Of a stretch of DNA of 64,000 nt, positions 1 through 64,000 are shown one piece after another (position 1 is the first letter of the stretch; every line of letters begins with the position of its first letter). The notes beneath the pieces were generated by a model. It searched no databases and was not told the origin of the DNA. It worked only from the letters and a program-made list of their open reading frames with translations. Source of the stretch: Deltaproteobacteria bacterium. GTDB taxonomy: Bacteria; Desulfobacterota; GWC2-55-46; JADFVP01. The stretch is taken from assembly GCA_029262515.1 (NCBI GenBank), contig JAJCZH010000027.1, forward strand, positions 1 through 64,000, in the 5' to 3' direction. A program made the translations under genes and the position numbers.

Positions 1-2
1 AG

Positions 3-89
3 TGGTGCCGAAGGGGGGACTCGAACCCCCACAGGCTTGCGCCCACCAGGTCCTGAACCTGGCGCGTCTACCAATTCCGCCACTTCGGC
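3..89 (-). tRNA. tRNA-Leu (anticodon CAG)
   Basis: The reverse complement folds as a class II tRNA: acceptor GCCGAAG pairs with CTTCGGC, followed by A and an encoded CCA end (positions 3-5). The anticodon loop TTCAGGA carries CAG. There is a long variable arm and a T-loop GGTTCGAGTC. It decodes leucine CUG codons. Confidence 0.95.
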
Positions 90-186
90 TTCTTCTACTG
101 CGATACCGAAACTTTAAACGTTGCCTTGGCCGTATGCACGGGACTGGAAGGGGCGTGAAACTTACGGATTGCCGACCAGTTTTGCC

Positions 187-215
187 TTGTACAACTCCTA
201 AATTCGGGCTATATT
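187..215 (+). promoter_or_regulatory. putative sigma70-type promoter of the transaldolase gene
   Basis: A TTGTAC hexamer (187-192), a 17-base spacer and TATATT (210-215) lie about 50 bases before the gene start. Seen by eye only; the start site near 222 is inferred. Confidence 0.45.
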
Positions 216-265
216 GAACCTTAAAATTCTGTCATAGGAAATCACTTAAGTCAAGGAGGTTTTTG

Positions 266-910
266 ATGAAATTCTTTATAGATACCGCAAATGTCGAAGA
301 GATAAGAACTGCCGAGGAGTGGGGTCTTCTTGATGGCGTTACGACGAATCCATCACTTGTCTCAAAGGAGAAGAGGTCCTTTAAGGAGCTTATAACCGAG
401 ATATGCGAGGTTGTCGACGGCCCGGTGAGCGCCGAGGCCGTAAGCCTCGATGCGGAAGGTTTGATCGCAGAGGCGAGAGAGCTTGCTAAAATTCATAAAA
501 ATATAGTCGTTAAGATACCGATGACGCTCGAGGGCATGAAGGCGGTAAAGAGAGTAAGCGCAGAGGGGATCAAAACCAACGTTACGCTCGTCTTTTCGTC
601 CGTGCAGGCCCTTATGGCGGCCAAGGCAGGCGCAACGTACGTAAGCCCTTTTGTTGGGCGTCTCGACGACATACAGAGCACCGGGCTCGACCTCATAGCC
701 GATATAGTGGATATCTTCGATAATTACGGCTATCCGACCGAGGTTATCGTGGCCTCTGTAAGAAGCCCTCTTCACGTTTCCGACGCGGCGCAGATCGGCG
801 CTCACGTTGCGACCATTCCGTTCAAGGTGCTCGCCCAGCTTGCTAAACATCCTCTGACCGATATAGGCATAGAGCGTTTCCTTGCGGACTGGGAGAGTGT
901 TCCGAAGTAA
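266..910 (+). CDS. tal: fructose-6-phosphate aldolase / small transaldolase (TalC/Fsa type)
   Basis: A 214-residue protein of the short transaldolase group. It opens with [13 protein letters not shown] and has the TTNPSL motif near residue 28. The Schiff-base lysine lies in VVKIPMT near residue 85. NVTLVFS and [11 protein letters not shown] follow. It transfers or cleaves dihydroxyacetone units of sugar phosphates in the non-oxidative pentose phosphate pathway, in the cytoplasm. The ATG at 266 is chosen over the TTG at 263 because AAGGAGG (253-259) is ideally spaced and the family begins MKFF. The choice between aldolase and transaldolase activity cannot be settled from sequence. Confidence 0.93.
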
Positions 911-978
911 TAGAGTTGAAGCGGGCCAATATCCGGCCTTTTCGTTATAGAAACCGGTAAAAGAGTTTGGAGATATTG

Positions 979-1296
979 ATGGTACATCACATAGTTCTGT
1001 TCAGGCTGAAGGAGAGAAGCCCCTTTATAATAGAGAAGATGGTCAACAGGTTGAAGAGCCTCGAAGGCAATATAGAGACCCTTCGCTCAATCGTGGTTGC
1101 GCACGATCAGGTAAAGGGCGACAGGTCGTACGATATCGCACTTACAGCCGAGTTCGATACCTTCGGAGATTTAAGGGCGTATCAGGACCATCCGTTTCAC
1201 CAGGAGGTAGCCTCTCATATAAACCGGGCTGCGGACGCAGTGGCCGTGGTCGATTATGAAATCAAGAGCGAGCAGGAGATACTCGACTGCAGGTAG
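979..1296 (+). CDS. Dabb-family (stress-responsive alpha/beta barrel) protein
   Basis: A 105-residue protein starting MVHHIVLFRLKER, the typical opening of the Dabb dimeric alpha/beta barrel family. A PFHQEV segment near residue 71 is also typical. The ATG at 979 is preceded by GGAG and fits the family start better than the upstream TTG. Members act as small dimers with varied or unknown roles, so no substrate can be named. It sits between transaldolase and RNase R in the same direction. Confidence 0.8.
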   Translation: MVHHIVLFRLKERSPFIIEKMVNRLKSLEGNIETLRSIVVAHDQVKGDRSYDIALTAEFDTFGDLRAYQDHPFHQEVASHINRAADAVAVVDYEIKSEQEILDCR

Positions 1297-1354
1297 TCTC
1301 TTAATGGTTTCAACTTTGTCGGTTTTAACGGCTTTGTGGGTTGCGGGGTAAGGG

Positions 1355-3730
1355 ATGGAAGAGAAGAAAAGCAAGGTCTTGGGTTTTCTGAAAGATGAGT
1401 CGTCGCGGCCCATGTCCTTTAGGGACATTACGCGCGCCTTCGGCGTTACGCGCGATGCTCGCGATGAAGTGAAAGCCGTGCTGAGAGCGCTGGTCGCAGA
1501 CGGCAGCGTTGTTAAGATACGCGGCGGCCGGTACGCGTACGGCGCGCGCCTCAACCTCGTTACCGGCATCCTTACCTGCCACCCCGACGGTTTCGGTTTT
1601 GTCGTGCCAGAGAAGTCTCCCGAAGAGCCTGACACCGAAGATATCTTTATCAACCCGCGCCGCATGGCCGGGGCCATGCACGGCGATAAGGTAGCGGCCC
1701 GGGTAGAGCGTGTCAAGGAGGGCAACAGGCGCGAGGGACGCATAGTCAGGATAATTACACGTGCGCACTCTACCGTGGTCGGCAGGTTCGAGCGCAGCAA
1801 GGGTTACGGTATTGTAATTCCATCGGACGAGCGTTTAATAGACTCCATCATCATACCGCGCGGCGAAGCCAAAGGCGCTAAAGACGGCGAGATAGTAGAG
1901 GCCGAGATTTTGCGCTACGGTGAGAAGAACCACGCGCCAACCGGTACTGTAATAGAGATAATAGGCGACCCTGACGACCCTGACGTCGAGTCCACCGTGA
2001 TTCTGAAGAAGTTCGGCCTTACGGCAGAATTTCCGGCCCCGGTAGTAGCCGAGGCAGAGGGCGTGGCCTCGGAGGTATCCGAAGCCGATACAGCCGGAAG
2101 GGTCGATCTTCGCGGTAAAAAGCTCTTTACCATAGACGGCGAGACGGCGCGCGATTTCGATGACGCGGTCGGCATAGAGCGGACAGAGGGCGGCGGCCAC
2201 AGGCTCTACGTCTCTATAGCCGACGTAAGTTTCTATGTGCCCGAAGGCGGCAGGATAGATGCCGAGGCGTATGCGCGCTCCACGAGTGTCTACTTCCCCG
2301 ACAGGTGCATACCGATGCTGCCCGAAGCACTCTCAAACGGAATCTGCTCGTTAAACCCGGGCGTTGACCGTCTTGCCATGACTGCCGAGCTTGAGTTCGA
2401 CTCTTCGGGGGTGATGAGGGGCAAGCGCTTTTACGAGAGCGTGATCAAGAGCGCTGAGCGGCTGACCTACACCAACGTAGCAGCTATTCTGGTCGATAAA
2501 GAGCCGGAACTCCTTGAGCGGTATGCGGAGATCTTAACGGACTTAAGAGAGATGGAGGGGCTTGCCGAGTCCCTCAGGGCCAAAAGGTCGGAAAGCGGCA
2601 GCCTCGTCTTCGACCTCCCGGAGCCGCAGATAATAATAGATATGGAGGGGCGCGTTGAGGATATAGTTAGAAGCGAGCGCAACGTTGCCCACAGGCTCAT
2701 AGAGGAGTTCATGCTTGCCGCCAACAGGGCTGTTGCCCTAACCTTCTCTTCGCGCGAGCTTCCGGCCCTCTACCGCGTGCATGACGAGCCGGACGCTGCA
2801 AAGGTAGAGGTCTTCAACGAGTTTATTCATGGTTTCGGCCTGTCGATGAAAATAAGCGGAAAACAGGGCGGTGGGCCGAAGGCCTTTCAGTCGGTCTTGA
2901 GGGCTGTCGACAATAAACCGGAAGAGAAGCTCATCAACCATGTGCTCTTGAGGTCGATGAAACAGGCGGTATACTCGGTCGACAATACAGGCCACTTCGG
3001 TCTCGCTTTTACGGACTATACTCACTTTACTTCTCCGATACGGCGGTACCCGGACCTTGTGATCCACCGGCTCTTAAAAGCCTTTGTCCGGAAGAAGTAT
3101 GACGGCAGGCTCAAGGAGCGGATGGAGAGCACGCTGCCCGACGTAGCGGTGCATACATCTACGGTGGAGCGCAAGGCGATGGAGGCGGAGCGCGAGATCT
3201 CGGACCTGAAGAAGGCCCAGTTCATGCGCGACAAGATCGGGCTCGACTATAAGGGCCTCGTCTCCGGCGTTACGAGCTTCGGCCTCTTTGTCGAGCTCGA
3301 CGAGTACTTTGTGGAGTGCCTCGTTCATGTCTCTAGCCTCGACGACTACTATGTCTTCGACGCAATGAGGCATACGCTTACGGGCGAGCATACCAAGGAG
3401 TGTTTCAGGCTCTGCGACCCTGTTACCGTAACTATCGAGTCCGTCGATCTGGAGCGCAGGCGTATCGGCGCGGTGCTGACTCCTACGGATGAAGAGGGCG
3501 GCAGGAGGAATAAGGCAGCCAAGAGGCCGGCGTACAAGAAGGGTGAGAGCCCGAAGGCGTCTGGCAAGAAAGAGCCGGGCAAAAAGCCCAAAGAGGAACA
3601 AGAGAGAGACAAAAAGTCCGGCGCAAAGGTGCCGTTCTGGGTAGGCGCAAAGAAGGCGGCAAAGGCCGGCAAGGGCAAAGGCAATAAAAAATCGGTTGGC
3701 AAGGGCAAGGCAAAGGCTAAGAAAAAGTAG
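1355..3730 (+). CDS. rnr: ribonuclease R (RNB-family 3'-5' exoribonuclease)
   Basis: A 791-residue 3'-5' exoribonuclease that degrades structured RNA. A winged-helix domain covers about residues 1-65. Cold-shock-like OB domains cover about 70-250. The RNB catalytic domain begins near 250 with the metal-binding aspartates in ARDFDDAV (265-272), and DYTHFTSPIRRYPD lies further on. An S1 domain lies near 630-710. The last 80 residues are rich in Lys, Gly and Ala, as in RNase R tails that bind RNA or ribosomes. A GGGGTAAGGG stretch precedes the ATG. Length and domain order match RNase R rather than RNase II. Confidence 0.95.
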   Translation: MEEKKSKVLGFLKDESSRPMSFRDITRAFGVTRDARDEVKAVLRALVADGSVVKIRGGRYAYGARLNLVTGILTCHPDGFGFVVPEKSPEEPDTEDIFINPRRMAGAMHGDKVAARVERVKEGNRREGRIVRIITRAHSTVVGRFERSKGYGIVIPSDERLIDSIIIPRGEAKGAKDGEIVEAEILRYGEKNHAPTGTVIEIIGDPDDPDVESTVILKKFGLTAEFPAPVVAEAEGVASEVSEADTAGRVDLRGKKLFTIDGETARDFDDAVGIERTEGGGHRLYVSIADVSFYVPEGGRIDAEAYARSTSVYFPDRCIPMLPEALSNGICSLNPGVDRLAMTAELEFDSSGVMRGKRFYESVIKSAERLTYTNVAAILVDKEPELLERYAEILTDLREMEGLAESLRAKRSESGSLVFDLPEPQIIIDMEGRVEDIVRSERNVAHRLIEEFMLAANRAVALTFSSRELPALYRVHDEPDAAKVEVFNEFIHGFGLSMKISGKQGGGPKAFQSVLRAVDNKPEEKLINHVLLRSMKQAVYSVDNTGHFGLAFTDYTHFTSPIRRYPDLVIHRLLKAFVRKKYDGRLKERMESTLPDVAVHTSTVERKAMEAEREISDLKKAQFMRDKIGLDYKGLVSGVTSFGLFVELDEYFVECLVHVSSLDDYYVFDAMRHTLTGEHTKECFRLCDPVTVTIESVDLERRRIGAVLTPTDEEGGRRNKAAKRPAYKKGESPKASGKKEPGKKPKEEQERDKKSGAKVPFWVGAKKAAKAGKGKGNKKSVGKGKAKAKKK

Positions 3731-3854
3731 TCTGCTGCGCGCAGGGCGAATTTTTTAAACCACACTGTTCAGGCATACTTATTAATAGTGCCAATGCGAG
3801 AGAGTAATAATTGATAACTAAGATATATGTACTTAATAAAAACACCGAGGGTGT

Positions 3855-4817
3855 GTGAAGGTTTTAAGAGGGGTTGGGGGATATAAAGACGCGGCTCCCG
3901 TAGTTACGCTCGGAAACTTTGATGGACTTCATGTGGGCCACTGCAGCGTTCTTGAGCGGCTCGTGAAGCGGGCCCGTTCACTCGGTTGCCCTTCGGTCCT
4001 CTACACGTTCGACCCTCACCCGTTAACGGTTGTCGCGCCGAAGAAGAGCCCGCGCCTGATTGTCGATATAGAGGACAAGAAGGGGTTGATAGAGGCGGCT
4101 TCCATAGATTGTCTGGTTCTGGCCCGTTTTACATTAACCTTTGCCGCAAAGCACCCCAGGGAGTTTGTGGAGACTGTGCTGGTTCAGGGGCTCGGGGCGA
4201 GGGAGGTTTGGGTGGGGCGCAACTACTCTTTTGGTCGCGGCAGGGCCGGTGGGGCCGAGTCGTTGAAAGAGTTTGGCGACGAGTACGGTTTTAAGGTTGT
4301 TGTCATCACCGAGAAGAGGCGAAATAACGGGATCGTAAGCAGTTCGAGAATAAGGTCTCTGGTTGAAGCCGGTGACGTGCGTCCTGCGATAAAACTGCTT
4401 GGCCGTCCGTACTCGATAAAGGGCAATGTCGTCAGGGGGCGCGAGATTGGCAAGGAGGTCGGTTTTCCGACCGCCAACCTTAAGGTAAAGAGCGAGCTGC
4501 TGCCCGCCAGTGGCGTCTATGCGGCAAGGGTTTCGCTCGGCGCGCATGCTTACACCAAAGAGTCGGCCAAAGAGAAAAAAGAGAGATTGAAAAGCGAGAT
4601 AGACGCGGTCGTAAATATAGGTAATGCCCCGACCTTCGGCAGGAGAGAGAAGGTCGTTGAGGTTCACCTGGTAGGGTTTGACAAAAAGATCTACGGTCGC
4701 AGGATGAGAGTTTCATTTCTGGCAAAATTGCGAGACGAGGTCTGCTTCGGCTCCAAAGAGGAACTCGCAGTACAGATAGCAAAAGATCTGAAGAGGGCGA
4801 AGCGCTATTTTACCTGA
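3855..4817 (+). CDS. ribF: bifunctional riboflavin kinase / FAD synthetase
   Basis: A 320-residue RibF. The N-terminal FAD synthetase has TLGNFDGLHVGH and YTFDPHPL, and ISSSR-type residues appear as VSSSRIR. The C-terminal flavokinase begins near residue 195 with VVRGREIGKEVGFPTANL. It makes FMN and then FAD from riboflavin. It starts at GTG 3855 with a close GAGGG, and the start MKVLRG fits the family. About 20 lysine- and glutamate-rich residues (near 232-251) sit between VSLGAHAY and the VVNIGNAPTFG motif, where most members have a short turn. Confidence 0.94.
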   Translation: MKVLRGVGGYKDAAPVVTLGNFDGLHVGHCSVLERLVKRARSLGCPSVLYTFDPHPLTVVAPKKSPRLIVDIEDKKGLIEAASIDCLVLARFTLTFAAKHPREFVETVLVQGLGAREVWVGRNYSFGRGRAGGAESLKEFGDEYGFKVVVITEKRRNNGIVSSSRIRSLVEAGDVRPAIKLLGRPYSIKGNVVRGREIGKEVGFPTANLKVKSELLPASGVYAARVSLGAHAYTKESAKEKKERLKSEIDAVVNIGNAPTFGRREKVVEVHLVGFDKKIYGRRMRVSFLAKLRDEVCFGSKEELAVQIAKDLKRAKRYFT

Positions 4818-4856
4818 CACAGAGAGCCGCACACTTTTTTTATTGAGGACCTTTAG

Positions 4857-5726
4857 ATGATAATAACCGGAAGAACACGTTTAATCGGAATCTTCGGCAA
4901 CCCCGTTCACCACTCGCTTTCGCCGGTAATACAGAATGCGGCCCTGGAGACGGCGGGGCTCGATTACGTCTACGTGCCGTTTCGCGTGCAGCCGGGCGAA
5001 GACCTTAAGAGCGCGGTAGAGGCGGTCAGGGTTCTTAACCTGCGAGGCGTTAACGTTACCATACCGCATAAGGTAGAGGTGATGCAGTACTTGGATGAAA
5101 TCGACCCCCATGCCCGTGCGGTCGGCGCGGTAAATACGATTGTAAACGAAGATGGAGAGCTTAAGGGTTACAATACCGACGGTCTCGGTTACTTGAGCAG
5201 CCTTGTAGAGAGTACCGGTTTTGATGTAAAGGGCAAGAGGGTGATTATGGCCGGGGCCGGGGGCGCTGCGCGCTCTATCTTTTACGCCCTGCTCTCAGAG
5301 GGGCCAGCTTCACTCGTAATTGCCAACAGAAGCCGTGATAAGGCTGCTGCCTTGATAGAGGAGTTTTCAGACGAGTTTGCCGGGGTGGAGATAAGCGCCA
5401 CTTCGCTCGATGCCGATTTTCTTGCAAAAGGCGCGGAGGGGGCCGACCTTCTGGTAAATACGACGTCGCTCGGAATGGGCTCCAACCCTCCGCTCGATAT
5501 TGTTTTAGACGGCCTCAATGCCGGCGCCGTGGTCTCAGATATCGTCTATAGTCCGCTAGAGACTCCGCTTCTTGCCAGTGCGCTCGCAGCAGGTTTTGCG
5601 ATTCATGACGGGCTCAGTATGCTGACCGCTCAGGGCGCAGTCGGTTTCGAGCTCTGGACAGGTACGAAAGCGCCTGTAGGTATTATGAGAGAGGCGGCAA
5701 TGGCCCTGCTTGGTATAAAGAAATGA
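4857..5726 (+). CDS. aroE: shikimate dehydrogenase (NADP+)
   Basis: A 289-residue AroE that reduces 3-dehydroshikimate to shikimate. The substrate site SLSPVIQN, catalytic lysine in NVTIPHK, NTDGLGYL and the NADP-binding GAGGAARSI are all present. GAGGA at 4845 precedes the ATG. The stop overlaps the start of the next gene (ATGA), suggesting coupled translation with the LpxH-like gene. Confidence 0.95.
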   Translation: MIITGRTRLIGIFGNPVHHSLSPVIQNAALETAGLDYVYVPFRVQPGEDLKSAVEAVRVLNLRGVNVTIPHKVEVMQYLDEIDPHARAVGAVNTIVNEDGELKGYNTDGLGYLSSLVESTGFDVKGKRVIMAGAGGAARSIFYALLSEGPASLVIANRSRDKAAALIEEFSDEFAGVEISATSLDADFLAKGAEGADLLVNTTSLGMGSNPPLDIVLDGLNAGAVVSDIVYSPLETPLLASALAAGFAIHDGLSMLTAQGAVGFELWTGTKAPVGIMREAAMALLGIKK

Positions 5727-6466
5727 CGACAGTTTTTGTGGCCGACGCGCATTTGAGCGGGCGAAAAGACCCGAATCAGGCGAGCCTCGTACGCTTTGTC
5801 GACGGCCTTACAGGGGTAGATACCTTTATAGTGCTCGGCGATCTTTTCGATTACTGGGTCGGTTACAATAAGGTGGTCTATAAGGAGTTCGCTCCTCTGC
5901 TCGACAGCTTTAAAAGACTCGTTGAGCGGGGCACGAAGATGGTCTACATAGAGGGCAACCACGATTTTTTGATGGGGGATTTCTTTACCGAAACGCTCGG
6001 AGCGAGCGTCTATGACGAGAGCTGCATACTCGACACAGAGGGCATGCATATCTATCTGGCGCACGGCGATACCGTAAAGATGACGGCCGGTTACATACGG
6101 TGGCGTAAGTTCGCGCGCGGGCCGTATGCCCGTCTTCTTACGTTGGTACTCGGATCGAGGGGCGCATGGTGGCTCGCCCGCCGGATAAGCGCGAACAGCC
6201 GGGCAAAGCAGATGAGTAAGTACGCGGCCGGCTCGGCGCTCGATATGAGGCTCAGGGAGGCTGCCAAGTGGAAGATAGACGAAACCGGCGTAGACGCCGT
6301 GGTAATGGGCCACTCCCACAGCCCCGGAGTCTACGATGTGCTGGCCCGTGGCCTTCGCGCGGTTTATGCAAACCCGGGAGCCTGGATCGATAACGGCAGT
6401 TACCTCACCTACTCTTACGGCGAGTTCAAGGTAAAAGAGTTCGGCTCGGAAGAGTCCGCCACTTAA
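5723..6466 (+). CDS. lpxH: LpxH-like UDP-2,3-diacylglucosamine diphosphatase / metallophosphoesterase
   Basis: A 247-residue calcineurin-fold phosphoesterase. The metal-site motifs run in order: DAH near residue 8, GDLFDYW near 39, EGNHDF near 79, AHGDT near 113 and GHSHSPG near 195. This layout and length fit LpxH, which cleaves the pyrophosphate of UDP-2,3-diacylglucosamine in lipid A synthesis at the inner membrane. It overlaps aroE by four bases. A related phosphoesterase of other substrate cannot be excluded, but the LptD-like gene elsewhere in the window supports an LPS-making cell. Confidence 0.85.
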   Translation: MTTVFVADAHLSGRKDPNQASLVRFVDGLTGVDTFIVLGDLFDYWVGYNKVVYKEFAPLLDSFKRLVERGTKMVYIEGNHDFLMGDFFTETLGASVYDESCILDTEGMHIYLAHGDTVKMTAGYIRWRKFARGPYARLLTLVLGSRGAWWLARRISANSRAKQMSKYAAGSALDMRLREAAKWKIDETGVDAVVMGHSHSPGVYDVLARGLRAVYANPGAWIDNGSYLTYSYGEFKVKEFGSEESAT

Positions 6467-6582
6467 GCGGCTTATGCCGGGTGCGTAAATTACTGCTATA
6501 CTGCTATTTTACCGTCCGCGGCGGGGGCATTATTGAGTGCACTATAACGAAGTCCGCAAGCTCTTTTTTTGGGGAGATTACC

Positions 6583-6795
6583 ATGCGTTGTTACTATATA
6601 GGACAGTTCGAGGCGAATGTCGATGACGAGCCGTTTATCACATGGGCCTGTTTTCACCCGAAGAGCAAGACCACGGTTGAGATACCGGTAGACTGCCCCG
6701 TGGAGTTCGGCAACCCGTGCCTCTTTGAGGGCGGCCCGTTCGAAGAAGCCGACAGCGCCTCGGAGGGTGAGGGTTCCGGCGGCACGGGCGAGTAG
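6583..6795 (+). CDS. small hypothetical protein, cysteine-containing, acidic tail
   Basis: I do not recognise this 70-residue protein. The start at ATG 6583 follows GGGGAG (6571). Upstream GTG codons give an extension that lacks a ribosome site. It has four cysteines spread through the first 45 residues, short beta-like segments such as YYIGQF and TTVEIPV, and a Glu/Gly/Ser-rich acidic tail. It follows the LpxH-like gene in the same direction. Codon use resembles the neighbouring core genes. Confidence 0.6.
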   Translation: MRCYYIGQFEANVDDEPFITWACFHPKSKTTVEIPVDCPVEFGNPCLFEGGPFEEADSASEGEGSGGTGE

Positions 6796-6838
6796 AGCGC
6801 TTTCTTGCGGCTATCTACTATCAAAAAGAGGGATGTAG

Positions 6839-7693
6839 ATGGGACAGGTTGTAGAGCGGAAAGTAAATGACTGGGACGATTTTGAGTCCAAGTTAAAAGA
6901 GATATCTTCTAGACGTAATGAGTTGAAAAAAAGCTCTTACTGTTCTCCGTTACTCTTTCGCGGGCAGAAAGAGGCCAGGTGGAAGTTAGAAACCACACTG
7001 GAAAGGTACGTTGATGGTCATATGTTGCTGGAAAATTATTATCGCGCTATACTCGTTGCCAAGCCGCAATTAGAGCCTTTTACAGGCCAGATATGGGATA
7101 TTCCTTTGTGGAAAAAGTATCTAGATTGGTTGTATAATTTTGATGTGTCGAATGTGTTCGAGTTTGATAAGTTGCCAGCAATCGAATATATGGTTTACTT
7201 GAGGCATCATGGATTTCCTTCACCTCTATTGGATTGGACAAGATCGCCCTATGTAGCGGCTTTTTTTGCTTTTGATGGTATTGCAGGTAAAGAAGCTGAA
7301 GGTGATGTGGCGATATATGCCTGCTTGGAATGGGCTGGTGCTGGAAAATCTACATCAAGCAACTACCCGGTTATGGGTTCACCAAAACCTCGTATTAAAA
7401 CGCACCCACGTCATTATCTCCAGCAGAGTGATTATACTATTTGCATAACAAAACAAGAGCATGAGGTTTCTTATGCGAGCCATGAGGTTATATTTAGTGA
7501 TGGTGAAAAAGAACAAGATCTAATATGGAAACTTGTTATCCCTAAAGAACAACGACTAGTATTTATGGATAAATTGGATTCGATGAACATCAATGCCTAC
7601 TCTCTCTATGGCTCGGAGGAAAGCCTGATGAGCACGATAGCTTTGCGTGAATTAAAACTTAGTCAAATGCGTGCGGGCTTCCATATTCCATAA
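6839..7693 (+). CDS. FRG domain-containing protein
   Basis: A 284-residue protein of the FRG family. The naming motif appears as LFRGQ at residues 39-43. The family's second signature, RHHGFPSPLLDWT followed by AAFFAF, lies near 122-145. The biochemical role of FRG proteins is poorly known; many sit in accessory or defence regions. This gene is much richer in A and T than its neighbours and uses rare codons such as TTA and ATA more often, suggesting horizontal acquisition. It stands alone: no partner toxin, antitoxin or mobility gene is next to it. Confidence 0.8.
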   Translation: MGQVVERKVNDWDDFESKLKEISSRRNELKKSSYCSPLLFRGQKEARWKLETTLERYVDGHMLLENYYRAILVAKPQLEPFTGQIWDIPLWKKYLDWLYNFDVSNVFEFDKLPAIEYMVYLRHHGFPSPLLDWTRSPYVAAFFAFDGIAGKEAEGDVAIYACLEWAGAGKSTSSNYPVMGSPKPRIKTHPRHYLQQSDYTICITKQEHEVSYASHEVIFSDGEKEQDLIWKLVIPKEQRLVFMDKLDSMNINAYSLYGSEESLMSTIALRELKLSQMRAGFHIP

Positions 7694-7740
7694 TGTTTTT
7701 CTTAAGTTGATTAGTTACTTAAAGAGACTTTCCCGCTTGC

Positions 7741-7768
7741 TTGATATTTCAGGAAAATGGTATATACT
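7741..7768 (+). promoter_or_regulatory. putative promoter of the ferritin gene
   Basis: TTGATA (7741-7746), a 16-base spacer and TATACT (7763-7768) form a good sigma70-like promoter about 100 bases before the ferritin start. A near-perfect dyad TCGATCGC-TAAG-GCGGTCGA lies at 7808-7827 in the predicted leader. Confidence 0.6.
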
Positions 7769-7866
7769 CTACTATATAGTTATATTTAAAAGAATAATCG
7801 CAGTCCGTCGATCGCTAAGGCGGTCGATTAAATAACCGCTAAAATTTATTGGAAAGGTTTGTAAAC

Positions 7867-8373
7867 ATGATTTCGACCGAAGCTGCCAAAGAGCTCAATT
7901 TTCACCTCAATGCCGAACTCTACTCCTCTTACTTATATCTTTCGATGTCGGCCTACGCGTCCCACAAGGGCTGGAAAGGGGCTGCAAACTGGCTCTACGT
8001 GCAGGCGCAGGAAGAGATTATACATGTGCAGAAGGTGTATGCCTATATAGAGGATCAGGACGCGCGGGTTATTCTCGAAGCGATAGAGAAACCGGAGAGC
8101 GATTTTGGCGGCATGCTCGAACTCTTCGAGGCGGTTCTGGAGCACGAGCGGCATGTAACCGCCCGCATAAGAGAGCTTATGACGCATGCGCTCGCAGAGA
8201 ACGATCACGCCACCGAGACCTTTTTGCAGTGGTTCGTAACCGAGCAAACCGAAGAAGAGAAGACCTGCAAAGAGGTTATAGACAGGCTCAAGCTTGCGGG
8301 AGATACGGGCCTCGCTATCTTCATGGTCGATAATGAGCTCGGCGCAAGGGTTCTGCCTGCGGTCACCGTATAG
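7867..8373 (+). CDS. ftnA: ferritin (non-haem iron storage)
   Basis: A 168-residue ferritin that oxidises Fe(II) and stores iron in a 24-mer shell. The four-helix bundle carries the diiron ligands in NAELYSSYLYL, EEIIHVQKVY and later EQTEEEK. The ATG at 7867 is preceded by GGAAAGG; the longer TTG start is rejected. It ends at a strong terminator and faces the RDD gene tail to tail. Confidence 0.93.
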   Translation: MISTEAAKELNFHLNAELYSSYLYLSMSAYASHKGWKGAANWLYVQAQEEIIHVQKVYAYIEDQDARVILEAIEKPESDFGGMLELFEAVLEHERHVTARIRELMTHALAENDHATETFLQWFVTEQTEEEKTCKEVIDRLKLAGDTGLAIFMVDNELGARVLPAVTV

Positions 8374-8403
8374 AGTAATTCGTAAAACTTTGTCGATAAT
8401 CTT

Positions 8404-8441
8404 AAAAGGCCCTCATGTTAAATAACATGAGGGCCTTTTTT
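8404..8441. terminator. two-way intrinsic terminator
   Basis: AAAAGGCCCTCATGTTA and its exact complement flank a 2-base loop, followed by a T run on the plus strand and matched by an A run on the other side. It can end both the ferritin transcript and the convergent RDD-gene transcript. Confidence 0.92.
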
Positions 8442-8464
8442 ATGTGAAACGGCATCTGTTTTGT

Positions 8465-8962
8465 CTATTCCGAATATCCCTCGAACTTTTCGGGCAGCAC
8501 CTTGGTGCCTGCCATGCGGTCGCCGAGGCGTACACCATTATTGTAGATCAGGAGCATCTCTACGGCGATCAAGCTTATCCATGCCAGGCAGGCGAGCACG
8601 AGGCCGAAGTACGGCAGAAGGCGCATAGCGAGGTAGAAGGCGATCAGGGCTGCGAAGAACGAGTTACGGATAATGGAGCTCTTTAAGTCGCAGAGCGTTC
8701 TCTCGTCTTCGGCAGCTACTACCCGGAGCCCGACGACCCTCTTGCCGATGCTGTGTCCCCCGGAGAGACCGTCGGAGATGAGGATATAGAGCGCGGCTGA
8801 AATGGGTCCGACCGCGCCGGGCAGGTAGAAGAGGGCGCCGGAGATGAGCAGGTCTATCAGTTTGGCTATGGAGCGCTCAAGCAGGAAGTAACCGCCGAGG
8901 CTCGGTTCGCCTACGCCGACAACACCACCCTCATCCAGACCCAGACTCTCTTCTGCCGCCAT
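8465..8962 (-). CDS. RDD-family membrane protein
   Basis: A 165-residue integral membrane protein. It has the family pattern: an R-A-D-like start of helix 1 (ERSIAKLIDLLISG), a GHSIGKRVVGLRVV loop and a final RLGDRMAGTKV segment. About four hydrophobic helices are visible. Roles are mostly unknown; some members are linked to ion exchange. It is the last gene of the minus-strand run that begins with cobA-hemD. Confidence 0.82.
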   Translation of the reverse strand: MAAEESLGLDEGGVVGVGEPSLGGYFLLERSIAKLIDLLISGALFYLPGAVGPISAALYILISDGLSGGHSIGKRVVGLRVVAAEDERTLCDLKSSIIRNSFFAALIAFYLAMRLLPYFGLVLACLAWISLIAVEMLLIYNNGVRLGDRMAGTKVLPEKFEGYSE

Positions 8963-8996
8963 AAGCCCCTCTTTCGCGCCCGTTTAGAGTGCGCCC

Positions 8997-9179
8997 TTAC
9001 TCGTCGCCGCTCCCCTCTTTGGTAAAGAGGATGAAGGCCATTGCTGGCCTCTTGGATGAGTCCTTCATCGCGAACTGCATACCGTCGAGGTTCCAGCCCT
9101 CTTTAACGGTAGAGTTTATTACAGTCTCAATCTCTTCGTCGGTTACCGTCGACAACTCCGTGACCTTATACAAAAGCAT
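8997..9179 (-). CDS. small DUF4177-like protein
   Basis: A 60-residue protein with a GAGGG ribosome site six bases before the ATG. The segments EEIETVINSTVKEGW and KRPAMAFILFTKE resemble the DUF4177 pattern of a short alpha/beta protein ending in a hydrophobic strand. Function is unknown. It lies directly after the HemQ-like gene and probably shares its transcript. Confidence 0.65.
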   Translation of the reverse strand: MLLYKVTELSTVTDEEIETVINSTVKEGWNLDGMQFAMKDSSKRPAMAFILFTKEGSGDE

Positions 9180-9251
9180 CTAATCCCTCTTCAGATATGA
9201 CCTGAGCGTACTCTTTGCGCAGTGGTCGCTTTGCAAGGCGCGAAACTTTAC

Positions 9252-10151
9252 TTACTTTATACCGCTTTGCCAGACAGCGCGACCAATAAAAAACGGCCCC
9301 ATCTCTTGAATATACGTAGAGGTCTGCTTTGTTTTGCGCATAGTCTCGACGAGAATCGAAAGAGGAGTAAGCTCGGCGCCGATAAGGGCTATAACGAAGT
9401 CGTTATCGTTCTTGTCTATTCCCGGGCAGAGCAGGCGTATATCGTGACCGAGGTCGGCGCTGCCGAAGGCGCGCCCTATTATGCCGTGCTCCATAAGTAT
9501 CTCGCCCTGCGTCTTGCGGTCTAAAAGCGCGAACTCTCCTTTGCGTCTTAGCGGGTACCAGACAGCCCATTTCCACTTGTCGTTCATGGCGGTGCGGCGC
9601 GGTTTGCGCAGAAGCCAGTCCTCAAGGTCGGGTTCGTGCCCAATGGCGTAGGTGCGCCCCATCATCGTATACTCCGGCAGGTGGGTCAGGTTGTTGAACT
9701 TTTTCGAGTTCAGCAGGTCGCGCAGCGTATCGGTAAAGAACTCCGGCGTTTCGGTCATGGTCAGGAGCCCGAAGCCTTTTGGGTCGTTTGCGTTGGCGTA
9801 GATTACGGCCTCTATGCCGCTCTTCTCGAATAGCTCTATTATCGGCTTTAGATCGTTGCAGCCGGTATATACCTGCAGGTGCACATAGAGCCTGTTGTCG
9901 AGACTCTGGGGCTCGCCGTCCTTAACGGCTCCCTTCTCGGACGTGTCTGTAATGGTCTCCATATTTATCCCGGCTACTACTGTCGGCATGCCGCCGGTCT
10001 TCGGTATACCTGCGGGATGACCGCCGCCGGTTTTAGGTATGCCTGCCGGGTGTCCTCCAGTCTTAGGTATTCCTGCCGGATGGCCGCCAGTTTTCGGAAT
10101 GCCCGCAGGGTGGCCGCCGCCCCCTTTATCGTCATTTTCGTTCTCGCTCAT
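9252..10151 (-). CDS. chlorite dismutase/HemQ-family protein with N-terminal HPAGIPKTGG repeats
   Basis: A 299-residue protein. Residues 85-299 match the chlorite-dismutase/coproheme-decarboxylase family. WYPLRR keeps a tyrosine (Y199) where HemQ has its catalytic Tyr. The proximal haem ligand is His222 in EHGIIGR, and GPFFIGR closes the fold. HemQ decarboxylates iron-coproporphyrin III to haem b using hydrogen peroxide; the Tyr-Pro pair favours this over chlorite dismutation (inference). Residues 10-54 hold four copies of HPAGIPKTGG, which are not part of the family. The AhbD-like protein upstream carries the same tag. A clear SD (AAGGAAGAG) precedes the ATG. Confidence 0.88.
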   Translation of the reverse strand: MSENENDDKGGGGHPAGIPKTGGHPAGIPKTGGHPAGIPKTGGGHPAGIPKTGGMPTVVAGINMETITDTSEKGAVKDGEPQSLDNRLYVHLQVYTGCNDLKPIIELFEKSGIEAVIYANANDPKGFGLLTMTETPEFFTDTLRDLLNSKKFNNLTHLPEYTMMGRTYAIGHEPDLEDWLLRKPRRTAMNDKWKWAVWYPLRRKGEFALLDRKTQGEILMEHGIIGRAFGSADLGHDIRLLCPGIDKNDNDFVIALIGAELTPLSILVETMRKTKQTSTYIQEMGPFFIGRAVWQSGIK

Positions 10152-10180
10152 AAGTAACTCTTCCTTTGGTAAATTTGTAC

Positions 10181-10216
10181 GGCCTGCTCTTCGGTATCAA
10201 CCGAAAAGAGTGGGCC
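10181..10216 (-). promoter_or_regulatory. leader hairpin before the HemQ-like gene
   Basis: GGCC-tg-CTCTTCGGT, a four-base loop and ACCG(AA)AAGAG-tg-GGCC form a stem of about 13 pairs in the minus-strand transcript, 30 bases before the start codon. There is no T run, so it is more likely a leader structure than a terminator. Confidence 0.5.
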
Positions 10217-10258
10217 GGAAAACCTGTAGACCTTCAATAGATTAGGCCCTTGCATGCA

Positions 10259-10318
10259 TTAGACCCAATGGGTTTGTCTCCACAGTAAAAGTAGCGGGAG
10301 AGAACCCGTTGGGTCTAA
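10259..10318. repeat. inverted repeat between the ahbD-like and HemQ-like genes
   Basis: TTAGACCCAATGGGTT (10259-10274) and AACCCGTTGGGTCTAA (10303-10318) are complementary with one G-T position. Each arm is also nearly self-complementary (ACCCAATGGGT). It could be a long hairpin or two operator sites. It sets the HemQ-like gene apart from the upstream haem genes. Confidence 0.6.
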
Positions 10319-10397
10319 GTATTTATATCTTTTCTATTATACATGCAAAACAGGCGGTCTGCTTGATTCGGACCTTTTTATTTTGCATTTATCTTTA

Positions 10398-11660
10398 CTA
10401 TTCGCTCGTTGAAGAGGCCTCGGCCGCTTCTCTCGCCTTCTTGGCGTCGCGTGCGTTTTTGGCCGATTCCGGGGGCTGGTAGGTGCAAAACGGCTCCTCT
10501 TCCATGTAATCCTCGGTAAAGGCGAAGGCTCGCGCCCTGCACCCTCCGCAGACGCTCCTGTACTCGCAGTATCCGCACCGGCCTTCGTAGTCGTCCCATG
10601 CGCGCATCTCCTTAAAGACGCTCGAGTTGTCCCAGATATGGTTGAACGGCTCTTTGCGTATATCGCCGCATTCGGTGTCGAGAAAGCCGCATATCTGGAC
10701 CTTGCCCGTGTTCGATACGAAAGCGAAACTCTGGCCTCCCATGCAGCCCTTGCTCATAGCGTCCATGCCGTGGGTCTCGGGGGTTACCTTAATGCCTTTC
10801 TCTTTTTCTTGCTGACGGAAGATCCTGTAGTAGTGGGGCGCGCAGGTCGGCTTGAACTGGATCGGAACCTTGTCCCTCATTTCGTAGAACCATGTAAGGC
10901 TCTTTTCGTAATCTTCAGGGCTTATTTCCTGATCCTTTAGCTCTGCGCCTCTTCCGGTCGGAACGAGCAGGAATGGGTGATGCGCTTTTGCGCCGAGGCT
11001 GATAACGAGGTCTAGAATCGCCGGAAGGTCGGCGAGGTTATGTTTAGTTATGGTGGTGTTGACCTGAAAATCGAGACCGAGTTTGTTGACGTTCTCTATG
11101 GCTGTCATTACGCTGGCAAAAGCGCCCTTGACGCGGCGGAAGTTGTCGTGGCTTTCCGCATCTTTACCGTCTATAGAGAAGCTGACGCGCTGAATGCCGG
11201 AGTCGATCATCTTCTGCACGGTCTCCTCCGTTACTAGGAAACCGCAAGGGGCCATAACCATGCGAAGGCCGAGTTTTGTGCCGTATGCCGCTATGTCCCA
11301 TATGTCGTCGCGCAGCATCGGCTCTCCTCCGGTCATGATCATGATCGGGTTTGAAAATGATGCGACGTTGTCGAGGAAGTCGTAACATTCCTGAGTCGTC
11401 AGCTCGTTAGGATACGGGCCGAAGCGCGCTGCGGCCCGGCAATGGATGCAATCGAGGTTACACGAGCGCGTAAGCTCCCATGCTATCAGTCTCGGAGACC
11501 AGACCTTGGCGCCCGGTTTGCCGTGTTTCGCTTCGGTGTCGTCCTGGGGGTGTATGCCTGCTCCGTGGCCGTGTCCTGCGCCTCCGGGGTGGCCTCCTGT
11601 CATCGGTATGCCGGCCGGGTGTCCGCCGCCGCCGTTTCCTCCTGGTGTATTTCCGCCCAT
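10398..11660 (-). CDS. ahbD: AhbD-like radical SAM/SPASM haem biosynthesis enzyme with HPAGIPMTGG N-terminus
   Basis: A 420-residue radical SAM protein. The SAM-cluster cysteines are C67, C71 and C74 (CNLDCIHC). TGGEPMLR follows. A C-terminal SPASM-like region has CGYCEYRSVCGGC and ends FCTYQP, as in the AhbC/AhbD group. AhbD removes two carboxyls from iron-coproporphyrin III to make haem b without oxygen; AhbC or a NirJ-like role is a less likely alternative. Residues 1-40 are Gly/His-rich and contain HPAGIPMTGGHPGG, the same tag as the HemQ-like protein. AAAAGGAGAG precedes the ATG. It follows hemB in the same direction. Confidence 0.87.
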   Translation of the reverse strand: MGGNTPGGNGGGGHPAGIPMTGGHPGGAGHGHGAGIHPQDDTEAKHGKPGAKVWSPRLIAWELTRSCNLDCIHCRAAARFGPYPNELTTQECYDFLDNVASFSNPIMIMTGGEPMLRDDIWDIAAYGTKLGLRMVMAPCGFLVTEETVQKMIDSGIQRVSFSIDGKDAESHDNFRRVKGAFASVMTAIENVNKLGLDFQVNTTITKHNLADLPAILDLVISLGAKAHHPFLLVPTGRGAELKDQEISPEDYEKSLTWFYEMRDKVPIQFKPTCAPHYYRIFRQQEKEKGIKVTPETHGMDAMSKGCMGGQSFAFVSNTGKVQICGFLDTECGDIRKEPFNHIWDNSSVFKEMRAWDDYEGRCGYCEYRSVCGGCRARAFAFTEDYMEEEPFCTYQPPESAKNARDAKKAREAAEASSTSE

Positions 11661-11783
11661 ATTAAACTCTCCTTTTCTTATTGTAATCTCTTGTTCTTAT
11701 TATGACCTATTGATCCAGCCGAGCTGCTAAAAAGCGGCGTCAATTCCCTGGTCTCTTTCTAAAACAGTGCTGCTGTTACGGGG

Positions 11784-12758
11784 TTACTTGCCGAGCACAC
11801 GCGCGGCCTCTTTAGCGAAGTAGGTGATTATGATGTCTGCGCCCGCTCTCTTTATGGAGACCAGCGACTCCATCATCGATCTCTCTCCGTCCATCCAGCC
11901 TTTCGCCTCTGCTGCTTTTAACATCGAGAACTCGCCGGAAACGTTGTACGCGGCGGTCGGGTACTCGAACTGTTCTTTGATCCGGCGTATTATGTCGAGG
12001 TACGGCAGCGCCGGTTTAACCATCACTATGTCTGCGCCCTCCTCTATGTCGAGCGCTACCTCGCGCATCGCTTCGTTCGTGTTGCCGGGATCCATCTGGT
12101 AGGTGCGCCGGTCGCCGAACTGGGGCACCGACTCTGCAGCGTCGCGGAACGGGCCGTAAAAGGCCGAAGAGTACTTTGCCGCGTAACTCATTAGCGGTAT
12201 CTCGCCGAATCCGTTAGAATCTAGCGCGGTCCGTATGGCCCCCACCCTGCCGTCCATCATGTCGGACGGCGCCACGAGATCGGCGCCGGCTTCGGCATGG
12301 CTAAGGGCCTCTTTTGCCAGAAGCTCGAGCGTAGAGTCGTTATCGACGTCGTTATTCTTTATTATTCCGCAGTGGCCGTGGGAGGTGTACTCGCACATGC
12401 AGACGTCTGTCATAACTAAAAGGTCGGGCGTAGCGTCCTTTATCGCCTTTATCGCCGACTGGACCGGCCCGTCTGCGTCGAAGGCGCTCGAACCTGTCTC
12501 GTCCTTGTGCTCCGGTATGCCGAAGAGGATAACGCCGGGAATGTCAAGCGCGGCGATCTCTTTTGCTTCGGCGCCGAGCTTGTCTACCGAGAGCTGGTAG
12601 TGGCCGGGCATCGACTTTATCTCTTTCTTTTTGTTCTTGCCGTAAGTTATGAAGAGCGGCAGGATGAGGTCGTCGGTAGCAAGCGTGGTCTCGCGAACCA
12701 GCCTTCTCATCGTCTCTGAGTTACGGAGTCTGCGCGGCCTGTATGTCGGAAAATTCAT
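11784..12758 (-). CDS. hemB: delta-aminolevulinic acid dehydratase (porphobilinogen synthase)
   Basis: A 324-residue HemB that condenses two 5-aminolevulinates to porphobilinogen. The Schiff-base lysines appear in SYAAKYSS and [10 protein letters not shown]. The zinc-type cysteine site [14 protein letters not shown] is intact, so a zinc enzyme is expected. It lies 35 bases after the cobA-hemD stop. Confidence 0.96.
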
Positions 12759-12793
12759 CTTCCCTGCTTTCTCTTAATAGTTAGAAGAAGCGC

Positions 12794-14320
12794 TTACTTC
12801 TTTTTCGAATAGTACTTTTCCATGGCCGCGGTGAGTCCCGGTATTGTGTACTCTTTAGCCGTAATACCGACCTTAAAGCCGAGCTCTTTAGCCGTTGACG
12901 CCGTAACAGGACCTATGCAGGCCACGAGCGATCCTTTAAGAAGTTCCGCTGCCTCGCCAGACCTGAACATCGCGGCAAAGTTGGTTACCGTCGAGGAGGA
13001 GGTGAAGGTAACGGCGTCGATTTCACCCGACTCAAACCGCTTGCGAACCTCTGCTACACCCGAGTGCGGCCTTACGGTCTTGTAGACCGGCACCACGTCT
13101 ATGGAGCCACCGAGCCTACTAATCTCTATCGGCAGAATTTCGCGCGCCTTCAATGCTCTCGGCAAAAGAAATCTTTTTCCCTTGATGCCACGTTTTCCAA
13201 ATGCCTCGAGCACCCCTTCTGCAATGAACTTTTTAGGTACGAGGTCAACGCCAATTCCAAGTTCCTTTACCGCTGTTGCCGTTTGCGGACCGATGGCGCA
13301 GAGTTTGACCCCTTTTAGCTCTCGAACATCCAGACCGAGCTGTTTCAGGCGCCTAATAAAGTATTTTACACCATTGACGCTTGTAAAGATAGCCCAGTCG
13401 TAGGTCGAAAGACTCTTGATCGCAGCGTCGCATTCTTTCCAGCTCGGCGGGGCAACCGTCTTTATGGTCGGAAAGTTAACAGGTTCCGCACCCCTGTTCT
13501 CAAGCCGCGCGGTGAAGGAGCCGGCCTGGTCGGCGGTTCTCGTCACGAGCACGCGTCTGCCGAAGAGCGGGCGGGACTCGAACCAGTCGAGCTTCTCTTT
13601 CAATTTTACGACCTCTCCGACCACTATTACCATCGGCGGCAGCATTCCGGCCTCTTTAGAAAGTGTAACCATCTCGCCAAGTCTTCCGGTTACGCTCTGC
13701 TGCCGGGTCATCGTGCCCCAGCGTACAAGGGCCACCGGGGTGTCGGGGTCCCAGCCGTTTGCGAGCAGCTTCTTTCTTATGAGTGGAAGGTTCTTCCAGC
13801 CCATCAGGAAGACGAGCGTGCCGCGCCCTGTGCTTAAGCGGTCCCAGGCGATATTGGTACGTTCCTTTATGGGATCTTCCTGGCCGGTAATAAAGGTTAC
13901 CGCGCTTGAAAACTCGCGGTGCGTTAGCGGAATACCCGCGAATGCCGGAGCCGCTATCGCAGAGGTGACTCCGGGGATTATCTCGAAGTCTAGCCCCGCG
14001 TCCGTGATCTGCTCGGCCTCTTCCGCGCCCCTGCCGAAGATAAAGGGGTCTCCGCCCTTCAGGCGCGCAACCGTCTTGCCGCTACGCGCTTTTTTAATAA
14101 TTAGAGCGGTAATCTCCTTCTGGGTAATAATATTGGTAGCGCCCTTCTTACCTACGTAGATCCGCTCGGCATTGGCGCTCGCGTGGTCGAGAAGGCGCGA
14201 GTTGGCGAGAAAGTCGTAGATTATGCAGTCCGCGTTTTTTATCGCCTCAACGCCCTTTATCGTAATCAGCGCCGGGTCTCCGGGGCCTGCGCCTATAAGA
14301 AATACTGTGCCCTTTGCCAT
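12794..14320 (-). CDS. cobA-hemD: fused uroporphyrinogen-III C-methyltransferase / uroporphyrinogen-III synthase
   Basis: A 508-residue fusion. About residues 1-245 are CobA/SUMT: GAGPGDPALITIKG, RLKGGDPFIFGRGAEE and THREFSSAVTFITG. It adds two methyls to uroporphyrinogen III to form precorrin-2. About 255-508 are HemD (FGRRVLVTRTADQAGSF, FTSVNGVKYF, TFTSSSTVTNF), which closes the macrocycle. The protein feeds sirohaem, B12 and, through the sirohaem-dependent route, haem. It is the first gene of the minus-strand haem cluster and is preceded by a GGAGG and a repeat-rich leader. Confidence 0.95.
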   Translation of the reverse strand: MAKGTVFLIGAGPGDPALITIKGVEAIKNADCIIYDFLANSRLLDHASANAERIYVGKKGATNIITQKEITALIIKKARSGKTVARLKGGDPFIFGRGAEEAEQITDAGLDFEIIPGVTSAIAAPAFAGIPLTHREFSSAVTFITGQEDPIKERTNIAWDRLSTGRGTLVFLMGWKNLPLIRKKLLANGWDPDTPVALVRWGTMTRQQSVTGRLGEMVTLSKEAGMLPPMVIVVGEVVKLKEKLDWFESRPLFGRRVLVTRTADQAGSFTARLENRGAEPVNFPTIKTVAPPSWKECDAAIKSLSTYDWAIFTSVNGVKYFIRRLKQLGLDVRELKGVKLCAIGPQTATAVKELGIGVDLVPKKFIAEGVLEAFGKRGIKGKRFLLPRALKAREILPIEISRLGGSIDVVPVYKTVRPHSGVAEVRKRFESGEIDAVTFTSSSTVTNFAAMFRSGEAAELLKGSLVACIGPVTASTAKELGFKVGITAKEYTIPGLTAAMEKYYSKKK

Positions 14321-14371
14321 AAAGTTCGGTCTTCCTCCAAGCTGTCTTGGCTGTTACGGGGTTGTAGGCGC

Positions 14372-14406
14372 GTAAACATTAAGAGGGTTTACCCTTAAAA
14401 GTTTAC
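14372..14406. promoter_or_regulatory. triple GTAAAC-type dyad upstream of cobA-hemD
   Basis: GTAAAC (14372), GTTTAC (14387) and GTTTAC (14401) are spaced 15 and 14 bases apart. The outer two form an imperfect 35-base inverted repeat. This lies 52-86 bases before the cobA-hemD start, where an operator or leader hairpin would act. The protein that might bind is unknown. Confidence 0.4.
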
Positions 14407-14544
14407 ACAACAGAGATTAATAAAATTCTAGTTGAAGATTAGAAAAACTTAATTTTTCCGGGTAGTCCGGGATTATAACAGAAAAGGTACGTGCTTGGCA
14501 AACCGTTAGAGCAAGAGCGCTTACGGCCTCTTTTTACTCTTCAC

Positions 14545-16362
14545 CTATCCGTCCGCCAGACCTTCTGCAATGACAGTGTCGAGTACCGAGAGCATGGAGC
14601 CGTGATATAGGGGGTAGTCGATGATTCCGGTTGAGGTGCCAACAATATCAAGCGCTTTATTCATGTAGTCGTTTGCTAATTTAGAGGTCTCTTCATCTTC
14701 TTTCAGCAGGAGTGAAAGGGAGAGAAGGAAGCTGGCCGTTGCCGCGTTGCCTGACGGAAGGTCGTTGTCGAAGAGGTCGCGTACGCGTACGAAGAGGTGC
14801 CCCGAGTCTGTTGCCGAGTCGAAGAAGTGGCCGGATTTTTCATCGTAGAAGAGCTCTATCAACTCTGTTGCGAGCCTCTCGGCTTCACTTAGCCACCGGC
14901 TCTTGTTCCCATGCTTTACTTGTGTCACGCTGTCGAGGGCGAGAAGGGCCGAACCGAGGAGCGCGTAATCCTCCAGCCCGGCTTTTGCCTCAGACATTTC
15001 ACCAAGGTAGTACCTTCTGAGCCTTCCGTTTTCGTCTCGTAGCGAGGTAAGCAGAAAGTCCGCACACCGTATTGCGGTCTCAAGCAGGTCCTTTCTTTTG
15101 AGCACGGTTGAGGCGGTTGCAAAGGCTTCTATTGCAAGGGCGTTCCATGCAACGATAATCTTGGAGTCGGTTGAGGGGCGTGTCCGCTCTTTTCTCGCTT
15201 TGAGCAGCGGGGCATGCAGAGCGGCGATTTCGGGGTTCACTGTTTCGTCCGGCCCCTTATTGATTGCGCGCAGCGTATTGGCCCCTTCGAAGTTGCCATG
15301 TTCGGTAATTGAGTAGTAGTTGGTAAACTTCTGTGCATCTTCTGCTTCGAGAACTTCGCGTACCTCGTCGGGAGTCCAGACGTAATAAGTGCCCTCGGCG
15401 CCGTCGGAGTCCGCGTCTTCTGCCGAGTAGAAACCGCCTTCGGGCGAGAGCATATCCCTTACCAGGTACTCGGCGCTGTTATTTACCGCATATGCGTAAA
15501 GCTCTATGCCGGTGGTTTCGTAAGCGAGAGCGTAGAGCCCGATAAGCTGGGTATTGTCGTAGAGCATTTTTTCAAAATGCGGCACCCCCCACTCGGTGTC
15601 GACCGTATAGCGGTGAAAACCTCCTCCGATCGCATCGTAGAGCCCGCGCGAGGCCATTGCCGAGAGGCTTTTCGTGACCATGCCGAGTGTTTTGTCTGTG
15701 CCGGAACCTGTTCTGTTACGATGTTTGAGAAGGAACTTGAGAAAGTGGGTGTGGGGAAACTTCATGCCGCCCCCGAATCCGCCGTTTAGCGCGTCATGGT
15801 GCTCGGCCCCGGATGCGATGGCGTTCTCTATAATCGCTTTCGAGAGGCGTATTTTTGTGTTGTCGTGAGGAGCGAGCAGCGCGTCAGTGATCTGCCCCGT
15901 AACCAGTTCGAGACCTTCCTTATTCTCGTTATAGGCTGTAATGACGGTTGCGAGCACGTTTTTGAATGACGGCATTCCGTGGCTCGAAACGGGCGGAAAG
16001 TAGGTGCCTCCGTAAAAGGGTACGCCGTCCGGGGTGGCGAAGACGGTAAGAGGCCAGCCGCCGTGGCCCGTAAGAGTCTGAATTGCCTTCATATATAAAG
16101 AGTCTATGTCGGGCCGTTCTTCCCGGTCTACCTTTATGTTGACAAAGTGCTCATTCATTATGGCGGCGGTTTCGTTCTCTTCGAACGACTCTTTTGCCAT
16201 TACGTGGCACCAGTGGCAGGTTGAGTAACCGATAGAAATGAGTAGCGGTTTACCCTCCTTTTTTGCTCTCTCTGTCGCTTCTATCGACCAGGCGTACCAG
16301 TCGACCGGGTTCTTAGCGTGTTGCTTAAGATATGGACTTTTTTCGTCCTTCAGGCGGTTCAT
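14545..16362 (-). CDS. DUF255 thioredoxin-domain / six-hairpin protein (YyaL/SSP411 family)
   Basis: A 605-residue protein. The N-terminal thioredoxin-like domain (about 1-160) opens [20 protein letters not shown] and has a CHWC pair near residue 50. The rest is an (alpha/alpha)6 barrel typical of the YyaL/SSP411 family, with [11 protein letters not shown] and [17 protein letters not shown]. The family usually runs near 650-700 residues, so this one is somewhat short at its C-terminus. The role in bacteria is unknown. Confidence 0.9.
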
Positions 16363-16445
16363 TCGTTATTATTCGTCTCTTTATACTTTTGTCTATTTTA
16401 ACGGGTCTGAGCCGTTTTCGATTATTAAACACCTTTTTTTATGTA

Positions 16446-16483
16446 CCCCCCACCCGATTGCAGGTGGGGGGGGAGGGGGGATA
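16446..16483. repeat. G-rich hairpin
   Basis: CCCCCCACC (16446-16454) and GGTGGGGGG (16463-16471) form a 9-pair stem, and the G tract continues to about 16480. There is no T run, so it is not a standard terminator. The G run could fold as a G-quadruplex. It lies between the divergently transcribed DUF255 and DJ-1 genes, where an upstream control element is possible. Confidence 0.4.
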
Positions 16484-16646
16484 GGCAGAAAATATTTGAT
16501 GTGAAAATCCTGCCTAATTAAAGTTTATAGTAAAAACACGAAAGCGCAACAGAGGCCCGAATCTTTTTTTATATTCACGTTTTTCGGTTATAATAAGGGT
16601 ATAGACGGTATAGGAGTTAAGGTATCTATATGGAGGTTTTTTCGCG

Positions 16647-17195
16647 ATGAAGAGGGTTCTTGTGCCGCTTGCGCCCGGCTTTGAAGAGATCGAGGCGCTG
16701 GCGGTAGTCGATATATTGAGGCGTGCGGGCGCAACGGTGGTGCTGGCAGGCACAGTCGATGGTGAGATTGAGGGAAGAAGCTCCATAAAGGTCGTACCCG
16801 ATGCCCTGCTCGAAACCGTAATGGAAGATGAGTTCGATATGATTGTTCTGCCGGGCGGGGGCCCCGGAACAGAGAACCTCAAGAGTGACGAACGCGTAGC
16901 AAGCGTGGTCAAGAGGTTGAACGTTGAGGGCGGGTACGTAACCGCCATCTGCGCAGCCCCGACGGTGTTGAACGCAATCGGTCTGATCGACGGGCGAAGG
17001 GTAACGTGCCACCCGTCGGTTGTTGGGCAGCTCGGCAGTGCAAAGTATGTAGACGAGCGGGTTGTCGTTGACGGTACGGTAGTTACGAGCCAGGGGCCGG
17101 GCACGGCGATTGAGTTTGCCTATGCTCTCGTTGAGGCCCTGTACGGGGCCGAGAAGGTAACTGAGCTTAATAGCGTGGTGCTGGTGCGGTTATAG
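16647..17195 (+). CDS. DJ-1/PfpI family protein
   Basis: A 182-residue protein of the DJ-1 group. It has PLAPGFEEIEAL at the start, the Glu that supports the nucleophile, IVLPGGGPGT and the nucleophilic Cys in AICAAPTVL near residue 103. Members act as deglycases/glyoxalases, chaperones or oxidative-stress sensors; which applies here is open. GGAGG (16631) precedes the ATG. TATAAT at 16589-16594 is a plausible -10 box without a clear -35. Confidence 0.9.
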   Translation: MKRVLVPLAPGFEEIEALAVVDILRRAGATVVLAGTVDGEIEGRSSIKVVPDALLETVMEDEFDMIVLPGGGPGTENLKSDERVASVVKRLNVEGGYVTAICAAPTVLNAIGLIDGRRVTCHPSVVGQLGSAKYVDERVVVDGTVVTSQGPGTAIEFAYALVEALYGAEKVTELNSVVLVRL

Positions 17196-17257
17196 CGATA
17201 AGCAGGCTGAGCAAAACAGGCTGAAAAAGAAGACTGAATAATTATGAAGGGGGCGGC

Positions 17258-17863
17258 ATGACCGATAAGCGGATGATAAGGGACTGGGACCGGTTTTATA
17301 AAGAGACAGAGGTAGAGGGCATGGCGTGGTTTCACGACAGCATAGACCCGGACCTCGAAGAGGCGCTCGATAGACTCGGCGTAACGGGTGGAAGGGCGCT
17401 CGACGTCGGCACCGGGCCAGGTACTCAGGCGGTAGCCATGGCAGAGCGGGGTCTCAGCGTAACGGCGACCGATCTTTCAGAGAGCGCGGTGCAGAAGGCG
17501 CACCTTAGGGCAACGGACTCAGGCGTTGAGATAGACTTCCGTGTAGACAATATCCTTTCGAGCACGCTTGGCGAGTTTTATGATTTAATCTTCGACCGGG
17601 GCTGCTTCCACGGTATAGACCCAGACAAGAGAGAAGAGTATATAGAGAGGGTCATTGCGCTGCTCTCTCCGGACGGCCTGCTATTTTTAAAGTGTTTCAG
17701 CGACCTGGAGCCGAGGCAGGAGGGGCCGTTCCATTTCAGCCCGGACGATATAAAGCGGTACTTCGGTAAAGAGTTCACAATCGTCTCTATCAAGCAGACC
17801 GTCTACCACGGTACGCTCGAACCGTTGCCCAAGGCGCTCTTCTGCGTGCTTAGAAGAAAGTAA
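17258..17863 (+). CDS. class I SAM-dependent methyltransferase
   Basis: A 201-residue Rossmann-type methyltransferase. Motif I is ALDVGTGPGTQA near residue 47, followed by VTATDLSESAV. FYDLIFDRGCFHGI is the motif IV region. It resembles the small thiopurine/tellurite-type methyltransferases, but the substrate cannot be told. GAAGGGGGCGG precedes the ATG. It follows the DJ-1 gene in the same direction, 62 bases on. Confidence 0.85.
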   Translation: MTDKRMIRDWDRFYKETEVEGMAWFHDSIDPDLEEALDRLGVTGGRALDVGTGPGTQAVAMAERGLSVTATDLSESAVQKAHLRATDSGVEIDFRVDNILSSTLGEFYDLIFDRGCFHGIDPDKREEYIERVIALLSPDGLLFLKCFSDLEPRQEGPFHFSPDDIKRYFGKEFTIVSIKQTVYHGTLEPLPKALFCVLRRK

Positions 17864-18064
17864 TTAGTAGTAGGGGCCGGTCTGGTCGCCTGTTCGGGCG
17901 GCTAAAGCGGACTCCGGAAGTGTTGAGTTTTGAATTTATCCTGTCCGCGTGACTGAAGGAGATGGGTTTTGAGGGCACACCTGCAAATACGCACTTTTAG
18001 AGTGGTCTAATAATTGATGATTCCCAATAGAAACATGGAACAGTAATACCAGATCGATCAACTT

Positions 18065-19486
18065 TTAAAAAAGATCCATAGTAAAGGTCTTTTTCGTATC
18101 ATCGCCCCAGCCATCCCATAAGAAAGCCTCGTGCTTATCGTCAGCGATCAAGCGGAAAGCATAGCGGACCTGTTCCTCGTAGAACTCGCAAAAGGCTCCG
18201 GTCTGCTCCATACCCCCATTCATCTCACAGGCTTCTGCCGGGCAAGGTGAACCGCAAAAATGGCGAATAGCACAACGACTGCATGGCTCCACATCTTCCA
18301 CCTTTCTGTCCGTCACCCGTGAGAAAGGACGGCTTGTAAGTACCTTTTCGACACTGTCCTTGAAGAGGTTGCCGCCTTTGAACTGCGACAGCCCGATGAA
18401 CTCGCTACAGGGGAAGAGGTCTCCGTTTGGCGTGAGAGCGAAAAAGCACCTTCCGCCGCCGCAGGGTGAAATGTCGCACATAAGTCGCCGTGCCGTAGGG
18501 GCTATGATTGCCAGTAGTATATTTGCGAAATTGCCCACCGGTAATTTCCTTCCAGTTTCCAGGTAAAGCTCATAAGTACGCTCTAGTGCAGCCATAAAGT
18601 ACTTAAACGCATTGGCATCGTTCGGTTTAACTTCCAGTGAAGACGGCAGCGTGCACCGCACAATGTTCATCAGGCAAGTAGGCACCTCTTTCTGGTGCAA
18701 GAAGTTAACGAGCTTTGTGAGGTGGCGCATGTTTTTGTTGGTAATGGTACAGATGACGCTCCAGCCGTTATAGCCTCTCAGGCGCTCCATCGCTTCAATG
18801 ACTTTAGTGTGTACGCCCTGACCATCCCAGTTAATACGCGTACGATCAGAAATAGCCGCATCTGAAGCATCAAGCGATATGCCTATGCTGACATTTTGGC
18901 TTTTTAGAAAATCCACCGCAGAGTCATCAAGGAGTGTGGCGTTGGTCTGGATACCGAAACGAAAATCCTCTGAGTACTGCTCTATACCGGCAAAGACGGC
19001 GTCCCTGTTGAGCATGGGCTCGGCACCATGGAAAATGATCTGAGGTAGAGTGTCCTTTGGCAGAGTACGTTTAAAGTAGTCCTTAAGCAGACCGAGAGCT
19101 TTAATAAGCCTTTTCTCGGACATGTGCTCTCCGTCGTGTCTCATCTTTTGTGGAATATAACAGTACGGGCAGTCGAGGTTGCACTTCTCCGTCGGATTGA
19201 AATAAACGGCCGAAGGTTTAAGACCGAACCGAAGCATATCCATCTCTTCGGTAAAAACACCGGCCTTCTTCTTATATGCCTTAAAGAGCTTGCCTTCGGT
19301 TAAGACTGAAGAGAGTTTTTCGTGTTTTACCAGCGACCAGAATGCCGTATCAGGTTCGATTAAGGCGATGTATTCCGGGTGCCCGATGTCTATCGGCATA
19401 AATGTTGAACCATTGCCTGTATTGATATAACTGCCGCTTGAGGCACATGTTCCGTTGTCCTTTCGGGTTTGCCGCTTCGTGGTCAT
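18065..19486 (-). CDS. cbpB: radical SAM/SPASM peptide-modifying enzyme (CbpB-like)
   Basis: A 473-residue radical SAM protein. The SAM-cluster cysteines are C102, C106 and C109 (CNLDCPYC), followed by FHGAEPML. The C-terminal SPASM region is cysteine-rich (CDISPCGGGRC, FPCSEF, CSRCAIRHFCGSPCPAEAC). This layout is that of enzymes maturing ribosomal peptides. Its ATG shares one base with the stop of a 46-residue peptide gene, and the pair lies behind a cobalamin riboswitch. From memory this fits the CbpA/CbpB pair defined in silico; the chemistry made is unknown. Confidence 0.85.
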   Translation of the reverse strand: MTTKRQTRKDNGTCASSGSYINTGNGSTFMPIDIGHPEYIALIEPDTAFWSLVKHEKLSSVLTEGKLFKAYKKKAGVFTEEMDMLRFGLKPSAVYFNPTEKCNLDCPYCYIPQKMRHDGEHMSEKRLIKALGLLKDYFKRTLPKDTLPQIIFHGAEPMLNRDAVFAGIEQYSEDFRFGIQTNATLLDDSAVDFLKSQNVSIGISLDASDAAISDRTRINWDGQGVHTKVIEAMERLRGYNGWSVICTITNKNMRHLTKLVNFLHQKEVPTCLMNIVRCTLPSSLEVKPNDANAFKYFMAALERTYELYLETGRKLPVGNFANILLAIIAPTARRLMCDISPCGGGRCFFALTPNGDLFPCSEFIGLSQFKGGNLFKDSVEKVLTSRPFSRVTDRKVEDVEPCSRCAIRHFCGSPCPAEACEMNGGMEQTGAFCEFYEEQVRYAFRLIADDKHEAFLWDGWGDDTKKTFTMDLF

Positions 19487-19626
19487 TATTTTATCTTTTT
19501 ATCCATAAGGATGTAGTGGGACAGCCCAGTTCCTTTGGCGTCACAGGACTTGCGATGTGCGATCACATCCTTTTTTGTTTTATTCTTTTTCGTAATCTTT
19601 ATATTCTCTTTTTGCATACCCTTCAT
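19486..19626 (-). CDS. cbpA: 46-residue precursor-like peptide (CbpA-like)
   Basis: A short gene below usual cut-offs. AGGAGG lies eight bases before the ATG, and its TAA overlaps the ATG of the radical SAM gene. The first 20 residues are very lysine-rich (leader-like). The C-terminal half contains DVIAHRKSCDAKGTGLSH followed by YILMD and KKIK. A single Cys, a GTG turn and aromatic Tyr are candidate sites of modification (inference). The conserved-looking half and tight coupling to a SPASM enzyme support a RiPP precursor. No exporter or protease gene is adjacent. Confidence 0.82.
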   Translation of the reverse strand: MKGMQKENIKITKKNKTKKDVIAHRKSCDAKGTGLSHYILMDKKIK

Positions 19627-19673
19627 AACTACTGCCTCCTAGTTAGTACATCATGCAATGTTACCACATCAAT

Positions 19674-19719
19674 AAAAAAAGGGTTTCGACGGACGCATAC
19701 GCGTCCATCGAAACCCTTT
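19674..19719 (-). terminator. intrinsic terminator between riboswitch and peptide gene
   Basis: In the minus-strand transcript a 16-pair stem (19701-19716 with 19681-19696, one G-U pair, four-base loop) is followed by seven Us (19680-19674). It stands between the riboswitch and the peptide gene, where it can serve as the expression platform. Confidence 0.9.
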
Positions 19720-19746
19720 ACCATTAAGTTTCAAATCATTAATTCT

Positions 19747-19900
19747 ATCAGCAGGTCTTCTGGCTCTCGGGTCATAAGTTCCTCACGGTCTTCCCGCCCT
19801 GGTATTCCTGGACAGTGATCGGCTTTCGCCTTTATGAGGAGCCTCACCGATTACAGCGGCGGGACCGCCACGGAATCTAACCGTGTTCCGGATTGCTGAT
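19747..19900 (-). ncRNA. cobalamin (B12) riboswitch
   Basis: The minus strand carries the conserved core GGCGGTCCCGCCGCTGTAA followed by TCGG, and the 3' signature GAGCCAGAAGACCTGC. P1 forms between ATCAGCA at the 5' end (19900-19894) and TGCTGAT at the 3' end (19753-19747). The element is followed by an intrinsic terminator and then by the cbpA-cbpB pair. It should repress them when B12 is plentiful. Confidence 0.93.
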
Positions 19901-19909
19901 TACAAATAC

Positions 19910-19937
19910 ATAATACGGATTGTTCCTAAAAAGTCAA
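19910..19937 (-). promoter_or_regulatory. promoter of the riboswitch-cbpA-cbpB unit
   Basis: On the minus strand TTGACT (19937-19932), a 16-base spacer and TATTAT (19915-19910) form a near-consensus promoter. The predicted start near 19903 falls three bases before the riboswitch P1 stem. Confidence 0.75.
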
Positions 19938-20109
19938 GAATCTATAATGATCCGGCCATTGATTGGTATAAGAAGTCTTGTCTTCTAAGATAGGTCCTCG
20001 GAGTGCAGGCTACAGGAAGTAATATTGATTCGTATCGTTGTACCTTCATACTTGAAATTCAAAACATCAGGAAGCCGTGTATGTAGGTCTGTGCCGCCAT
20101 AAAACTTCT

Positions 20110-20340
20110 CTACGCCGGGTCTATATGGATAAAGGCCTCTTCGACCTGCGGTATTGTTATAAGGGGTCTGCGTACCTCTTCGCAGATTTCGTGCGAGTCG
20201 TGAGTTTCAATCTTGCCGTCCACCTCTATATGGATCTCACCGTGTATTAAGCTTACGACGCAGTGGGCCCTTAGAGTATTGGAGCCCTGAGACCCTCTAC
20301 CTTTTCGGCTTTCCTCTATATTAGTTCCGTTATCTCGCAC
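20110..20340 (-). pseudogene. truncated copy of a cation diffusion facilitator C-terminus
   Basis: About 76 codons match the last 65 residues of the intact CDF gene at 25685-26536, from the QGSNTLRAH segment to FIHIDP. Just before QGSNTLRAH the frame is shifted: DNA similarity continues up to about 20338 while protein similarity is lost. No membrane domain is present. Weak DNA similarity also runs about 80 bases past the stop in both copies. It is a 5'-truncated, decayed duplicate. Confidence 0.85.
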
Positions 20341-20451
20341 TTCTTGACGCTCTTCATAATGCTATCTTCACCAGGCAAGCGTAAAATTTCTGCGTCCGCA
20401 GCCCCGGCAAAGATTCGTAAAAACGGCACTACTCCATTTTTCTCGCTTTTC

Positions 20452-20465
20452 TTGACTACTGTCAA
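20452..20465 (+). promoter_or_regulatory. HcpR-like operator upstream of hcp
   Basis: TTGACTACTGTCAA is a perfect palindrome of the form TTGAC-N4-GTCAA. That is the recognition pattern I recall for HcpR, a CRP/FNR-family regulator of hcp in anaerobes. It is centred at 20458.5, exactly 41.5 bases before the start site predicted from the TATATT box, the position expected for a class II activator. Confidence 0.75.
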
Positions 20466-20487
20466 TTCTTTCCGAGATAAGTCAGTG

Positions 20488-20493
20488 TATATT
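20488..20493 (+). promoter_or_regulatory. -10 box of the hcp promoter
   Basis: TATATT lies 22 bases after the palindrome and 60 before the hcp ATG. A start near 20500 is inferred. No separate consensus -35 box is seen, as expected for an activator-dependent promoter. Confidence 0.5.
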
Positions 20494-20552
20494 AGATATG
20501 TATTAGCAAATAGAAGCATAAACAAAAATCAAATCATCAGGAGGAGTCTTTA

Positions 20553-22232
20553 ATGAGTATGTTCTGTTATCAATGTCAGGAAGCCGCAGGTAATAAAGGG
20601 TGCGACAAGGTCGGTGTCTGTGGAAAGAAAGAAGATGTGGCCAACCTTCAGGACCTATTAACGTATCTGCTTAAGGGTATCTCTATATGGACTACCAAGG
20701 CAAGAGAACTCGGTGCGACGGACGCAGACATCGACCTCTTTGTTGTCGAAGGTCTCTTTTCGACCGTTACTAACGTAAACTTTGATGAAGCTTGGTTTAC
20801 CGAACGGATTAATCAAGCCATCAAGATTAGAGGCAACGCTCAAACACTATTTGCCGATGCCTATAAAGAGGCCAACGGTTCGGCCTTTGATATGGTCGTC
20901 CACGATGCGGCCACCTGGAGCGGCACCACAAGAGAAGAGTTCTTCGACAAGGCCATCGAGGTCGGTGTTATGAGCGAAGAGAACGAGGACATCCGTTCGC
21001 TCAAGGAACTTCTTACCTATGGACTCAAAGGTATCGCAGCATACGTAGACCATGCGCATATACTCGATTATAAGAACGAAAAGATCTTTGCCTTTATCGG
21101 TGAAGCGCTTGCCGCTACCACAGTAGCTGACCTCGGAGCCGAAGAGCTTACCGGACTGGTTCTCAAGACCGGCGAGGTCGCTGTCGACGCAATGGAGCTG
21201 CTCGACCGTGCGAACACTTCGACATATGGCACTCAAGAGATGACCGAGGTCTTTACCGGTCTTGTTGCTGGTCCCGGCATACTTGTAAGCGGTCACGATC
21301 TACGCGACATCAAGGAACTGCTTGTGCAGACCGAAGGCAAGGGCATTAACATCTACACACACAGCGAGATGCTGCCTGCTCATGCGTATGGTGAACTGAA
21401 GAAGCACAAACACCTCATTGGCAACTACGGCACGGCCTGGTATAACCAGCATAAGGAGTTCGATAGCTTTAAAGGTGCGGTTCTTATGACGACTAACTGC
21501 ATCAAGAAACCGAAGGAAAGTTATGCCGAGCGCATATTTACTACCGGACTCGTTGGCTGGCCTGGCGTTGCTCATATTGACGATAGAAAAGAGGGTGAGG
21601 CAAAAGACTTTACCGCTGTCATAGAAAAGGCATTAGCACTTGGAAGTATCGTACCTGCTGAGGGAAAGAAACTTATCATCGGTTTTGCCAAGGACCAGCT
21701 TATGGCTGTTGCTGACAAGGTGGTCGAGGCCGTAACCAGTGGCGCGATAAAACGATTCGTGGTCATGGGCGGTTGCGACGGGCACTCTAAGGGCAGGGAT
21801 TATTACACCGAACTCGCCCGTGGGCTACCCAAAGATACGGTTATACTTACCGCAGGTTGTGCGAAGTATCGCTACAACATGCTTGAACTCGGTGAGATCG
21901 ACGGCATACCAAGAGTACTCGATGCCGGTCAATGTAACGACTCTTATTCACTCGCCTATATCGCTCTACAGTTGAAAGAGGCGTTTGGACTCGATGATAT
22001 CAACGATCTGCCTATATCTTATGAGATCGCATGGTACGAACAAAAGGCTGTTACTGTCCTGCTTGCGCTTCTACATCTCGGTGTAAAGGGAATACGTCTT
22101 GGCCCCTCGCTTCCGGCGTTCCTTTCGCCCGGTGTTGTGAAGGTCCTGGTCGATAACTTTGAAATCAAAGGTATCACCACGGTAGAAGAGGCTATCGAAG
22201 AAATAAGCACCACTTCGGGAGAGGCTGCATAA
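20553..22232 (+). CDS. hcp: hybrid-cluster protein (hydroxylamine reductase / NO-protective Hcp)
   Basis: A 559-residue Hcp. The N-terminal cluster cysteines are C5, C8, C17 and C23 ([14 protein letters not shown]). The hybrid Fe-S-O cluster ligands lie in [37 protein letters not shown] and GQCNDSYS. The length and anaerobe-type cysteine spacing are normal. It reduces hydroxylamine in vitro and is thought to detoxify nitric oxide in anaerobes. An AGGAGG precedes the ATG. Control by an HcpR-type regulator is inferred from the upstream palindrome; no regulator gene is in the window. Confidence 0.96.
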
Positions 22233-22252
22233 AAGGCAATAATCTCTAAATT

Positions 22253-22284
22253 AAAGGAGGGCCCGACTGTAAGGGCCCTCCTTT
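22253..22284 (+). terminator. terminator-like hairpin after hcp
   Basis: AAAGGAGGGCCC and GGGCCCTCCTTT form a perfect 12-pair stem with an 8-base loop, 20 bases after the hcp stop. The following T run is poor (AGTTATTTC), so termination may be partial. Confidence 0.65.
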
Positions 22285-22694
22285 AGTTATTTCGGTTTGG
22301 ATAAAATGTGCCTGAAACGATTGTTGCTGCAGTGCCACAATTACTTACAGTTTGTAGGTTGGCTAGAGCATCAGCGAAGACCAACGTCTTTTTATTATCT
22401 GGCTCCCGGAAAGGTGATTAACAGGTAGAAAATCCATAATTTGCTAAGCACTTTACATTAGGCCAGGTTTCCGATTTTAGCATTAAAGTCAAAAGGTTAT
22501 AGCTATTATCTGTTTTATGCCTCTTATGCTAATTTATCTGCATTACGGTTAAAAAGGGCACAATTCGAGCACAACATTAAGTACTATGCAAGGTGCGGGC
22601 TGCACCGACAGGTCCGCACCTTGCAACAGAGTTGGATGACTGTTGATTTACGATTGAAATACGAGGAAGAGAATTGTTGATGGTACCGTTGCAA
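22285..22694. other. gene-free stretch with one strong palindrome
   Basis: No plausible gene is seen. At 22587-22625 TGCAAGGTGCGG and CCGCACCTTGCA form a perfect 12-pair stem with a 15-base loop and no T run. A weaker repeat-like hairpin (GTTGGC to GACCAAC) lies near 22353-22390. The rest is AT-rich spacer between hcp and the convergent kinase gene. Confidence 0.5.
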
Positions 22695-25493
22695 TCAACT
22701 CTCTCCGGCAATTATTTTATGCAGCTTTTCGTTCAGCTCCGCAACCACATAAGGTTTAGTGATAACACCTACGAATCCGTACTCTTCATACTTCGCCATT
22801 ACCGGGTCGTTGGAGTAGCCGCTTGAAACGATGGCCTTTACCCCGGGGTCTATCTCAAGGAGTTTTTTTACAGCTTGCTCGCCGCCCATACCACCGGGGA
22901 TCGTTAAATCCACTATAACGGCATCAAAGGGTTTCCCGGATTCTATCGCTTTACTGTATAGCTCTGTAGCCTCGTTGCCATTTATAGCGAAATCCATTTC
23001 ATAACCTAAAGAGGTCAGCATCTCACCGAGAACATCTCTGATAATCTCCTCATCATCCATCACGAGCACCTTCCTGCCATTGTGCTTTTTCTCAGTTAGC
23101 TTCGTGATTATCACCTCACGGCCTTTATCTTCAGAGACCTTGTCTTTAGAGGCCGGGAGATATATGTAAAAGGTGGTACCGGCTCCGAGAAGAGACTCAG
23201 CTATGATACGCCCGCCATGCTTCTTTATTATCGAATAGCTCGTTGCCAGTCCTAGTCCGCTCCCCTCCTCCTTAGTGCTGAAGTAGGGGTCGAATATCTT
23301 CTCAAGATGTTCCTGATCTATCCCTGTACCGTTGTCCTCAATAGATATCTTTATATATCTTTCTTCCTTTAGCGATTCATCGATTGTATCTTCTGTACCC
23401 GTGCCTATCGTTAAGTTCTCGGCGCCGACCATCAGGACCCCGCCCTCAGTCATGGCTTGCCTTGCATTTATAATAATGTTGCTGATCACCTGATTTATCT
23501 GTCCCTTGTCTATGTCAACAGGCCAGAGGTCATCGCAGATGAAAAACTCATACTTTATGTTCGAACCTCTAAGCGAGAAGGAGACCGAATCCTTTATCAG
23601 GCGCCCTATGCAGGAGGTCTCTTTTATAGGCTCTCCTCCTTTGGAGAAGGTAAGAAGCTGATTGGCCAGACTTGCTGCTTGAGTTAATGCGCCCTCTGCC
23701 GCCGTTAACCTCTCATGGGCCTTATCCGTACCCAGAGAATTCTTCGCAAGAGAGATGTTCCCGGTTATCCCGGTCAGTATGTTATTAAAGTCATGGGCTA
23801 TGCCTCCGGCGAGCAGGCCCACGGACTCAAGTTTCTGTGCCTTCAGACTCTCTTCTTCCAGACTCTTACGTTCTGTGATGTCATTGATTATGCCTGTATA
23901 AAATTGCTCACCTTTTGTCTCCCATCTGGCAAGGGAGAGTTCCAATGGAAATTCCCTGCCGTCTTTCGTCAGTCCGTGAAAACCAACTGTTTTGCCAATT
24001 ATATGAGCCTCGCTGGTCAGCGCAAATCTCTCCATTCCCCCAATGTGTTTATCTCTGTATCGTTCAGGCACCAGAATGGTTATTTGCTTGCCTAATACCT
24101 CTTCTTCCATGTAACCAAAGATGTTTTGCGCGCCCCTGTTCCAGGACTCTATATTACCTTTGCTATCGGATGTTATGATAGCCTCTACCGCTGTCTGTAT
24201 TACAGCCCTGTATCTTTCTTCGCTCTCCCTTAGCGCCTCCGCGGCTTTTTTTCGCGTCGTGATCTCTTTCAAGAGCATATCTCGAGATACAGTTGTCCTT
24301 TTTAATTCACTGACCATGCTGTTGAAAGAAGTAGCCAGTTGACCAACCTCATCTTTGGTCTTGATTTCTATTTTCGTGTCCAGGTCTCCGTTAGCTATTT
24401 TTCTTGTTGCATCCTCAAGGATTTTCACAGGATGTGCTATCGTCCGGGCTACTCTCAAACTAAAAATCAAAGCTGCAATAACGGATATAATCAAAAGTAT
24501 GACTATATTCCTTTGCAGAAGCGTTGCGCCATTTATTGTTGAGTTTATTTTTCCGTCTTCATGGGCTATATTTATTTTTACCAGCTTAACACCATCACTC
24601 CTTATTGCCGATGAAACATCATGAAATTCAAGTATCAGTTCTTTATGTTTTTCAGGCTCAAACCTTCCTGTGCTTTTCATATCCTTGTCGTAAACTTCAA
24701 GCAAGGACTCACCCAGAGGTTTCAGCTTGTCTGTGTCGGACTTGATACTATTTAGAATTCTTTTGGATCCTGGTTCAAAAGTAACCATATCCAATGTATT
24801 GACCAGCTCTTGTATGGATGCGTATCTTTTAAAGAACTTCCCTCGGTCTATTTCACGATTAAGCGTTAAGAATAGCAACAAATGGCCTTCAGCCCTCTTT
24901 GCGTAACTACTGATTTCATTTGCAGCGGTGATTGCAACCTGCTTGTTAAGAAAAGAGGTCACATTATTTGCCAGCTTAACTCCATCACTCCTTATTGCCG
25001 ATGAAACATCATGAAATTCAAGTATCAGTTCTTTATGTTTTTTAGGCTCAAACCTTCCTGCGTGTTCCATATCTCTGTCGTAAACTTCAAGCAAGGACTC
25101 ACCCAGAGGTTTCAGCTTTTCTGTATTGGACTTGATACTATCTAGAATTCTCCTGGGTCCTGGTTTAAACATAACCTTATGCAAGGTATTGATCTGCTCT
25201 TGTATCGCCGCGTACCTTTCAAAGAACTTGCCACGATCCTCTTCACTATTAAGCGTTATGAGTAGCATCAAGTGCCCTTCAGCCCGCTTTGCGTTACTGC
25301 TGATTTCGTTTGCGGCTTCTACAGAAAACCTGAAATGCCCATGCCCGCCTTCAAAATAGCGTATAATACTATTGCTGGTTTTAAATCCATAAAAACCAAC
25401 AAGGATCATCAGTAGAATGATGGGCAAAAAAGAAAGCCCTAATTTCTTGGATATTTTCATTTTTAAGTTATTATCATTATTAAGTTGGGACAC
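22695..25493 (-). CDS. hybrid sensor histidine kinase with duplicated sensor region
   Basis: A 932-residue membrane kinase. A first membrane helix is near 18-36. A sensor unit occupies about 60-189 and is repeated at 190-305. A second helix lies near 328-348, then HAMP, and a PAS domain near 420-540. The HisKA has its phosphorylated His in GGIAHDFNN, and the ATPase domain has NIIINARQA, DNGTGID and GSGLGLATS. A C-terminal receiver has its Asp in VIVDLTIPGG. The start is GTG 25493 or ATG 25460; neither has a good ribosome site. The signal is unknown. No separate output regulator is adjacent; hcp is the neighbour. The gene is AT-richer than the core genes. Confidence 0.9.
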   Translation of the reverse strand: MSQLNNDNNLKMKISKKLGLSFLPIILLMILVGFYGFKTSNSIIRYFEGGHGHFRFSVEAANEISSNAKRAEGHLMLLITLNSEEDRGKFFERYAAIQEQINTLHKVMFKPGPRRILDSIKSNTEKLKPLGESLLEVYDRDMEHAGRFEPKKHKELILEFHDVSSAIRSDGVKLANNVTSFLNKQVAITAANEISSYAKRAEGHLLLFLTLNREIDRGKFFKRYASIQELVNTLDMVTFEPGSKRILNSIKSDTDKLKPLGESLLEVYDKDMKSTGRFEPEKHKELILEFHDVSSAIRSDGVKLVKINIAHEDGKINSTINGATLLQRNIVILLIISVIAALIFSLRVARTIAHPVKILEDATRKIANGDLDTKIEIKTKDEVGQLATSFNSMVSELKRTTVSRDMLLKEITTRKKAAEALRESEERYRAVIQTAVEAIITSDSKGNIESWNRGAQNIFGYMEEEVLGKQITILVPERYRDKHIGGMERFALTSEAHIIGKTVGFHGLTKDGREFPLELSLARWETKGEQFYTGIINDITERKSLEEESLKAQKLESVGLLAGGIAHDFNNILTGITGNISLAKNSLGTDKAHERLTAAEGALTQAASLANQLLTFSKGGEPIKETSCIGRLIKDSVSFSLRGSNIKYEFFICDDLWPVDIDKGQINQVISNIIINARQAMTEGGVLMVGAENLTIGTGTEDTIDESLKEERYIKISIEDNGTGIDQEHLEKIFDPYFSTKEEGSGLGLATSYSIIKKHGGRIIAESLLGAGTTFYIYLPASKDKVSEDKGREVIITKLTEKKHNGRKVLVMDDEEIIRDVLGEMLTSLGYEMDFAINGNEATELYSKAIESGKPFDAVIVDLTIPGGMGGEQAVKKLLEIDPGVKAIVSSGYSNDPVMAKYEEYGFVGVITKPYVVAELNEKLHKIIAGES
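24581..25310 (-). repeat. 390-bp in-frame tandem duplication inside the kinase gene
   Basis: Identical landmarks such as CCAGCTTAAC recur at 24581 and 24971, exactly 390 bases apart (130 codons). Long stretches are identical at the DNA level, so the duplication is fairly recent. Each unit encodes one helical sensor module. Confidence 0.85.
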
Positions 25494-25684
25494 TCAATGA
25501 TTTATAGATACAATTTAGTATCGCTATTCTTTGCCATCACTTTAAAAATTACCATCATAAATAGATGCACTACTTGCCGATTTCCCATAGAAATGCTGTA
25601 TGTAATTGCTTGGTTAAAGGATGCGGAGTACAAGAAGCTGTCTTGAATCGTAGTGTTGTATCTTTGCCACTCAAATTGTAAACA

Positions 25685-26536
25685 TTACACCGGGTCTATA
25701 TGGATAAATGCCTCGTTGACCTGTGGTATGCTTATAAGGGTTCTGCGTACCTCTTCGCAGATTTCATGCGAGTCGTGAGTCTTCATCCTGCCTTCCACCT
25801 CTATATGGATCTCAACGTGGATTAAGCTGCCGACGTAGTGGGCCCTTAAAGTATTGGAGCCCTGAACCCCCTCCACTTTTTCGGCCTCTTTTTTGATTAG
25901 TTCCGTTATCTCGGCGCCTGGCGCGCGGCCCATCAGGTAGTCGATATTCTCCGTGCCGATCTTGTAACCTGTGAGGATTATCCAGAGGCTTATCACTATG
26001 CCTGCAACGGGGTCGAGCGCCGGGTACCCAAGCCGTACGCCGATAATGCCTATAAGCGCGGCAAAGGAGACGATTACGTCCATCATAGAGTCGAGCGCGG
26101 TTGCGGCGAGCGCAGGGCTGTTCGCCTCCTCGCCTGCCCGTTTGAAAAACCGTGCCATCAAGAGCTTCGTTATTATCGTTATGATCGGTACAGAGAGGGC
26201 GAAAAGACCGATAGTCGTTTCGCGCGGAATAATAAAGCGGCCGATGGACTCGCGTATCATCTCAAAGCCGAGTATGCCCGCGAGGATCGCTATGATGATT
26301 CCCGCGATCGGTTCAGCGCGCGCGTGCCCGAACGGGTGCTCCTCGTCGGCGCTCTTTGCGCTTACCTTCATGCAGACGTATGTTGCGAATGCCGCGGCTA
26401 TGTCGTTTAGCGAGTTCATCGCGTCGGAGACGAGCGCGATGGAGCCTGAGAGCAACCCGGCTATTATCTTTAAAACAAAGAGTGCCGTGTTGCCAAGTAT
26501 GTTGATTAGACTCGCTTGCAGCGCAATCGGTTTCAT
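25685..26536 (-). CDS. cation diffusion facilitator (CDF) metal exporter
   Basis: A 283-residue CDF transporter with six membrane helices and a C-terminal cytosolic metal-sensing domain (GSNTLRAHYVGSLIHVEIHI). The transport site reads NxxxD in helix 2 (SDAMNSLND) and DxxxD in helix 5 (ALDSMMD), in place of the HxxxD pair of zinc exporters. In this family that pattern is associated with manganese or iron export, so Mn2+ or Fe2+ is the likelier substrate (inference). A broken copy of its 3' end lies 5.3 kb away, beyond hcp. Confidence 0.9.
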   Translation of the reverse strand: MKPIALQASLINILGNTALFVLKIIAGLLSGSIALVSDAMNSLNDIAAAFATYVCMKVSAKSADEEHPFGHARAEPIAGIIIAILAGILGFEMIRESIGRFIIPRETTIGLFALSVPIITIITKLLMARFFKRAGEEANSPALAATALDSMMDVIVSFAALIGIIGVRLGYPALDPVAGIVISLWIILTGYKIGTENIDYLMGRAPGAEITELIKKEAEKVEGVQGSNTLRAHYVGSLIHVEIHIEVEGRMKTHDSHEICEEVRRTLISIPQVNEAFIHIDPV

Positions 26537-26638
26537 AACCGTAGACCGGATTTTACATGGTTAGGTAGCACACTCTGCCTGAAACATAATTCCAATTCTA
26601 GCAGATATACTATAACTATTGTGGTGATAAGGGAAGGG

Positions 26639-27895
26639 TTACTCCTGGTCGAGCCGCTTGCGGGCGCTGTTGGTATTCTGGCGAGCAACCACGTAAAGAC
26701 TCTGCGCCCAGGCGAGCGGTACGTTGTGGTTCGGTTTCTCTTCGGTGTAGAGTTCGGGCACCTTGCCGTCTTCGGTCATTATCGCTTCGCACATCCTCAG
26801 GTACTCTTCGCTCTTGTTGATGAGGTCGCAGGGCGGGTTTATAAGCGCGTCGGTTCCCGTCTCCATGATCTTCTGCGCCATCTTAGAGTATATTATGCTC
26901 AGCCACGCCAGTCCCATCGGCCAGGTCGCCTCGTTGCCTACGGGGTTAGACGGGTCGGCATTGTAGTAGAGGTCTCCGGGGTACCGTACTACGCCGTACT
27001 CCCGCACCAGGTTGGTCTCAATGTTGTCGAGTATCTGTTTGGCCTGTTCATCGGAAACGATTGCGTACGGCCAGATAAGGCTGAGCTGTATCATGTCGTA
27101 CGGCCTCGATGCCGACTCTGCCGGCAGCAAGTTGTCGAGCGCGGCCCTGCCTTTCTCTATAAACTCTTGCGGAACGGGCAGGAGCTGGTAGAGCGGTACC
27201 TGGTTCTTGTACTTGTGGTGGTAGTGCTCGTCGTCGTGCCACATGGTAAAGCCAGCGAGTACCGAGCCGATGGAAGAGGCGTGAACCTCGGGGCCCTCTT
27301 CCCAGACCCCGAAGTCAGGGTCCGAGTACCAGCGCGTGGTGGTGAGGTAGAGGATTATGTCGCGCAGCATAATCATTGTCTCGGTCCTGTCGGTGTTTAT
27401 GACATTATGGCTCTTTTTGATAAGGTCTCCGGTTTTGTAGAGAAAGAGGCCGAAGATATCGAGCTGGTGGTGCCCCCATTCATTGGTAATCTCTTCGAGC
27501 GTTACGGGGTTAACGCGCGTATGGATCACCTCGTCGGCGCAGCTGCCGAGGTAGTGCCTCTTGCGCGCGCCGCCCGTTATCTTCTGGCGGTACTTGTGAA
27601 ATATACGAATGATGAGCCTGTAGCTCTCGATCATCTTGTCGTACGCGCCGATATATTCGTTGGCGTAGGTGGCGTACATGATGTCGCGAAGCCAGAAGAC
27701 GTCGTACGGGTCTCCGCCCTCTGTGCCGTTGTAGTTAGACGCGATGTAACCGCCGTTCAACTGTCTAAGCTCTTCCAAGTGGGTGTAGGCGACCTTAAGT
27801 TTGTCTGTGGGGCTCAGCTCCTTAAAGGCCGTTTTAATGATAGGTCCGGACGCGCCAAACTCCTCGTCTGTATTTAGGGTGTGTTGTCTGTTCAT
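26639..27895 (-). CDS. GH15-like (alpha/alpha)6-barrel glycoside hydrolase-related protein
   Basis: A 418-residue protein with features of the glucoamylase/phosphorylase-kinase-alpha superfamily: GGDPYDVFWLRDIMYATYA near residue 60, NEWGHHQLDIFG near 135, and the acidic VWEEGPEVHASS near 198 that matches the catalytic Glu region of GH15. It may act on alpha-glucans, but it has no signal peptide and is shorter than secreted glucoamylases. An intracellular or non-enzymatic regulatory role is possible. Confidence 0.75.
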   Translation of the reverse strand: MNRQHTLNTDEEFGASGPIIKTAFKELSPTDKLKVAYTHLEELRQLNGGYIASNYNGTEGGDPYDVFWLRDIMYATYANEYIGAYDKMIESYRLIIRIFHKYRQKITGGARKRHYLGSCADEVIHTRVNPVTLEEITNEWGHHQLDIFGLFLYKTGDLIKKSHNVINTDRTETMIMLRDIILYLTTTRWYSDPDFGVWEEGPEVHASSIGSVLAGFTMWHDDEHYHHKYKNQVPLYQLLPVPQEFIEKGRAALDNLLPAESASRPYDMIQLSLIWPYAIVSDEQAKQILDNIETNLVREYGVVRYPGDLYYNADPSNPVGNEATWPMGLAWLSIIYSKMAQKIMETGTDALINPPCDLINKSEEYLRMCEAIMTEDGKVPELYTEEKPNHNVPLAWAQSLYVVARQNTNSARKRLDQE

Positions 27896-27959
27896 TGCTT
27901 TGTTAATCCTCAGGCTTCGGGCCTTTAACGGAAAAAAGGCAGAAGTTTAAAAGTTCTTT

Positions 27960-28841
27960 TCATATCAGTATCTTAAGTGCGGAGCGTTCAACATTTACAA
28001 GTATATTGCCCTGCCATTCAAAGGGTTCGCCGTCTGCATGAACCATAGCGGAGCTCTCTCTTCTCACCTCTATTTTTTCAGCCCTGACGCACTGGTAGCC
28101 GGTAAAAGAGTCGATCTTGCCTGTCATAAGCTTATTCGTCAATTTGTAACTATTCTTTAGCCCAACTTCAGGCACTATTACGAGGTCGAGCAGGCCGTCG
28201 TTCGGCTTGGCGTCAGGAGCTATGATGGCGTTGCCGCCGAAACGGTCTACGTTCGCAACCGTTAAGATAAACGGGACAACCTCGATATGGCGGTTTCCGA
28301 TAACCACCTCCACACTCTCGGGCTTGTAGCGGTAGAACTCCTTTACTGCTATCGGAACGTAAGGCAGTATGCCGCGTACCTTTGAACTAAGCGCTCCATC
28401 ATTATATTTTTTGGCCAGCAGAGCGTCGAACCCGAAGCCTGCGGTAGAGAAGAAGTACCTGTTGCACAGAACCCCGGCGTCGATTTCGATACATTTTCCT
28501 TCTTTTATCTTTGCTATCGCCGCGTCGCTCTCTAGTGGAATTCCGAGTGCGAGAGCAAGAGCGTTGCCCGAGCCGTACGGAATGACTCCGAGTTTCGCAT
28601 TCGACCCGACGAGCGCGGAGGCCACCTCGTTTACGGTTCCGTCCCCGCCGCAGGCGACGATGATGTCGTAATGGTCGCGCATGGCTTCGCGCACGTAAAT
28701 ATCCGCCACGCCCTTTCCCGTCGTTACCTTGATCTCAAAAAAGCCGTCCTCTGCCCCAAGTACGCGCCGGATGCTATTGGTCAACTCCTCAACCCGGCTT
28801 AAACCTCCAGCGGTCGGGTTTACAATAAAACGAACCTTCAT
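27960..28841 (-). CDS. diacylglycerol/lipid kinase (YegS/DagK family)
   Basis: A 293-residue lipid kinase. It opens VRFIVNPTAGG, has the nucleotide loop CGGDGTVNEV near residue 65 and PYGSGNALA near 93, and a late ADGEPFEW motif. It phosphorylates diacylglycerol or a related lipid at the membrane; the substrate cannot be told from sequence. It begins 65 bases before the GH15-like gene in the same direction. Confidence 0.9.
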   Translation of the reverse strand: MKVRFIVNPTAGGLSRVEELTNSIRRVLGAEDGFFEIKVTTGKGVADIYVREAMRDHYDIIVACGGDGTVNEVASALVGSNAKLGVIPYGSGNALALALGIPLESDAAIAKIKEGKCIEIDAGVLCNRYFFSTAGFGFDALLAKKYNDGALSSKVRGILPYVPIAVKEFYRYKPESVEVVIGNRHIEVVPFILTVANVDRFGGNAIIAPDAKPNDGLLDLVIVPEVGLKNSYKLTNKLMTGKIDSFTGYQCVRAEKIEVRRESSAMVHADGEPFEWQGNILVNVERSALKILI

Positions 28842-29067
28842 TCCAAGTCCCTTCTCTTATCCTTTTATGCCTTATGCCGGTTTTATCTTCGCCCCCCGGC
28901 AGGTCTCAATTTGTCTGTTCCTCTATTAATAATAGCACAGGGGCGCAAGACTTCTCACCCGCTCCGCCAGCTCTGCCTGAGAGTTGAAAGTATCCGATAA
29001 CACCCATTTTTTCAAGAGATTTGATCTTCCGTTCAGATTTCAACAAAAAAAAGAGAGAGACCGGTTG
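28842..29067. other. intergenic stretch with a possible C-terminal gene remnant
   Basis: On the minus strand an open frame from about 29035 to 28928 ends in AELAERVRSLAPL before a stop. That looks like the last helix of a receiver or kinase protein. There is no start codon with a ribosome site. It may be the tail of the decayed gene whose front lies at 29068-29283. Evidence is weak. Confidence 0.3.
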
Positions 29068-29283
29068 CTAATTTTTAAAAATGGTATAGAATTTAATCTG
29101 TTCGAGCTTGTGTGTTGAATTCTGTTTATTGAAACCATCCAGGACAGATCGAATAGAAGTTACGGTCTGCGTAGCCCACGGGTTATCGCGAGCCGTATAG
29201 ATAAGGAGTACACCCCGTTCTGCAGCTAAAAACGTATGCGGGGCTGATAACAACCATGTTATTGAAAGTAATAAAACAATCAA
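29068..29283 (-). pseudogene. remnant of a sensor protein N-terminus
   Basis: 71 codons encode a signal-peptide-like start (IVLLLSITWLLSAPHTFLA) followed by ERGVLLIYTARDNPWATQ and IRSVLDGF. This resembles the start of periplasmic ABC-substrate-binding-like sensor domains found in some histidine kinases. It lacks a credible start codon and ribosome site, and stops after 71 codons. It is most likely a decayed fragment. Confidence 0.55.
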
Positions 29284-29294
29284 GGAGGAAGTAG

Positions 29295-29633
29295 ATGGAA
29301 AAGGCTAATGTTTGTGAAACCAAGGCATTTAAAGATGATTTAGTCAACAAGGTTACCTATATCAAGACCGATGCCCTGACGCAGGACACCTACTACTTTA
29401 ATGCCGGACAGGTACTTGCATACCACAGACACCCCGGCGGAGATCAGATATTCTTTGTTCATGAAGGTGAGGGTACTTACTATCTCGACGGCGGCACCGA
29501 AGAGACTACCGAGTTGAAGCCCGGAGTAAGCGTGCTTGCGCCTAAGGGGGTTTGGCATAAGATAGTAGCGACGACTGAACTGGTCGTCTCTCAGGCTACG
29601 GTTCAGCCGGCAGGCCTCGAGCAGAGGTCGTAA
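29295..29633 (+). CDS. cupin-domain protein
   Basis: A 112-residue single-domain cupin. Motif 1 is YHRHPGGDQIFFVHEGEG with the metal ligands His, His and Glu/Gln near residues 49-62. Motif 2 is VLAPKGVWHKI near 89-99. It binds a metal; the ligand or reaction is unknown. CAAGGAGGAAG precedes the ATG. It is closed by a strong terminator. Confidence 0.85.
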   Translation: MEKANVCETKAFKDDLVNKVTYIKTDALTQDTYYFNAGQVLAYHRHPGGDQIFFVHEGEGTYYLDGGTEETTELKPGVSVLAPKGVWHKIVATTELVVSQATVQPAGLEQRS

Positions 29634-29657
29634 GCAGCACCTAGGCAGGTTCTTTTT

Positions 29658-29703
29658 GAAATGGGTGTCGGCGCCTTTTTTAAGGCGTCGATACCCATTT
29701 TTT
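29658..29703 (+). terminator. intrinsic terminator of the cupin gene
   Basis: GAAATGGGTGTCGGCGCC pairs with GGCGTCGATACCCATTTT around an 8-base loop and is followed by Ts. Confidence 0.92.
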
Positions 29704-29840
29704 CACCCCTCTCTATACCAAAATATCGAGCAAAATATAGAGGCCAACACTGTCCTCTTTGCAATTAGGTTCAATTTGGTTTAAAAAACTGAGCGATTAC
29801 AAAGCCTTGTCTCTATTTTGTCTTGTTCCCTATTTTTCGC

Positions 29841-29869
29841 TTGACACACACCATATATTGTGGTCTAAT
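29841..29869 (+). promoter_or_regulatory. strong promoter, probably of nrdJ
   Basis: TTGACA (29841-29846), a 17-base spacer and TCTAAT (29864-29869) form a near-consensus promoter. No other plus-strand gene intervenes before nrdJ, so it is the likely promoter although the leader would be about 490 bases. Confidence 0.65.
29848..29863 (+). promoter_or_regulatory. NrdR-like box inside the promoter spacer
   Basis: ACACCATATATTGTGG matches 14 of 16 positions of the NrdR-box consensus (acaCwAtATaTwGtgt). It fills the spacer between the -35 and -10 boxes, ideal for repression of a ribonucleotide reductase gene by NrdR. A weak half-match (CCACTACAT) starts 32 bases further on, in helical phase. Confidence 0.7.
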
Positions 29870-30366
29870 TAGCCACAATCCACTACATGAGCTATTCGTT
29901 ATGTAAAACAGACACTTATTCAATCTTCCCTCCGGGGCATTATTTTTTAGAAATCAGGCAGTTTTTTTTATCACCCAGGTTGGTCAGGTTTTACAGGCAG
30001 TTGGGCGAGTTTTGCTGGCAGTTGGGCGAGTTTTGCGAAGTGGCGCCGTTCCCCGTATAAACTGTTTTGCGAGTTGAATGCCGTTTTTAAGCACTTTTCG
30101 ATTCTACTCAGCAGGTGCCGTTTCAGTACCGGTATGCGTTTTATTGCCTGAGTTACACTCTTGCTGCCCACCGGAGGCCGTTTTACTGCATTATAAAGAT
30201 TAACTTATACTGGATATATACGGGGTTGTGATTACAGGTTTTTTCCCGCCTGACGACACTCCCCTTTAACCTGCTTTGATAAGCACGCTGTCTATTTGTT
30301 TCTCAGCGCATATAGCTTTTAGACTAATTGATATTACGAACTGTACAAGAACCGGGAGTTTAATGC
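29870..30366. other. long leader before nrdJ with a 21-bp tandem repeat
   Basis: No convincing gene is seen on either strand; the open frames here lack ribosome sites. GGCAGTTGGGCGAGTTTTGC is present twice in tandem (29996-30037, 21-base period). GGGAG at 30354 is the nrdJ ribosome site. A B12 riboswitch, which might be expected before a B12-dependent enzyme, is not recognisable. Confidence 0.5.
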
Positions 30367-32874
30367 ATGAAAATTGACGAGGACGTATATAATAGCCTTT
30401 TGGGGGCCGGTGAGAGGGTTACGGGAGGAGTTGCAGAGATGCCTTTACAGAAAGTAAATCTTCATGAGAACGCCAGGAGGGTGCTTGAAAAGAGGTATCT
30501 GAAAAAGGGGCCGGATGGTGAGCCGGTCGAGACCGTGGAGGATATGTTCTGGCGCGTAAGCAAGAATATATCCCAGGCCGATGCTCATTACAACCCCGAG
30601 GCCGACGTAGAGGCAACGGCGGAAGATTTTTACAAGATGATGGCCTCCCTGGAGTTTATGCCCAATTCCCCCACCCTTATGAATGCCGGGCGCGAGCTCC
30701 AGCAGCTCTCTGCCTGTTTCGTTCTTCCGGTAGAAGACTCCATGGAGTCTATCTTCGAGGCTATAAAGAACACGGCGCTGATCCATAAGTCGGGCGGTGG
30801 TACCGGTTTTTCGTTCTCCAAGATCAGGCCTTCGGGTGACATAGTCGGCTCTACCTCCGGGATCTCCTCCGGGCCGATCTCCTTTATGTCCGTCTTCGAT
30901 GCCGCAACCGAGGCGATAAAGCAGGGTGGAACACGCCGCGGCGCGAACATGGGAATCCTGCGTATAGACCATCCCGATATTATGAATTTTATTACCTGTA
31001 AAGAAGATAACTCCAGGCTCAATAACTTCAATATCTCGGTCAACATGACAGAGAGTTTTATGCAGGCCGTTGAGAAGGATACCGAGTACGATCTGATCAA
31101 CCCGAAGAGTAATGCTCCTGCGGGTACGCTCCGCGCACGTGAGGTCTTTGACAGTATTGTAGACCGCGCCTGGAGAAACGGAGACCCCGGTATCATCTTC
31201 ATAGACCGTATCAACGAGGACAACCCCACGCCCCATGTAGGCGCCATAGAGTCTACCAACCCTTGCGGCGAACAGCCGTTACTGCCGTACGAGGCGTGCA
31301 ATCTCGGCTCTATTAATTTAAATACCATGATCAAGTTGAGCTCGAAAGCGAAGAATGCAGAGTACGATGTCGACTGGAAGAAACTCGGAGACATGGTAGG
31401 CAAGGCCGTCCACTTTCTCGATAACGTTATCGATATGAACCGGTACCCGATTGAGCAGATAGACGAGATGACGAAGAGCAACCGCAAGATAGGGCTCGGT
31501 GTCATGGGCTTCGCCGACCTCTTGATCCGTTTGGGCATTCCGTACGATTCCGTTGAGGGCGTGGAGATGGGCGAGAAGGTTATGGAGTTTATCCAGAAGG
31601 CGGGCCGTACCGCGAGCATGGATCTGGCGAGTGAGCGCGGGGCGTTCCCGAATTACGAAGGCTCCACCTTTGAAGCTCTCGGAGAGCCGATGAGAAATGC
31701 AACGGTCACGACCATCGCTCCGACGGGAACCATATCGATTATCTCCAACAGCTCTTCGGGTGTCGAGCCGCTCTTTGCGCTCGCCTATACCCGTACGGTT
31801 ATGGAGGGCACGGAGCTTGTTGAGGTGAACCCTCTCTTTGAAGAGATTATGTGCGAGCGCGGTTACGACTCCCCGGAGCTGATGAGGCAGGTCGCCGAGA
31901 GCGGTACGCTTCACGGCATAGACTATATTCCCGATGACCTGAAGAGGGTCTTCGTAACCTCGCACGATATCTCTCCGGAGTGGCATATAAAGATGCAGGC
32001 GGCATTCCAGCGCCACACCGATAATGCGGTCTCCAAAACGGTCAACTGTCCCAACGAGGCTACTGTCGAGGACGTGGCCAAGGTCTACCTTATGGCGTAC
32101 AATCTCGGTTGCAAGGGTGTTACTGTCTACAGGGACGGTTCCCGCGACGCCCAGGTTTTAACAAAAGGGCAGGATAAGGAAAAAGGAAATGATAAAGAAA
32201 AGGTGGAGACGGCCGGGCAGGCAACCGGGATCGAAAGCCCGGCCGGCGCTCCTGCGACTGCCCTGACTCATACGCCGAAGGCCCGTGGAGAGGTCGCTTT
32301 CGGAGTAACGCGCAAGGTACTAACGGGCTGCGGAAATCTTTACGTCACTATCAATGAAGATGAAGAGGGTCGTCCGTTCGAGATCTTTACGCAGATCGGC
32401 AAGGCCGGCGGCTGTGTTGCATCCCAGTCCGAGGCGTTAGGCCGCATGACCTCGCTTGCGCTGCGCGGAGGCGTGGAGGCATCCGAGGTCGTCAAGCAGA
32501 TGCGTGGCATCAGCTGCCATATTCCCGTCGGTTTCGGAAACGTAAAGGTTACGTCATGTGCCGATGCGATGGCTAAGGCGATGGAGTGGTACCTGATGTA
32601 TAAGAGCAACAGGGGCACGGCCAACCATCTGCCGCACTCCGTACTTTCGACTGACGAAGTCGGAATTCACAACGGTTTCGATATGGAGTCGGCCTCGGGG
32701 GAGGCGCGTGATGCAATGGCCCCCGAAGGGGATATGCTAAAGACGATGGAGTACGATTACGCTCCTTCGCGAGAGGTTTTTCAGCGAGGCGCCTGTCCGG
32801 ATTGCGGCGGTACCGTAGAGCATGCTGACGGTTGCGTGGTCTGTCGCGGTTGCGGATATACCGAATGCGGGTGA
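30367..32874 (+). CDS. nrdJ: adenosylcobalamin-dependent ribonucleotide reductase (class II)
   Basis: An 835-residue NrdJ that reduces ribonucleotides to deoxyribonucleotides using adenosylcobalamin, in the cytoplasm. Recognisable parts are FMPNSPTLMNAG, the substrate-site cysteine in LSACFVLPVEDSME, the radical-site NPCGEQPLLPYEACNLGS and APTGTISIISNSSSGVEP. A hydrophilic linker near 600-640 leads to a TSCPD domain (LTGCGNLYVTINED), then a CPDCGG...CRGCG zinc-ribbon end with a final CG. It needs no oxygen and no small subunit. No class I or III enzyme is in the window. Confidence 0.96.
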   Translation: MKIDEDVYNSLLGAGERVTGGVAEMPLQKVNLHENARRVLEKRYLKKGPDGEPVETVEDMFWRVSKNISQADAHYNPEADVEATAEDFYKMMASLEFMPNSPTLMNAGRELQQLSACFVLPVEDSMESIFEAIKNTALIHKSGGGTGFSFSKIRPSGDIVGSTSGISSGPISFMSVFDAATEAIKQGGTRRGANMGILRIDHPDIMNFITCKEDNSRLNNFNISVNMTESFMQAVEKDTEYDLINPKSNAPAGTLRAREVFDSIVDRAWRNGDPGIIFIDRINEDNPTPHVGAIESTNPCGEQPLLPYEACNLGSINLNTMIKLSSKAKNAEYDVDWKKLGDMVGKAVHFLDNVIDMNRYPIEQIDEMTKSNRKIGLGVMGFADLLIRLGIPYDSVEGVEMGEKVMEFIQKAGRTASMDLASERGAFPNYEGSTFEALGEPMRNATVTTIAPTGTISIISNSSSGVEPLFALAYTRTVMEGTELVEVNPLFEEIMCERGYDSPELMRQVAESGTLHGIDYIPDDLKRVFVTSHDISPEWHIKMQAAFQRHTDNAVSKTVNCPNEATVEDVAKVYLMAYNLGCKGVTVYRDGSRDAQVLTKGQDKEKGNDKEKVETAGQATGIESPAGAPATALTHTPKARGEVAFGVTRKVLTGCGNLYVTINEDEEGRPFEIFTQIGKAGGCVASQSEALGRMTSLALRGGVEASEVVKQMRGISCHIPVGFGNVKVTSCADAMAKAMEWYLMYKSNRGTANHLPHSVLSTDEVGIHNGFDMESASGEARDAMAPEGDMLKTMEYDYAPSREVFQRGACPDCGGTVEHADGCVVCRGCGYTECG

Positions 32875-32913
32875 TTGTAAGAACAGTACGGTCTGTGTTG
32901 GCAGGAGGAATAG

Positions 32914-33066
32914 ATGTCTAAGAAAAATAGTCATACAGGTCATAGAGATTCTAAGAACGGTCAGTTTATCACCAAAAAAGTAGCGGATAGATGTCATGCT
33001 ACAACGCAAGGGGAGTCTATTCCAAACCCAGGGCGTGGTGATACCGGGCGTGGAAAGAAAAAATAA
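32914..33066 (+). CDS. small basic hypothetical protein (50 residues)
   Basis: This short gene has an AGGAGG ribosome site seven bases before the ATG and lies 39 bases after nrdJ. It encodes HRDSKNGQFITKKVADRCHA and then TTQGESIPNPGRGDTGRGKKK, split here only for display. The pattern of a short basic protein with GQFITKK then ATT resembles a widespread family of tiny uncharacterised proteins whose members read TGRFVTKKYAxxHPATT. It is probably real. Function is unknown. Confidence 0.7.
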   Translation: MSKKNSHTGHRDSKNGQFITKKVADRCHATTQGESIPNPGRGDTGRGKKK

Positions 33067-33137
33067 TATTTTCTTTAACCTGTCAATTTCATCGAGAGCC
33101 TTATACGGCCTTGCACTACGGAGCGCCGTACGTTAAC

Positions 33138-33174
33138 GACGTCCCTGTCTGCTTAGACAGGGACGTCTCTTTTT
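33138..33174 (+). terminator. intrinsic terminator after the nrdJ transcript
   Basis: GACGTCCCTGTC and GACAGGGACGTC form a perfect 12-pair stem with a 6-base loop, followed by TCTTTTT. Confidence 0.93.
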
Positions 33175-33229
33175 GATCTTTTCCGACACGGTCTTAAGCG
33201 CGCCCTCCGGGCGCCATGGAGGTTAGTAA

Positions 33230-33466
33230 ATGTACATACTCTTTGACTCCGGCCTGGCAAAGGATAACGGTGTTGAACTCAGTTGCAGGGTCTGCGGATA
33301 CGATTTTGCCATAGACTTTCTTTACCTCGATCATGGTGATATAGTCCGTTGCCCTAACTGCATAAGCTGCGCCATTACGCGTACCGGTTCAGGACTATTC
33401 GACCCTGAAGAATTGCTCACCAAGAGGTTCGCGCCAAAGGCGCGCCCCAGTGTAAAGGTATTTTGA
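33230..33466 (+). CDS. small zinc-ribbon protein
   Basis: A 78-residue protein with two cysteine pairs, CRVC near residue 19 and CPNC near 41, plus one further Cys, spaced like an MJ0042-type zinc ribbon. GGAGG precedes the ATG. The rest is not recognised. A role in binding nucleic acid or protein is possible but unproven. It is followed by the ComFB-like gene. Confidence 0.7.
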   Translation: MYILFDSGLAKDNGVELSCRVCGYDFAIDFLYLDHGDIVRCPNCISCAITRTGSGLFDPEELLTKRFAPKARPSVKVF

Positions 33467-33657
33467 CATGGAGGAGACGGCGCTGTTTTTCGCATTCTAA
33501 AGACCTGCGGCTGAGCGCTCCGGTACTTTACCCGTATGTTATTATATCGTCTCAATTTGCACCTCTCTTTCTTGACAACCTTAATGGCGTATGCGATTCT
33601 ATTACTTCGCAGAGCTTATACGAGAGCAATCTTTCAAACCGAGTAGGGGAGGCTGAA

Positions 33658-33945
33658 ATGCCGGACAAGAGGGTATTGAACCACGACCTTGAGAATGTAT
33701 ATAACCTGAATGAAGACGCCGTTATCGCGGCGATTGAGAAGTACTTTGCAGAGGAAGAGCAGGCCTGCAGGTGCGGGGTCTGTATTGAGGACGTCTTCGC
33801 CCTTTCGCTCAACAAGATGCCTGCAAAGTATATACAGAACTACTTCGGAGCGCGCGACCCGGAGCGGTTGGTCGATACGGTTCAGATTGAGCGTACGGTC
33901 AGGGACGCTCTCGCTCAGGTGGCGAAACACCCGCACCACGATTGA
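33658..33945 (+). CDS. ComFB-like (late competence development family) protein
   Basis: A 95-residue protein. The start at ATG 33658 follows GGGGAGG; the longer upstream frame is rejected because it lacks a ribosome site and reads as low-quality sequence. The segments LENVYNLNEDAV, CGVCIEDVFALSLNKMPAKY and AQVAKHP match the ComFB family. Members bind c-di-nucleotides in some bacteria; here that is inference. The window also has an HD-GYP c-di-GMP hydrolase. Confidence 0.8.
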   Translation: MPDKRVLNHDLENVYNLNEDAVIAAIEKYFAEEEQACRCGVCIEDVFALSLNKMPAKYIQNYFGARDPERLVDTVQIERTVRDALAQVAKHPHHD

Positions 33946-34000
33946 AGAAGCCGTAAGTTAAAATACGGCAATACAACGGCAATACAGAGGTACAGAGCAG

Positions 34001-34028
34001 CCCCGGTTCATTTGACCGGGGTCATTTT
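34001..34028 (+). terminator. intrinsic terminator after the ComFB-like gene
   Basis: CCCCGGT and ACCGGGG around a 7-base loop, followed by TCATTTTTTT. Confidence 0.85.
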
Positions 34029-34103
34029 TTTATAAATAGCTATAAAGGGGGCACAGGGCCGGGCTCGGTATCCAAGTCCGGATTTTTGTGATAGACTTAA
34101 TCC

Positions 34104-34472
34104 ATGTTTGAAATTACGGTAGAGGGATCATTCTCTTCGGCTCATCAGTTGAGAGAGTATAGAGGCAGCTGTGAAAATCTTCATGGCCATAACTGGCGTA
34201 TTGAGGTGAGTCTCGGTTCTAACAAGCTCGATTCGCTCGGTATGGTTCTGGACTTCAGGTCTTTAAAGGGTGAAGTCGAGGCCATTGTGGATCGACTTGA
34301 TCACAAGTTCTTGAATGAAGTTCCTCCCTTCGATGTAATCAACCCGACGGCTGAAAATATTTCAAAATATATGTATGAACAGATCTCCGGCGGGATAGAT
34401 ACCCCCGGAGTCAAGGTTCTAAAAGTCAAGGTCTGGGAGTCGGAAAAGGCCGCTGCCACGTACTACGAGTAG
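34104..34472 (+). CDS. queD: 6-carboxy-5,6,7,8-tetrahydropterin synthase
   Basis: A 122-residue QueD/PTPS-fold enzyme. The zinc histidines are in SSAHQL and LHGHNW, the catalytic Cys in GSCENLHGH, and the late LDHKFLNE and PTAENIS motifs are present. It converts dihydroneopterin triphosphate to carboxytetrahydropterin in preQ0/queuosine synthesis. It is followed by FolE2, which makes the substrate. Confidence 0.92.
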   Translation: MFEITVEGSFSSAHQLREYRGSCENLHGHNWRIEVSLGSNKLDSLGMVLDFRSLKGEVEAIVDRLDHKFLNEVPPFDVINPTAENISKYMYEQISGGIDTPGVKVLKVKVWESEKAAATYYE

Positions 34473-34570
34473 TTTTTTTGTACGGCGCAAGGTACGCGTT
34501 CAGTATCGCTCGCTCTTCGCCCCTTTGACCGGGCTCTTTGGTTTGACCTTTTAAAAGGAGAATTGGCATA

Positions 34571-35359
34571 ATGGCGACGGAAATGAAGCCGATGAGGGAT
34601 ATGCAGGCAGAGCCGGACTTCAGGCGTATAGATATAGACAAGGTCGGCGTTAAAGATATAAGTTATCCTATAGTAGTGCTCGATAAGGCGAATGAGTTTC
34701 AGCATACTATTGCGAACGTTAATATGTATGTTGATCTGCCGCACCAGTTCAAGGGCACGCACATGTCTCGCTTCGTGGAGATACTGAATGAGTATCGTGG
34801 CGAGGTGACGATAAAGAATTTTCCGGATATCCTGAAGGAGATGAAGTCCCGTTTCGAGGCCGGTACCGCGCACCTCGAGGTCGATTTCCCGTACTTTATC
34901 GAAAAGGCAGCCCCGGTATCGAAGCTGAAGGGGCTGATGGAGTACAAGTGCAGGTACTCCGGAACCCTCTGTGACGAACTCGATATACAGATAGAGGTGC
35001 GCGTTCCGGTCTCCACGTTATGTCCCTGCTCCAAGGAGATTAGCGAGCGGGGGGCGCATAATCAGCGCGGCGAGGTGAAGGTGGCGGTCCGGTTCGACGA
35101 TTTTGTCTGGATAGAGGATATTATCGAGACGGTAGAGAGATCAGCATCGAGCCCCGTCTACTCGCTCTTAAAACGGGTCGATGAAAAGTTCGTAACCGAA
35201 CAGGCATACGACAACCCGAAGTTCGTGGAGGATATAGTCCGCGAGGTAGCCGTCAATATAGGTGATAATCCTGCAATCAAGTGGTTCAGGGTCGAGGTCG
35301 AGAACTGGGAGTCGATACACAACCACAGCGCCTACGCCTATGTTGAGAAACATGTCTGA
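34571..35359 (+). CDS. folE2: GTP cyclohydrolase FolE2 (type IB)
   Basis: A 262-residue FolE2. It keeps the metal-binding Cys region STLCPCSKEISERGAHNQRG and the late NHSAYAY. It turns GTP into dihydroneopterin triphosphate for folate and queuosine. The type IB enzyme works with several metals, unlike the zinc enzyme FolE. TTAAAAGGAG precedes the ATG. It lies 98 bases after queD. Confidence 0.95.
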   Translation: MATEMKPMRDMQAEPDFRRIDIDKVGVKDISYPIVVLDKANEFQHTIANVNMYVDLPHQFKGTHMSRFVEILNEYRGEVTIKNFPDILKEMKSRFEAGTAHLEVDFPYFIEKAAPVSKLKGLMEYKCRYSGTLCDELDIQIEVRVPVSTLCPCSKEISERGAHNQRGEVKVAVRFDDFVWIEDIIETVERSASSPVYSLLKRVDEKFVTEQAYDNPKFVEDIVREVAVNIGDNPAIKWFRVEVENWESIHNHSAYAYVEKHV

Positions 35360-35418
35360 GGTCTGGTTTAGTATTGCTGATTGTGACTGTGGTTAAAGAA
35401 GCGGGTCGGGTCGCGGGG

Positions 35419-36102
35419 TCAGTCTTTGTAGAGAACCTCTTTTATCTTAAGCTTCAATTCATCTACCCAGAACGGGTTGCCTTTCTGAATAAAGCCCTTT
35501 ACATGCAGGTCGAACCACTTCGGGTCGAGCACTATATCGTCGATTATATCCTTGCCGGTGGTTATGATAGCGGGTATATTCACGCCCGTGTCCACGATTC
35601 TCTTAAGAAAGTCCTCACCGTCGAGTTCTGCCTCCGGATCGTTCGGATCTTTTAAGTAGAGGTCTGTAACTATGAGCTGTACGGTCTCGCTACTTACCGT
35701 TTTAAGGGCCTCGGTAGAGTTTTTTACAACCACCATCTTAACAGAGACGTCCTGGAGCGAGTTCTCTATCATCTCGCGGGCCAGCCGGTCGTCTTCTAAA
35801 AAGAGAACGGTGTCAGTGTCTGCCGATGGCGCAGCTACGGTTGCCGGCGGAGCAGCCTGCCGGACAGGAGGCGTGTTATCGGTGGCTGCAACGGGTGGGG
35901 CTGGCGTCGGCTTGCCGGCGATCTTTGTCCCGTTTACTTCAAAACCGACGGCGAGTTTGGTTACCCGGTGGACCTGGCCGCAGCTTACGCAGCTCACATC
36001 CGTACCCTCGCCCCAGGTGCTCAGCACTGCGGGCGGAACCCAGAGCCTGAAGCTGGTATTGCATTTGCTGCAAGTTATCTCAAGCGGTTCTTTAGTAGCC
36101 AT
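35419..36102 (-). CDS. zinc-ribbon / receiver-domain protein
   Basis: The start is taken at ATG 36102 (MATKEPLEI); a GTG four codons earlier is possible. Cys pairs CSKC near residue 11 and CVSC near 38 form an N-terminal zinc ribbon. An Ala/Pro-rich linker covers about 65-95. A receiver domain follows with FLEDDRLAREM, the phospho-Asp in LIVTDLYL, and the TTGKD and K-G-F positions. No output domain is present. It may work through protein contacts in signalling. No kinase lies next to it. Confidence 0.82.
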   Translation of the reverse strand: MATKEPLEITCSKCNTSFRLWVPPAVLSTWGEGTDVSCVSCGQVHRVTKLAVGFEVNGTKIAGKPTPAPPVAATDNTPPVRQAAPPATVAAPSADTDTVLFLEDDRLAREMIENSLQDVSVKMVVVKNSTEALKTVSSETVQLIVTDLYLKDPNDPEAELDGEDFLKRIVDTGVNIPAIITTGKDIIDDIVLDPKWFDLHVKGFIQKGNPFWVDELKLKIKEVLYKD

Positions 36103-36176
36103 TAATGGTAGCACTCACTGTTTGTAATCTTTAGGTTGAAGAGCAGTTTAACTTAATGATGAGAGAGTGTCAATAC

Positions 36177-38381
36177 CTACTCCGACTCAATATTACCGCT
36201 AAACCCGGCTATCTTTCCGATGCCGAGAAGATCGAAGTAGAGGTAGACCGCTTTATCTTCGAGTCTTCTTACATAGTTGAGGTGAGCGGTCCAGCACTGT
36301 CTCTTGTAAGTAATGCCGTATGATGCCTCGAGTGACTTGTTCTCGGCCAGGCTGAAGCGCTTGTCGTAGGTAACGCTTATGCGATTGCTGAGCGCAAGGT
36401 TGGCGTTGGCCTCAAGGTACCGGGAGGTATCCTTAACGTATCTGTAGGTAAAGTGCACTCTTGTACTGTTTACGCCCTTTAATAGCAGCTCGACGTCACT
36501 GTTTTCGACCCACCGGTCGTAGACGTCGAATACGGTCTTGGAGGAGATCGTAGACCACGGAGTCGGGCGCAGTATCACTTCTGTGGTAACATCGGACAGC
36601 GGCTTGCGCTTGTCCGTAGATGAGACCAGTACCCTTGTAGCCTCATTGATGTCGTAACTTTCGGAGATGTCGAGATAGAGGTATTCGTGGTAGCGTGTAG
36701 TGCCGGATTCTACAATCTTACCGGTCAGGATAGAGTTGAGCGAGTAGGTGATCCTGTTGGTCCTGGTGATGTTGTCTGAAGCGTCGAACTGCGGGTTGGC
36801 GCTCTGTAGTACTTCGGGTATAAAGACATAATTTATCTTCGGTCTGAGAGTATGTTTCACTGCGTTCAACTTCTTTGCGTTGGGCCTGTAAATCCGCACA
36901 AAGGTGGTGGTCGTATCAAAGCCGGTTTCGTACAGGAAGCGTTCGAAGTATTGGTCCGCTGCGAATCCGTCCACTACGTAGAGCGTACCCCTCGGCGTAA
37001 AGTACGGGGTGAAGTCGAAGTAACCGCCAGGCCTGAGCGGTAAAGAGAGTTTGGGTCTGGCGTCGAGCCGGTGCCCCGTAAAACCGCTCTTTCTCGTAAA
37101 ATTGATATAGGAAGAGCTTAGTGATATGTAGAATGGGGTTGAGTGTATCCGTTTTCCGATTGAGGAGAAGGAGACCTCGGGCAGCCTTTTGAATGTTGCG
37201 GAGTCGTCGCCGAGAAGGAGGTTGTCGAAGACGCGTAGCTGAACCACGAGGCTGTAACCGGACCAGTTCTTGCTTAGTGAAATGTTCGATTCGAGACTTT
37301 CAAGGGACTTGTCTTCATTATTGGTTCCGAAGTCGAGCAGGTACTCGTCGTCGCTAACGATATTTATATCCGCCTTGAGCCTGAAACCTCTGGTAAACAG
37401 CTCCGTATGCCTTAACCGGAACTGCCACCTGTTATTTCCGGCGCTCATCGGTCGCGAAAGGTTTCCATCGGCCGCCCTGAACTCCCTCACCCTGTCTATA
37501 TCATTTTCGTTGAAGTGGTAGATATAGGCCTCACCGTAGCTGTTTGTTTTTCTGATGTACCGGTACTCCGCACCCTTGCCGACCCCTCTTCGGCTCTGAA
37601 TGTCAAGATAGAAGGTGGCGTCGGTATTCTTCGTGCGTGCCCAGAAGAGGCTGTTCTCGAAGATAAAACCTCTAAGGGGCGAGAAACCGAGGCGGGGTTT
37701 GAGAAAACCGGTCTGCCGTTTTCGCTTGATCGGAACTCTTAGAAATGGAGAGTAGGCGATTGGTATGTCGCGAACCTTAAAATATGAATGGCGGCCTGTC
37801 AGGAACTCTCCTATAGTTACCTCGGCATCCGTTGTGCTGAACGACCAGTCCGGCACGTCTTCCGGGTTGTCCTCGTCGCAGTCGCATGTGGTGTATGTAA
37901 TATAGTCCGCCGTGTAGGTTTCGGGGCCGGTCTTGTTAATAGGGTCTCCTGTAATGTAGACGTTTACCGCCTTAAAGAAGAGACGCCCCTCTTTAATAAG
38001 CGCCGTCTTCTCTTTGATGTCGAAAGTTAAGGAGGTCGCCTGTACGATATTCCCTCCTTCGTCGATCATAAAGATATTTCCGCTGGCAATAGCGGTATTG
38101 GTGGCGGTGTTGAGGGTGGCCGTGTCGGCCTTGATGGTGGTACCCTCCTGAGTGATTACAACGGAACCTTCGGCGTGGTAGCTCTTGCTCGACGAATCGA
38201 AGTCGAGCCTGTCGGAGGTAAGCTCGACCGGGGCGTCCGGGGAGAAGAAGTCCGTATTAGGTTCTTCGGCTCTGGTCAAAGAGTTGAGCGAGAGCAGGAA
38301 GAAGAGGCTTAAAAGGCAGATCGACAGGCCGGTCGGCAGGTATGCGGGCAGCGTAGCGAGTCGAAATCCTTGGCTGGACAT
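36177..38381 (-). CDS. lptD: LptD-like LPS-assembly outer-membrane protein
   Basis: 734 residues from the ATG at 38381. The longer frame to 38651 would run into folC and is rejected. It has a signal peptide (LSICLLSLFFLLSLNSLTRA), then an OstA/LptA-like beta-jellyroll (ELTSDRLDFDSSSKSYHAEG onward, about 45-170) and a long beta-barrel with aromatic strand ends. LptD inserts lipopolysaccharide into the outer leaflet of the outer membrane with LptE. A Cys pair (TTCDCDE) lies at the end of the N-terminal domain. It is co-directional with folC. Confidence 0.88.
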   Translation of the reverse strand: MSSQGFRLATLPAYLPTGLSICLLSLFFLLSLNSLTRAEEPNTDFFSPDAPVELTSDRLDFDSSSKSYHAEGSVVITQEGTTIKADTATLNTATNTAIASGNIFMIDEGGNIVQATSLTFDIKEKTALIKEGRLFFKAVNVYITGDPINKTGPETYTADYITYTTCDCDEDNPEDVPDWSFSTTDAEVTIGEFLTGRHSYFKVRDIPIAYSPFLRVPIKRKRQTGFLKPRLGFSPLRGFIFENSLFWARTKNTDATFYLDIQSRRGVGKGAEYRYIRKTNSYGEAYIYHFNENDIDRVREFRAADGNLSRPMSAGNNRWQFRLRHTELFTRGFRLKADINIVSDDEYLLDFGTNNEDKSLESLESNISLSKNWSGYSLVVQLRVFDNLLLGDDSATFKRLPEVSFSSIGKRIHSTPFYISLSSSYINFTRKSGFTGHRLDARPKLSLPLRPGGYFDFTPYFTPRGTLYVVDGFAADQYFERFLYETGFDTTTTFVRIYRPNAKKLNAVKHTLRPKINYVFIPEVLQSANPQFDASDNITRTNRITYSLNSILTGKIVESGTTRYHEYLYLDISESYDINEATRVLVSSTDKRKPLSDVTTEVILRPTPWSTISSKTVFDVYDRWVENSDVELLLKGVNSTRVHFTYRYVKDTSRYLEANANLALSNRISVTYDKRFSLAENKSLEASYGITYKRQCWTAHLNYVRRLEDKAVYLYFDLLGIGKIAGFSGNIESE

Positions 38382-38515
38382 AAGGGCTTTCTGTTTGAAA
38401 TGGTAGCGGGGTGTCTGTACGGTTTTCCCCCGCTCTTTAAGGCTGAATACCGAGTTTTTGTGTAGATTGAGAGACCTGCGTCGAACAGAAGAAAGGTAGC
38501 ATAGAGCCCCTGTTT

Positions 38516-39814
38516 TTACAAGTTCTGCGGCCTCTGTTCTAACCAGAGCTTTGCCTCGCCAAGCGTGAAAATCGAGCCGGTTATCAGTACAAGGTCTCCC
38601 TTGTCGGCCTCTTTGAGCGCGCAGGAGACAGCCTCTGCAACGCTTTTGCACTCAGAGACTTCACCTTTGAAGCTTTTTAGACTCTTAAGGGCGCTCTTGA
38701 GACTGTTTGTGTTCGCGGCCCTGTGGTAGTCGGGCCGTGTGAGTATAAAGCTCTGTGTAGCGGGCGCCAGCCTGGCGAGAATTCTTTTGTACTCTTTGTC
38801 CTCCATAACCCCGATTACCGTTATCAGCCTTCGGTACCTGAACTCCTTTAACGCCTCTACTAAAATTGCGGCGGCACCGTCATTATGGGCCGAGTCGAGC
38901 AGTATGGTCGGTCTTTTTCCGACAACCTCGACCCTGCCGCCCCACTCTACCTTCTTGAGACCCTTTCGTGCTACGGTAACCGGGAGCCTGAAGTCTACTG
39001 CAGGAAGGTGTTCCAGCGCCGCCAGAGCACAGGCGCAGTTTGTTATCTGGTGCGCGCCTCTCAGGTTGGTTTTGAGGCCCTTTACCGTCCTGTTCAGTCC
39101 GTGGTAGTCGAAGTAACCTCTGCCCTTATCCGATTGCCTGGCGCTGAAGTCTATGCCGTAGCAGTAGAGGCGCGAGTTTTTTTCCTTGCAGGTCTTCTGT
39201 ATGACCCTGAGTGCGCGCCTATTCTGTTCTGCCGTTATGCATGGCACGCCTTTTTTCACGATGCCCGCTTTTTCGCTCGCAATAGACTCAAGGTTACTGC
39301 CGAGTTGAGTTGTGTGGTCGCGCCCTATATTGGTGATGATGCTTACGAGCGGGGTTATTACGTTTGTAGAGTCGAGCCTGCCTCCCATACCTGTCTCGAT
39401 TACGGCAATATCCACGCCCTTTTTTTTGAAATAGTCGAAGGCCATAAGTGTGGCGAACTCGAAGAAGGTCGGCCCCATACTACGGTTCTTGCTGCAGACG
39501 GACCTTATAGCGGTTATCGTTTTTATGACTTCAGAGTCGGTTATTGCAAGCCCGGAGATTCGTATCCGTTCGTTGAACTTTACGAGGTGCGGTGAGGTAT
39601 AGAGCCCTGCAGAGTAACCGGCTGTGCCGAGAATCGCTTCGCAGATAGCGGCAGTCGAGCCTTTGCCGTTGGTACCTGCTATATGGATTGTCGGATACGT
39701 CTCTTGCGGGTTGCCGAGGCGTTTCAGGTGGTCGAGCGTGCTTTTGAGGCCGGGCCGTATGCCGAGGTTCTGGAGCGCGAAGAGGTACTTGATGTTCTCT
39801 TTGTAGGAGGCCAT
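38516..39814 (-). CDS. folC: bifunctional folylpolyglutamate synthase / dihydrofolate synthase
   Basis: 432 residues from ATG 39814 (MASYKENIKYLF). Longer starts exist up to 39862 without clear ribosome sites. The P-loop HIAGTNGKGSTAA, LYTSPHL, VIETGMGGRLDSTN and LDSAHND are all present. It adds glutamate to folates. The accD-folC pair downstream of trp genes is a common order in delta-type bacteria. Confidence 0.93.
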   Translation of the reverse strand: MASYKENIKYLFALQNLGIRPGLKSTLDHLKRLGNPQETYPTIHIAGTNGKGSTAAICEAILGTAGYSAGLYTSPHLVKFNERIRISGLAITDSEVIKTITAIRSVCSKNRSMGPTFFEFATLMAFDYFKKKGVDIAVIETGMGGRLDSTNVITPLVSIITNIGRDHTTQLGSNLESIASEKAGIVKKGVPCITAEQNRRALRVIQKTCKEKNSRLYCYGIDFSARQSDKGRGYFDYHGLNRTVKGLKTNLRGAHQITNCACALAALEHLPAVDFRLPVTVARKGLKKVEWGGRVEVVGKRPTILLDSAHNDGAAAILVEALKEFRYRRLITVIGVMEDKEYKRILARLAPATQSFILTRPDYHRAANTNSLKSALKSLKSFKGEVSECKSVAEAVSCALKEADKGDLVLITGSIFTLGEAKLWLEQRPQNL

Positions 39815-39897
39815 GGCAGTTAGGGCAGCTGATAACTGGCAGTTACGCATTGATGTAACCAACTGCCTGTGAGGGGTTGATCGACTCGGCAGCAGAG

Positions 39898-40737
39898 TCA
39901 GGTGAGCATGGTTATAAGTTTAGAAAGTGTCTCTTTCATGCTTTTTCTCTCGACGATCATATCGATCATGCCGTGATCGAGCAGGTACTCGGCTCGCTGA
40001 AAGCCTTCGGGCAGCTTCTCCCTGATTGTCTCTTTTATTACCCTCTGCCCTGCAAAACCGATAAGCGCCTTCGGTTCGGCCATGATAATATCTCCGAGCA
40101 TCGCAAAGCTTGCCGTAACGCCGCCCATTGTCGGGTCCGTAAGCACGGAGATGTACGGTAGCCCCGCCTCCTTGAGACGCGCAATGACCGAAGAGGTCTT
40201 GGCCATCTGCATGAGCGAGAGAATTCCCTCTTGCATCCGTGCCCCTCCGGAAGAGGAGAAGATGATAACCGGGCAGCGGTGGTTCAGGGCGGCCTCTACA
40301 ATACGCGTTATCTTTTCTCCTATTACCGAGCCCATTGATCCGCCCATAAAGGAGAACTCGAAGACGGCTATCATTACCCTTTTACCGTTTATAAGCCCGT
40401 CGCCCGATACTATACCGTCTTTTAGCCCTGTCGATTTCTGCGACGCCTTCATTCTGTCGCGGTACTTCTTGAGGTCCTTGAACTCAATCGGGTCGAGCGG
40501 CTCTACTCCTGCGTCGTGCTCCTGAAAAGTGCCAGGATCAATCAGGATGTTTATTCTTGTATGGGCCGATATGCGGAAGTGGTACTGGCACTTCGGGCAG
40601 ACGTCGAGTTTCTTTTCGGCCTCTTTTTTGTATATTATTCCGTTGCAGCTCTCGCACTTGATCCAGAGGCCGAGCGGGAATTTTTTTGCATTCTTCTGTA
40701 TATTGCCTGCAAGCAGGTTTTTCTTAATCCATTCCAT
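39898..40737 (-). CDS. accD: acetyl-CoA carboxylase carboxyltransferase subunit beta
   Basis: A 279-residue AccD. The N-terminal zinc ribbon has CESC near residue 28 and CPKC near 47. The crotonase-like core has FMGGSMGSVIGEK, SSSGGARMQEG and DPTMGGVTASFA. With AccA it makes malonyl-CoA for fatty acid synthesis. The accA gene is not in the window. Confidence 0.95.
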   Translation of the reverse strand: MEWIKKNLLAGNIQKNAKKFPLGLWIKCESCNGIIYKKEAEKKLDVCPKCQYHFRISAHTRINILIDPGTFQEHDAGVEPLDPIEFKDLKKYRDRMKASQKSTGLKDGIVSGDGLINGKRVMIAVFEFSFMGGSMGSVIGEKITRIVEAALNHRCPVIIFSSSGGARMQEGILSLMQMAKTSSVIARLKEAGLPYISVLTDPTMGGVTASFAMLGDIIMAEPKALIGFAGQRVIKETIREKLPEGFQRAEYLLDHGMIDMIVERKSMKETLSKLITMLT

Positions 40738-40899
40738 AATTATCCATAGTATATTACACTTTTAGAAGGGTGTCACCCCTTTAAGTTGAATTTGCCAAGA
40801 AATGACGTTTTATACCATTTTTTGGCAATTATTAGCAATATTCGTCCATTTCTGAAAAAATAGAATAAGCGTATAGAGTTCGTACAGTGTAAACTAGTG

Positions 40900-42594
40900 T
40901 TATTTATTTTCTCTGTTTTTTGCCAGTTTTATACCATTTTTTGGGATTTTTTTGTTTATTTCACCCTTTTTTTGCGCGCGGATAAATGCGTTGACCACCG
41001 AGCGGTCGAACTGTTTGCCTCTGTTTGCTCTCAGCTCGCGCAGGGCCTTGTCAACAGGCAGTCCTTTTCTGTATGGTCTCGTGGTAGTTATTGCGTCGAA
41101 GGTATCGGCAACCGAGATTATCCTTGCGATTAGCGGTATCTTCTTTTTGCCGTCGGGGTAGCCGAAACCGTCTATTCTTTCGTGGTGCTGGTGAATTCCG
41201 GGTATGACGTCCGTAAGCTGCGGCACGTGTTTTATTATCTCAACGCCGAGGTTCGGGTGGGTCTGCATAGTACTGATCTCCTCTTCACTCAAAGGGGCGT
41301 CTTTTCCGAGTATGCTGTCGGCAATACCTATCTTGCCTATGTCGTGGAGCACTGCGGAGAGCTTGAGCGTCTCTACGGTCTCCTCATCGAGCCCGAGTTC
41401 TTCCGCAATCGCGAGCGAGTACTGAAGTACGCGTTTCGTATGGCCTCCTGTATACGGGTCGCGTTTCTCTATGGCCTCGGCCAGCGCCTCTGAGGTGGCG
41501 TAGAAGGTGTCGCGTACCTCGGCATAGAGGCGCGCGTTGTCGAGCGCGATCGCAACATGGTTTGCAAAGAGTTCGAAAATCTTCAGGTCGTCTTGCGTGA
41601 AACCGGAAGTACCGGTTCTGTTTATGGCTTGAATAACTCCTATAACGCGCCCGCGTATCTTTACCGGTGCGCAGATCATATTCCGGGTTCGGAACTTGCT
41701 CTTGTGGTCGAAGCTCGATAGAAAGCGGGAGTCGTTCATAACGTCCGGGATTATAACCGTTGAGTCGTATTTGGCTACCCAGCCTGCAATGCCTTCTCCC
41801 ATGTTGATCCTGGTCTGCTTAAGTCTGCTGCCTTTGGTGCCTAGCGCGACGTCGAAATAGAGCTGGTTGGTCTGCCCGTCTACAAGGAGCAACGAGCCGG
41901 TCTCGGTGCGCATCAGCTCTATCAACGCCTCTATCGTCTGGTGGCGGACCAGCTTCTGGTCGAGGGTTGAGGTTAGCAGGTTGCCTACTTCGTGGAGGGC
42001 TGAAAGTTGACTGATGCGGTGGTCGAGTTCGCTAAAGTTCTCAGCCCGCGCCATTACGGTTGAAAAATGGCCGACGAGTCTGTTAAGCCTTCGAAGTTCA
42101 GGCCTCGCCTCTTCGGGCGTTTCCCCGGTGATAATGAGCATTACGGCGCCGAGTCTGTTTTGCTTGAGTTTGACAGGCACGCAGAGCACTGTTTCGTGCT
42201 CTGTGGCGTTCTCTTTAAACCGGTGCGGTTTTCCTTTATCACTTATTATCTTCTGTAAAGGAGTGCCGGTTTTAACGGTCTGTTCCGCAATGTTGAGATG
42301 TTTGTCCTTGCAGCACTCTTTTGCGGCCTCTGAAACAAGGGAGCCGGTAGCAGAGTCTTTCAGGTAGATAATGCCTGAAGAGGCGGAGAAACCCTTAATT
42401 GCGATATCGAGGAAACGGGATAACAGGGTGGCGCGCGGCGTACGCCTCGCGGCGAGACCGCCTAGAGTGCGGTAGACCTTCAGTTCCAGGGCCTTGCTCT
42501 CGGCTTTTTTCTTGTACCTCAAGACGGAGCCGATACTCTTGTTTCGAGGGGGCGCGGTGCTGTTTCTGTTCTCGATCTTTTCCAGACGAGCCAT
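40900..42594 (-). CDS. GAF-GAF-HD-GYP protein (putative c-di-GMP phosphodiesterase)
   Basis: 564 residues from ATG 42594, which has GGAAGGAG just upstream; an ATG 15 bases earlier lacks one. Two GAF domains cover about 55-195 and 205-365. The HD-GYP domain (about 375-540) has HTKRV, HDIGKIGI and the full HHERIDGFGYPDG signature, so catalysis is expected. It would split c-di-GMP to pGpG/GMP in response to a GAF ligand. It lies between trpA and accD, an insertion into an otherwise common metabolic order. Confidence 0.9.
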   Translation of the reverse strand: MARLEKIENRNSTAPPRNKSIGSVLRYKKKAESKALELKVYRTLGGLAARRTPRATLLSRFLDIAIKGFSASSGIIYLKDSATGSLVSEAAKECCKDKHLNIAEQTVKTGTPLQKIISDKGKPHRFKENATEHETVLCVPVKLKQNRLGAVMLIITGETPEEARPELRRLNRLVGHFSTVMARAENFSELDHRISQLSALHEVGNLLTSTLDQKLVRHQTIEALIELMRTETGSLLLVDGQTNQLYFDVALGTKGSRLKQTRINMGEGIAGWVAKYDSTVIIPDVMNDSRFLSSFDHKSKFRTRNMICAPVKIRGRVIGVIQAINRTGTSGFTQDDLKIFELFANHVAIALDNARLYAEVRDTFYATSEALAEAIEKRDPYTGGHTKRVLQYSLAIAEELGLDEETVETLKLSAVLHDIGKIGIADSILGKDAPLSEEEISTMQTHPNLGVEIIKHVPQLTDVIPGIHQHHERIDGFGYPDGKKKIPLIARIISVADTFDAITTTRPYRKGLPVDKALRELRANRGKQFDRSVVNAFIRAQKKGEINKKIPKNGIKLAKNRENK

Positions 42595-42721
42595 CTCAAC
42601 TCCTTCCATGCCTGATACTTCCCACGCCTGATACTTCTAAGATACTTCAAAGAGGCCGTACTAATAACGGACAGCTCCGTTATATCATCATGCTGCTTTT
42701 GGCCACACAGGCACTGCTCGG

Positions 42722-43552
42722 TTAAGCCCGGTCCACGCCTTTTTTAAGACTGGAGACGAAGTCGCCTACCGCATCAAGGACTTTCTTTTTGCCCCGTGTT
42801 TTGGCGATTATATTTATTATCGCCGAGCCGACGACTACGCCGTCGGCGCTTCGGCAGACCTCTTGTGCCTGGGCCGGGGTGGAGATGCCGAAACCGACTC
42901 CAACGGGTAATCCCGTGTGGCGCCTGGCTTTCTTGACATAAGAGGGTATCTTGGTGGAGAGCGCGGTTCGCGCTCCAGTTACCCCTGTGAGGCTTACGAA
43001 GTAGATAAAACCGGACCCGACCCGCGCCACGCGCTCCATACGCGAAGTATCCGAGGTAGGGGTCAGTAGGAAGATAAGGTCTATGCCGACGGCATCGAGC
43101 GCTGTTTTGAGTTCGCCGGCCTCTTCCGGCGGCAGGTCTACGACCAGCACGCCGTCCACTCCTGAGGAATGGGCGTTTTTGGCGAAGCGCTCAAGGCCGT
43201 AGGCGAGTATCGGGTTGTAGTACCCGAAGAGGACGACCGGTACCTGACTCTTCTTGCGTACATTGCGCACGAGCTTCAGCACGCCTCCCGGAGTCGCCCC
43301 TTTCTTCAAGGCCCTTTCGTACGAGGCCTGTATTGTCGGGCCGTCTGCCATGGGGTCGGAGAATGGTATGCCGAGCTCTATTACATCTGCGCCCGACTCT
43401 TCGAGCCTGTAGATAATCTCTTCGGTCGTTGCCATGTCCGGGTCTCCGGCGCTGATGAAGGTGATAAGCGCATGGCGACTCTCGCTCTTAAGCCTGTTAA
43501 AGAGGGCTTCGAGCCTGCCGGGACTCTTTTTATCTATTATTTTTTTTGCCAT
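42722..43552 (-). CDS. trpA: tryptophan synthase alpha subunit
   Basis: 276 residues from ATG 43552; a TTG 39 bases earlier has no ribosome site. The catalytic Glu is in VIELGIPFSDPMADGP and the Asp in LVVDLPPEEA. It splits indole-3-glycerol phosphate to indole. Last gene of the trp operon. Confidence 0.95.
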   Translation of the reverse strand: MAKKIIDKKSPGRLEALFNRLKSESRHALITFISAGDPDMATTEEIIYRLEESGADVIELGIPFSDPMADGPTIQASYERALKKGATPGGVLKLVRNVRKKSQVPVVLFGYYNPILAYGLERFAKNAHSSGVDGVLVVDLPPEEAGELKTALDAVGIDLIFLLTPTSDTSRMERVARVGSGFIYFVSLTGVTGARTALSTKIPSYVKKARRHTGLPVGVGFGISTPAQAQEVCRSADGVVVGSAIINIIAKTRGKKKVLDAVGDFVSSLKKGVDRA

Positions 43553-43612
43553 TGAATCGGCCTCTATTCTCTTTTTTGCGGCTCTTTCCAAGCAGCCAGT
43601 CTATTATATGAA

Positions 43613-44806
43613 TTAGAGCTTGAACTTGAATGCCTTTGAGACCGTTTCGAGGTCTTTGTCTCCCCTGCCGGAGAGGTTGACAATCATGATCTCGCTATTC
43701 TTCATCTTAGGCGCAACTTTCATTGCATAAGCAATTGCGTGGGACGATTCGAGCGCCGGTATAATGCCTTCGGTCAGCGTAAGGGTCTTAAAGCCGCCTA
43801 ACGCCTCCTTGTCGGTTATCGTGTCGTACTCCACGCGACCGGTATCGTGCAGCCATGCATGCTCAGGTCCTACGCCCGGGTAGTCGAGCCCGGCTGAAAT
43901 GGAGTGCGTCTCCGTTATCTGCCCTAACCTGTCCTGTAACAGGTAGGTCTTGTTGCCGTGCAGCACTCCGGGAGTGCCGCCGGTAATGGAGGCCGCATGA
44001 TATGAGCCCTGCAGACCGTGCCCTCCTGCCTCAACGCCGACCATGCGGACACCCTTGTCATTAAGAAACGGGTGGAAGAGGCCGATGGCGTTGCTTCCGC
44101 CGCCGACGCATGCGACCAAAAGGTCCGGCAGCTTTCCGGTAAACTTTTTAATCTGCGAGCGCGCCTCTTTGCCTATGACCGACTGAAAGTCGCGAACGAG
44201 CATAGGGTAAGGGTGCGGCCCGGCAACCGTTCCGATTATATAGAAGGTGTTGTAGACGTTGGTAACCCAGTCGCGAAGCGCTTCGTTCATTGCGTCTTTA
44301 AGCGTACGGCTGCCGGACGTCACGGGCGTTACCTTGGCGCCGAGCAGCTTCATGCGAAAGACGTTAGGTTTCTGGCGGGCGATATCTTCCGAGCCCATAT
44401 ATATCTCGCATTCGAGGCCGAACATGGCCGCGACCGTAGCCGTTGCAACGCCGTGCTGCCCTGCTCCGGTCTCTGCTATTATGCGCTTTTTACCCATTCT
44501 GCGCGCCAGCAGGATCTGCCCAATGGTGTTGTTGATCTTGTGCGCCCCGGTGTGGCAGAGATCCTCTCTCTTTAGGTAGATTTTCGCCCCGCCGAGCTTC
44601 TTTGTCAACCGCTCGGCATAGTAGAGCGGAGTCGGGCGGCCGGTGTACTCCTGCAAATAGAACCGGAGTTCTTCTTTAAACTCCTTGTCCTCTTTCCACT
44701 TCTTGTACGCCTCTTCGAGTTCGAGTACCGCAGGCATGAGCGTTTCTGAAATGTAGCGGCCTCCGTAGATTCCGAAGTGGCCGTTCTTGTCGGGTCCTCT
44801 CTTCAT
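43613..44806 (-). CDS. trpB: tryptophan synthase beta subunit
   Basis: A 397-residue PLP enzyme that joins indole and serine. The PLP lysine is in HTGAHKINN, followed by [13 protein letters not shown] and the phosphate loop [13 protein letters not shown]-type and [13 protein letters not shown] segments are typical of TrpB1. AAGAGG precedes the ATG. Confidence 0.97.
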
Positions 44807-44849
44807 GATCCTCTTCTTCTGTTACGAGTCTAAAATTATACGTACATGT

Positions 44850-45482
44850 CTATAACGATTTCGCCTCTTCGATAAAGCGTTTTACTTTCTCCGGCTCTTT
44901 TGTTCCGGGAGCGCTCTCAACCCCCGAGCTTACGTCAACCGCGTACGGTCTTACGGTCTCTATTGCCTCTGATACATTGTCGGGGCCGAGCCCTCCGGAG
45001 AGTATCAGCGGGCCGTATTTTTTCGCTTTGATAGCGAGTTTCCAGTCGAATGTCTTTCCAGTGCCGCCGTGCGTTCCTTCTACGAAGGTATCGAGCAGAA
45101 CCGCGGCGACAGTATAGTCGTTTGTAGCGTAGGCGCCGATTCCGGCTATGTCATCTTCACCAGATACCCTGAAGGCCTTTATGACGGATGCACCTTCGGC
45201 CATGGCGCACTCTTCGGGGCTCTCTTTGCCGTGGAGCTGTACGCTGTTTATTCCGGCCCGCCTGACTACTTCATTGATCTGTTCTGTCGGGCTGTCTACA
45301 AAGACGCCGACAGTAGAGACAAAGGGCGGCAGGGCACTGGTTATCTCTTTAACGGCCTCCGGCGTAACGTACCTAGGACTCTTGGCGTAGAAGATAAAAC
45401 CGAGCGCGTCGGCGCCGAACTCAAGAGCCGTCAGGGCGTCTTCGATACTCGTGATGCCGCAGATCTTTACTTTAACACTCAA
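44850..45482 (-). CDS. trpF: phosphoribosylanthranilate isomerase
   Basis: A 210-residue TIM barrel. The catalytic Cys is in KICGIT and the Asp in LLDTFVEGTHGGTG. LSGGLGPDNV and DVSSGVE close the phosphate site. The only in-frame start is TTG 45482, inside the end of trpC, with GAGGG upstream. The 11-base overlap suggests coupled translation. Confidence 0.94.
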   Translation of the reverse strand: MSVKVKICGITSIEDALTALEFGADALGFIFYAKSPRYVTPEAVKEITSALPPFVSTVGVFVDSPTEQINEVVRRAGINSVQLHGKESPEECAMAEGASVIKAFRVSGEDDIAGIGAYATNDYTVAAVLLDTFVEGTHGGTGKTFDWKLAIKAKKYGPLILSGGLGPDNVSEAIETVRPYAVDVSSGVESAPGTKEPEKVKRFIEEAKSL

Positions 45483-46272
45483 GAAGTTCCCTCAATTTGC
45501 ATCCGATGTCGGGCTCTTTCATAAGGGCCTCTCCGATCAGGAAGGCGGTTGCGCCCGCAGTTTTGAGCTTTGCAATGTCGTCGCAGGTGTGGATACCGCT
45601 CTCGGCAACCACCACAACGCCGTTGGAGGCCTTTGGCGCAAGCCTTATTGTGGTCTTCAGGTCGGTCTTAAAGGTCTTGAGGTCGCGGTTGTTTATGCCG
45701 ATCAGCTTTGCTCCGGCGCCGAGCGCGCTCTTGAGCTCCTCTTCATCATGAACCTCGACCAGCGCGGCGAGGCCGAGCACGAGACAGAGGTTTAACAGCG
45801 CTCTTAACTTTTCGGCGCCGAGCACTGCGGCTATCAGGAGTACTGCGTCTGCGCCTGCTGCGCGGGACTCGTAGACCTGGTACTCGTCGATGATAAAGTC
45901 TTTTCTCAGTATCGGCAGGTTGACCGCCTCTTTAATCCTCTTGAGGTACTCGAGCGAACCCTGAAAATGCTTTTCATCGGTCAGTACGGAGATGGCCGTT
46001 GCCCCGTTCTCCTCATAGGTGCGGGCGATTTCCACGGGGTCGAACTCTTCGCGTATGACCCCTTTGGACGGGCTCGCTTTCTTTACCTCCGCGATTATCC
46101 GTATCGCATTCGGCGCTTTCGGGTTTGGCGCTCCGAGCGCTTTGAAAAAATTGCGTGTCGGGTCGAGATCCTGAATCGATGCTTTAAGCTCGCCTTCGAG
46201 TCTCTCAAAGTCTACTCTAGCTTTAAGCTGCAGTAACTCTTCCTCTTTATCTTTTATTATAGTATCGAGCAT
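45472..46272 (-). CDS. trpC: indole-3-glycerol phosphate synthase
   Basis: A 266-residue TIM barrel. AEVKKASPSKGVI holds a catalytic Lys, LRKDFIIDEYQ another, and IGINNRDLKTF and VAESGI follow. It closes the indole ring. It overlaps trpF by 11 bases. Confidence 0.96.
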   Translation of the reverse strand: MLDTIIKDKEEELLQLKARVDFERLEGELKASIQDLDPTRNFFKALGAPNPKAPNAIRIIAEVKKASPSKGVIREEFDPVEIARTYEENGATAISVLTDEKHFQGSLEYLKRIKEAVNLPILRKDFIIDEYQVYESRAAGADAVLLIAAVLGAEKLRALLNLCLVLGLAALVEVHDEEELKSALGAGAKLIGINNRDLKTFKTDLKTTIRLAPKASNGVVVVAESGIHTCDDIAKLKTAGATAFLIGEALMKEPDIGCKLRELLEC

Positions 46273-46364
46273 AGTACCTTTTTTTTGGTTGAGGCCGGTG
46301 TCAGGGGCACGGGGTTAAGCGTCAGGTTGAGTTTTATAACAAACCGGGTGGTCGTCCCCGGTGG

Positions 46365-47384
46365 TCATCCATTGGTAATTTCTTTTAAGAGTTCGAGCCG
46401 TTTTAGCGCCTCTCCAGAATGGATCGCGCCGTGCGCAATCGCTATGCCTTCCGCAATGGAGCCTGCTTTGTTCGCGGCGCAGATTGCCGCCGCGCTGTTC
46501 AGGAGTACGATATCGCGTTTCGGGCCTTCTTCGCCTTCAAAAATCTTTAGTATGATAGCGGCGTTCTCTTCGCTCTCTCCACCGGTCAAGTCTTCGGGTT
46601 TGCACCTTTCCAGGCCGAAGTCCTCCGGCTTAATGTGGTATGTTCTCACGCCCCCGTCTTTGAGTTCAGTGACTTTTGTCTCTGCGGTAAGCGTTATCTC
46701 GTCGAGGCCGTCCTCTCCCCTGACAACAAAGGCGTGTGTTGTGCCGAGATTCTTCAGTACATTGGCGAGTATGTCGGTGAGGGCCGGATCGTAGACGCCT
46801 AAGAGTTGGCACTTTGCGCCAGCCGGGTTTGTAAGAGGCCCGAGGATGTTGAAGATCGTCCGTATGCCGAGGGCCTGCCTGACGGGCGCTGCGTACTTCA
46901 TGGCGCCGTGCAGGCGCGGGGCGAAGAGAAAACCTATGCCGGCCTCCTGTATGCATTTTTCTACGCACGTTACCTCTGCCTCTACATTTACGCCGAGGGC
47001 GCGCAGAACGTCGGCGCTACCGCTCTTTGAAGATACGCTCCTGTTGCCGTGTTTGGCCACGGTTGCCCCGGCGGCTGCGGTAACGAATGCGCAGGCCGTG
47101 GAGATGTTGAAGGTCATGGAGCCGTCGCCGCCCGTACCGCAGGTATCGACAATATTAGTCTTGTCGATACCGGGGGTGTCGATGGTCGTAGCCTTCTCGC
47201 GCATCACGCGCGCGGCTCCAGTAATCTCGGCAATCGTCTCGCCCTTGACCCTGAGGGCCGTAAGGAAGGCTCCGATCTGCGCTTCGGCGGCAGCTCCCGT
47301 CATGATCTCTTCCATGACAGAGACCATCTCGATTTCGGTCAGGTCTGTTCCTTCTATCAGTTTTCCTAAAGCCTCTTTTATCAT
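46365..47384 (-). CDS. trpD: anthranilate phosphoribosyltransferase
   Basis: A 339-residue TrpD. DTCGTGGDGSMTFNIST binds PRPP; KHGNRSVSSKSGSAD and FNILGPLTNPA follow. An AGGGGA ribosome site precedes the ATG. Separate from TrpG here, not fused. Confidence 0.96.
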   Translation of the reverse strand: MIKEALGKLIEGTDLTEIEMVSVMEEIMTGAAAEAQIGAFLTALRVKGETIAEITGAARVMREKATTIDTPGIDKTNIVDTCGTGGDGSMTFNISTACAFVTAAAGATVAKHGNRSVSSKSGSADVLRALGVNVEAEVTCVEKCIQEAGIGFLFAPRLHGAMKYAAPVRQALGIRTIFNILGPLTNPAGAKCQLLGVYDPALTDILANVLKNLGTTHAFVVRGEDGLDEITLTAETKVTELKDGGVRTYHIKPEDFGLERCKPEDLTGGESEENAAIILKIFEGEEGPKRDIVLLNSAAAICAANKAGSIAEGIAIAHGAIHSGEALKRLELLKEITNG

Positions 47385-47421
47385 TGCGTCCCCTGCTCAG
47401 AGTGGCCGTCTCGGTGACGGT

Positions 47422-47991
47422 TTACCCGTAGATCTTTAGAAAATTTCCCAGAAGCTCTTTGCCCGAAGTCGTAAGTATGCTTTCGGGGTGGAACTGGACG
47501 CCCTCTATAGGCAGCTCCTTATGGCGGATTCCCATTATCTCGTCCCGGTCGGTCCATGCGCTTATGTCGAAACAGTCCGGCAGGGTCTCGCGCTCGATTA
47601 TAAGCGAGTGGTACCTGTTCGCCTCGAACGGGTTCTCAAGACCCGTAAAGAGCGTCTTGCCGTCGTGGTAGACCTCGGATACCTTGCCGTGCATAAGGCG
47701 CGGCGCTTTTATGATTTTGGCGCCAAAGGCGTAACCTAGACTCTGGTGCCCGAGGCAGACGCCGAGTATCGGGATCGTTCCGGCAAAGTGCTTGACCGCC
47801 TCGACCGAGATGCCTGCCTTCTCCGGGTTGCACGGCCCGGGCGAAATCACCAGCAGCTTCGGCGCGAGCCGCTCTATCTCCTCAACCGTAATGGCGTCAT
47901 TACGGTGCACGACAACCTCTGTGCCGAGTTCCATAAAGTACTGGACGAGGTTGAAGGTAAAAGAGTCGTAGTTGTCGATCATCAGGAGCAT
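47422..47991 (-). CDS. trpG: anthranilate/aminodeoxychorismate synthase glutamine amidotransferase
   Basis: A 189-residue class I amidotransferase. It opens [14 protein letters not shown]. The nucleophile is in [10 protein letters not shown] and the His-Glu pair in QFHPESILT. It supplies ammonia to TrpE. The same subunit often also serves PabB. Confidence 0.95.
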
Positions 47992-48087
47992 CTGTTTTTC
48001 CGGTCTTTACGGTTTCTGGTTGTTACTGAGTACAAAAGCAGGAGGTCCCTAAGGGACGTCCTTACTGGTTATTTTATTCGAGGCCGT

Positions 48088-49593
48088 TCAGTCGAGTCCT
48101 GCGCGCGCCATCTCGATAGCCTTTAACATCCCCCGCGCCTTGTTCTCGGTCTCTTCGTACTCGGTCTGGGGCACGGAGTCGGCTACGATTCCAGCGCCCG
48201 CCTGAATGTAGATTACGTCGTCCTTTATAACGAGGGTCCGAATAGCTATGCACATGTCGGAGTTGCCGTTGTAGCTGAGGTAACCGACAGAGCCGCCGTA
48301 GATGCCTCGCTTGCACGGTTCGAGTTCCTCTATAATCTCCATTGCGCGTATCTTCGGCGCTCCGGTCAGCGTGCCTGCCGGAAAAGCCGCGCGAAGCGCG
48401 TCAAAGGAGCTCGCATCACTGCAAAGAGTTCCGCGCACGGTGCTGACTATATGCATTACGTGCGAGTACCGCTCTATCTCCATGAACTCGTCTAAGGTAA
48501 CGCTTCCCGCCTCGCAGACCCTGCCGAGGTCGTTTCTGCCGAGATCGACCAGCATGATATGTTCGGCGCACTCTTTTGGGTCAGCGAGCAGCTCTTTTTC
48601 AAGTTTTAAGTCCTCTGCCACTGTGGCCCCGCGAGGTCTTGTTCCGGCAATCGGGTTTACGTTTACGTCCCGGCCCTCTACGCGCACCAGCACCTCGGGC
48701 GAAGAGCCTACGAGTATTATGTCATCGAGCGAAATATAGAACATGTACGGCGACGGATTTACGACCCGGAGTGCCCTGTAGATGTCGAACGGCTCTACGT
48801 CGAGCTTAGTTGAGAACCTCTGGGAGAGCACGGTCTGAATTACGTCGCCCTCGAGAATATACTCCTTGATCCGCTCAACCGAGGAAAGAAAATCTTCGTG
48901 GGCAAAGTTCGATTCTATCTCAGCGTCTCTGTTTAGTATTCTGTCTGCTTCTTTTACTCCATTATCAGGCCTGTCTACGGAGCCGCTCCTTAAGGTTTCT
49001 ATAAGAGAGTCGATCTTCTCAATTGATGCCGCGTAGATCTCTTCGGTATCCGCGCCATTTGGTATGAAGGCATTTGAGATGACCTTTATCTTGTGCTCCA
49101 CGTTGTCGAAGAGCAGAAAAGTATCGGTGAAGATGAAGTAGAGGTCGTAGTTATCTATATCTTTTGGTGTCGTATCGGGCAGACGCTCAATGTGGCGTAT
49201 GGTGTCGTAACCCATGTAACCGATCGCGCCTCCTGAAAAGCGCGCCACACCCTCTACCTCTACTGCCTTGTAACCGGCCATTATCTCGCGCAGCACCTCT
49301 ATAGGGTCCCCTTCGACATTGCGCACCCGGCCGTCCTCTATTATTTCCACCTTTCGGCCGCGGCTTCTCACAACCATGCGTGGCGCGGTGCCGAGCAGGC
49401 TATAGCGGCCCCACTTCTCTCCACCCTCCACGCTCTCGAAGAGAAAAACGTTTCCACCCTTTGCAATCTTCATAAGGGCCGAGACGGGGGTGTCGGTATC
49501 GGCGAGGATGTCCCTGTAGACAGGAATTATATTGCCCTTGTCCGAAAGTTCTTTGAATGTCTCTAAGTTTGGGTAATAGCTGAGCTTTTTCAT
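48088..49593 (-). CDS. trpE: anthranilate synthase component I
   Basis: A 501-residue chorismate-binding enzyme. PIAGTRPRG, ADPKECAEHIMLVDLGRND, FPAGTLTGAPK and the C-terminal AGAGIVADSVPQTEYEET define the active site. There is no ribosome site before the ATG, and the inferred promoter start is only a few bases upstream, so it may be translated from a leaderless message. Confidence 0.95.
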   Translation of the reverse strand: MKKLSYYPNLETFKELSDKGNIIPVYRDILADTDTPVSALMKIAKGGNVFLFESVEGGEKWGRYSLLGTAPRMVVRSRGRKVEIIEDGRVRNVEGDPIEVLREIMAGYKAVEVEGVARFSGGAIGYMGYDTIRHIERLPDTTPKDIDNYDLYFIFTDTFLLFDNVEHKIKVISNAFIPNGADTEEIYAASIEKIDSLIETLRSGSVDRPDNGVKEADRILNRDAEIESNFAHEDFLSSVERIKEYILEGDVIQTVLSQRFSTKLDVEPFDIYRALRVVNPSPYMFYISLDDIILVGSSPEVLVRVEGRDVNVNPIAGTRPRGATVAEDLKLEKELLADPKECAEHIMLVDLGRNDLGRVCEAGSVTLDEFMEIERYSHVMHIVSTVRGTLCSDASSFDALRAAFPAGTLTGAPKIRAMEIIEELEPCKRGIYGGSVGYLSYNGNSDMCIAIRTLVIKDDVIYIQAGAGIVADSVPQTEYEETENKARGMLKAIEMARAGLD

Positions 49594-49602
49594 AAGTCAT
49601 TA

Positions 49603-49631
49603 AAAATAACATAGAGTTCTCCGGTAGTCAA
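49603..49631 (-). promoter_or_regulatory. putative promoter of the trp operon
   Basis: On the minus strand TTGACT (49631-49626), a 17-base spacer and TATTTT (49608-49603) lie directly before trpE, giving an inferred start about 3 bases from the ATG. No Trp-codon leader peptide or attenuator hairpin is seen upstream. Confidence 0.45.
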
Positions 49632-49733
49632 CCTGAACTCAGGTACGCTGGCGGGAGCGGGTTATGTTGACGCTCTTCAATGGTTGAAAAAGAGTAAAAA
49701 AAATAAGCTTCAGGTATGGTGGCAATATGTCGT

Positions 49734-49831
49734 TATAATGGCAGTATGGAGAGGTCGGTAACAGCTGAAAAAAGCATGTCAGGGGATTGAACGGACTTAA
49801 ACCCTTGACGCGGGTACAGTGGTACTATAAC
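49734..49831 (+). promoter_or_regulatory. glmU promoter region
   Basis: Two candidates are visible: a perfect TATAAT at 49734-49739 with a weak -35, and TTGACG (49805) with a 15-base spacer and TATAAC (49826-49831) just before the ATG. Neither is decisive. Confidence 0.35.
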
Positions 49832-49841
49832 GTGTGAGATT

Positions 49842-51287
49842 ATGAAAAAGTATGCTGCTATAGTCCTTGCCGCAGGCAAGGGTACGAGGATGAAATCGGA
49901 ACTTCCCAAGGTGCTGCACAAGGTTGCCGGCACCCCTATGCTCGGCCATGTTCTTGGCGCGCTTAAAGCGCTGAAGATGAAGAGGACGGTAGTAGTGGTC
50001 GGTCACGGATCAGAGAGCGTTCGCGCAGAGTTTGCGGGTTCAGGAGTCGAGTTCGTTGAGCAGAAAGAGCAGCTCGGCACAGGGCACGCGGTACTAAGCG
50101 CCATGGGCGCACTCAAGGGCTTCAAGGGCTCAGTGCTGGTCCTTTCAGGCGACGTGCCTCTTATTACGGCCTCCACTCTAAAGGGGCTTTTACGTCTTCA
50201 TAACAGGGGGCAAGGGCAAGGTAAAAAGGGCGCTGCCTTAAGTTTTATATCGGCGATTCTGTACGACTCGACAGGGTACGGCAGGGTTGTAAGGGATGAG
50301 CAGAACTCGGTTACCGGTATTGTGGAGCAGAAGGACTGTACGCCGATGGAGAGGCTGATAAACGAGATAAATACCGGGTTCTACATCTTCGACTCCGACT
50401 TCTTGCAAAAGAGTATAAAGAAGCTCAAGACCGAAAATGCGCAGGGCGAGTACTACCTGCCGGACCTGATCTCAATGGCCGTTAAAGAGGGCAGGGGCAT
50501 AAGGGCATTGACCCATATAGATGTTCTGGAGGTGATGGGGGTCAATAACAGGGTGGAGCTTTCACGTGCCTCTGCCGTTATGCGCTTGAGGATACTAAAA
50601 GACTTGATGCTCTCGGGCGTGACGGTTATAGACCCCGGCGCTACATATGTCGATGCGACGGTCAAGGTCGGCAGAGATTCCGTTATCTATCCCGGGGTTC
50701 ATCTGGAGGGTTCGACGGTTATCGGCAAAGAGTGTAGAATCGAAGAGGGAGTTAAAATAACAGACTCCCGTATCGGCGACAGTACAACCGTGAAGAGCAG
50801 TTCTATAGTTGAGAGCAGCTCTGTCGGAAAGGGCGCAACTCTAGGCCCGTTTGCGCGCTTGAGGCCCGGTAATGCTCTTGGGGCGGAAGTCCGTATAGGT
50901 AATTTTGTCGAGTTAAAGAAAGTGCGGATGGGTCGCGGAAGCAAAGCCGGCCACCTCAGCTATTTGGGAGACGCCGTGATAGGCAGTGGTGTAAATGTAG
51001 GCGCGGGCACCATTACATGCAACTATGACGGAAAGAACAAGTTTATAACAACTATTGCCGATGATGCCTTTATAGGCAGCGATTCTCAGCTTGTAGCTCC
51101 TGTTAAAGTGGGCAAAAACGCTTATGTAGGAAGCGGCACCACGGTAACAAAGGATGTGCCGGCCGGTGCGTTAGTTGTGGCGCGTGTTGAGCAGAAGATA
51201 AAAGAGGGCTGGGTCGCCAAGAAAGGGCTCATAATCGATACTTTTAAAGAAGATAAAAAAGATAAGAAGAAAAAGAGGGGCAAGTAA
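49842..51287 (+). CDS. glmU: bifunctional UDP-GlcNAc pyrophosphorylase / glucosamine-1-phosphate acetyltransferase
   Basis: A 481-residue GlmU. The N-terminal nucleotidyltransferase has LAAGKGTRMKSELPKVLH and VLSGDVPLI. The C-terminal left-handed beta-helix has hexapeptide repeats, AHLSYLGDA-like GHLSYLGDAVIG and NYDGKNKF. It makes UDP-GlcNAc for peptidoglycan and LPS. It lies 3 bases before glmS, which supplies its precursor pathway. Confidence 0.96.
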   Translation: MKKYAAIVLAAGKGTRMKSELPKVLHKVAGTPMLGHVLGALKALKMKRTVVVVGHGSESVRAEFAGSGVEFVEQKEQLGTGHAVLSAMGALKGFKGSVLVLSGDVPLITASTLKGLLRLHNRGQGQGKKGAALSFISAILYDSTGYGRVVRDEQNSVTGIVEQKDCTPMERLINEINTGFYIFDSDFLQKSIKKLKTENAQGEYYLPDLISMAVKEGRGIRALTHIDVLEVMGVNNRVELSRASAVMRLRILKDLMLSGVTVIDPGATYVDATVKVGRDSVIYPGVHLEGSTVIGKECRIEEGVKITDSRIGDSTTVKSSSIVESSSVGKGATLGPFARLRPGNALGAEVRIGNFVELKKVRMGRGSKAGHLSYLGDAVIGSGVNVGAGTITCNYDGKNKFITTIADDAFIGSDSQLVAPVKVGKNAYVGSGTTVTKDVPAGALVVARVEQKIKEGWVAKKGLIIDTFKEDKKDKKKKRGK

Positions 51288-51290
51288 CGT

Positions 51291-53111
51291 ATGTGCGGAA
51301 TAGTCGGGTATACCGGAACCAGGGATGCTGTAGACGTTCTTCTCGGTGGATTAAAGAAGCTGGAGTACCGCGGGTACGATTCTGCGGGAATTGCCGTTAT
51401 GAAGGACTCCGAGATAGAGCTTCGCCGTTCGGTTGGCAAGCTGAATAACCTGACCATGGAGGTCTTGAAGAGACCGCTTTCAGCCCATACAGGCATAGGC
51501 CACACAAGGTGGGCGACGCACGGCAGGCCGAGCGAGCAGAATGCGCACCCGCACTTGGAAGGCGGCGTTGCCGTAGTGCATAACGGCATTATAGAGAATT
51601 ACCTCGTTTTGAAAGATGAGCTGAAGGCCGCTGGTGCTACTTTTAAGTCCGAGACCGATACCGAGATATTGAGCCACCTCATAGAGCGCGCCTCGGCAGA
51701 AGGTTTGAGCCTGGCCGATGCGGTAAGAAGCGCCGTGAAGCGCATTAAGGGTACGTTCGCGCTCCTGGCGCTCAGCCAAAAAGAACCGGGTACGATAATA
51801 GGCGCGCGGCTCGAGTGCCCGATGATAGTAGGAATAGGGGAGAACGAGACAATAATCTCTTCGGACATTCCTGCCATACTCGAAGTGACTCGCAGCGCCA
51901 TATTTCTTCACGATGGCGATATCGTCTCAATAACCGGTGGAGTGACCGAGATAACGGATTTCGAGGGCAACCCGGTCGAGAGAAAGCCTACTACCATTAA
52001 TTGGAGCCCGGTTATGGCGGAGAAGGGTGGTTACCGCCACTTTATGCTCAAAGAGATTTTCGAGCAGCCGCGCGCAGTTACCGATACCTTCAGGGGGCAG
52101 ATAGTAGAGGAGAAGGGCGAGGTCTTTTTTGATGGCTTCGAGGTAGACCTTACCAAGGTGGAGAGGATTTATATCCTCGCATGCGGCACGTCGTGGCACG
52201 CAGCCCTGACCGGTAAGTACATCTTTGAGGAGTTCTGCTGCATACCGACCGAGGTGGACCTTGCAAGCGAGTTCAGGTACCGCAACCCGCTTGTCGGTCC
52301 CACTACGCTGGTTATCGCGATCTCCCAGTCCGGCGAGACCGCCGATACCCTGGCTGCGGTCAAGGAGGCGAAGCGCAAAGGCGCCTCCGTTATCTCTATC
52401 TGTAACGTTATGGAGTCGAGCCTGACGCGCGAAACCGACTGGACCTTTATGACCCATGCAGGGCCTGAGATTGGTGTCGCTTCAACTAAAGCCTTTACCA
52501 CGCAGCTTACTGCACTCTACCTTCTGGCGGTCTACTTTGGCCGGACCATAGGCACGCTCGGGGAGGAGCGGTCAAAGGAGCTTATCCATGAGTTGATAAA
52601 GTTGCCGAAGAAGATAGAGACGATACTCGATTCGGAAGATCATATAGAGGCGCTGGCCCGCAGATATTTTCACTATCGCGATTTTATCTATATAGGCAGG
52701 GGCATCAACTTCCCTATTGCGCTCGAAGGGGCGCTGAAGCTCAAGGAGATCTCTTATATCCATGCCGAGGGATATGCGGCGGGCGAGATGAAACACGGCC
52801 CGATTGCGCTTATCGACGAGGATATGCCTGTAGTTGCCCTTGCGCCTATGGACGGTACGTACGCGAAGATGCTCGGTAATATCGAAGAGGTGCACGCGCG
52901 TTTGGGCTCCATAATAGCGATAGTCACCGAGGGCGATACCGAGGCAAGCTCAAGGGCTGATGATCTTATTACCGTCCCCGTGACATCCGTACACCTTACC
53001 CCGATACTCTTTTCCATTCCGCTCCAGATTCTCGCCTACCACATAGCGGTAATGAAGGGCACAGATGTTGACCAACCCCGCAACCTCGCCAAGTCCGTTA
53101 CTGTCGAGTAG
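51291..53111 (+). CDS. glmS: glutamine-fructose-6-phosphate aminotransferase (isomerizing)
   Basis: A 606-residue GlmS. Cys2 in MCGIVGYTG is the glutaminase nucleophile, and the HTRWATHG and HNGIIENY motifs are present. Two SIS domains carry CGTSWHAAL and SQSGETADT. The end DQPRNLAKSVTVE is typical. It makes glucosamine-6-phosphate. Confidence 0.97.
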   Translation: MCGIVGYTGTRDAVDVLLGGLKKLEYRGYDSAGIAVMKDSEIELRRSVGKLNNLTMEVLKRPLSAHTGIGHTRWATHGRPSEQNAHPHLEGGVAVVHNGIIENYLVLKDELKAAGATFKSETDTEILSHLIERASAEGLSLADAVRSAVKRIKGTFALLALSQKEPGTIIGARLECPMIVGIGENETIISSDIPAILEVTRSAIFLHDGDIVSITGGVTEITDFEGNPVERKPTTINWSPVMAEKGGYRHFMLKEIFEQPRAVTDTFRGQIVEEKGEVFFDGFEVDLTKVERIYILACGTSWHAALTGKYIFEEFCCIPTEVDLASEFRYRNPLVGPTTLVIAISQSGETADTLAAVKEAKRKGASVISICNVMESSLTRETDWTFMTHAGPEIGVASTKAFTTQLTALYLLAVYFGRTIGTLGEERSKELIHELIKLPKKIETILDSEDHIEALARRYFHYRDFIYIGRGINFPIALEGALKLKEISYIHAEGYAAGEMKHGPIALIDEDMPVVALAPMDGTYAKMLGNIEEVHARLGSIIAIVTEGDTEASSRADDLITVPVTSVHLTPILFSIPLQILAYHIAVMKGTDVDQPRNLAKSVTVE

Positions 53112-53128
53112 CCCCTGTCGGGGTTTTT
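53111..53128 (+). terminator. weak terminator-like hairpin after glmS
   Basis: GCCCCTGTCGGGG followed by TTTTTC; the stem is only about four pairs. Confidence 0.35.
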
Positions 53129-53308
53129 CTCGGGTAGGACAGGCTTGTTTACATTTCTGTGCCATTTTGGATATATATAGGCATATTTCGATTTCATGTC
53201 TTCTTTGTTCCTTTTTTCTTCCCATTTACGTCCAAGACCTGTTACTTTTTAGATAATCTTTTACGACCACTTTTGTTATCCATCATGACTTTGTGGAGAA
53301 AGGCTGTT

Positions 53309-54076
53309 ATGGAGAGGCTTACCGGCAAGATTGCTGCGGTAACAGGGGCCGGGCTTGGAATAGGCAGGGCAACGGCGCTGCTTCTGGCTCGCGAGGGAGC
53401 CTCTGTTGCAGTTCTTGATATCCTCGATGAAGAGGCTTGCAGCGTTGCGGATGAGATAAACTCCGCCGGAGGCAGAGCACGCTTTTACCACATGGATGTC
53501 TCCGATGAACCGGAGGTTGCGGCTGTGATGGGTTCCATAAGAGAGGAACTCGGCCCAATAGACGTGTTGGTAAATAACGCCGGGGTTGCTACGCCTAAGT
53601 GTCCGGCGCATGAGGTGGAGAGCGTGGAGTTCGACCGCGTGATGGGTGTCAATGTAAAGGGTGTGCTCTACTGCACAAAGTATGCGGTAGAGCAGATGCG
53701 ACAAAGAGGCGGCGGCAGTATTGTGAATATCGGTTCTATGCTCGGTATGGTCGGCGCAGCGGATACTTCCGTTTATGTAGCTTCAAAGGCGGCAATGAGG
53801 CTGATGTCGAAGTCTGATGCCCTTACCTATGCAAAAGATAAGGTGCGCGTCAACGTGGTCAACCCGGGTTATGTCTGGACGCCGCTCATAGAGGATATAC
53901 TGAAGTCGAAGGGCGACGTTGACGCGGGCAGGGCCGAGCTAGAGTCTTTGCATCCACTCGGCAGGCTGGGTACGGTAGATGACGTTGCGTACGCGATACT
54001 CTATCTCGCTTCCGACGAGTCTGCTTTTGTTACTGGCAGCGACCTTGTGATAGACGGCGGTTATACCGCGAGATAA
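53309..54076 (+). CDS. SDR-family oxidoreductase (FabG-like)
   Basis: 255 residues from ATG 53309, preceded by GGAGAAAGG; the longer frame upstream encodes an unlikely hydrophobic leader and is rejected. TGAGLGIGRAT binds NAD(P), and NNAGV, the Ser in SMLG and YVASK are the catalytic set. The final GSDLVIDGGYTAR is typical. The substrate is unknown; 3-oxoacyl or sugar/alcohol substrates are both possible. Confidence 0.88.
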   Translation: MERLTGKIAAVTGAGLGIGRATALLLAREGASVAVLDILDEEACSVADEINSAGGRARFYHMDVSDEPEVAAVMGSIREELGPIDVLVNNAGVATPKCPAHEVESVEFDRVMGVNVKGVLYCTKYAVEQMRQRGGGSIVNIGSMLGMVGAADTSVYVASKAAMRLMSKSDALTYAKDKVRVNVVNPGYVWTPLIEDILKSKGDVDAGRAELESLHPLGRLGTVDDVAYAILYLASDESAFVTGSDLVIDGGYTAR

Positions 54077-54182
54077 TTTTAAGCGCCGTTTCTTTTCTGC
54101 TTCGGGATCTTTTCAAGGGTTTTTGTCGGCGATGTTGCCGCCTGGCTGCTGGTAGGCCGTATTTTAAATAACGATTTTTCCT

Positions 54183-54776
54183 ATGGAGTTCCACTTCACA
54201 TATCACTTGCTTCTGGTTCCGATCGCTTATTTCTTGGGTTCCGTTCCTTTCGGGCTTGTAGTTGCAAGAGTCATGGGCGGGGCCGATCCCCGGAGCGTGG
54301 GCTCCGGTAACATCGGAGCTACCAACGTGCGCCGCAGCGCAGGTAAATCGGCCGGTATAATCACACTCGTGCTCGATCTGTTTAAAGGTTTTGTACCGGT
54401 TTATGTCGTCTACCTGCTCGGCGCAGGCGCTTTTGCGATCAGCCTCGTTGCTTTTGCCGCAGTTGCGGGCCACGTCTTTCCGGTCTTTACAGGTTTTAAG
54501 GGGGGTAAGGGCGTGGCAACGGCGTGCGGCGTCTTTGCGGCCATTTCACCCTCTGCCACACTGCTCGTCGTAGTCGTTTTTGTGCTTATAGTACTCTTTA
54601 AAAGGTACGTCTCGCTCGCTTCGATAGTGGCTACGGCCCTTATGCCGGTCTTTCTCTCTCTGTTACCGGGAACCAGGGTCTATACGGCGCTCGGTGTATG
54701 TGTGGCCGTGCTGGTGATTTTACGCCACAGAGATAATATAAAGAGGCTTGTTGCCGGAGAGGAGAACAAACTCTGA
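54183..54776 (+). CDS. plsY: glycerol-3-phosphate acyltransferase PlsY
   Basis: A 197-residue membrane acyltransferase with about five helices. The three conserved loops are visible: GSGNIGATNVRRSAGK, GHVFPVFTGFKGGKGVAT and the C-terminal ILRHRDNIKRL. It makes lysophosphatidate from acyl phosphate. PlsX is not in the window. Confidence 0.95.
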   Translation: MEFHFTYHLLLVPIAYFLGSVPFGLVVARVMGGADPRSVGSGNIGATNVRRSAGKSAGIITLVLDLFKGFVPVYVVYLLGAGAFAISLVAFAAVAGHVFPVFTGFKGGKGVATACGVFAAISPSATLLVVVVFVLIVLFKRYVSLASIVATALMPVFLSLLPGTRVYTALGVCVAVLVILRHRDNIKRLVAGEENKL

Positions 54777-55001
54777 GCAGCTAGCTATAAGAATTGATAA
54801 AAATAGCACCCGTTTGCCTTAAATACAAATATGGTGCTGCTGAGGTTCTGACTTGCCTTGACCAGACAACCTATTATTGTTAAACTTAAGTGCCTGCAAG
54901 GTTCAAGCGGGTGGATTATTCTAATAAAAATTTCACAAATACACGGTTTTTCTATACAATTCTTTTAAGAGCTTTTCATAAGAAGCAGAACGGAGGCACA
55001 A

Positions 55002-57515
55002 GTGAAGTGCGTTATTATGGCCGGAGGATTCGGTACCAGGTTAAGACCTCTCACAAACAGTATGCCAAAGCCCATGGTGCCGATGGTGAACCGGCCTATC
55101 ATGGAGCACATAGTCGATCTTCTTAAGAAGCACTCGGTTGACGAGCTGACCGCGCTGCTCTATTTCCAGCCCGAGACCATAACCGATTACTTCGGCGACG
55201 GTTCGGACTTCGGCGTCAAGTTAGATTATATAACGGCCACGAGCGATCTCGGCACGGCAGGCGCGGTAGGCGCCGCCATGAGAAAGTTCAAGGGCCGTGA
55301 CTCTACGCTCGTCATCTCAGGCGACGTGCTGACCGATATCGATATCTCCGAGGCCCTCGCTTTTCATAAAAAGAAGAAGGCGGTAGCGACGATTGTGTTG
55401 ACTCGCGTTGAGAACCCGCTCGCCTTCGGCATAGTTATAACGGACAATAACGGGCGGATTACGCGTTTTCTTGAAAAACCGGGCTGGGGCGAGGTCTTTA
55501 GCGATACGATCAATACCGGTATCTACATTCTCGACCGCAAGGTGCTCGATTATCTGCCTGAAGGTGAAGAGTTTGATTTCAGTAAAGACCTCTTTCCGAT
55601 TCTGCTGAAGGAGGATAAACCGATCTACGGTTATGTCGCCGACGGGTACTGGAAGGATGTCGGCAGCCTCGACGAGTACCGGCAGGCGAACATGGATATA
55701 ATAGAGGGGCGCGTTGAGGTCGTGATGCCCGGAGAGAAGGTACCAGGCAAGGAGGTCTGGACCGGTACGGATACCCGCGTGGACTTTACGGCATCGCTCG
55801 AAGGCAGGGTCATTATCGGCAATAACTGCAAGGTAGAGGCCGATGCGCGTATTGTCAACTCTTCGCTCGGCTCTGGCGTTACCGTCGAGGAGGGCGCCGT
55901 AATAATAGACTCGGTCCTGTGGGACGGGGTCAAGGTGGGGCGCAAGGCGAAGATGCAGGAAAATGTAATCGGTCACAATACCGATATAGGCACAGGCGCG
56001 CACCTGGCCGAAAACGTCGTCATCGCTGACGACTGCAAGATAGGGCGTAAAGCCACGGTCAAGACGAATGTCAAGGTGTGGCCGCATAAGATAGTAGATG
56101 ACGACGCGGTGCTCGCCTCTTCACTCGTCTGGGGACAGAAGTGGAGCAAGAATATCTTTTCGACCTATGGAGTCACCGGGCTCGCCAATATAGAGCTGAG
56201 CCCCGACTTTGCCGCAAAACTCGGCGCGGCTTACGGCGCAACGCTCGAAAAGGGCTCTTATGTATCGACCTCGCGGGATGCGCACAAGACCTCGCGTATG
56301 ATAAACAGGGCGGTTATGACCGGGATACTCTCAACCGGCGTCAACGTCCATGATTACGGGGTTACCCCGATGCCGGTCTGCAGGCTTCTTTCCAGAGGCG
56401 GAGCCGAGGTTGGCGGTATCCATACGCGCCGTTCGCCTTTTGACCCGCTTCTGCTCGACCTCAAGTTCTTCGACTCTGTCGGGCTCGATCTCCACCCCGG
56501 TTTTGAAAAAAATATCGAGCGCCTCTTCTCCAGAGAGGATTACCGCCGCGTACCGATTGAAGAGACAGGGGAGATGGTCTTTCCGATTCACGGCTTCGAG
56601 TACTACGAGAATGCCTTTATGTCGGCCGTAAATGCCGAGGTGATCCGCAAGGCGCAGTTCAAGATCGTGCTCGACTACTCGTACGGGAGCTCTTCGCGGA
56701 TCTTTCCGTCTATTCTCGGTCGTCTCGGCTGCGATGTGATCGCATTGAACGCCAACCTCGACGGCACAAAGGTAACGCGTACGGCAGAGGAGTTTGATAA
56801 AGCGATAGCGCAGCTCTCCAATATCGTCCGCTCCGTCGGGGCCGATGTCGGTATGCTGTTAGATGCCGGGGGCGAGAAGATTTTTCTGGTAGACGATGCC
56901 GGTGAGATAATAGACGGCGATACGGCGCTCAATATCATTACGCTTCTTACGCTCAAGTGCTCCAAAGAGGCCGGCATCAAGGGCTCTATTGCCGTGCCGG
57001 TTACCTCGTCCGGGGCGATTGACCGGATGTCGGAGACTTACGGTTTTGACGTTATGAGGACAAAGACGAGTGCTCGCGGCCTTATGGAGGCGGCTAGCGA
57101 GCCGGATGTTATCTTCGTAGGCGAGTCGAGCGGAGGTTTTATCTTTCCGCAGTTCCAGCCAAACTTCGACGGCATGTATGCTATTACGAAGATTCTTGAG
57201 ATGCTGGCTCTTCAGGACGTTCGTCTGCACAGGCTGATACGCGAACTGCCGCCATCGATAATATTGAAGGACAGGGTAGCGTGCGCCTTTGAGAACAAGG
57301 GGCGCGTAATGCGAAGGCTTGCCGAAGACTCTAACGGCAAGAACACCACGCTTCTCGACGGTATAAGGATCAACTTTAAAGATAACTGGGTGGCGGCGTA
57401 TCCCAGCCAGGACAGGCCGTACTTTCTGATAGTTGCCGAGGCCGCTACAGAGAATGTGGCAAAGGACCTTATCACGCAGTACTCGGGTAAGATTCTGGAG
57501 TACCAGAAGGCGTAG
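55002..57515 (+). CDS. nucleotidyltransferase / phosphohexomutase-like fusion (MPG1-type)
   Basis: 837 residues from GTG 55002 with GGAGG upstream. About 1-230 are a sugar-1-phosphate nucleotidyltransferase (VIMAGGFGTRLRPLT, VISGDVLTD, EKPGWGEVFSD). About 250-370 are hexapeptide repeats. About 380-837 are a phosphohexomutase-like region. The usual phosphoserine loop TASHNP is replaced by HTRRSPFDP, so mutase activity is doubtful. The nucleotidyltransferase likely makes a GDP- or other NDP-sugar for envelope glycans. Confidence 0.88.
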   Translation: MKCVIMAGGFGTRLRPLTNSMPKPMVPMVNRPIMEHIVDLLKKHSVDELTALLYFQPETITDYFGDGSDFGVKLDYITATSDLGTAGAVGAAMRKFKGRDSTLVISGDVLTDIDISEALAFHKKKKAVATIVLTRVENPLAFGIVITDNNGRITRFLEKPGWGEVFSDTINTGIYILDRKVLDYLPEGEEFDFSKDLFPILLKEDKPIYGYVADGYWKDVGSLDEYRQANMDIIEGRVEVVMPGEKVPGKEVWTGTDTRVDFTASLEGRVIIGNNCKVEADARIVNSSLGSGVTVEEGAVIIDSVLWDGVKVGRKAKMQENVIGHNTDIGTGAHLAENVVIADDCKIGRKATVKTNVKVWPHKIVDDDAVLASSLVWGQKWSKNIFSTYGVTGLANIELSPDFAAKLGAAYGATLEKGSYVSTSRDAHKTSRMINRAVMTGILSTGVNVHDYGVTPMPVCRLLSRGGAEVGGIHTRRSPFDPLLLDLKFFDSVGLDLHPGFEKNIERLFSREDYRRVPIEETGEMVFPIHGFEYYENAFMSAVNAEVIRKAQFKIVLDYSYGSSSRIFPSILGRLGCDVIALNANLDGTKVTRTAEEFDKAIAQLSNIVRSVGADVGMLLDAGGEKIFLVDDAGEIIDGDTALNIITLLTLKCSKEAGIKGSIAVPVTSSGAIDRMSETYGFDVMRTKTSARGLMEAASEPDVIFVGESSGGFIFPQFQPNFDGMYAITKILEMLALQDVRLHRLIRELPPSIILKDRVACAFENKGRVMRRLAEDSNGKNTTLLDGIRINFKDNWVAAYPSQDRPYFLIVAEAATENVAKDLITQYSGKILEYQKA

Positions 57516-57554
57516 CGGTTTCGTCTTCCGGTAAAGAACGGGTTTTTGTTTTTT

Positions 57555-57586
57555 AGCCGGAAATATTCCAAGTTCCGGCTTTTTTC
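57555..57586 (+). terminator. intrinsic terminator after the fusion gene
   Basis: AGCCGGAA and TTCCGGCT form an 8-pair stem with a 10-base loop, followed by TTTTTTC. Confidence 0.82.
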
Positions 57587-57642
57587 TATCGGTTTTAAGT
57601 GCGGCGCTTTTGGGTTGCGCTTTGATATTCGGGAGTCTATTT

Positions 57643-58308
57643 ATGAAAGATATTGGCGGCGGCGAGAGTACAGAGCTGCTCTCTATGGTGGTCGGCCCGC
57701 TCGATGTGAATTGTTACATATATTCGGATATAGAGACTCATGAAGCGGTTGTTATAGATCCGGGCGGGGATGTCGACAGGATACTTTCCGCTCTTAAAGA
57801 CAGGTCGCTCGACCTCAAGTTCATACTCAATACCCACGGACACTTCGACCATGTAGGGGGCAACGGTACTCTCAAGGACGTAACCGGTACGCAGATATGC
57901 CTCAACAAGGGGGATGCCGAGCTTTTTTCCCAGGCCCATGAGCATGGTGTTATTTACGGCGTACAGACGTCTGCGCAACCGAGGCCCGATATATACCTTC
58001 AAGACGGCGCCAAGCTTACGCTCGGCGCCATTACGCTTGAGATTCTGTACACTCCGGGGCATACCCCCGGCGGGGTATGCCTCTATTCCAAAAAGGACGG
58101 GTTGCTCTTTACCGGGGATACGCTCTTTGCGGGTTCGATCGGCAGGACCGATCTTCAGGGCGGCTCTTTCGATACAATCATTGAATCGATCAAGAACCGC
58201 ATACTGCCGCTCGATGATTCCGTGCGCGTACTTCCGGGCCACGGCCCGGACTCGACCGTAGGTGAAGAGCGCGAGAGCAACGCTTTTATAGTCAATATAC
58301 GGCTGTAG
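57643..58308 (+). CDS. metallo-beta-lactamase-fold hydrolase (GloB-like)
   Basis: 221 residues from ATG 57643 (GGGAG upstream); the longer frame starts inside the terminator region. The zinc motif is NTHGHFDHVGG near residue 60, with TPGHTPGGV, FTGDTLF and LPGHGP later. It is close to glyoxalase II-like thioester hydrolases of bacteria. The exact substrate is open. Confidence 0.9.
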   Translation: MKDIGGGESTELLSMVVGPLDVNCYIYSDIETHEAVVIDPGGDVDRILSALKDRSLDLKFILNTHGHFDHVGGNGTLKDVTGTQICLNKGDAELFSQAHEHGVIYGVQTSAQPRPDIYLQDGAKLTLGAITLEILYTPGHTPGGVCLYSKKDGLLFTGDTLFAGSIGRTDLQGGSFDTIIESIKNRILPLDDSVRVLPGHGPDSTVGEERESNAFIVNIRL

Positions 58309-58363
58309 AGGCTCTTGAGGTTATTGTTGTAGGCTAAACTACTAAAAAGCATAGGCCGGTGTA

Positions 58364-59605
58364 ATGGGATTGAAGAACAAGAAGGTGCTTCTCGGCGTCA
58401 CGGGCGGTATTTCCGCTTATAAGGCGCTGGAGTTGACACGCCTGCTAATTAAAGCCGGTGCCGAGGTGCGTCCTGTGATGACGCGCGCGGCAACCGAATT
58501 TATAACACCGCTATCACTCTCGACGCTTGCGCGCTCGAAGGTTCATACCGGTATGTTCGACGTGAATGAGGAGTTCGATATAGACCATATTTCACTCGCC
58601 CAGCAGTGCGATATAATAGTAGTGGCCCCGGCCACGGCCAACATAATAGCCAAGGCCGCAGCGGGCATTGCCGACGATCTGCTTTCGACCGTAATTGCGG
58701 CCGCTACGGTACCAGTTCTCTTTGCCCCTGCAATGAACAGTGCCATGTGGTTTAATCCGATACTTCAGTCCAACGTAGCAAAGCTCTCGGAGCTCGGTTT
58801 TAGCTTTGTTGAACCCGGCAGAGGAGAGCTTGCGTGCGGTTATGAGGGCAAGGGAAAACTTGCCGATGTAAATACCGTATTTGAGGGGATCGAAGAGGTG
58901 CTGGGCAAAGAGGGCCAGGTACCGAAGGAACTCACTTCAAAGGACCTGTCAGGCGAGACGGTGCTGGTAACGGCAGGCCCGACTCAAGAGGCGATCGATC
59001 CAGTCAGGTACGTCTCCAACCGTTCGTCCGGGCGCATGGGTTTTGCTATTGCTGAAGAGGCCGGAAGAAGGGGAGCGAAGGTCATACTCGTTAGCGGCCC
59101 CACGCACCTTAGGCCTCCGGACGGCGTTACATTCATCGCTGTTACGACGGCTGAGGAGATGTACGGGGTCTGCCACGAGCAGTTCTCCGGCTCCACGCTC
59201 GTTATCATGGCCGCTGCGGTTGCTGATTACAGGCCTAAAGAGAGTTCGCCTATCAAGATTAAAAAGAGCGCTCCGTCGCTGGCAATGGAGATGGAGCGGA
59301 CGAAAGACGTGCTTAAGAGCCTGTGTGAGAGGCGCGAGGGGCAGTTTCTGGTCGGTTTTGCGCTTGAGACCGAGAATCTCGTAGAGAATGCGCGCAAGAA
59401 ACTGGTCGAAAAGGGGCTCGATATGGTGGTTGCCAATGCTCCTGGAGCAATAGACGGAGAGCAGAGTACGGTAACTATACTCGACCTTGCCGACGGGGTA
59501 GAGCAGTTGGAGCCTATGAGCAAGCAGCGTGTGGCCGGGAAGATATTCGACCGTCTTATAGCTTTAAAGGGCGCCCGGGGGTTGACGAAACCTCTACGGC
59601 CTTAA
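58364..59605 (+). CDS. coaBC: phosphopantothenoylcysteine decarboxylase / phosphopantothenate-cysteine ligase
   Basis: A 413-residue CoaBC. The FMN decarboxylase half has GVTGGISAYKA, the catalytic His in DHISLAQQ, PAMNSAMW and the Cys in LACGYEGKGKL. The ligase half has VTAGPTQEAIDPVRYVSNRSSGRMG and AAAVADYRP. It makes 4'-phosphopantetheine for coenzyme A. Its 3' end overlaps the convergent downstream gene by 50 bases. Confidence 0.96.
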   Translation: MGLKNKKVLLGVTGGISAYKALELTRLLIKAGAEVRPVMTRAATEFITPLSLSTLARSKVHTGMFDVNEEFDIDHISLAQQCDIIVVAPATANIIAKAAAGIADDLLSTVIAAATVPVLFAPAMNSAMWFNPILQSNVAKLSELGFSFVEPGRGELACGYEGKGKLADVNTVFEGIEEVLGKEGQVPKELTSKDLSGETVLVTAGPTQEAIDPVRYVSNRSSGRMGFAIAEEAGRRGAKVILVSGPTHLRPPDGVTFIAVTTAEEMYGVCHEQFSGSTLVIMAAAVADYRPKESSPIKIKKSAPSLAMEMERTKDVLKSLCERREGQFLVGFALETENLVENARKKLVEKGLDMVVANAPGAIDGEQSTVTILDLADGVEQLEPMSKQRVAGKIFDRLIALKGARGLTKPLRP

Positions 59606-60458
59606 GCGCATTCTCCATAGCGCTCTCCCAGTCCAGACCCGTCTGTTGTACCCTTTTCAGTTTTTTTCTTAAGAATGACGCTGTATTGAGGGCATGTTTG
59701 CCTGTAGGGTCCTTTGTCACACACTTGCTTTTTTCACCTTTTACGAGCATCTCTGTGGCGGCCTCCAGCGCAAGGTTGAAGTACCTGTCCTTAAATTCTT
59801 TATCCAGTTTCCATTTTGAGCGCGTCGATAGGTGGGATATCATCGTGCGCCACTGTTCCACCTGTTGCAGGTTTAGCATACTTGAAAATATTCTCTTGTT
59901 GGTCTTAAATGGAAGGGGCGCCTCCTCAATCATCGCATCGAGCAGCCGGTCGTTCTCTATATGGACCTTGCGGGCTATCTTTTTAGGTAGTTGCCAGACC
60001 ATTTTATCGGCGAGGGCGTCGAAACGCATCTCCCAGTAGATATGCCTGAGAGTGCGGGTCGAAAAGGATCGGATCATCATTTCGGGTATAAAGTGGTTGT
60101 GGGCGATGGTGTCGGCGCCGAGATGGCAGAGGTAACCGCAGGCAAAGGCGCGCTGGGGGTCCGACTCGGCATGTTCGCGCAGCCTGAAGCCGAACTTCCA
60201 GTTGTGGCAGTGTTTCAGCTCCTCCACCATATTTTTGCCGACCACTATATCGGCGCTTATATTGCCGTAGAGAAAGTCTTGCGGGTAGTTAGAGACCAGC
60301 GCGGCGAGCGGCCCGTTAAGTTTTGTTATGTTCGATATAATCGTGTGGCCGAGTTCCAAGTGCGTGGCCGGTCCCCACGCGTAAGCAGTATCTGGAGTGA
60401 GCAGTAGCAGAAGAATGGCCGGTAGTAGAATGAAGAGTATGCAACTTTGGCGTGACAT
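59556..60458 (-). CDS. zinc-dependent phospholipase C family protein, exported
   Basis: 300 residues from ATG 60458; the longer frame upstream is the antisense of the next gene. It has a signal peptide (ILFILLPAILLLLLTPDTAYA) followed at once by WGPATHLELGH, so Trp1 and the His of the zinc-phospholipase-C fold come right after cleavage. CHLGADTIAHNHFIP supplies further His and Asp ligands. The substrate is unknown. Its end overlaps coaBC tail to tail. Confidence 0.82.
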   Translation of the reverse strand: MSRQSCILFILLPAILLLLLTPDTAYAWGPATHLELGHTIISNITKLNGPLAALVSNYPQDFLYGNISADIVVGKNMVEELKHCHNWKFGFRLREHAESDPQRAFACGYLCHLGADTIAHNHFIPEMMIRSFSTRTLRHIYWEMRFDALADKMVWQLPKKIARKVHIENDRLLDAMIEEAPLPFKTNKRIFSSMLNLQQVEQWRTMISHLSTRSKWKLDKEFKDRYFNLALEAATEMLVKGEKSKCVTKDPTGKHALNTASFLRKKLKRVQQTGLDWESAMENALKAVEVSSTPGRPLKL

Positions 60459-60522
60459 ACTTAAAGTGTAACGCAATGCGTGATTGATGTAAAGCTGGCG
60501 AGAAAAAAGAGGGATTGCCGGA

Positions 60523-61209
60523 GTGATAGAGACCGAAGAGATAGGTAGATTAGCTCGCGAGTTGAGTGCGAAGCTCGAGTTGCTGAGGGCATCCGGGGTA
60601 GATGAGTGCCTTGTGCAAAGAAGGACTCTGGAAGAGATTAATATTGAGGTGCAAGCGTGTCGCAGCTGTTTTTCTTCTGAGTCTGGGGCTGAGCCGTTGG
60701 TTGAATCTGCGGCAGGGTCGCAGGAGCAGCTTGCCTCTATCGGCGTCGGCACCGGTACGTCCGGGCTCTTTATAGTGGTTGAGAGGCCGTTTGCTGATGA
60801 GCCCGGCGCAGAGACGTACGCGGGCGAAGAGGGCGGGCTTTTAAAAGATATTATAACCAAAGGCCTGAAACTCGAACCCGAAGAGGTCTATATCTCTTTT
60901 ATAGTCAAGTGCCCGGACACAGAGGGCAAGGTTGAGGGTAAAGAAGTTCTTGCCTCCTGCCTGCCGTATCTTCTCGAAGAGATCGAGCTCATAAGGCCGA
61001 AGGTGCTCCTATGCTTCGGCGCTCCGGTTGCAGAGGTGCTGCATGGGCCGTCCGTTAAAAGCGCTTCCCCCGGAAGCGCTTTTAAGAACCTAGGCGGAAC
61101 AAAGGTCAAATCGACTTATTCCCTTGGCGAGCTTATCAGGGAGCCCTCCCTAAAACGCGCAGCCTGGAACGATATAAAAGAGGTGGTCACGGAACTTAAG
61201 GGCCGTTAA
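60523..61209 (+). CDS. uracil-DNA glycosylase superfamily protein, divergent active site
   Basis: 228 residues from GTG 60523. A CRSC pair near residues 46-49 plus cysteines in FIVKCPD and ASCLPYL match the four ligands of the iron-sulphur cluster of family 4/5 uracil-DNA glycosylases. The usual GEAPG active-site motif reads VVERPFADEPG, so uracil excision is uncertain. It may be a divergent DNA repair enzyme. It is transcribed away from the phospholipase-C-family gene. Confidence 0.72.
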   Translation: MIETEEIGRLARELSAKLELLRASGVDECLVQRRTLEEINIEVQACRSCFSSESGAEPLVESAAGSQEQLASIGVGTGTSGLFIVVERPFADEPGAETYAGEEGGLLKDIITKGLKLEPEEVYISFIVKCPDTEGKVEGKEVLASCLPYLLEEIELIRPKVLLCFGAPVAEVLHGPSVKSASPGSAFKNLGGTKVKSTYSLGELIREPSLKRAAWNDIKEVVTELKGR

Positions 61210-61256
61210 TTTCCGCTTCTGTTGGCATCCTTCTCTTTTTCTGATAAAATTTATAT

Positions 61257-62576
61257 ATGTACTTGAAGTCATCACTTCAGACTCTCTTGCTCTTTGCATT
61301 CTTTGTGCTTGTAGCCGGGTTAACTCTGCCTGTCCCGGATCTTTATGCGGCGGAGCAGGTTAAAAGAGTCCATTACGTAGAGGTCGAAGGCGTTGTCAGC
61401 CCGGTCATGGCCGAGTATCTTCTGCGTTCGATACGGGATGCCTCGGAGCAGGGCGCCGAGGCGGTAGTAATTCAGCTAGACACTCCGGGCGGACTCGACC
61501 TTTCGATGCGTAAAATCGTTAAAGAGATGCTCGCTTCCGAACTTCCCATTATCGTCTACGTGGCCCCGTCGGGGTCGCGCGCGGCCTCTGCCGGGGTATT
61601 CATAACCTATGCGGCCAATGTCGCTGCAATGGCTCCGGGCACAAATATAGGCTCGGCCCATCCGGTCGCCTTGGGCGGGGGTGAGATGGACGAGACGATG
61701 GTCAAGAAGGTCGAAAATGATGCCGCAGCTTACATAAAGGGAATTGCAACCAAGCGCGGCAGGAACGCGGAGTGGGCTGAAAAGGCGGTGAGGCAGAGTC
61801 TCAATATAACCGCTGAAGAGGCGGTAAAGTTGAAGGTCATAGATTTTATGGCTGAAAATAGAGACGAACTGCTCGAAAAACTGGACGGCAGACGCGTGCT
61901 CTTGCCGTCCGGAGAGCGGAGCCTTGCGACAATGGGCGCCACGGTTTTAGAGGTGCAGATGGACCTCAGGCTAAGGCTGCTCGACGCCATATCGAACCCG
62001 AACGTTGCTTACATACTTATGATGATCGGGCTTGTCGGCATCTACTTCGAGCTCTCCAGCCCTGGAGCGATCTTTCCGGGCGTTGTTGGCGCCATCTCTT
62101 TGGTGCTCGCCTTCTACTCTTTTCAGACCCTTTCGATAAACTACGCAGGGCTTCTGCTCATCGGGCTTGCGATTGTCTTCTTTATTGTTGAACTCAGCGT
62201 GGTCAGCTACGGGCTTTTAACTGTTGCGGGCCTCGTCTCTTTGGTGCTCGGCTCGCTCATGCTCTTCGACACCCCGGACCAGTTCGTTGAACTCTCTATC
62301 TGGGTCGTGCTGCCCACCGTCCTCTTTATGTCGGCCTTGATACTCGGCACCGGTTACTTTGCGCTGCGCATTTATCGTAAAAGACCTGTTAGCGGTATCG
62401 AGGGTTTTATAGGCGAAGAGGGTACCGCGGTTGAACGATTCGGTAGGGGCGCAACAGGCAAGGTCTTTGTAGACGGCGAGTACTGGAATGCCGAGAGCGC
62501 AGATGAGATAGCGCTGGACTGCAGGGTAAGGGTAGTTGAGGTAAAGGGACTTAAATTACTGGTCGAGAAGGTCTAA
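61257..62576 (+). CDS. nfeD: NfeD-family membrane-bound serine protease (ClpP class)
   Basis: 439 residues. A signal peptide (about 1-31) is followed by a ClpP-like serine protease domain. The nucleophile is in SRAASAGVFI near residue 112, with DTPGGLD earlier and a Lys in KGIATKRG later. Four to five membrane helices span about 250-375, and a C-terminal OB-like NfeD domain (EGFIGEEGTAVERF) ends the protein. It works with the slipin encoded 70 bases downstream, by analogy with the archaeal STOPP pair. Confidence 0.93.
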   Translation: MYLKSSLQTLLLFAFFVLVAGLTLPVPDLYAAEQVKRVHYVEVEGVVSPVMAEYLLRSIRDASEQGAEAVVIQLDTPGGLDLSMRKIVKEMLASELPIIVYVAPSGSRAASAGVFITYAANVAAMAPGTNIGSAHPVALGGGEMDETMVKKVENDAAAYIKGIATKRGRNAEWAEKAVRQSLNITAEEAVKLKVIDFMAENRDELLEKLDGRRVLLPSGERSLATMGATVLEVQMDLRLRLLDAISNPNVAYILMMIGLVGIYFELSSPGAIFPGVVGAISLVLAFYSFQTLSINYAGLLLIGLAIVFFIVELSVVSYGLLTVAGLVSLVLGSLMLFDTPDQFVELSIWVVLPTVLFMSALILGTGYFALRIYRKRPVSGIEGFIGEEGTAVERFGRGATGKVFVDGEYWNAESADEIALDCRVRVVEVKGLKLLVEKV

Positions 62577-62646
62577 AGATGAACCTGCCGACTTTTTTTA
62601 TTCATACGGTTTTTTTGACCTGTTTATATAGAAAGGAAGGTGTCAA

Positions 62647-63471
62647 ATGCAGTTCGGTATGAGTTCGGGCCTGATAGTTCTGTTGATTCTGGTCCTGATG
62701 TTCCTCTTCTCGGCGATCAAGGTGTTGAGGGAGTACGAACGCGGCGTGGTCTTCTTTCTCGGCAAGTACCAGTCGGTAAAGGGACCCGGCCTTATTATCA
62801 TTATCCCTGTGGTGCAGAAGATGGTCAGGATCAGCTTGAGGACCGTTGCCATGGATGTGCCGCCGCAGGAGGTCATTACAAAGGATAACGTATCGGTCAG
62901 CATCAATGCCGTTATTTACTTCAGGGTCGTTGCGCCGGACAAGTCCGTGATAGCGATTGAGAATTACCTCTATGCGACGAGCCAGCTCGCACAGACTACC
63001 CTGCGCAGCGTCTGCGGCCAGGCCGAGCTTGATGAGCTGCTGGTTGAACGGGAGAAGATCAATAAGCATATTCAGGGGATACTAGACCGGCAGACCGACC
63101 CGTGGGGCATTAAGGTCGGTATAGTCGAGGTAAAGGCGATAGACCTGCCCGAAGAGATGAAGAGGGCGATGGCCAAGCAGGCCGAGGCAGAAAGAGAGAA
63201 GAGGGCGAAGATAATTCACGCCGAGGGCGAGCTGCTCGCCTCTGAGAAGATTTTAGGAGCTTCCGAGCAACTGAGCAAAAACCCGGTGGCCCTTCAGTTG
63301 CGGTACCTCCAGACCCTTACCGAGGTTGCCGTGGAGAAGAACTCGACGACGATCTTCCCTTTGCCTATCGATCTGATAAAACCGTTTTTACATTTGGCCG
63401 AGAAGATGTCGCCTGCGGAGCAGGTTCCGTCCAAGGTCCCATCCAAGGTTCCATCTAACGAGAGTGAGTGA
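62647..63471 (+). CDS. slipin (stomatin/prohibitin-family SPFH protein)
   Basis: 274 residues. One N-terminal membrane helix (about 6-24) precedes the SPFH domain ([35 protein letters not shown]) and a coiled region ([18 protein letters not shown]). AAGGAAGG precedes the ATG. The C-terminus has a VPSK repeat ([11 protein letters not shown]), an oddity beyond the family. It partners NfeD. Confidence 0.94.
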
Positions 63472-63512
63472 AAGTGAATGAAAGTAAGCAAGGCAAGTAA
63501 GCAGGGAGAAGC

Positions 63513-64000
63513 ATGAAGACGGAAACGGCGGCAGGTCATAGAAAGAGGCTCCGGCAGCGTTTCTCAAAAAACCGGCTCAACGGTTTTCATGACTACGAAG
63601 TAGTAGAGCTTCTGCTGACGTACGCAATACCGAGAAGAGACGTCAAACCGATTGCCAAGTCTCTTCTTCGCCGGTTCGGGTCGCTCCACAAGGTTTTTGA
63701 GGCGACGGGGAAGGAGCTATCCGAGGTAGAGGGCATTGGCGAGAATGCGGCTACGCTTTTGACGCTCTTAAAACCGGTGACTGCGGAGTACATGAGCGCA
63801 AGGCCGGAAAAGAGGGCCAAAATATCTTCATCAAATGAGGCGGTGATAATCGCAAGGGAGAATGCTACAGTCTCCGGCGCGTTGAGCACGCTCTACCTCA
63901 ACACCAAGAATGAGGTACTTTATGTCGAGGAGGCGACCGAGGCCTACGGCTCCGACCTATCTATTAAACCGAAGGCGATAATCGAAGCTGCAATAGAGAA
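63513..64000 (+). CDS. radC: RadC-family protein, cut by the window end
   Basis: 162 codons are visible from ATG 63513 (GGGAGA upstream), and the frame is still open at 64000. The helix-hairpin-helix front reads LNGFHDYEVVELLLTYAIPRRD and VEGIGENAATLL, typical of RadC. The later LYLNTKNEVL matches the start of the metal-fold region. The JAB-like HxH motif would lie beyond the window. The role of RadC in repair is disputed. Confidence 0.85.
   Translation, partial: MKTETAAGHRKRLRQRFSKNRLNGFHDYEVVELLLTYAIPRRDVKPIAKSLLRRFGSLHKVFEATGKELSEVEGIGENAATLLTLLKPVTAEYMSARPEKRAKISSSNEAVIIARENATVSGALSTLYLNTKNEVLYVEEATEAYGSDLSIKPKAIIEAAIE

Follow-up and report, generated by a model that had tools for sequence, protein, structure and literature searches.

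The window (the whole stretch of 64,000 nucleotides of deltaproteobacterial DNA analysed here) carries the gene of a HemQ/ChdC-like protein of the chlorite dismutase superfamily (299 aa, positions 9252..10151) and, separated from it by 246 nt, the gene of AhbD, a radical SAM/SPASM haem b synthase (420 aa, 10398..11660). Both are located on the minus strand, as are, upstream of ahbD and in the same direction, hemB, which encodes the porphobilinogen synthase (11784..12758; NF006762, 525.8 bits for a cut-off of 297), and a cobA-hemD fusion encoding a uroporphyrinogen III methyltransferase / synthase (12794..14320). The gap between the first two genes contains a 16-nt inverted repeat (10259..10318; 94%, 28 nt between the arms), and a purine-rich stretch resembling a ribosome binding site can be read in the sequence directly 5' of each of the two starts. 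Promoter and terminator scans around these two genes gave no clear excess over shuffled sequences. A gene encoding a non-haem ferritin-like protein (7849-8373) lies nearby on the opposite strand.

The two proteins share an N-terminal tag, as was claimed by the earlier note. The HemQ-like protein begins with MSENENDDKGGGG, followed by four tandem copies of HPAGIPKTGG (10083-10112, 10053-10082, 10023-10052 and 9990-10019, i.e. 9990..10112 on the minus strand, with a DNA period of 30-33 nt). AhbD begins with MGGNTPGGNGGGGHPAGIPMTGGHPGG and carries a single HPAGIPMTGG (11592..11621, minus strand), which aligns with GHPHEVPGM of order-level relatives and is followed by HPGG and further Gly/His residues. 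The four HemQ-side copies had also been described as alike in protein and unlike in codons, and the counts agree: at least 12 nucleotide changes are needed to account for their differences, 12 or more being silent and none a replacement, a pattern that has a probability of about 1.4e-7 without selection. As the copies differ by silent changes only, it is the peptide that is kept, and the tag is under purifying selection. AlphaFold predicts that residues 1-54 of the HemQ-like protein are disordered; the AhbD tail has no predicted structure in a poor model built from 8 sequences (pLDDT 60.6).

The earlier note had suggested checking whether the tag is limited to haem enzymes of this lineage; in the genomes searched, it is confined to AhbD and the HemQ-like enzyme. 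Scanning the 2.5 Mb genome with a degenerate DNA pattern for HPAGIP gave 5 sites, each within one of these two genes, and the reversed control pattern gave none; none of the 394 further genomes sampled across the phylum contains HPAGIPxTGG. When the tail was used as a query against 63 genomes of the class, strong matches were limited to the HemQ-like proteins and AhbDs of the genus plus the HemQ-like protein from one further family. Weaker matches (E 0.009-0.7) were mostly short frames, several of them with stops. The single HPAGIP matches in genomes of the order other than G009 and those of the genus were rejected as further carriers, since they fall in short or unrelated-looking frames. A search of the PDB for structural homologues of the tag returned a chance-level match only, and no plasmid-borne homologue was found.

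AhbD is the oxygen-independent coproheme-to-haem synthase characterised from Methanosarcina barkeri and Desulfovibrio vulgaris. The protein encoded in the window matches TIGR04545 over the full model with 530.6 bits, above the curated cut-off of 500 bits. It has the CX3CX2C motif (Cys 67/71/74), the motif CX2CX5CX2CX17C (Cys 362/365/371/374/392) and Cys 306/324/331, i.e. the full SPASM set. The same two motifs, the second being C-terminal, and the full SPASM cysteines were described for an AhbD with two auxiliary clusters (PMC10452713).

The identity of its neighbour is less straightforward. Its C-terminal half scores above the cut-off of Pfam PF06778 (Chlor_dismutase, 48 bits), and the protein falls far below both NCBIfam ChdC models (33 bits for a cut-off of 235 and 20 bits for a cut-off of 253), for which reason it is called HemQ-like or ChdC-like here. 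The core of its AlphaFold model (pLDDT ~95) has coproheme decarboxylases as best Foldseek matches in the PDB (6xuc, 9mhq and 7q4f; E ~2e-12, probability 1.00). Y199 aligns with the catalytic Tyr135 of the ChdC of C. diphtheriae (numbering with an offset of 2, checked by the position of W183 in the W183Y entry 7q4f) and H222 with its proximal haem His, both being invariant in 40 sequences. On the distal side, known ChdCs use either a Gln in Firmicutes or a His of the linker loop in Actinobacteria (PMC7611857). Here, the column of Gln187 (Listeria) is occupied by D237, invariant like R239, and a candidate loop His172 is found in 22 of the 40 sequences. Fold and residues, both read from sequence and model, suggest that the protein plausibly acts as a coproheme decarboxylase. 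The proposal that both enzymes catalyse the same haem step is thus plausible: AhbD passes TIGR04545, the HemQ-like protein has a fitting fold and Tyr/His pair but not the ChdC scores, and both would plausibly convert coproheme to haem b. The HemQ-like family extends to Acidobacteria, Elusimicrobia, Omnitrophota, Nitrospinota, Nitrospirae, Planctomycetes and others, in most of which no AhbD lies close by.

The source of the coproheme was sought in the window's own genome, the search covering AhbC, hemE, hemH/cpfC and hemY/cgoX. There is no match to AhbC (TIGR04546) at E <= 1e-70 in this genome, so that a siroheme-dependent Ahb pathway was rejected. The genes hemE, hemH and hemY are adjacent on another contig (G000:C2:86031-89716; L331:7032-10716), all above cut-off (TIGR01464, TIGR00109 and TIGR00562). 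In other orders of the class, most genomes show the reverse, with AhbC-like proteins and without ferrochelatase. The lack of an AhbC match together with the presence of hemE-hemH-hemY leads us to infer that the ferrochelatase is probably the source of coproheme for both AhbD and the HemQ-like protein. Judged from gene content, AhbD probably ends a coproporphyrin-type route in this organism, i.e. a mixed route with AhbD as terminal enzyme. A protoporphyrin route, by way of HemN or HemF, may also operate.

The tag belongs to a wider set of AhbD tails. AhbDs of the class usually have a His/Pro/Gly N-terminal tail, most often KGHPHEVPGM, which aligns with GGHPAGIPMTG of the window, and a HPxx[IVM]P core is frequent among them. 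The exact HPHEVPGM is found in 24 of the 63 class genomes, once per genome and directly upstream of the AhbD core; controls gave 0 matches, no genome of the phylum sample outside the class has it, and the class's NirJ2-like paralogues lack such a tail. In AhbDs from the rest of the phylum the tails differ, with HPGGHPGG repeats in one family, and tail type and length vary widely even within the same order (HPGG, HPHEVP, GHGH or none). By alignment, the window tag is thus a local lineage variant of these His/Pro/Gly tails. The idea of a handle common to the two enzymes is borne out insofar as both carry the same motif, but not as a single new handle. The earlier note had also proposed that the handle lets the two enzymes share one upstream partner. 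The AhbD motif is present in genomes that yielded no HemQ-like gene (e.g. G008, G029 and G037), and it occurs with either route, in genomes that have AhbC-like proteins but lack ferrochelatase as well as in ferrochelatase-bearing ones. As AhbD keeps it with both routes and where no HemQ-like gene was detected, it probably did not evolve for donor sharing, and a shared upstream donor, whether AhbC or ferrochelatase, was rejected as its original role.

On the HemQ side, the tag is repeated in close relatives, as expected by the earlier note: in two genomes of the same genus, the HemQ-like protein has four and three copies of HPAGIPK[TS]GG, encoded by still other codons. One of the two also has at least 2 copies on AhbD, at an assembly break (in G002, the assembly breaks inside the AhbD tag repeats, at the end of L017 and the start of L108). 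HPAGIP is found on both proteins only in the window's genus, namely in the window's own genome and in one relative. In G009, from another family of the same order, the HemQ-like protein has four HPAGIP, the core being kept and the flanking KTGG not, and a HemQ-like relative from Nitrospirota has HPQGIP. Outside the genus, HPHEVP is the usual form of the AhbD motif, and HemQ-like proteins often have tails of the HPGG type (G021, G025) or of the GHPGRHHG type (G012, G016, G035), or none. A Nitrospinota locus (L156:5878-9662) lines up three genes, one for a HemQ-like protein with an HPGG tail, one for an AhbC-like radical SAM protein, and ahbD, and genome G024 has two tailless HemQ-like genes (L040, L052) on separate contigs of ~9 kb.

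In the tree of HemQ-like proteins, a single clade of 21 sequences (support 92/90) contains 11 of the 12 tailed ones, all except that of a Planctomycete. The genomes of these tailed sequences have AhbD in every case tested, apart from L107/G001, whose assembly is incomplete and ends at the gene. The same clade includes a subclade (98/88) of eight tailless sequences, none of whose genes adjoins ahbD. Among HemQ-like genes of the class, 10 of the 10 testable tailed ones adjoin ahbD, versus 2 of 10 tailless ones (Fisher p = 0.0007, an optimistic value as the genomes are related and the independent events few; the neighbour table was compiled by hand). Because the eight tailless genes form a single clade, the correlation may rest on few events.

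Since the motif is kept with either upstream route, its constant partner should be the substrate (coproheme), the product (haem b) or something downstream. The tail is inessential for either reaction, as many HemQ-like proteins are tailless and AhbDs with other tails or none exist. The reading that we favour, tentatively and at less than even chances, is that a flexible tail, originally that of AhbD and common to its oxidative counterpart, handles coproheme or haem. It can be viewed as follows: the tag would be a flexible N-terminal tail, predicted to be disordered, exposing the short motif HPxx[IVM]P, and would have belonged to AhbD before becoming common to the ChdC/HemQ-like enzyme in lineages having AhbD. 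Both enzymes would use coproheme supplied by this genome's ferrochelatase. The tail would handle this coproheme or the haem b formed, its His side chains serving as weak axial ligands of the iron that aid capture or hand-over. The anaerobic and the oxidative enzymes would thereby plug into the same haem traffic.

Conservation extends beyond the His to the Ile/Val and the second Pro, so that a protein-binding motif fits at least as well as iron ligation. HPxx[IVM]P could then be a short linear motif docking onto a common partner (a haem chaperone or acceptor, an electron partner or the other enzyme), the repeats raising avidity. The survival of the HPAGIP core without its KTGG flank in another family, the HPQGIP of the Nitrospirota relative and the adjacency of tailed HemQ-like genes to ahbD all agree with docking. 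Against it, the analysis turned up no candidate partner, the genomes that keep the motif do not all have the same upstream enzymes, and many tails are of the HPGG type, without the hydrophobic residue. Docking is thus somewhat unlikely, although it stays close behind owing to the hydrophobic residue and Pro, which are as conserved as the His; haem handling is put slightly ahead because the upstream enzymes vary and the substrate does not. A broader proposal would span both readings: the AhbD motif, hitherto undescribed, would recruit coproheme, haem or a haem-accepting partner, and its tandem copies on the ChdC-like enzyme would make the two enzymes interchangeable modules of one haem delivery line. 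We consider it rather unlikely in this full form.

The wide variation of tail type and length within the order, the predicted disorder and the tandem units of 30-33 nt would also be compatible with low-complexity extensions that promote solubility or arise from repeat slippage and have no specific ligand. This is doubtful, as the copies diverge by silent changes only, an exact HPHEVPGM recurs in 24 genomes and the tails are restricted to two functionally linked enzymes. By analogy with the linker of haloarchaeal PitA (PMC5746218), the tails might bind or buffer a divalent metal (Fe, Ni, Co or Zn) near iron-sulfur and haem enzymes, as would be allowed by the His/Gly composition and by the abundance of HPGG in the tails of several AhbDs from other families of the phylum, but this is very unlikely, the HPAGIP form having only about one His per 10 residues, which is weak for metal storage, and the conservation of I/V-P being left unexplained.

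If haem handling by the tail is correct, it would bear on how coproheme or fresh haem passes between enzymes without release; the transfer of the product from ChdC was stated to be unknown (PMC7611857). A portable tail found on an anaerobic and on a presumed peroxide-using haem synthase, and class-wide on AhbD, provides a concrete peptide that can be tested. The locus also offers a case in bacteria where AhbD ends an apparent coproporphyrin-type route beside a ChdC-like enzyme. No description of the shared motif on both enzymes, of the repeats or of the conservation on AhbD was found in the open-access literature searched.

Compared with known systems, the AhbD of the window resembles the characterised AhbDs in its match to the curated model and its radical SAM and full SPASM cysteines, and differs from them by its HPAGIP/HPHEVP-type tail and by its genomic setting, where a ferrochelatase is present and no match to AhbC was obtained. 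The HemQ-like protein shares with ChdC/HemQ of Firmicutes and Actinobacteria the fold and the positions of the catalytic Tyr and proximal His; unlike them, it falls far below the curated cut-offs, has an Asp/Arg distal side instead of Gln187 of Listeria and carries the N-terminal tag. An AhbD-terminated coproporphyrin pathway, where AhbD is the last enzyme after ferrochelatase, has been mentioned (PMC7242693). AhbD would occupy the same place here, but it neighbours a ChdC-like enzyme and both carry the tag. The nearest precedent is found in Haloferax volcanii, whose PitA consists of a ChdC domain, a His-rich linker with affinity for Co/Ni and an ABM domain, and where PitA and AhbD are used for growth with and without oxygen (PMC5746218). 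In both cases, an oxidative enzyme of the coproheme decarboxylase type and AhbD are found in one organism, and in PitA too a flexible His-rich segment, metal-binding there, lies on the decarboxylase side. Therefore, the pairing of the enzymes and a His-rich segment on one of them were already known. Only in Haloferax are the phenotypes of deletions known, and an ABM domain found no match here. In PitA, the linker is internal to a fusion protein, whereas the locus of the window has a repeated N-terminal tag whose sequence is common to AhbD.
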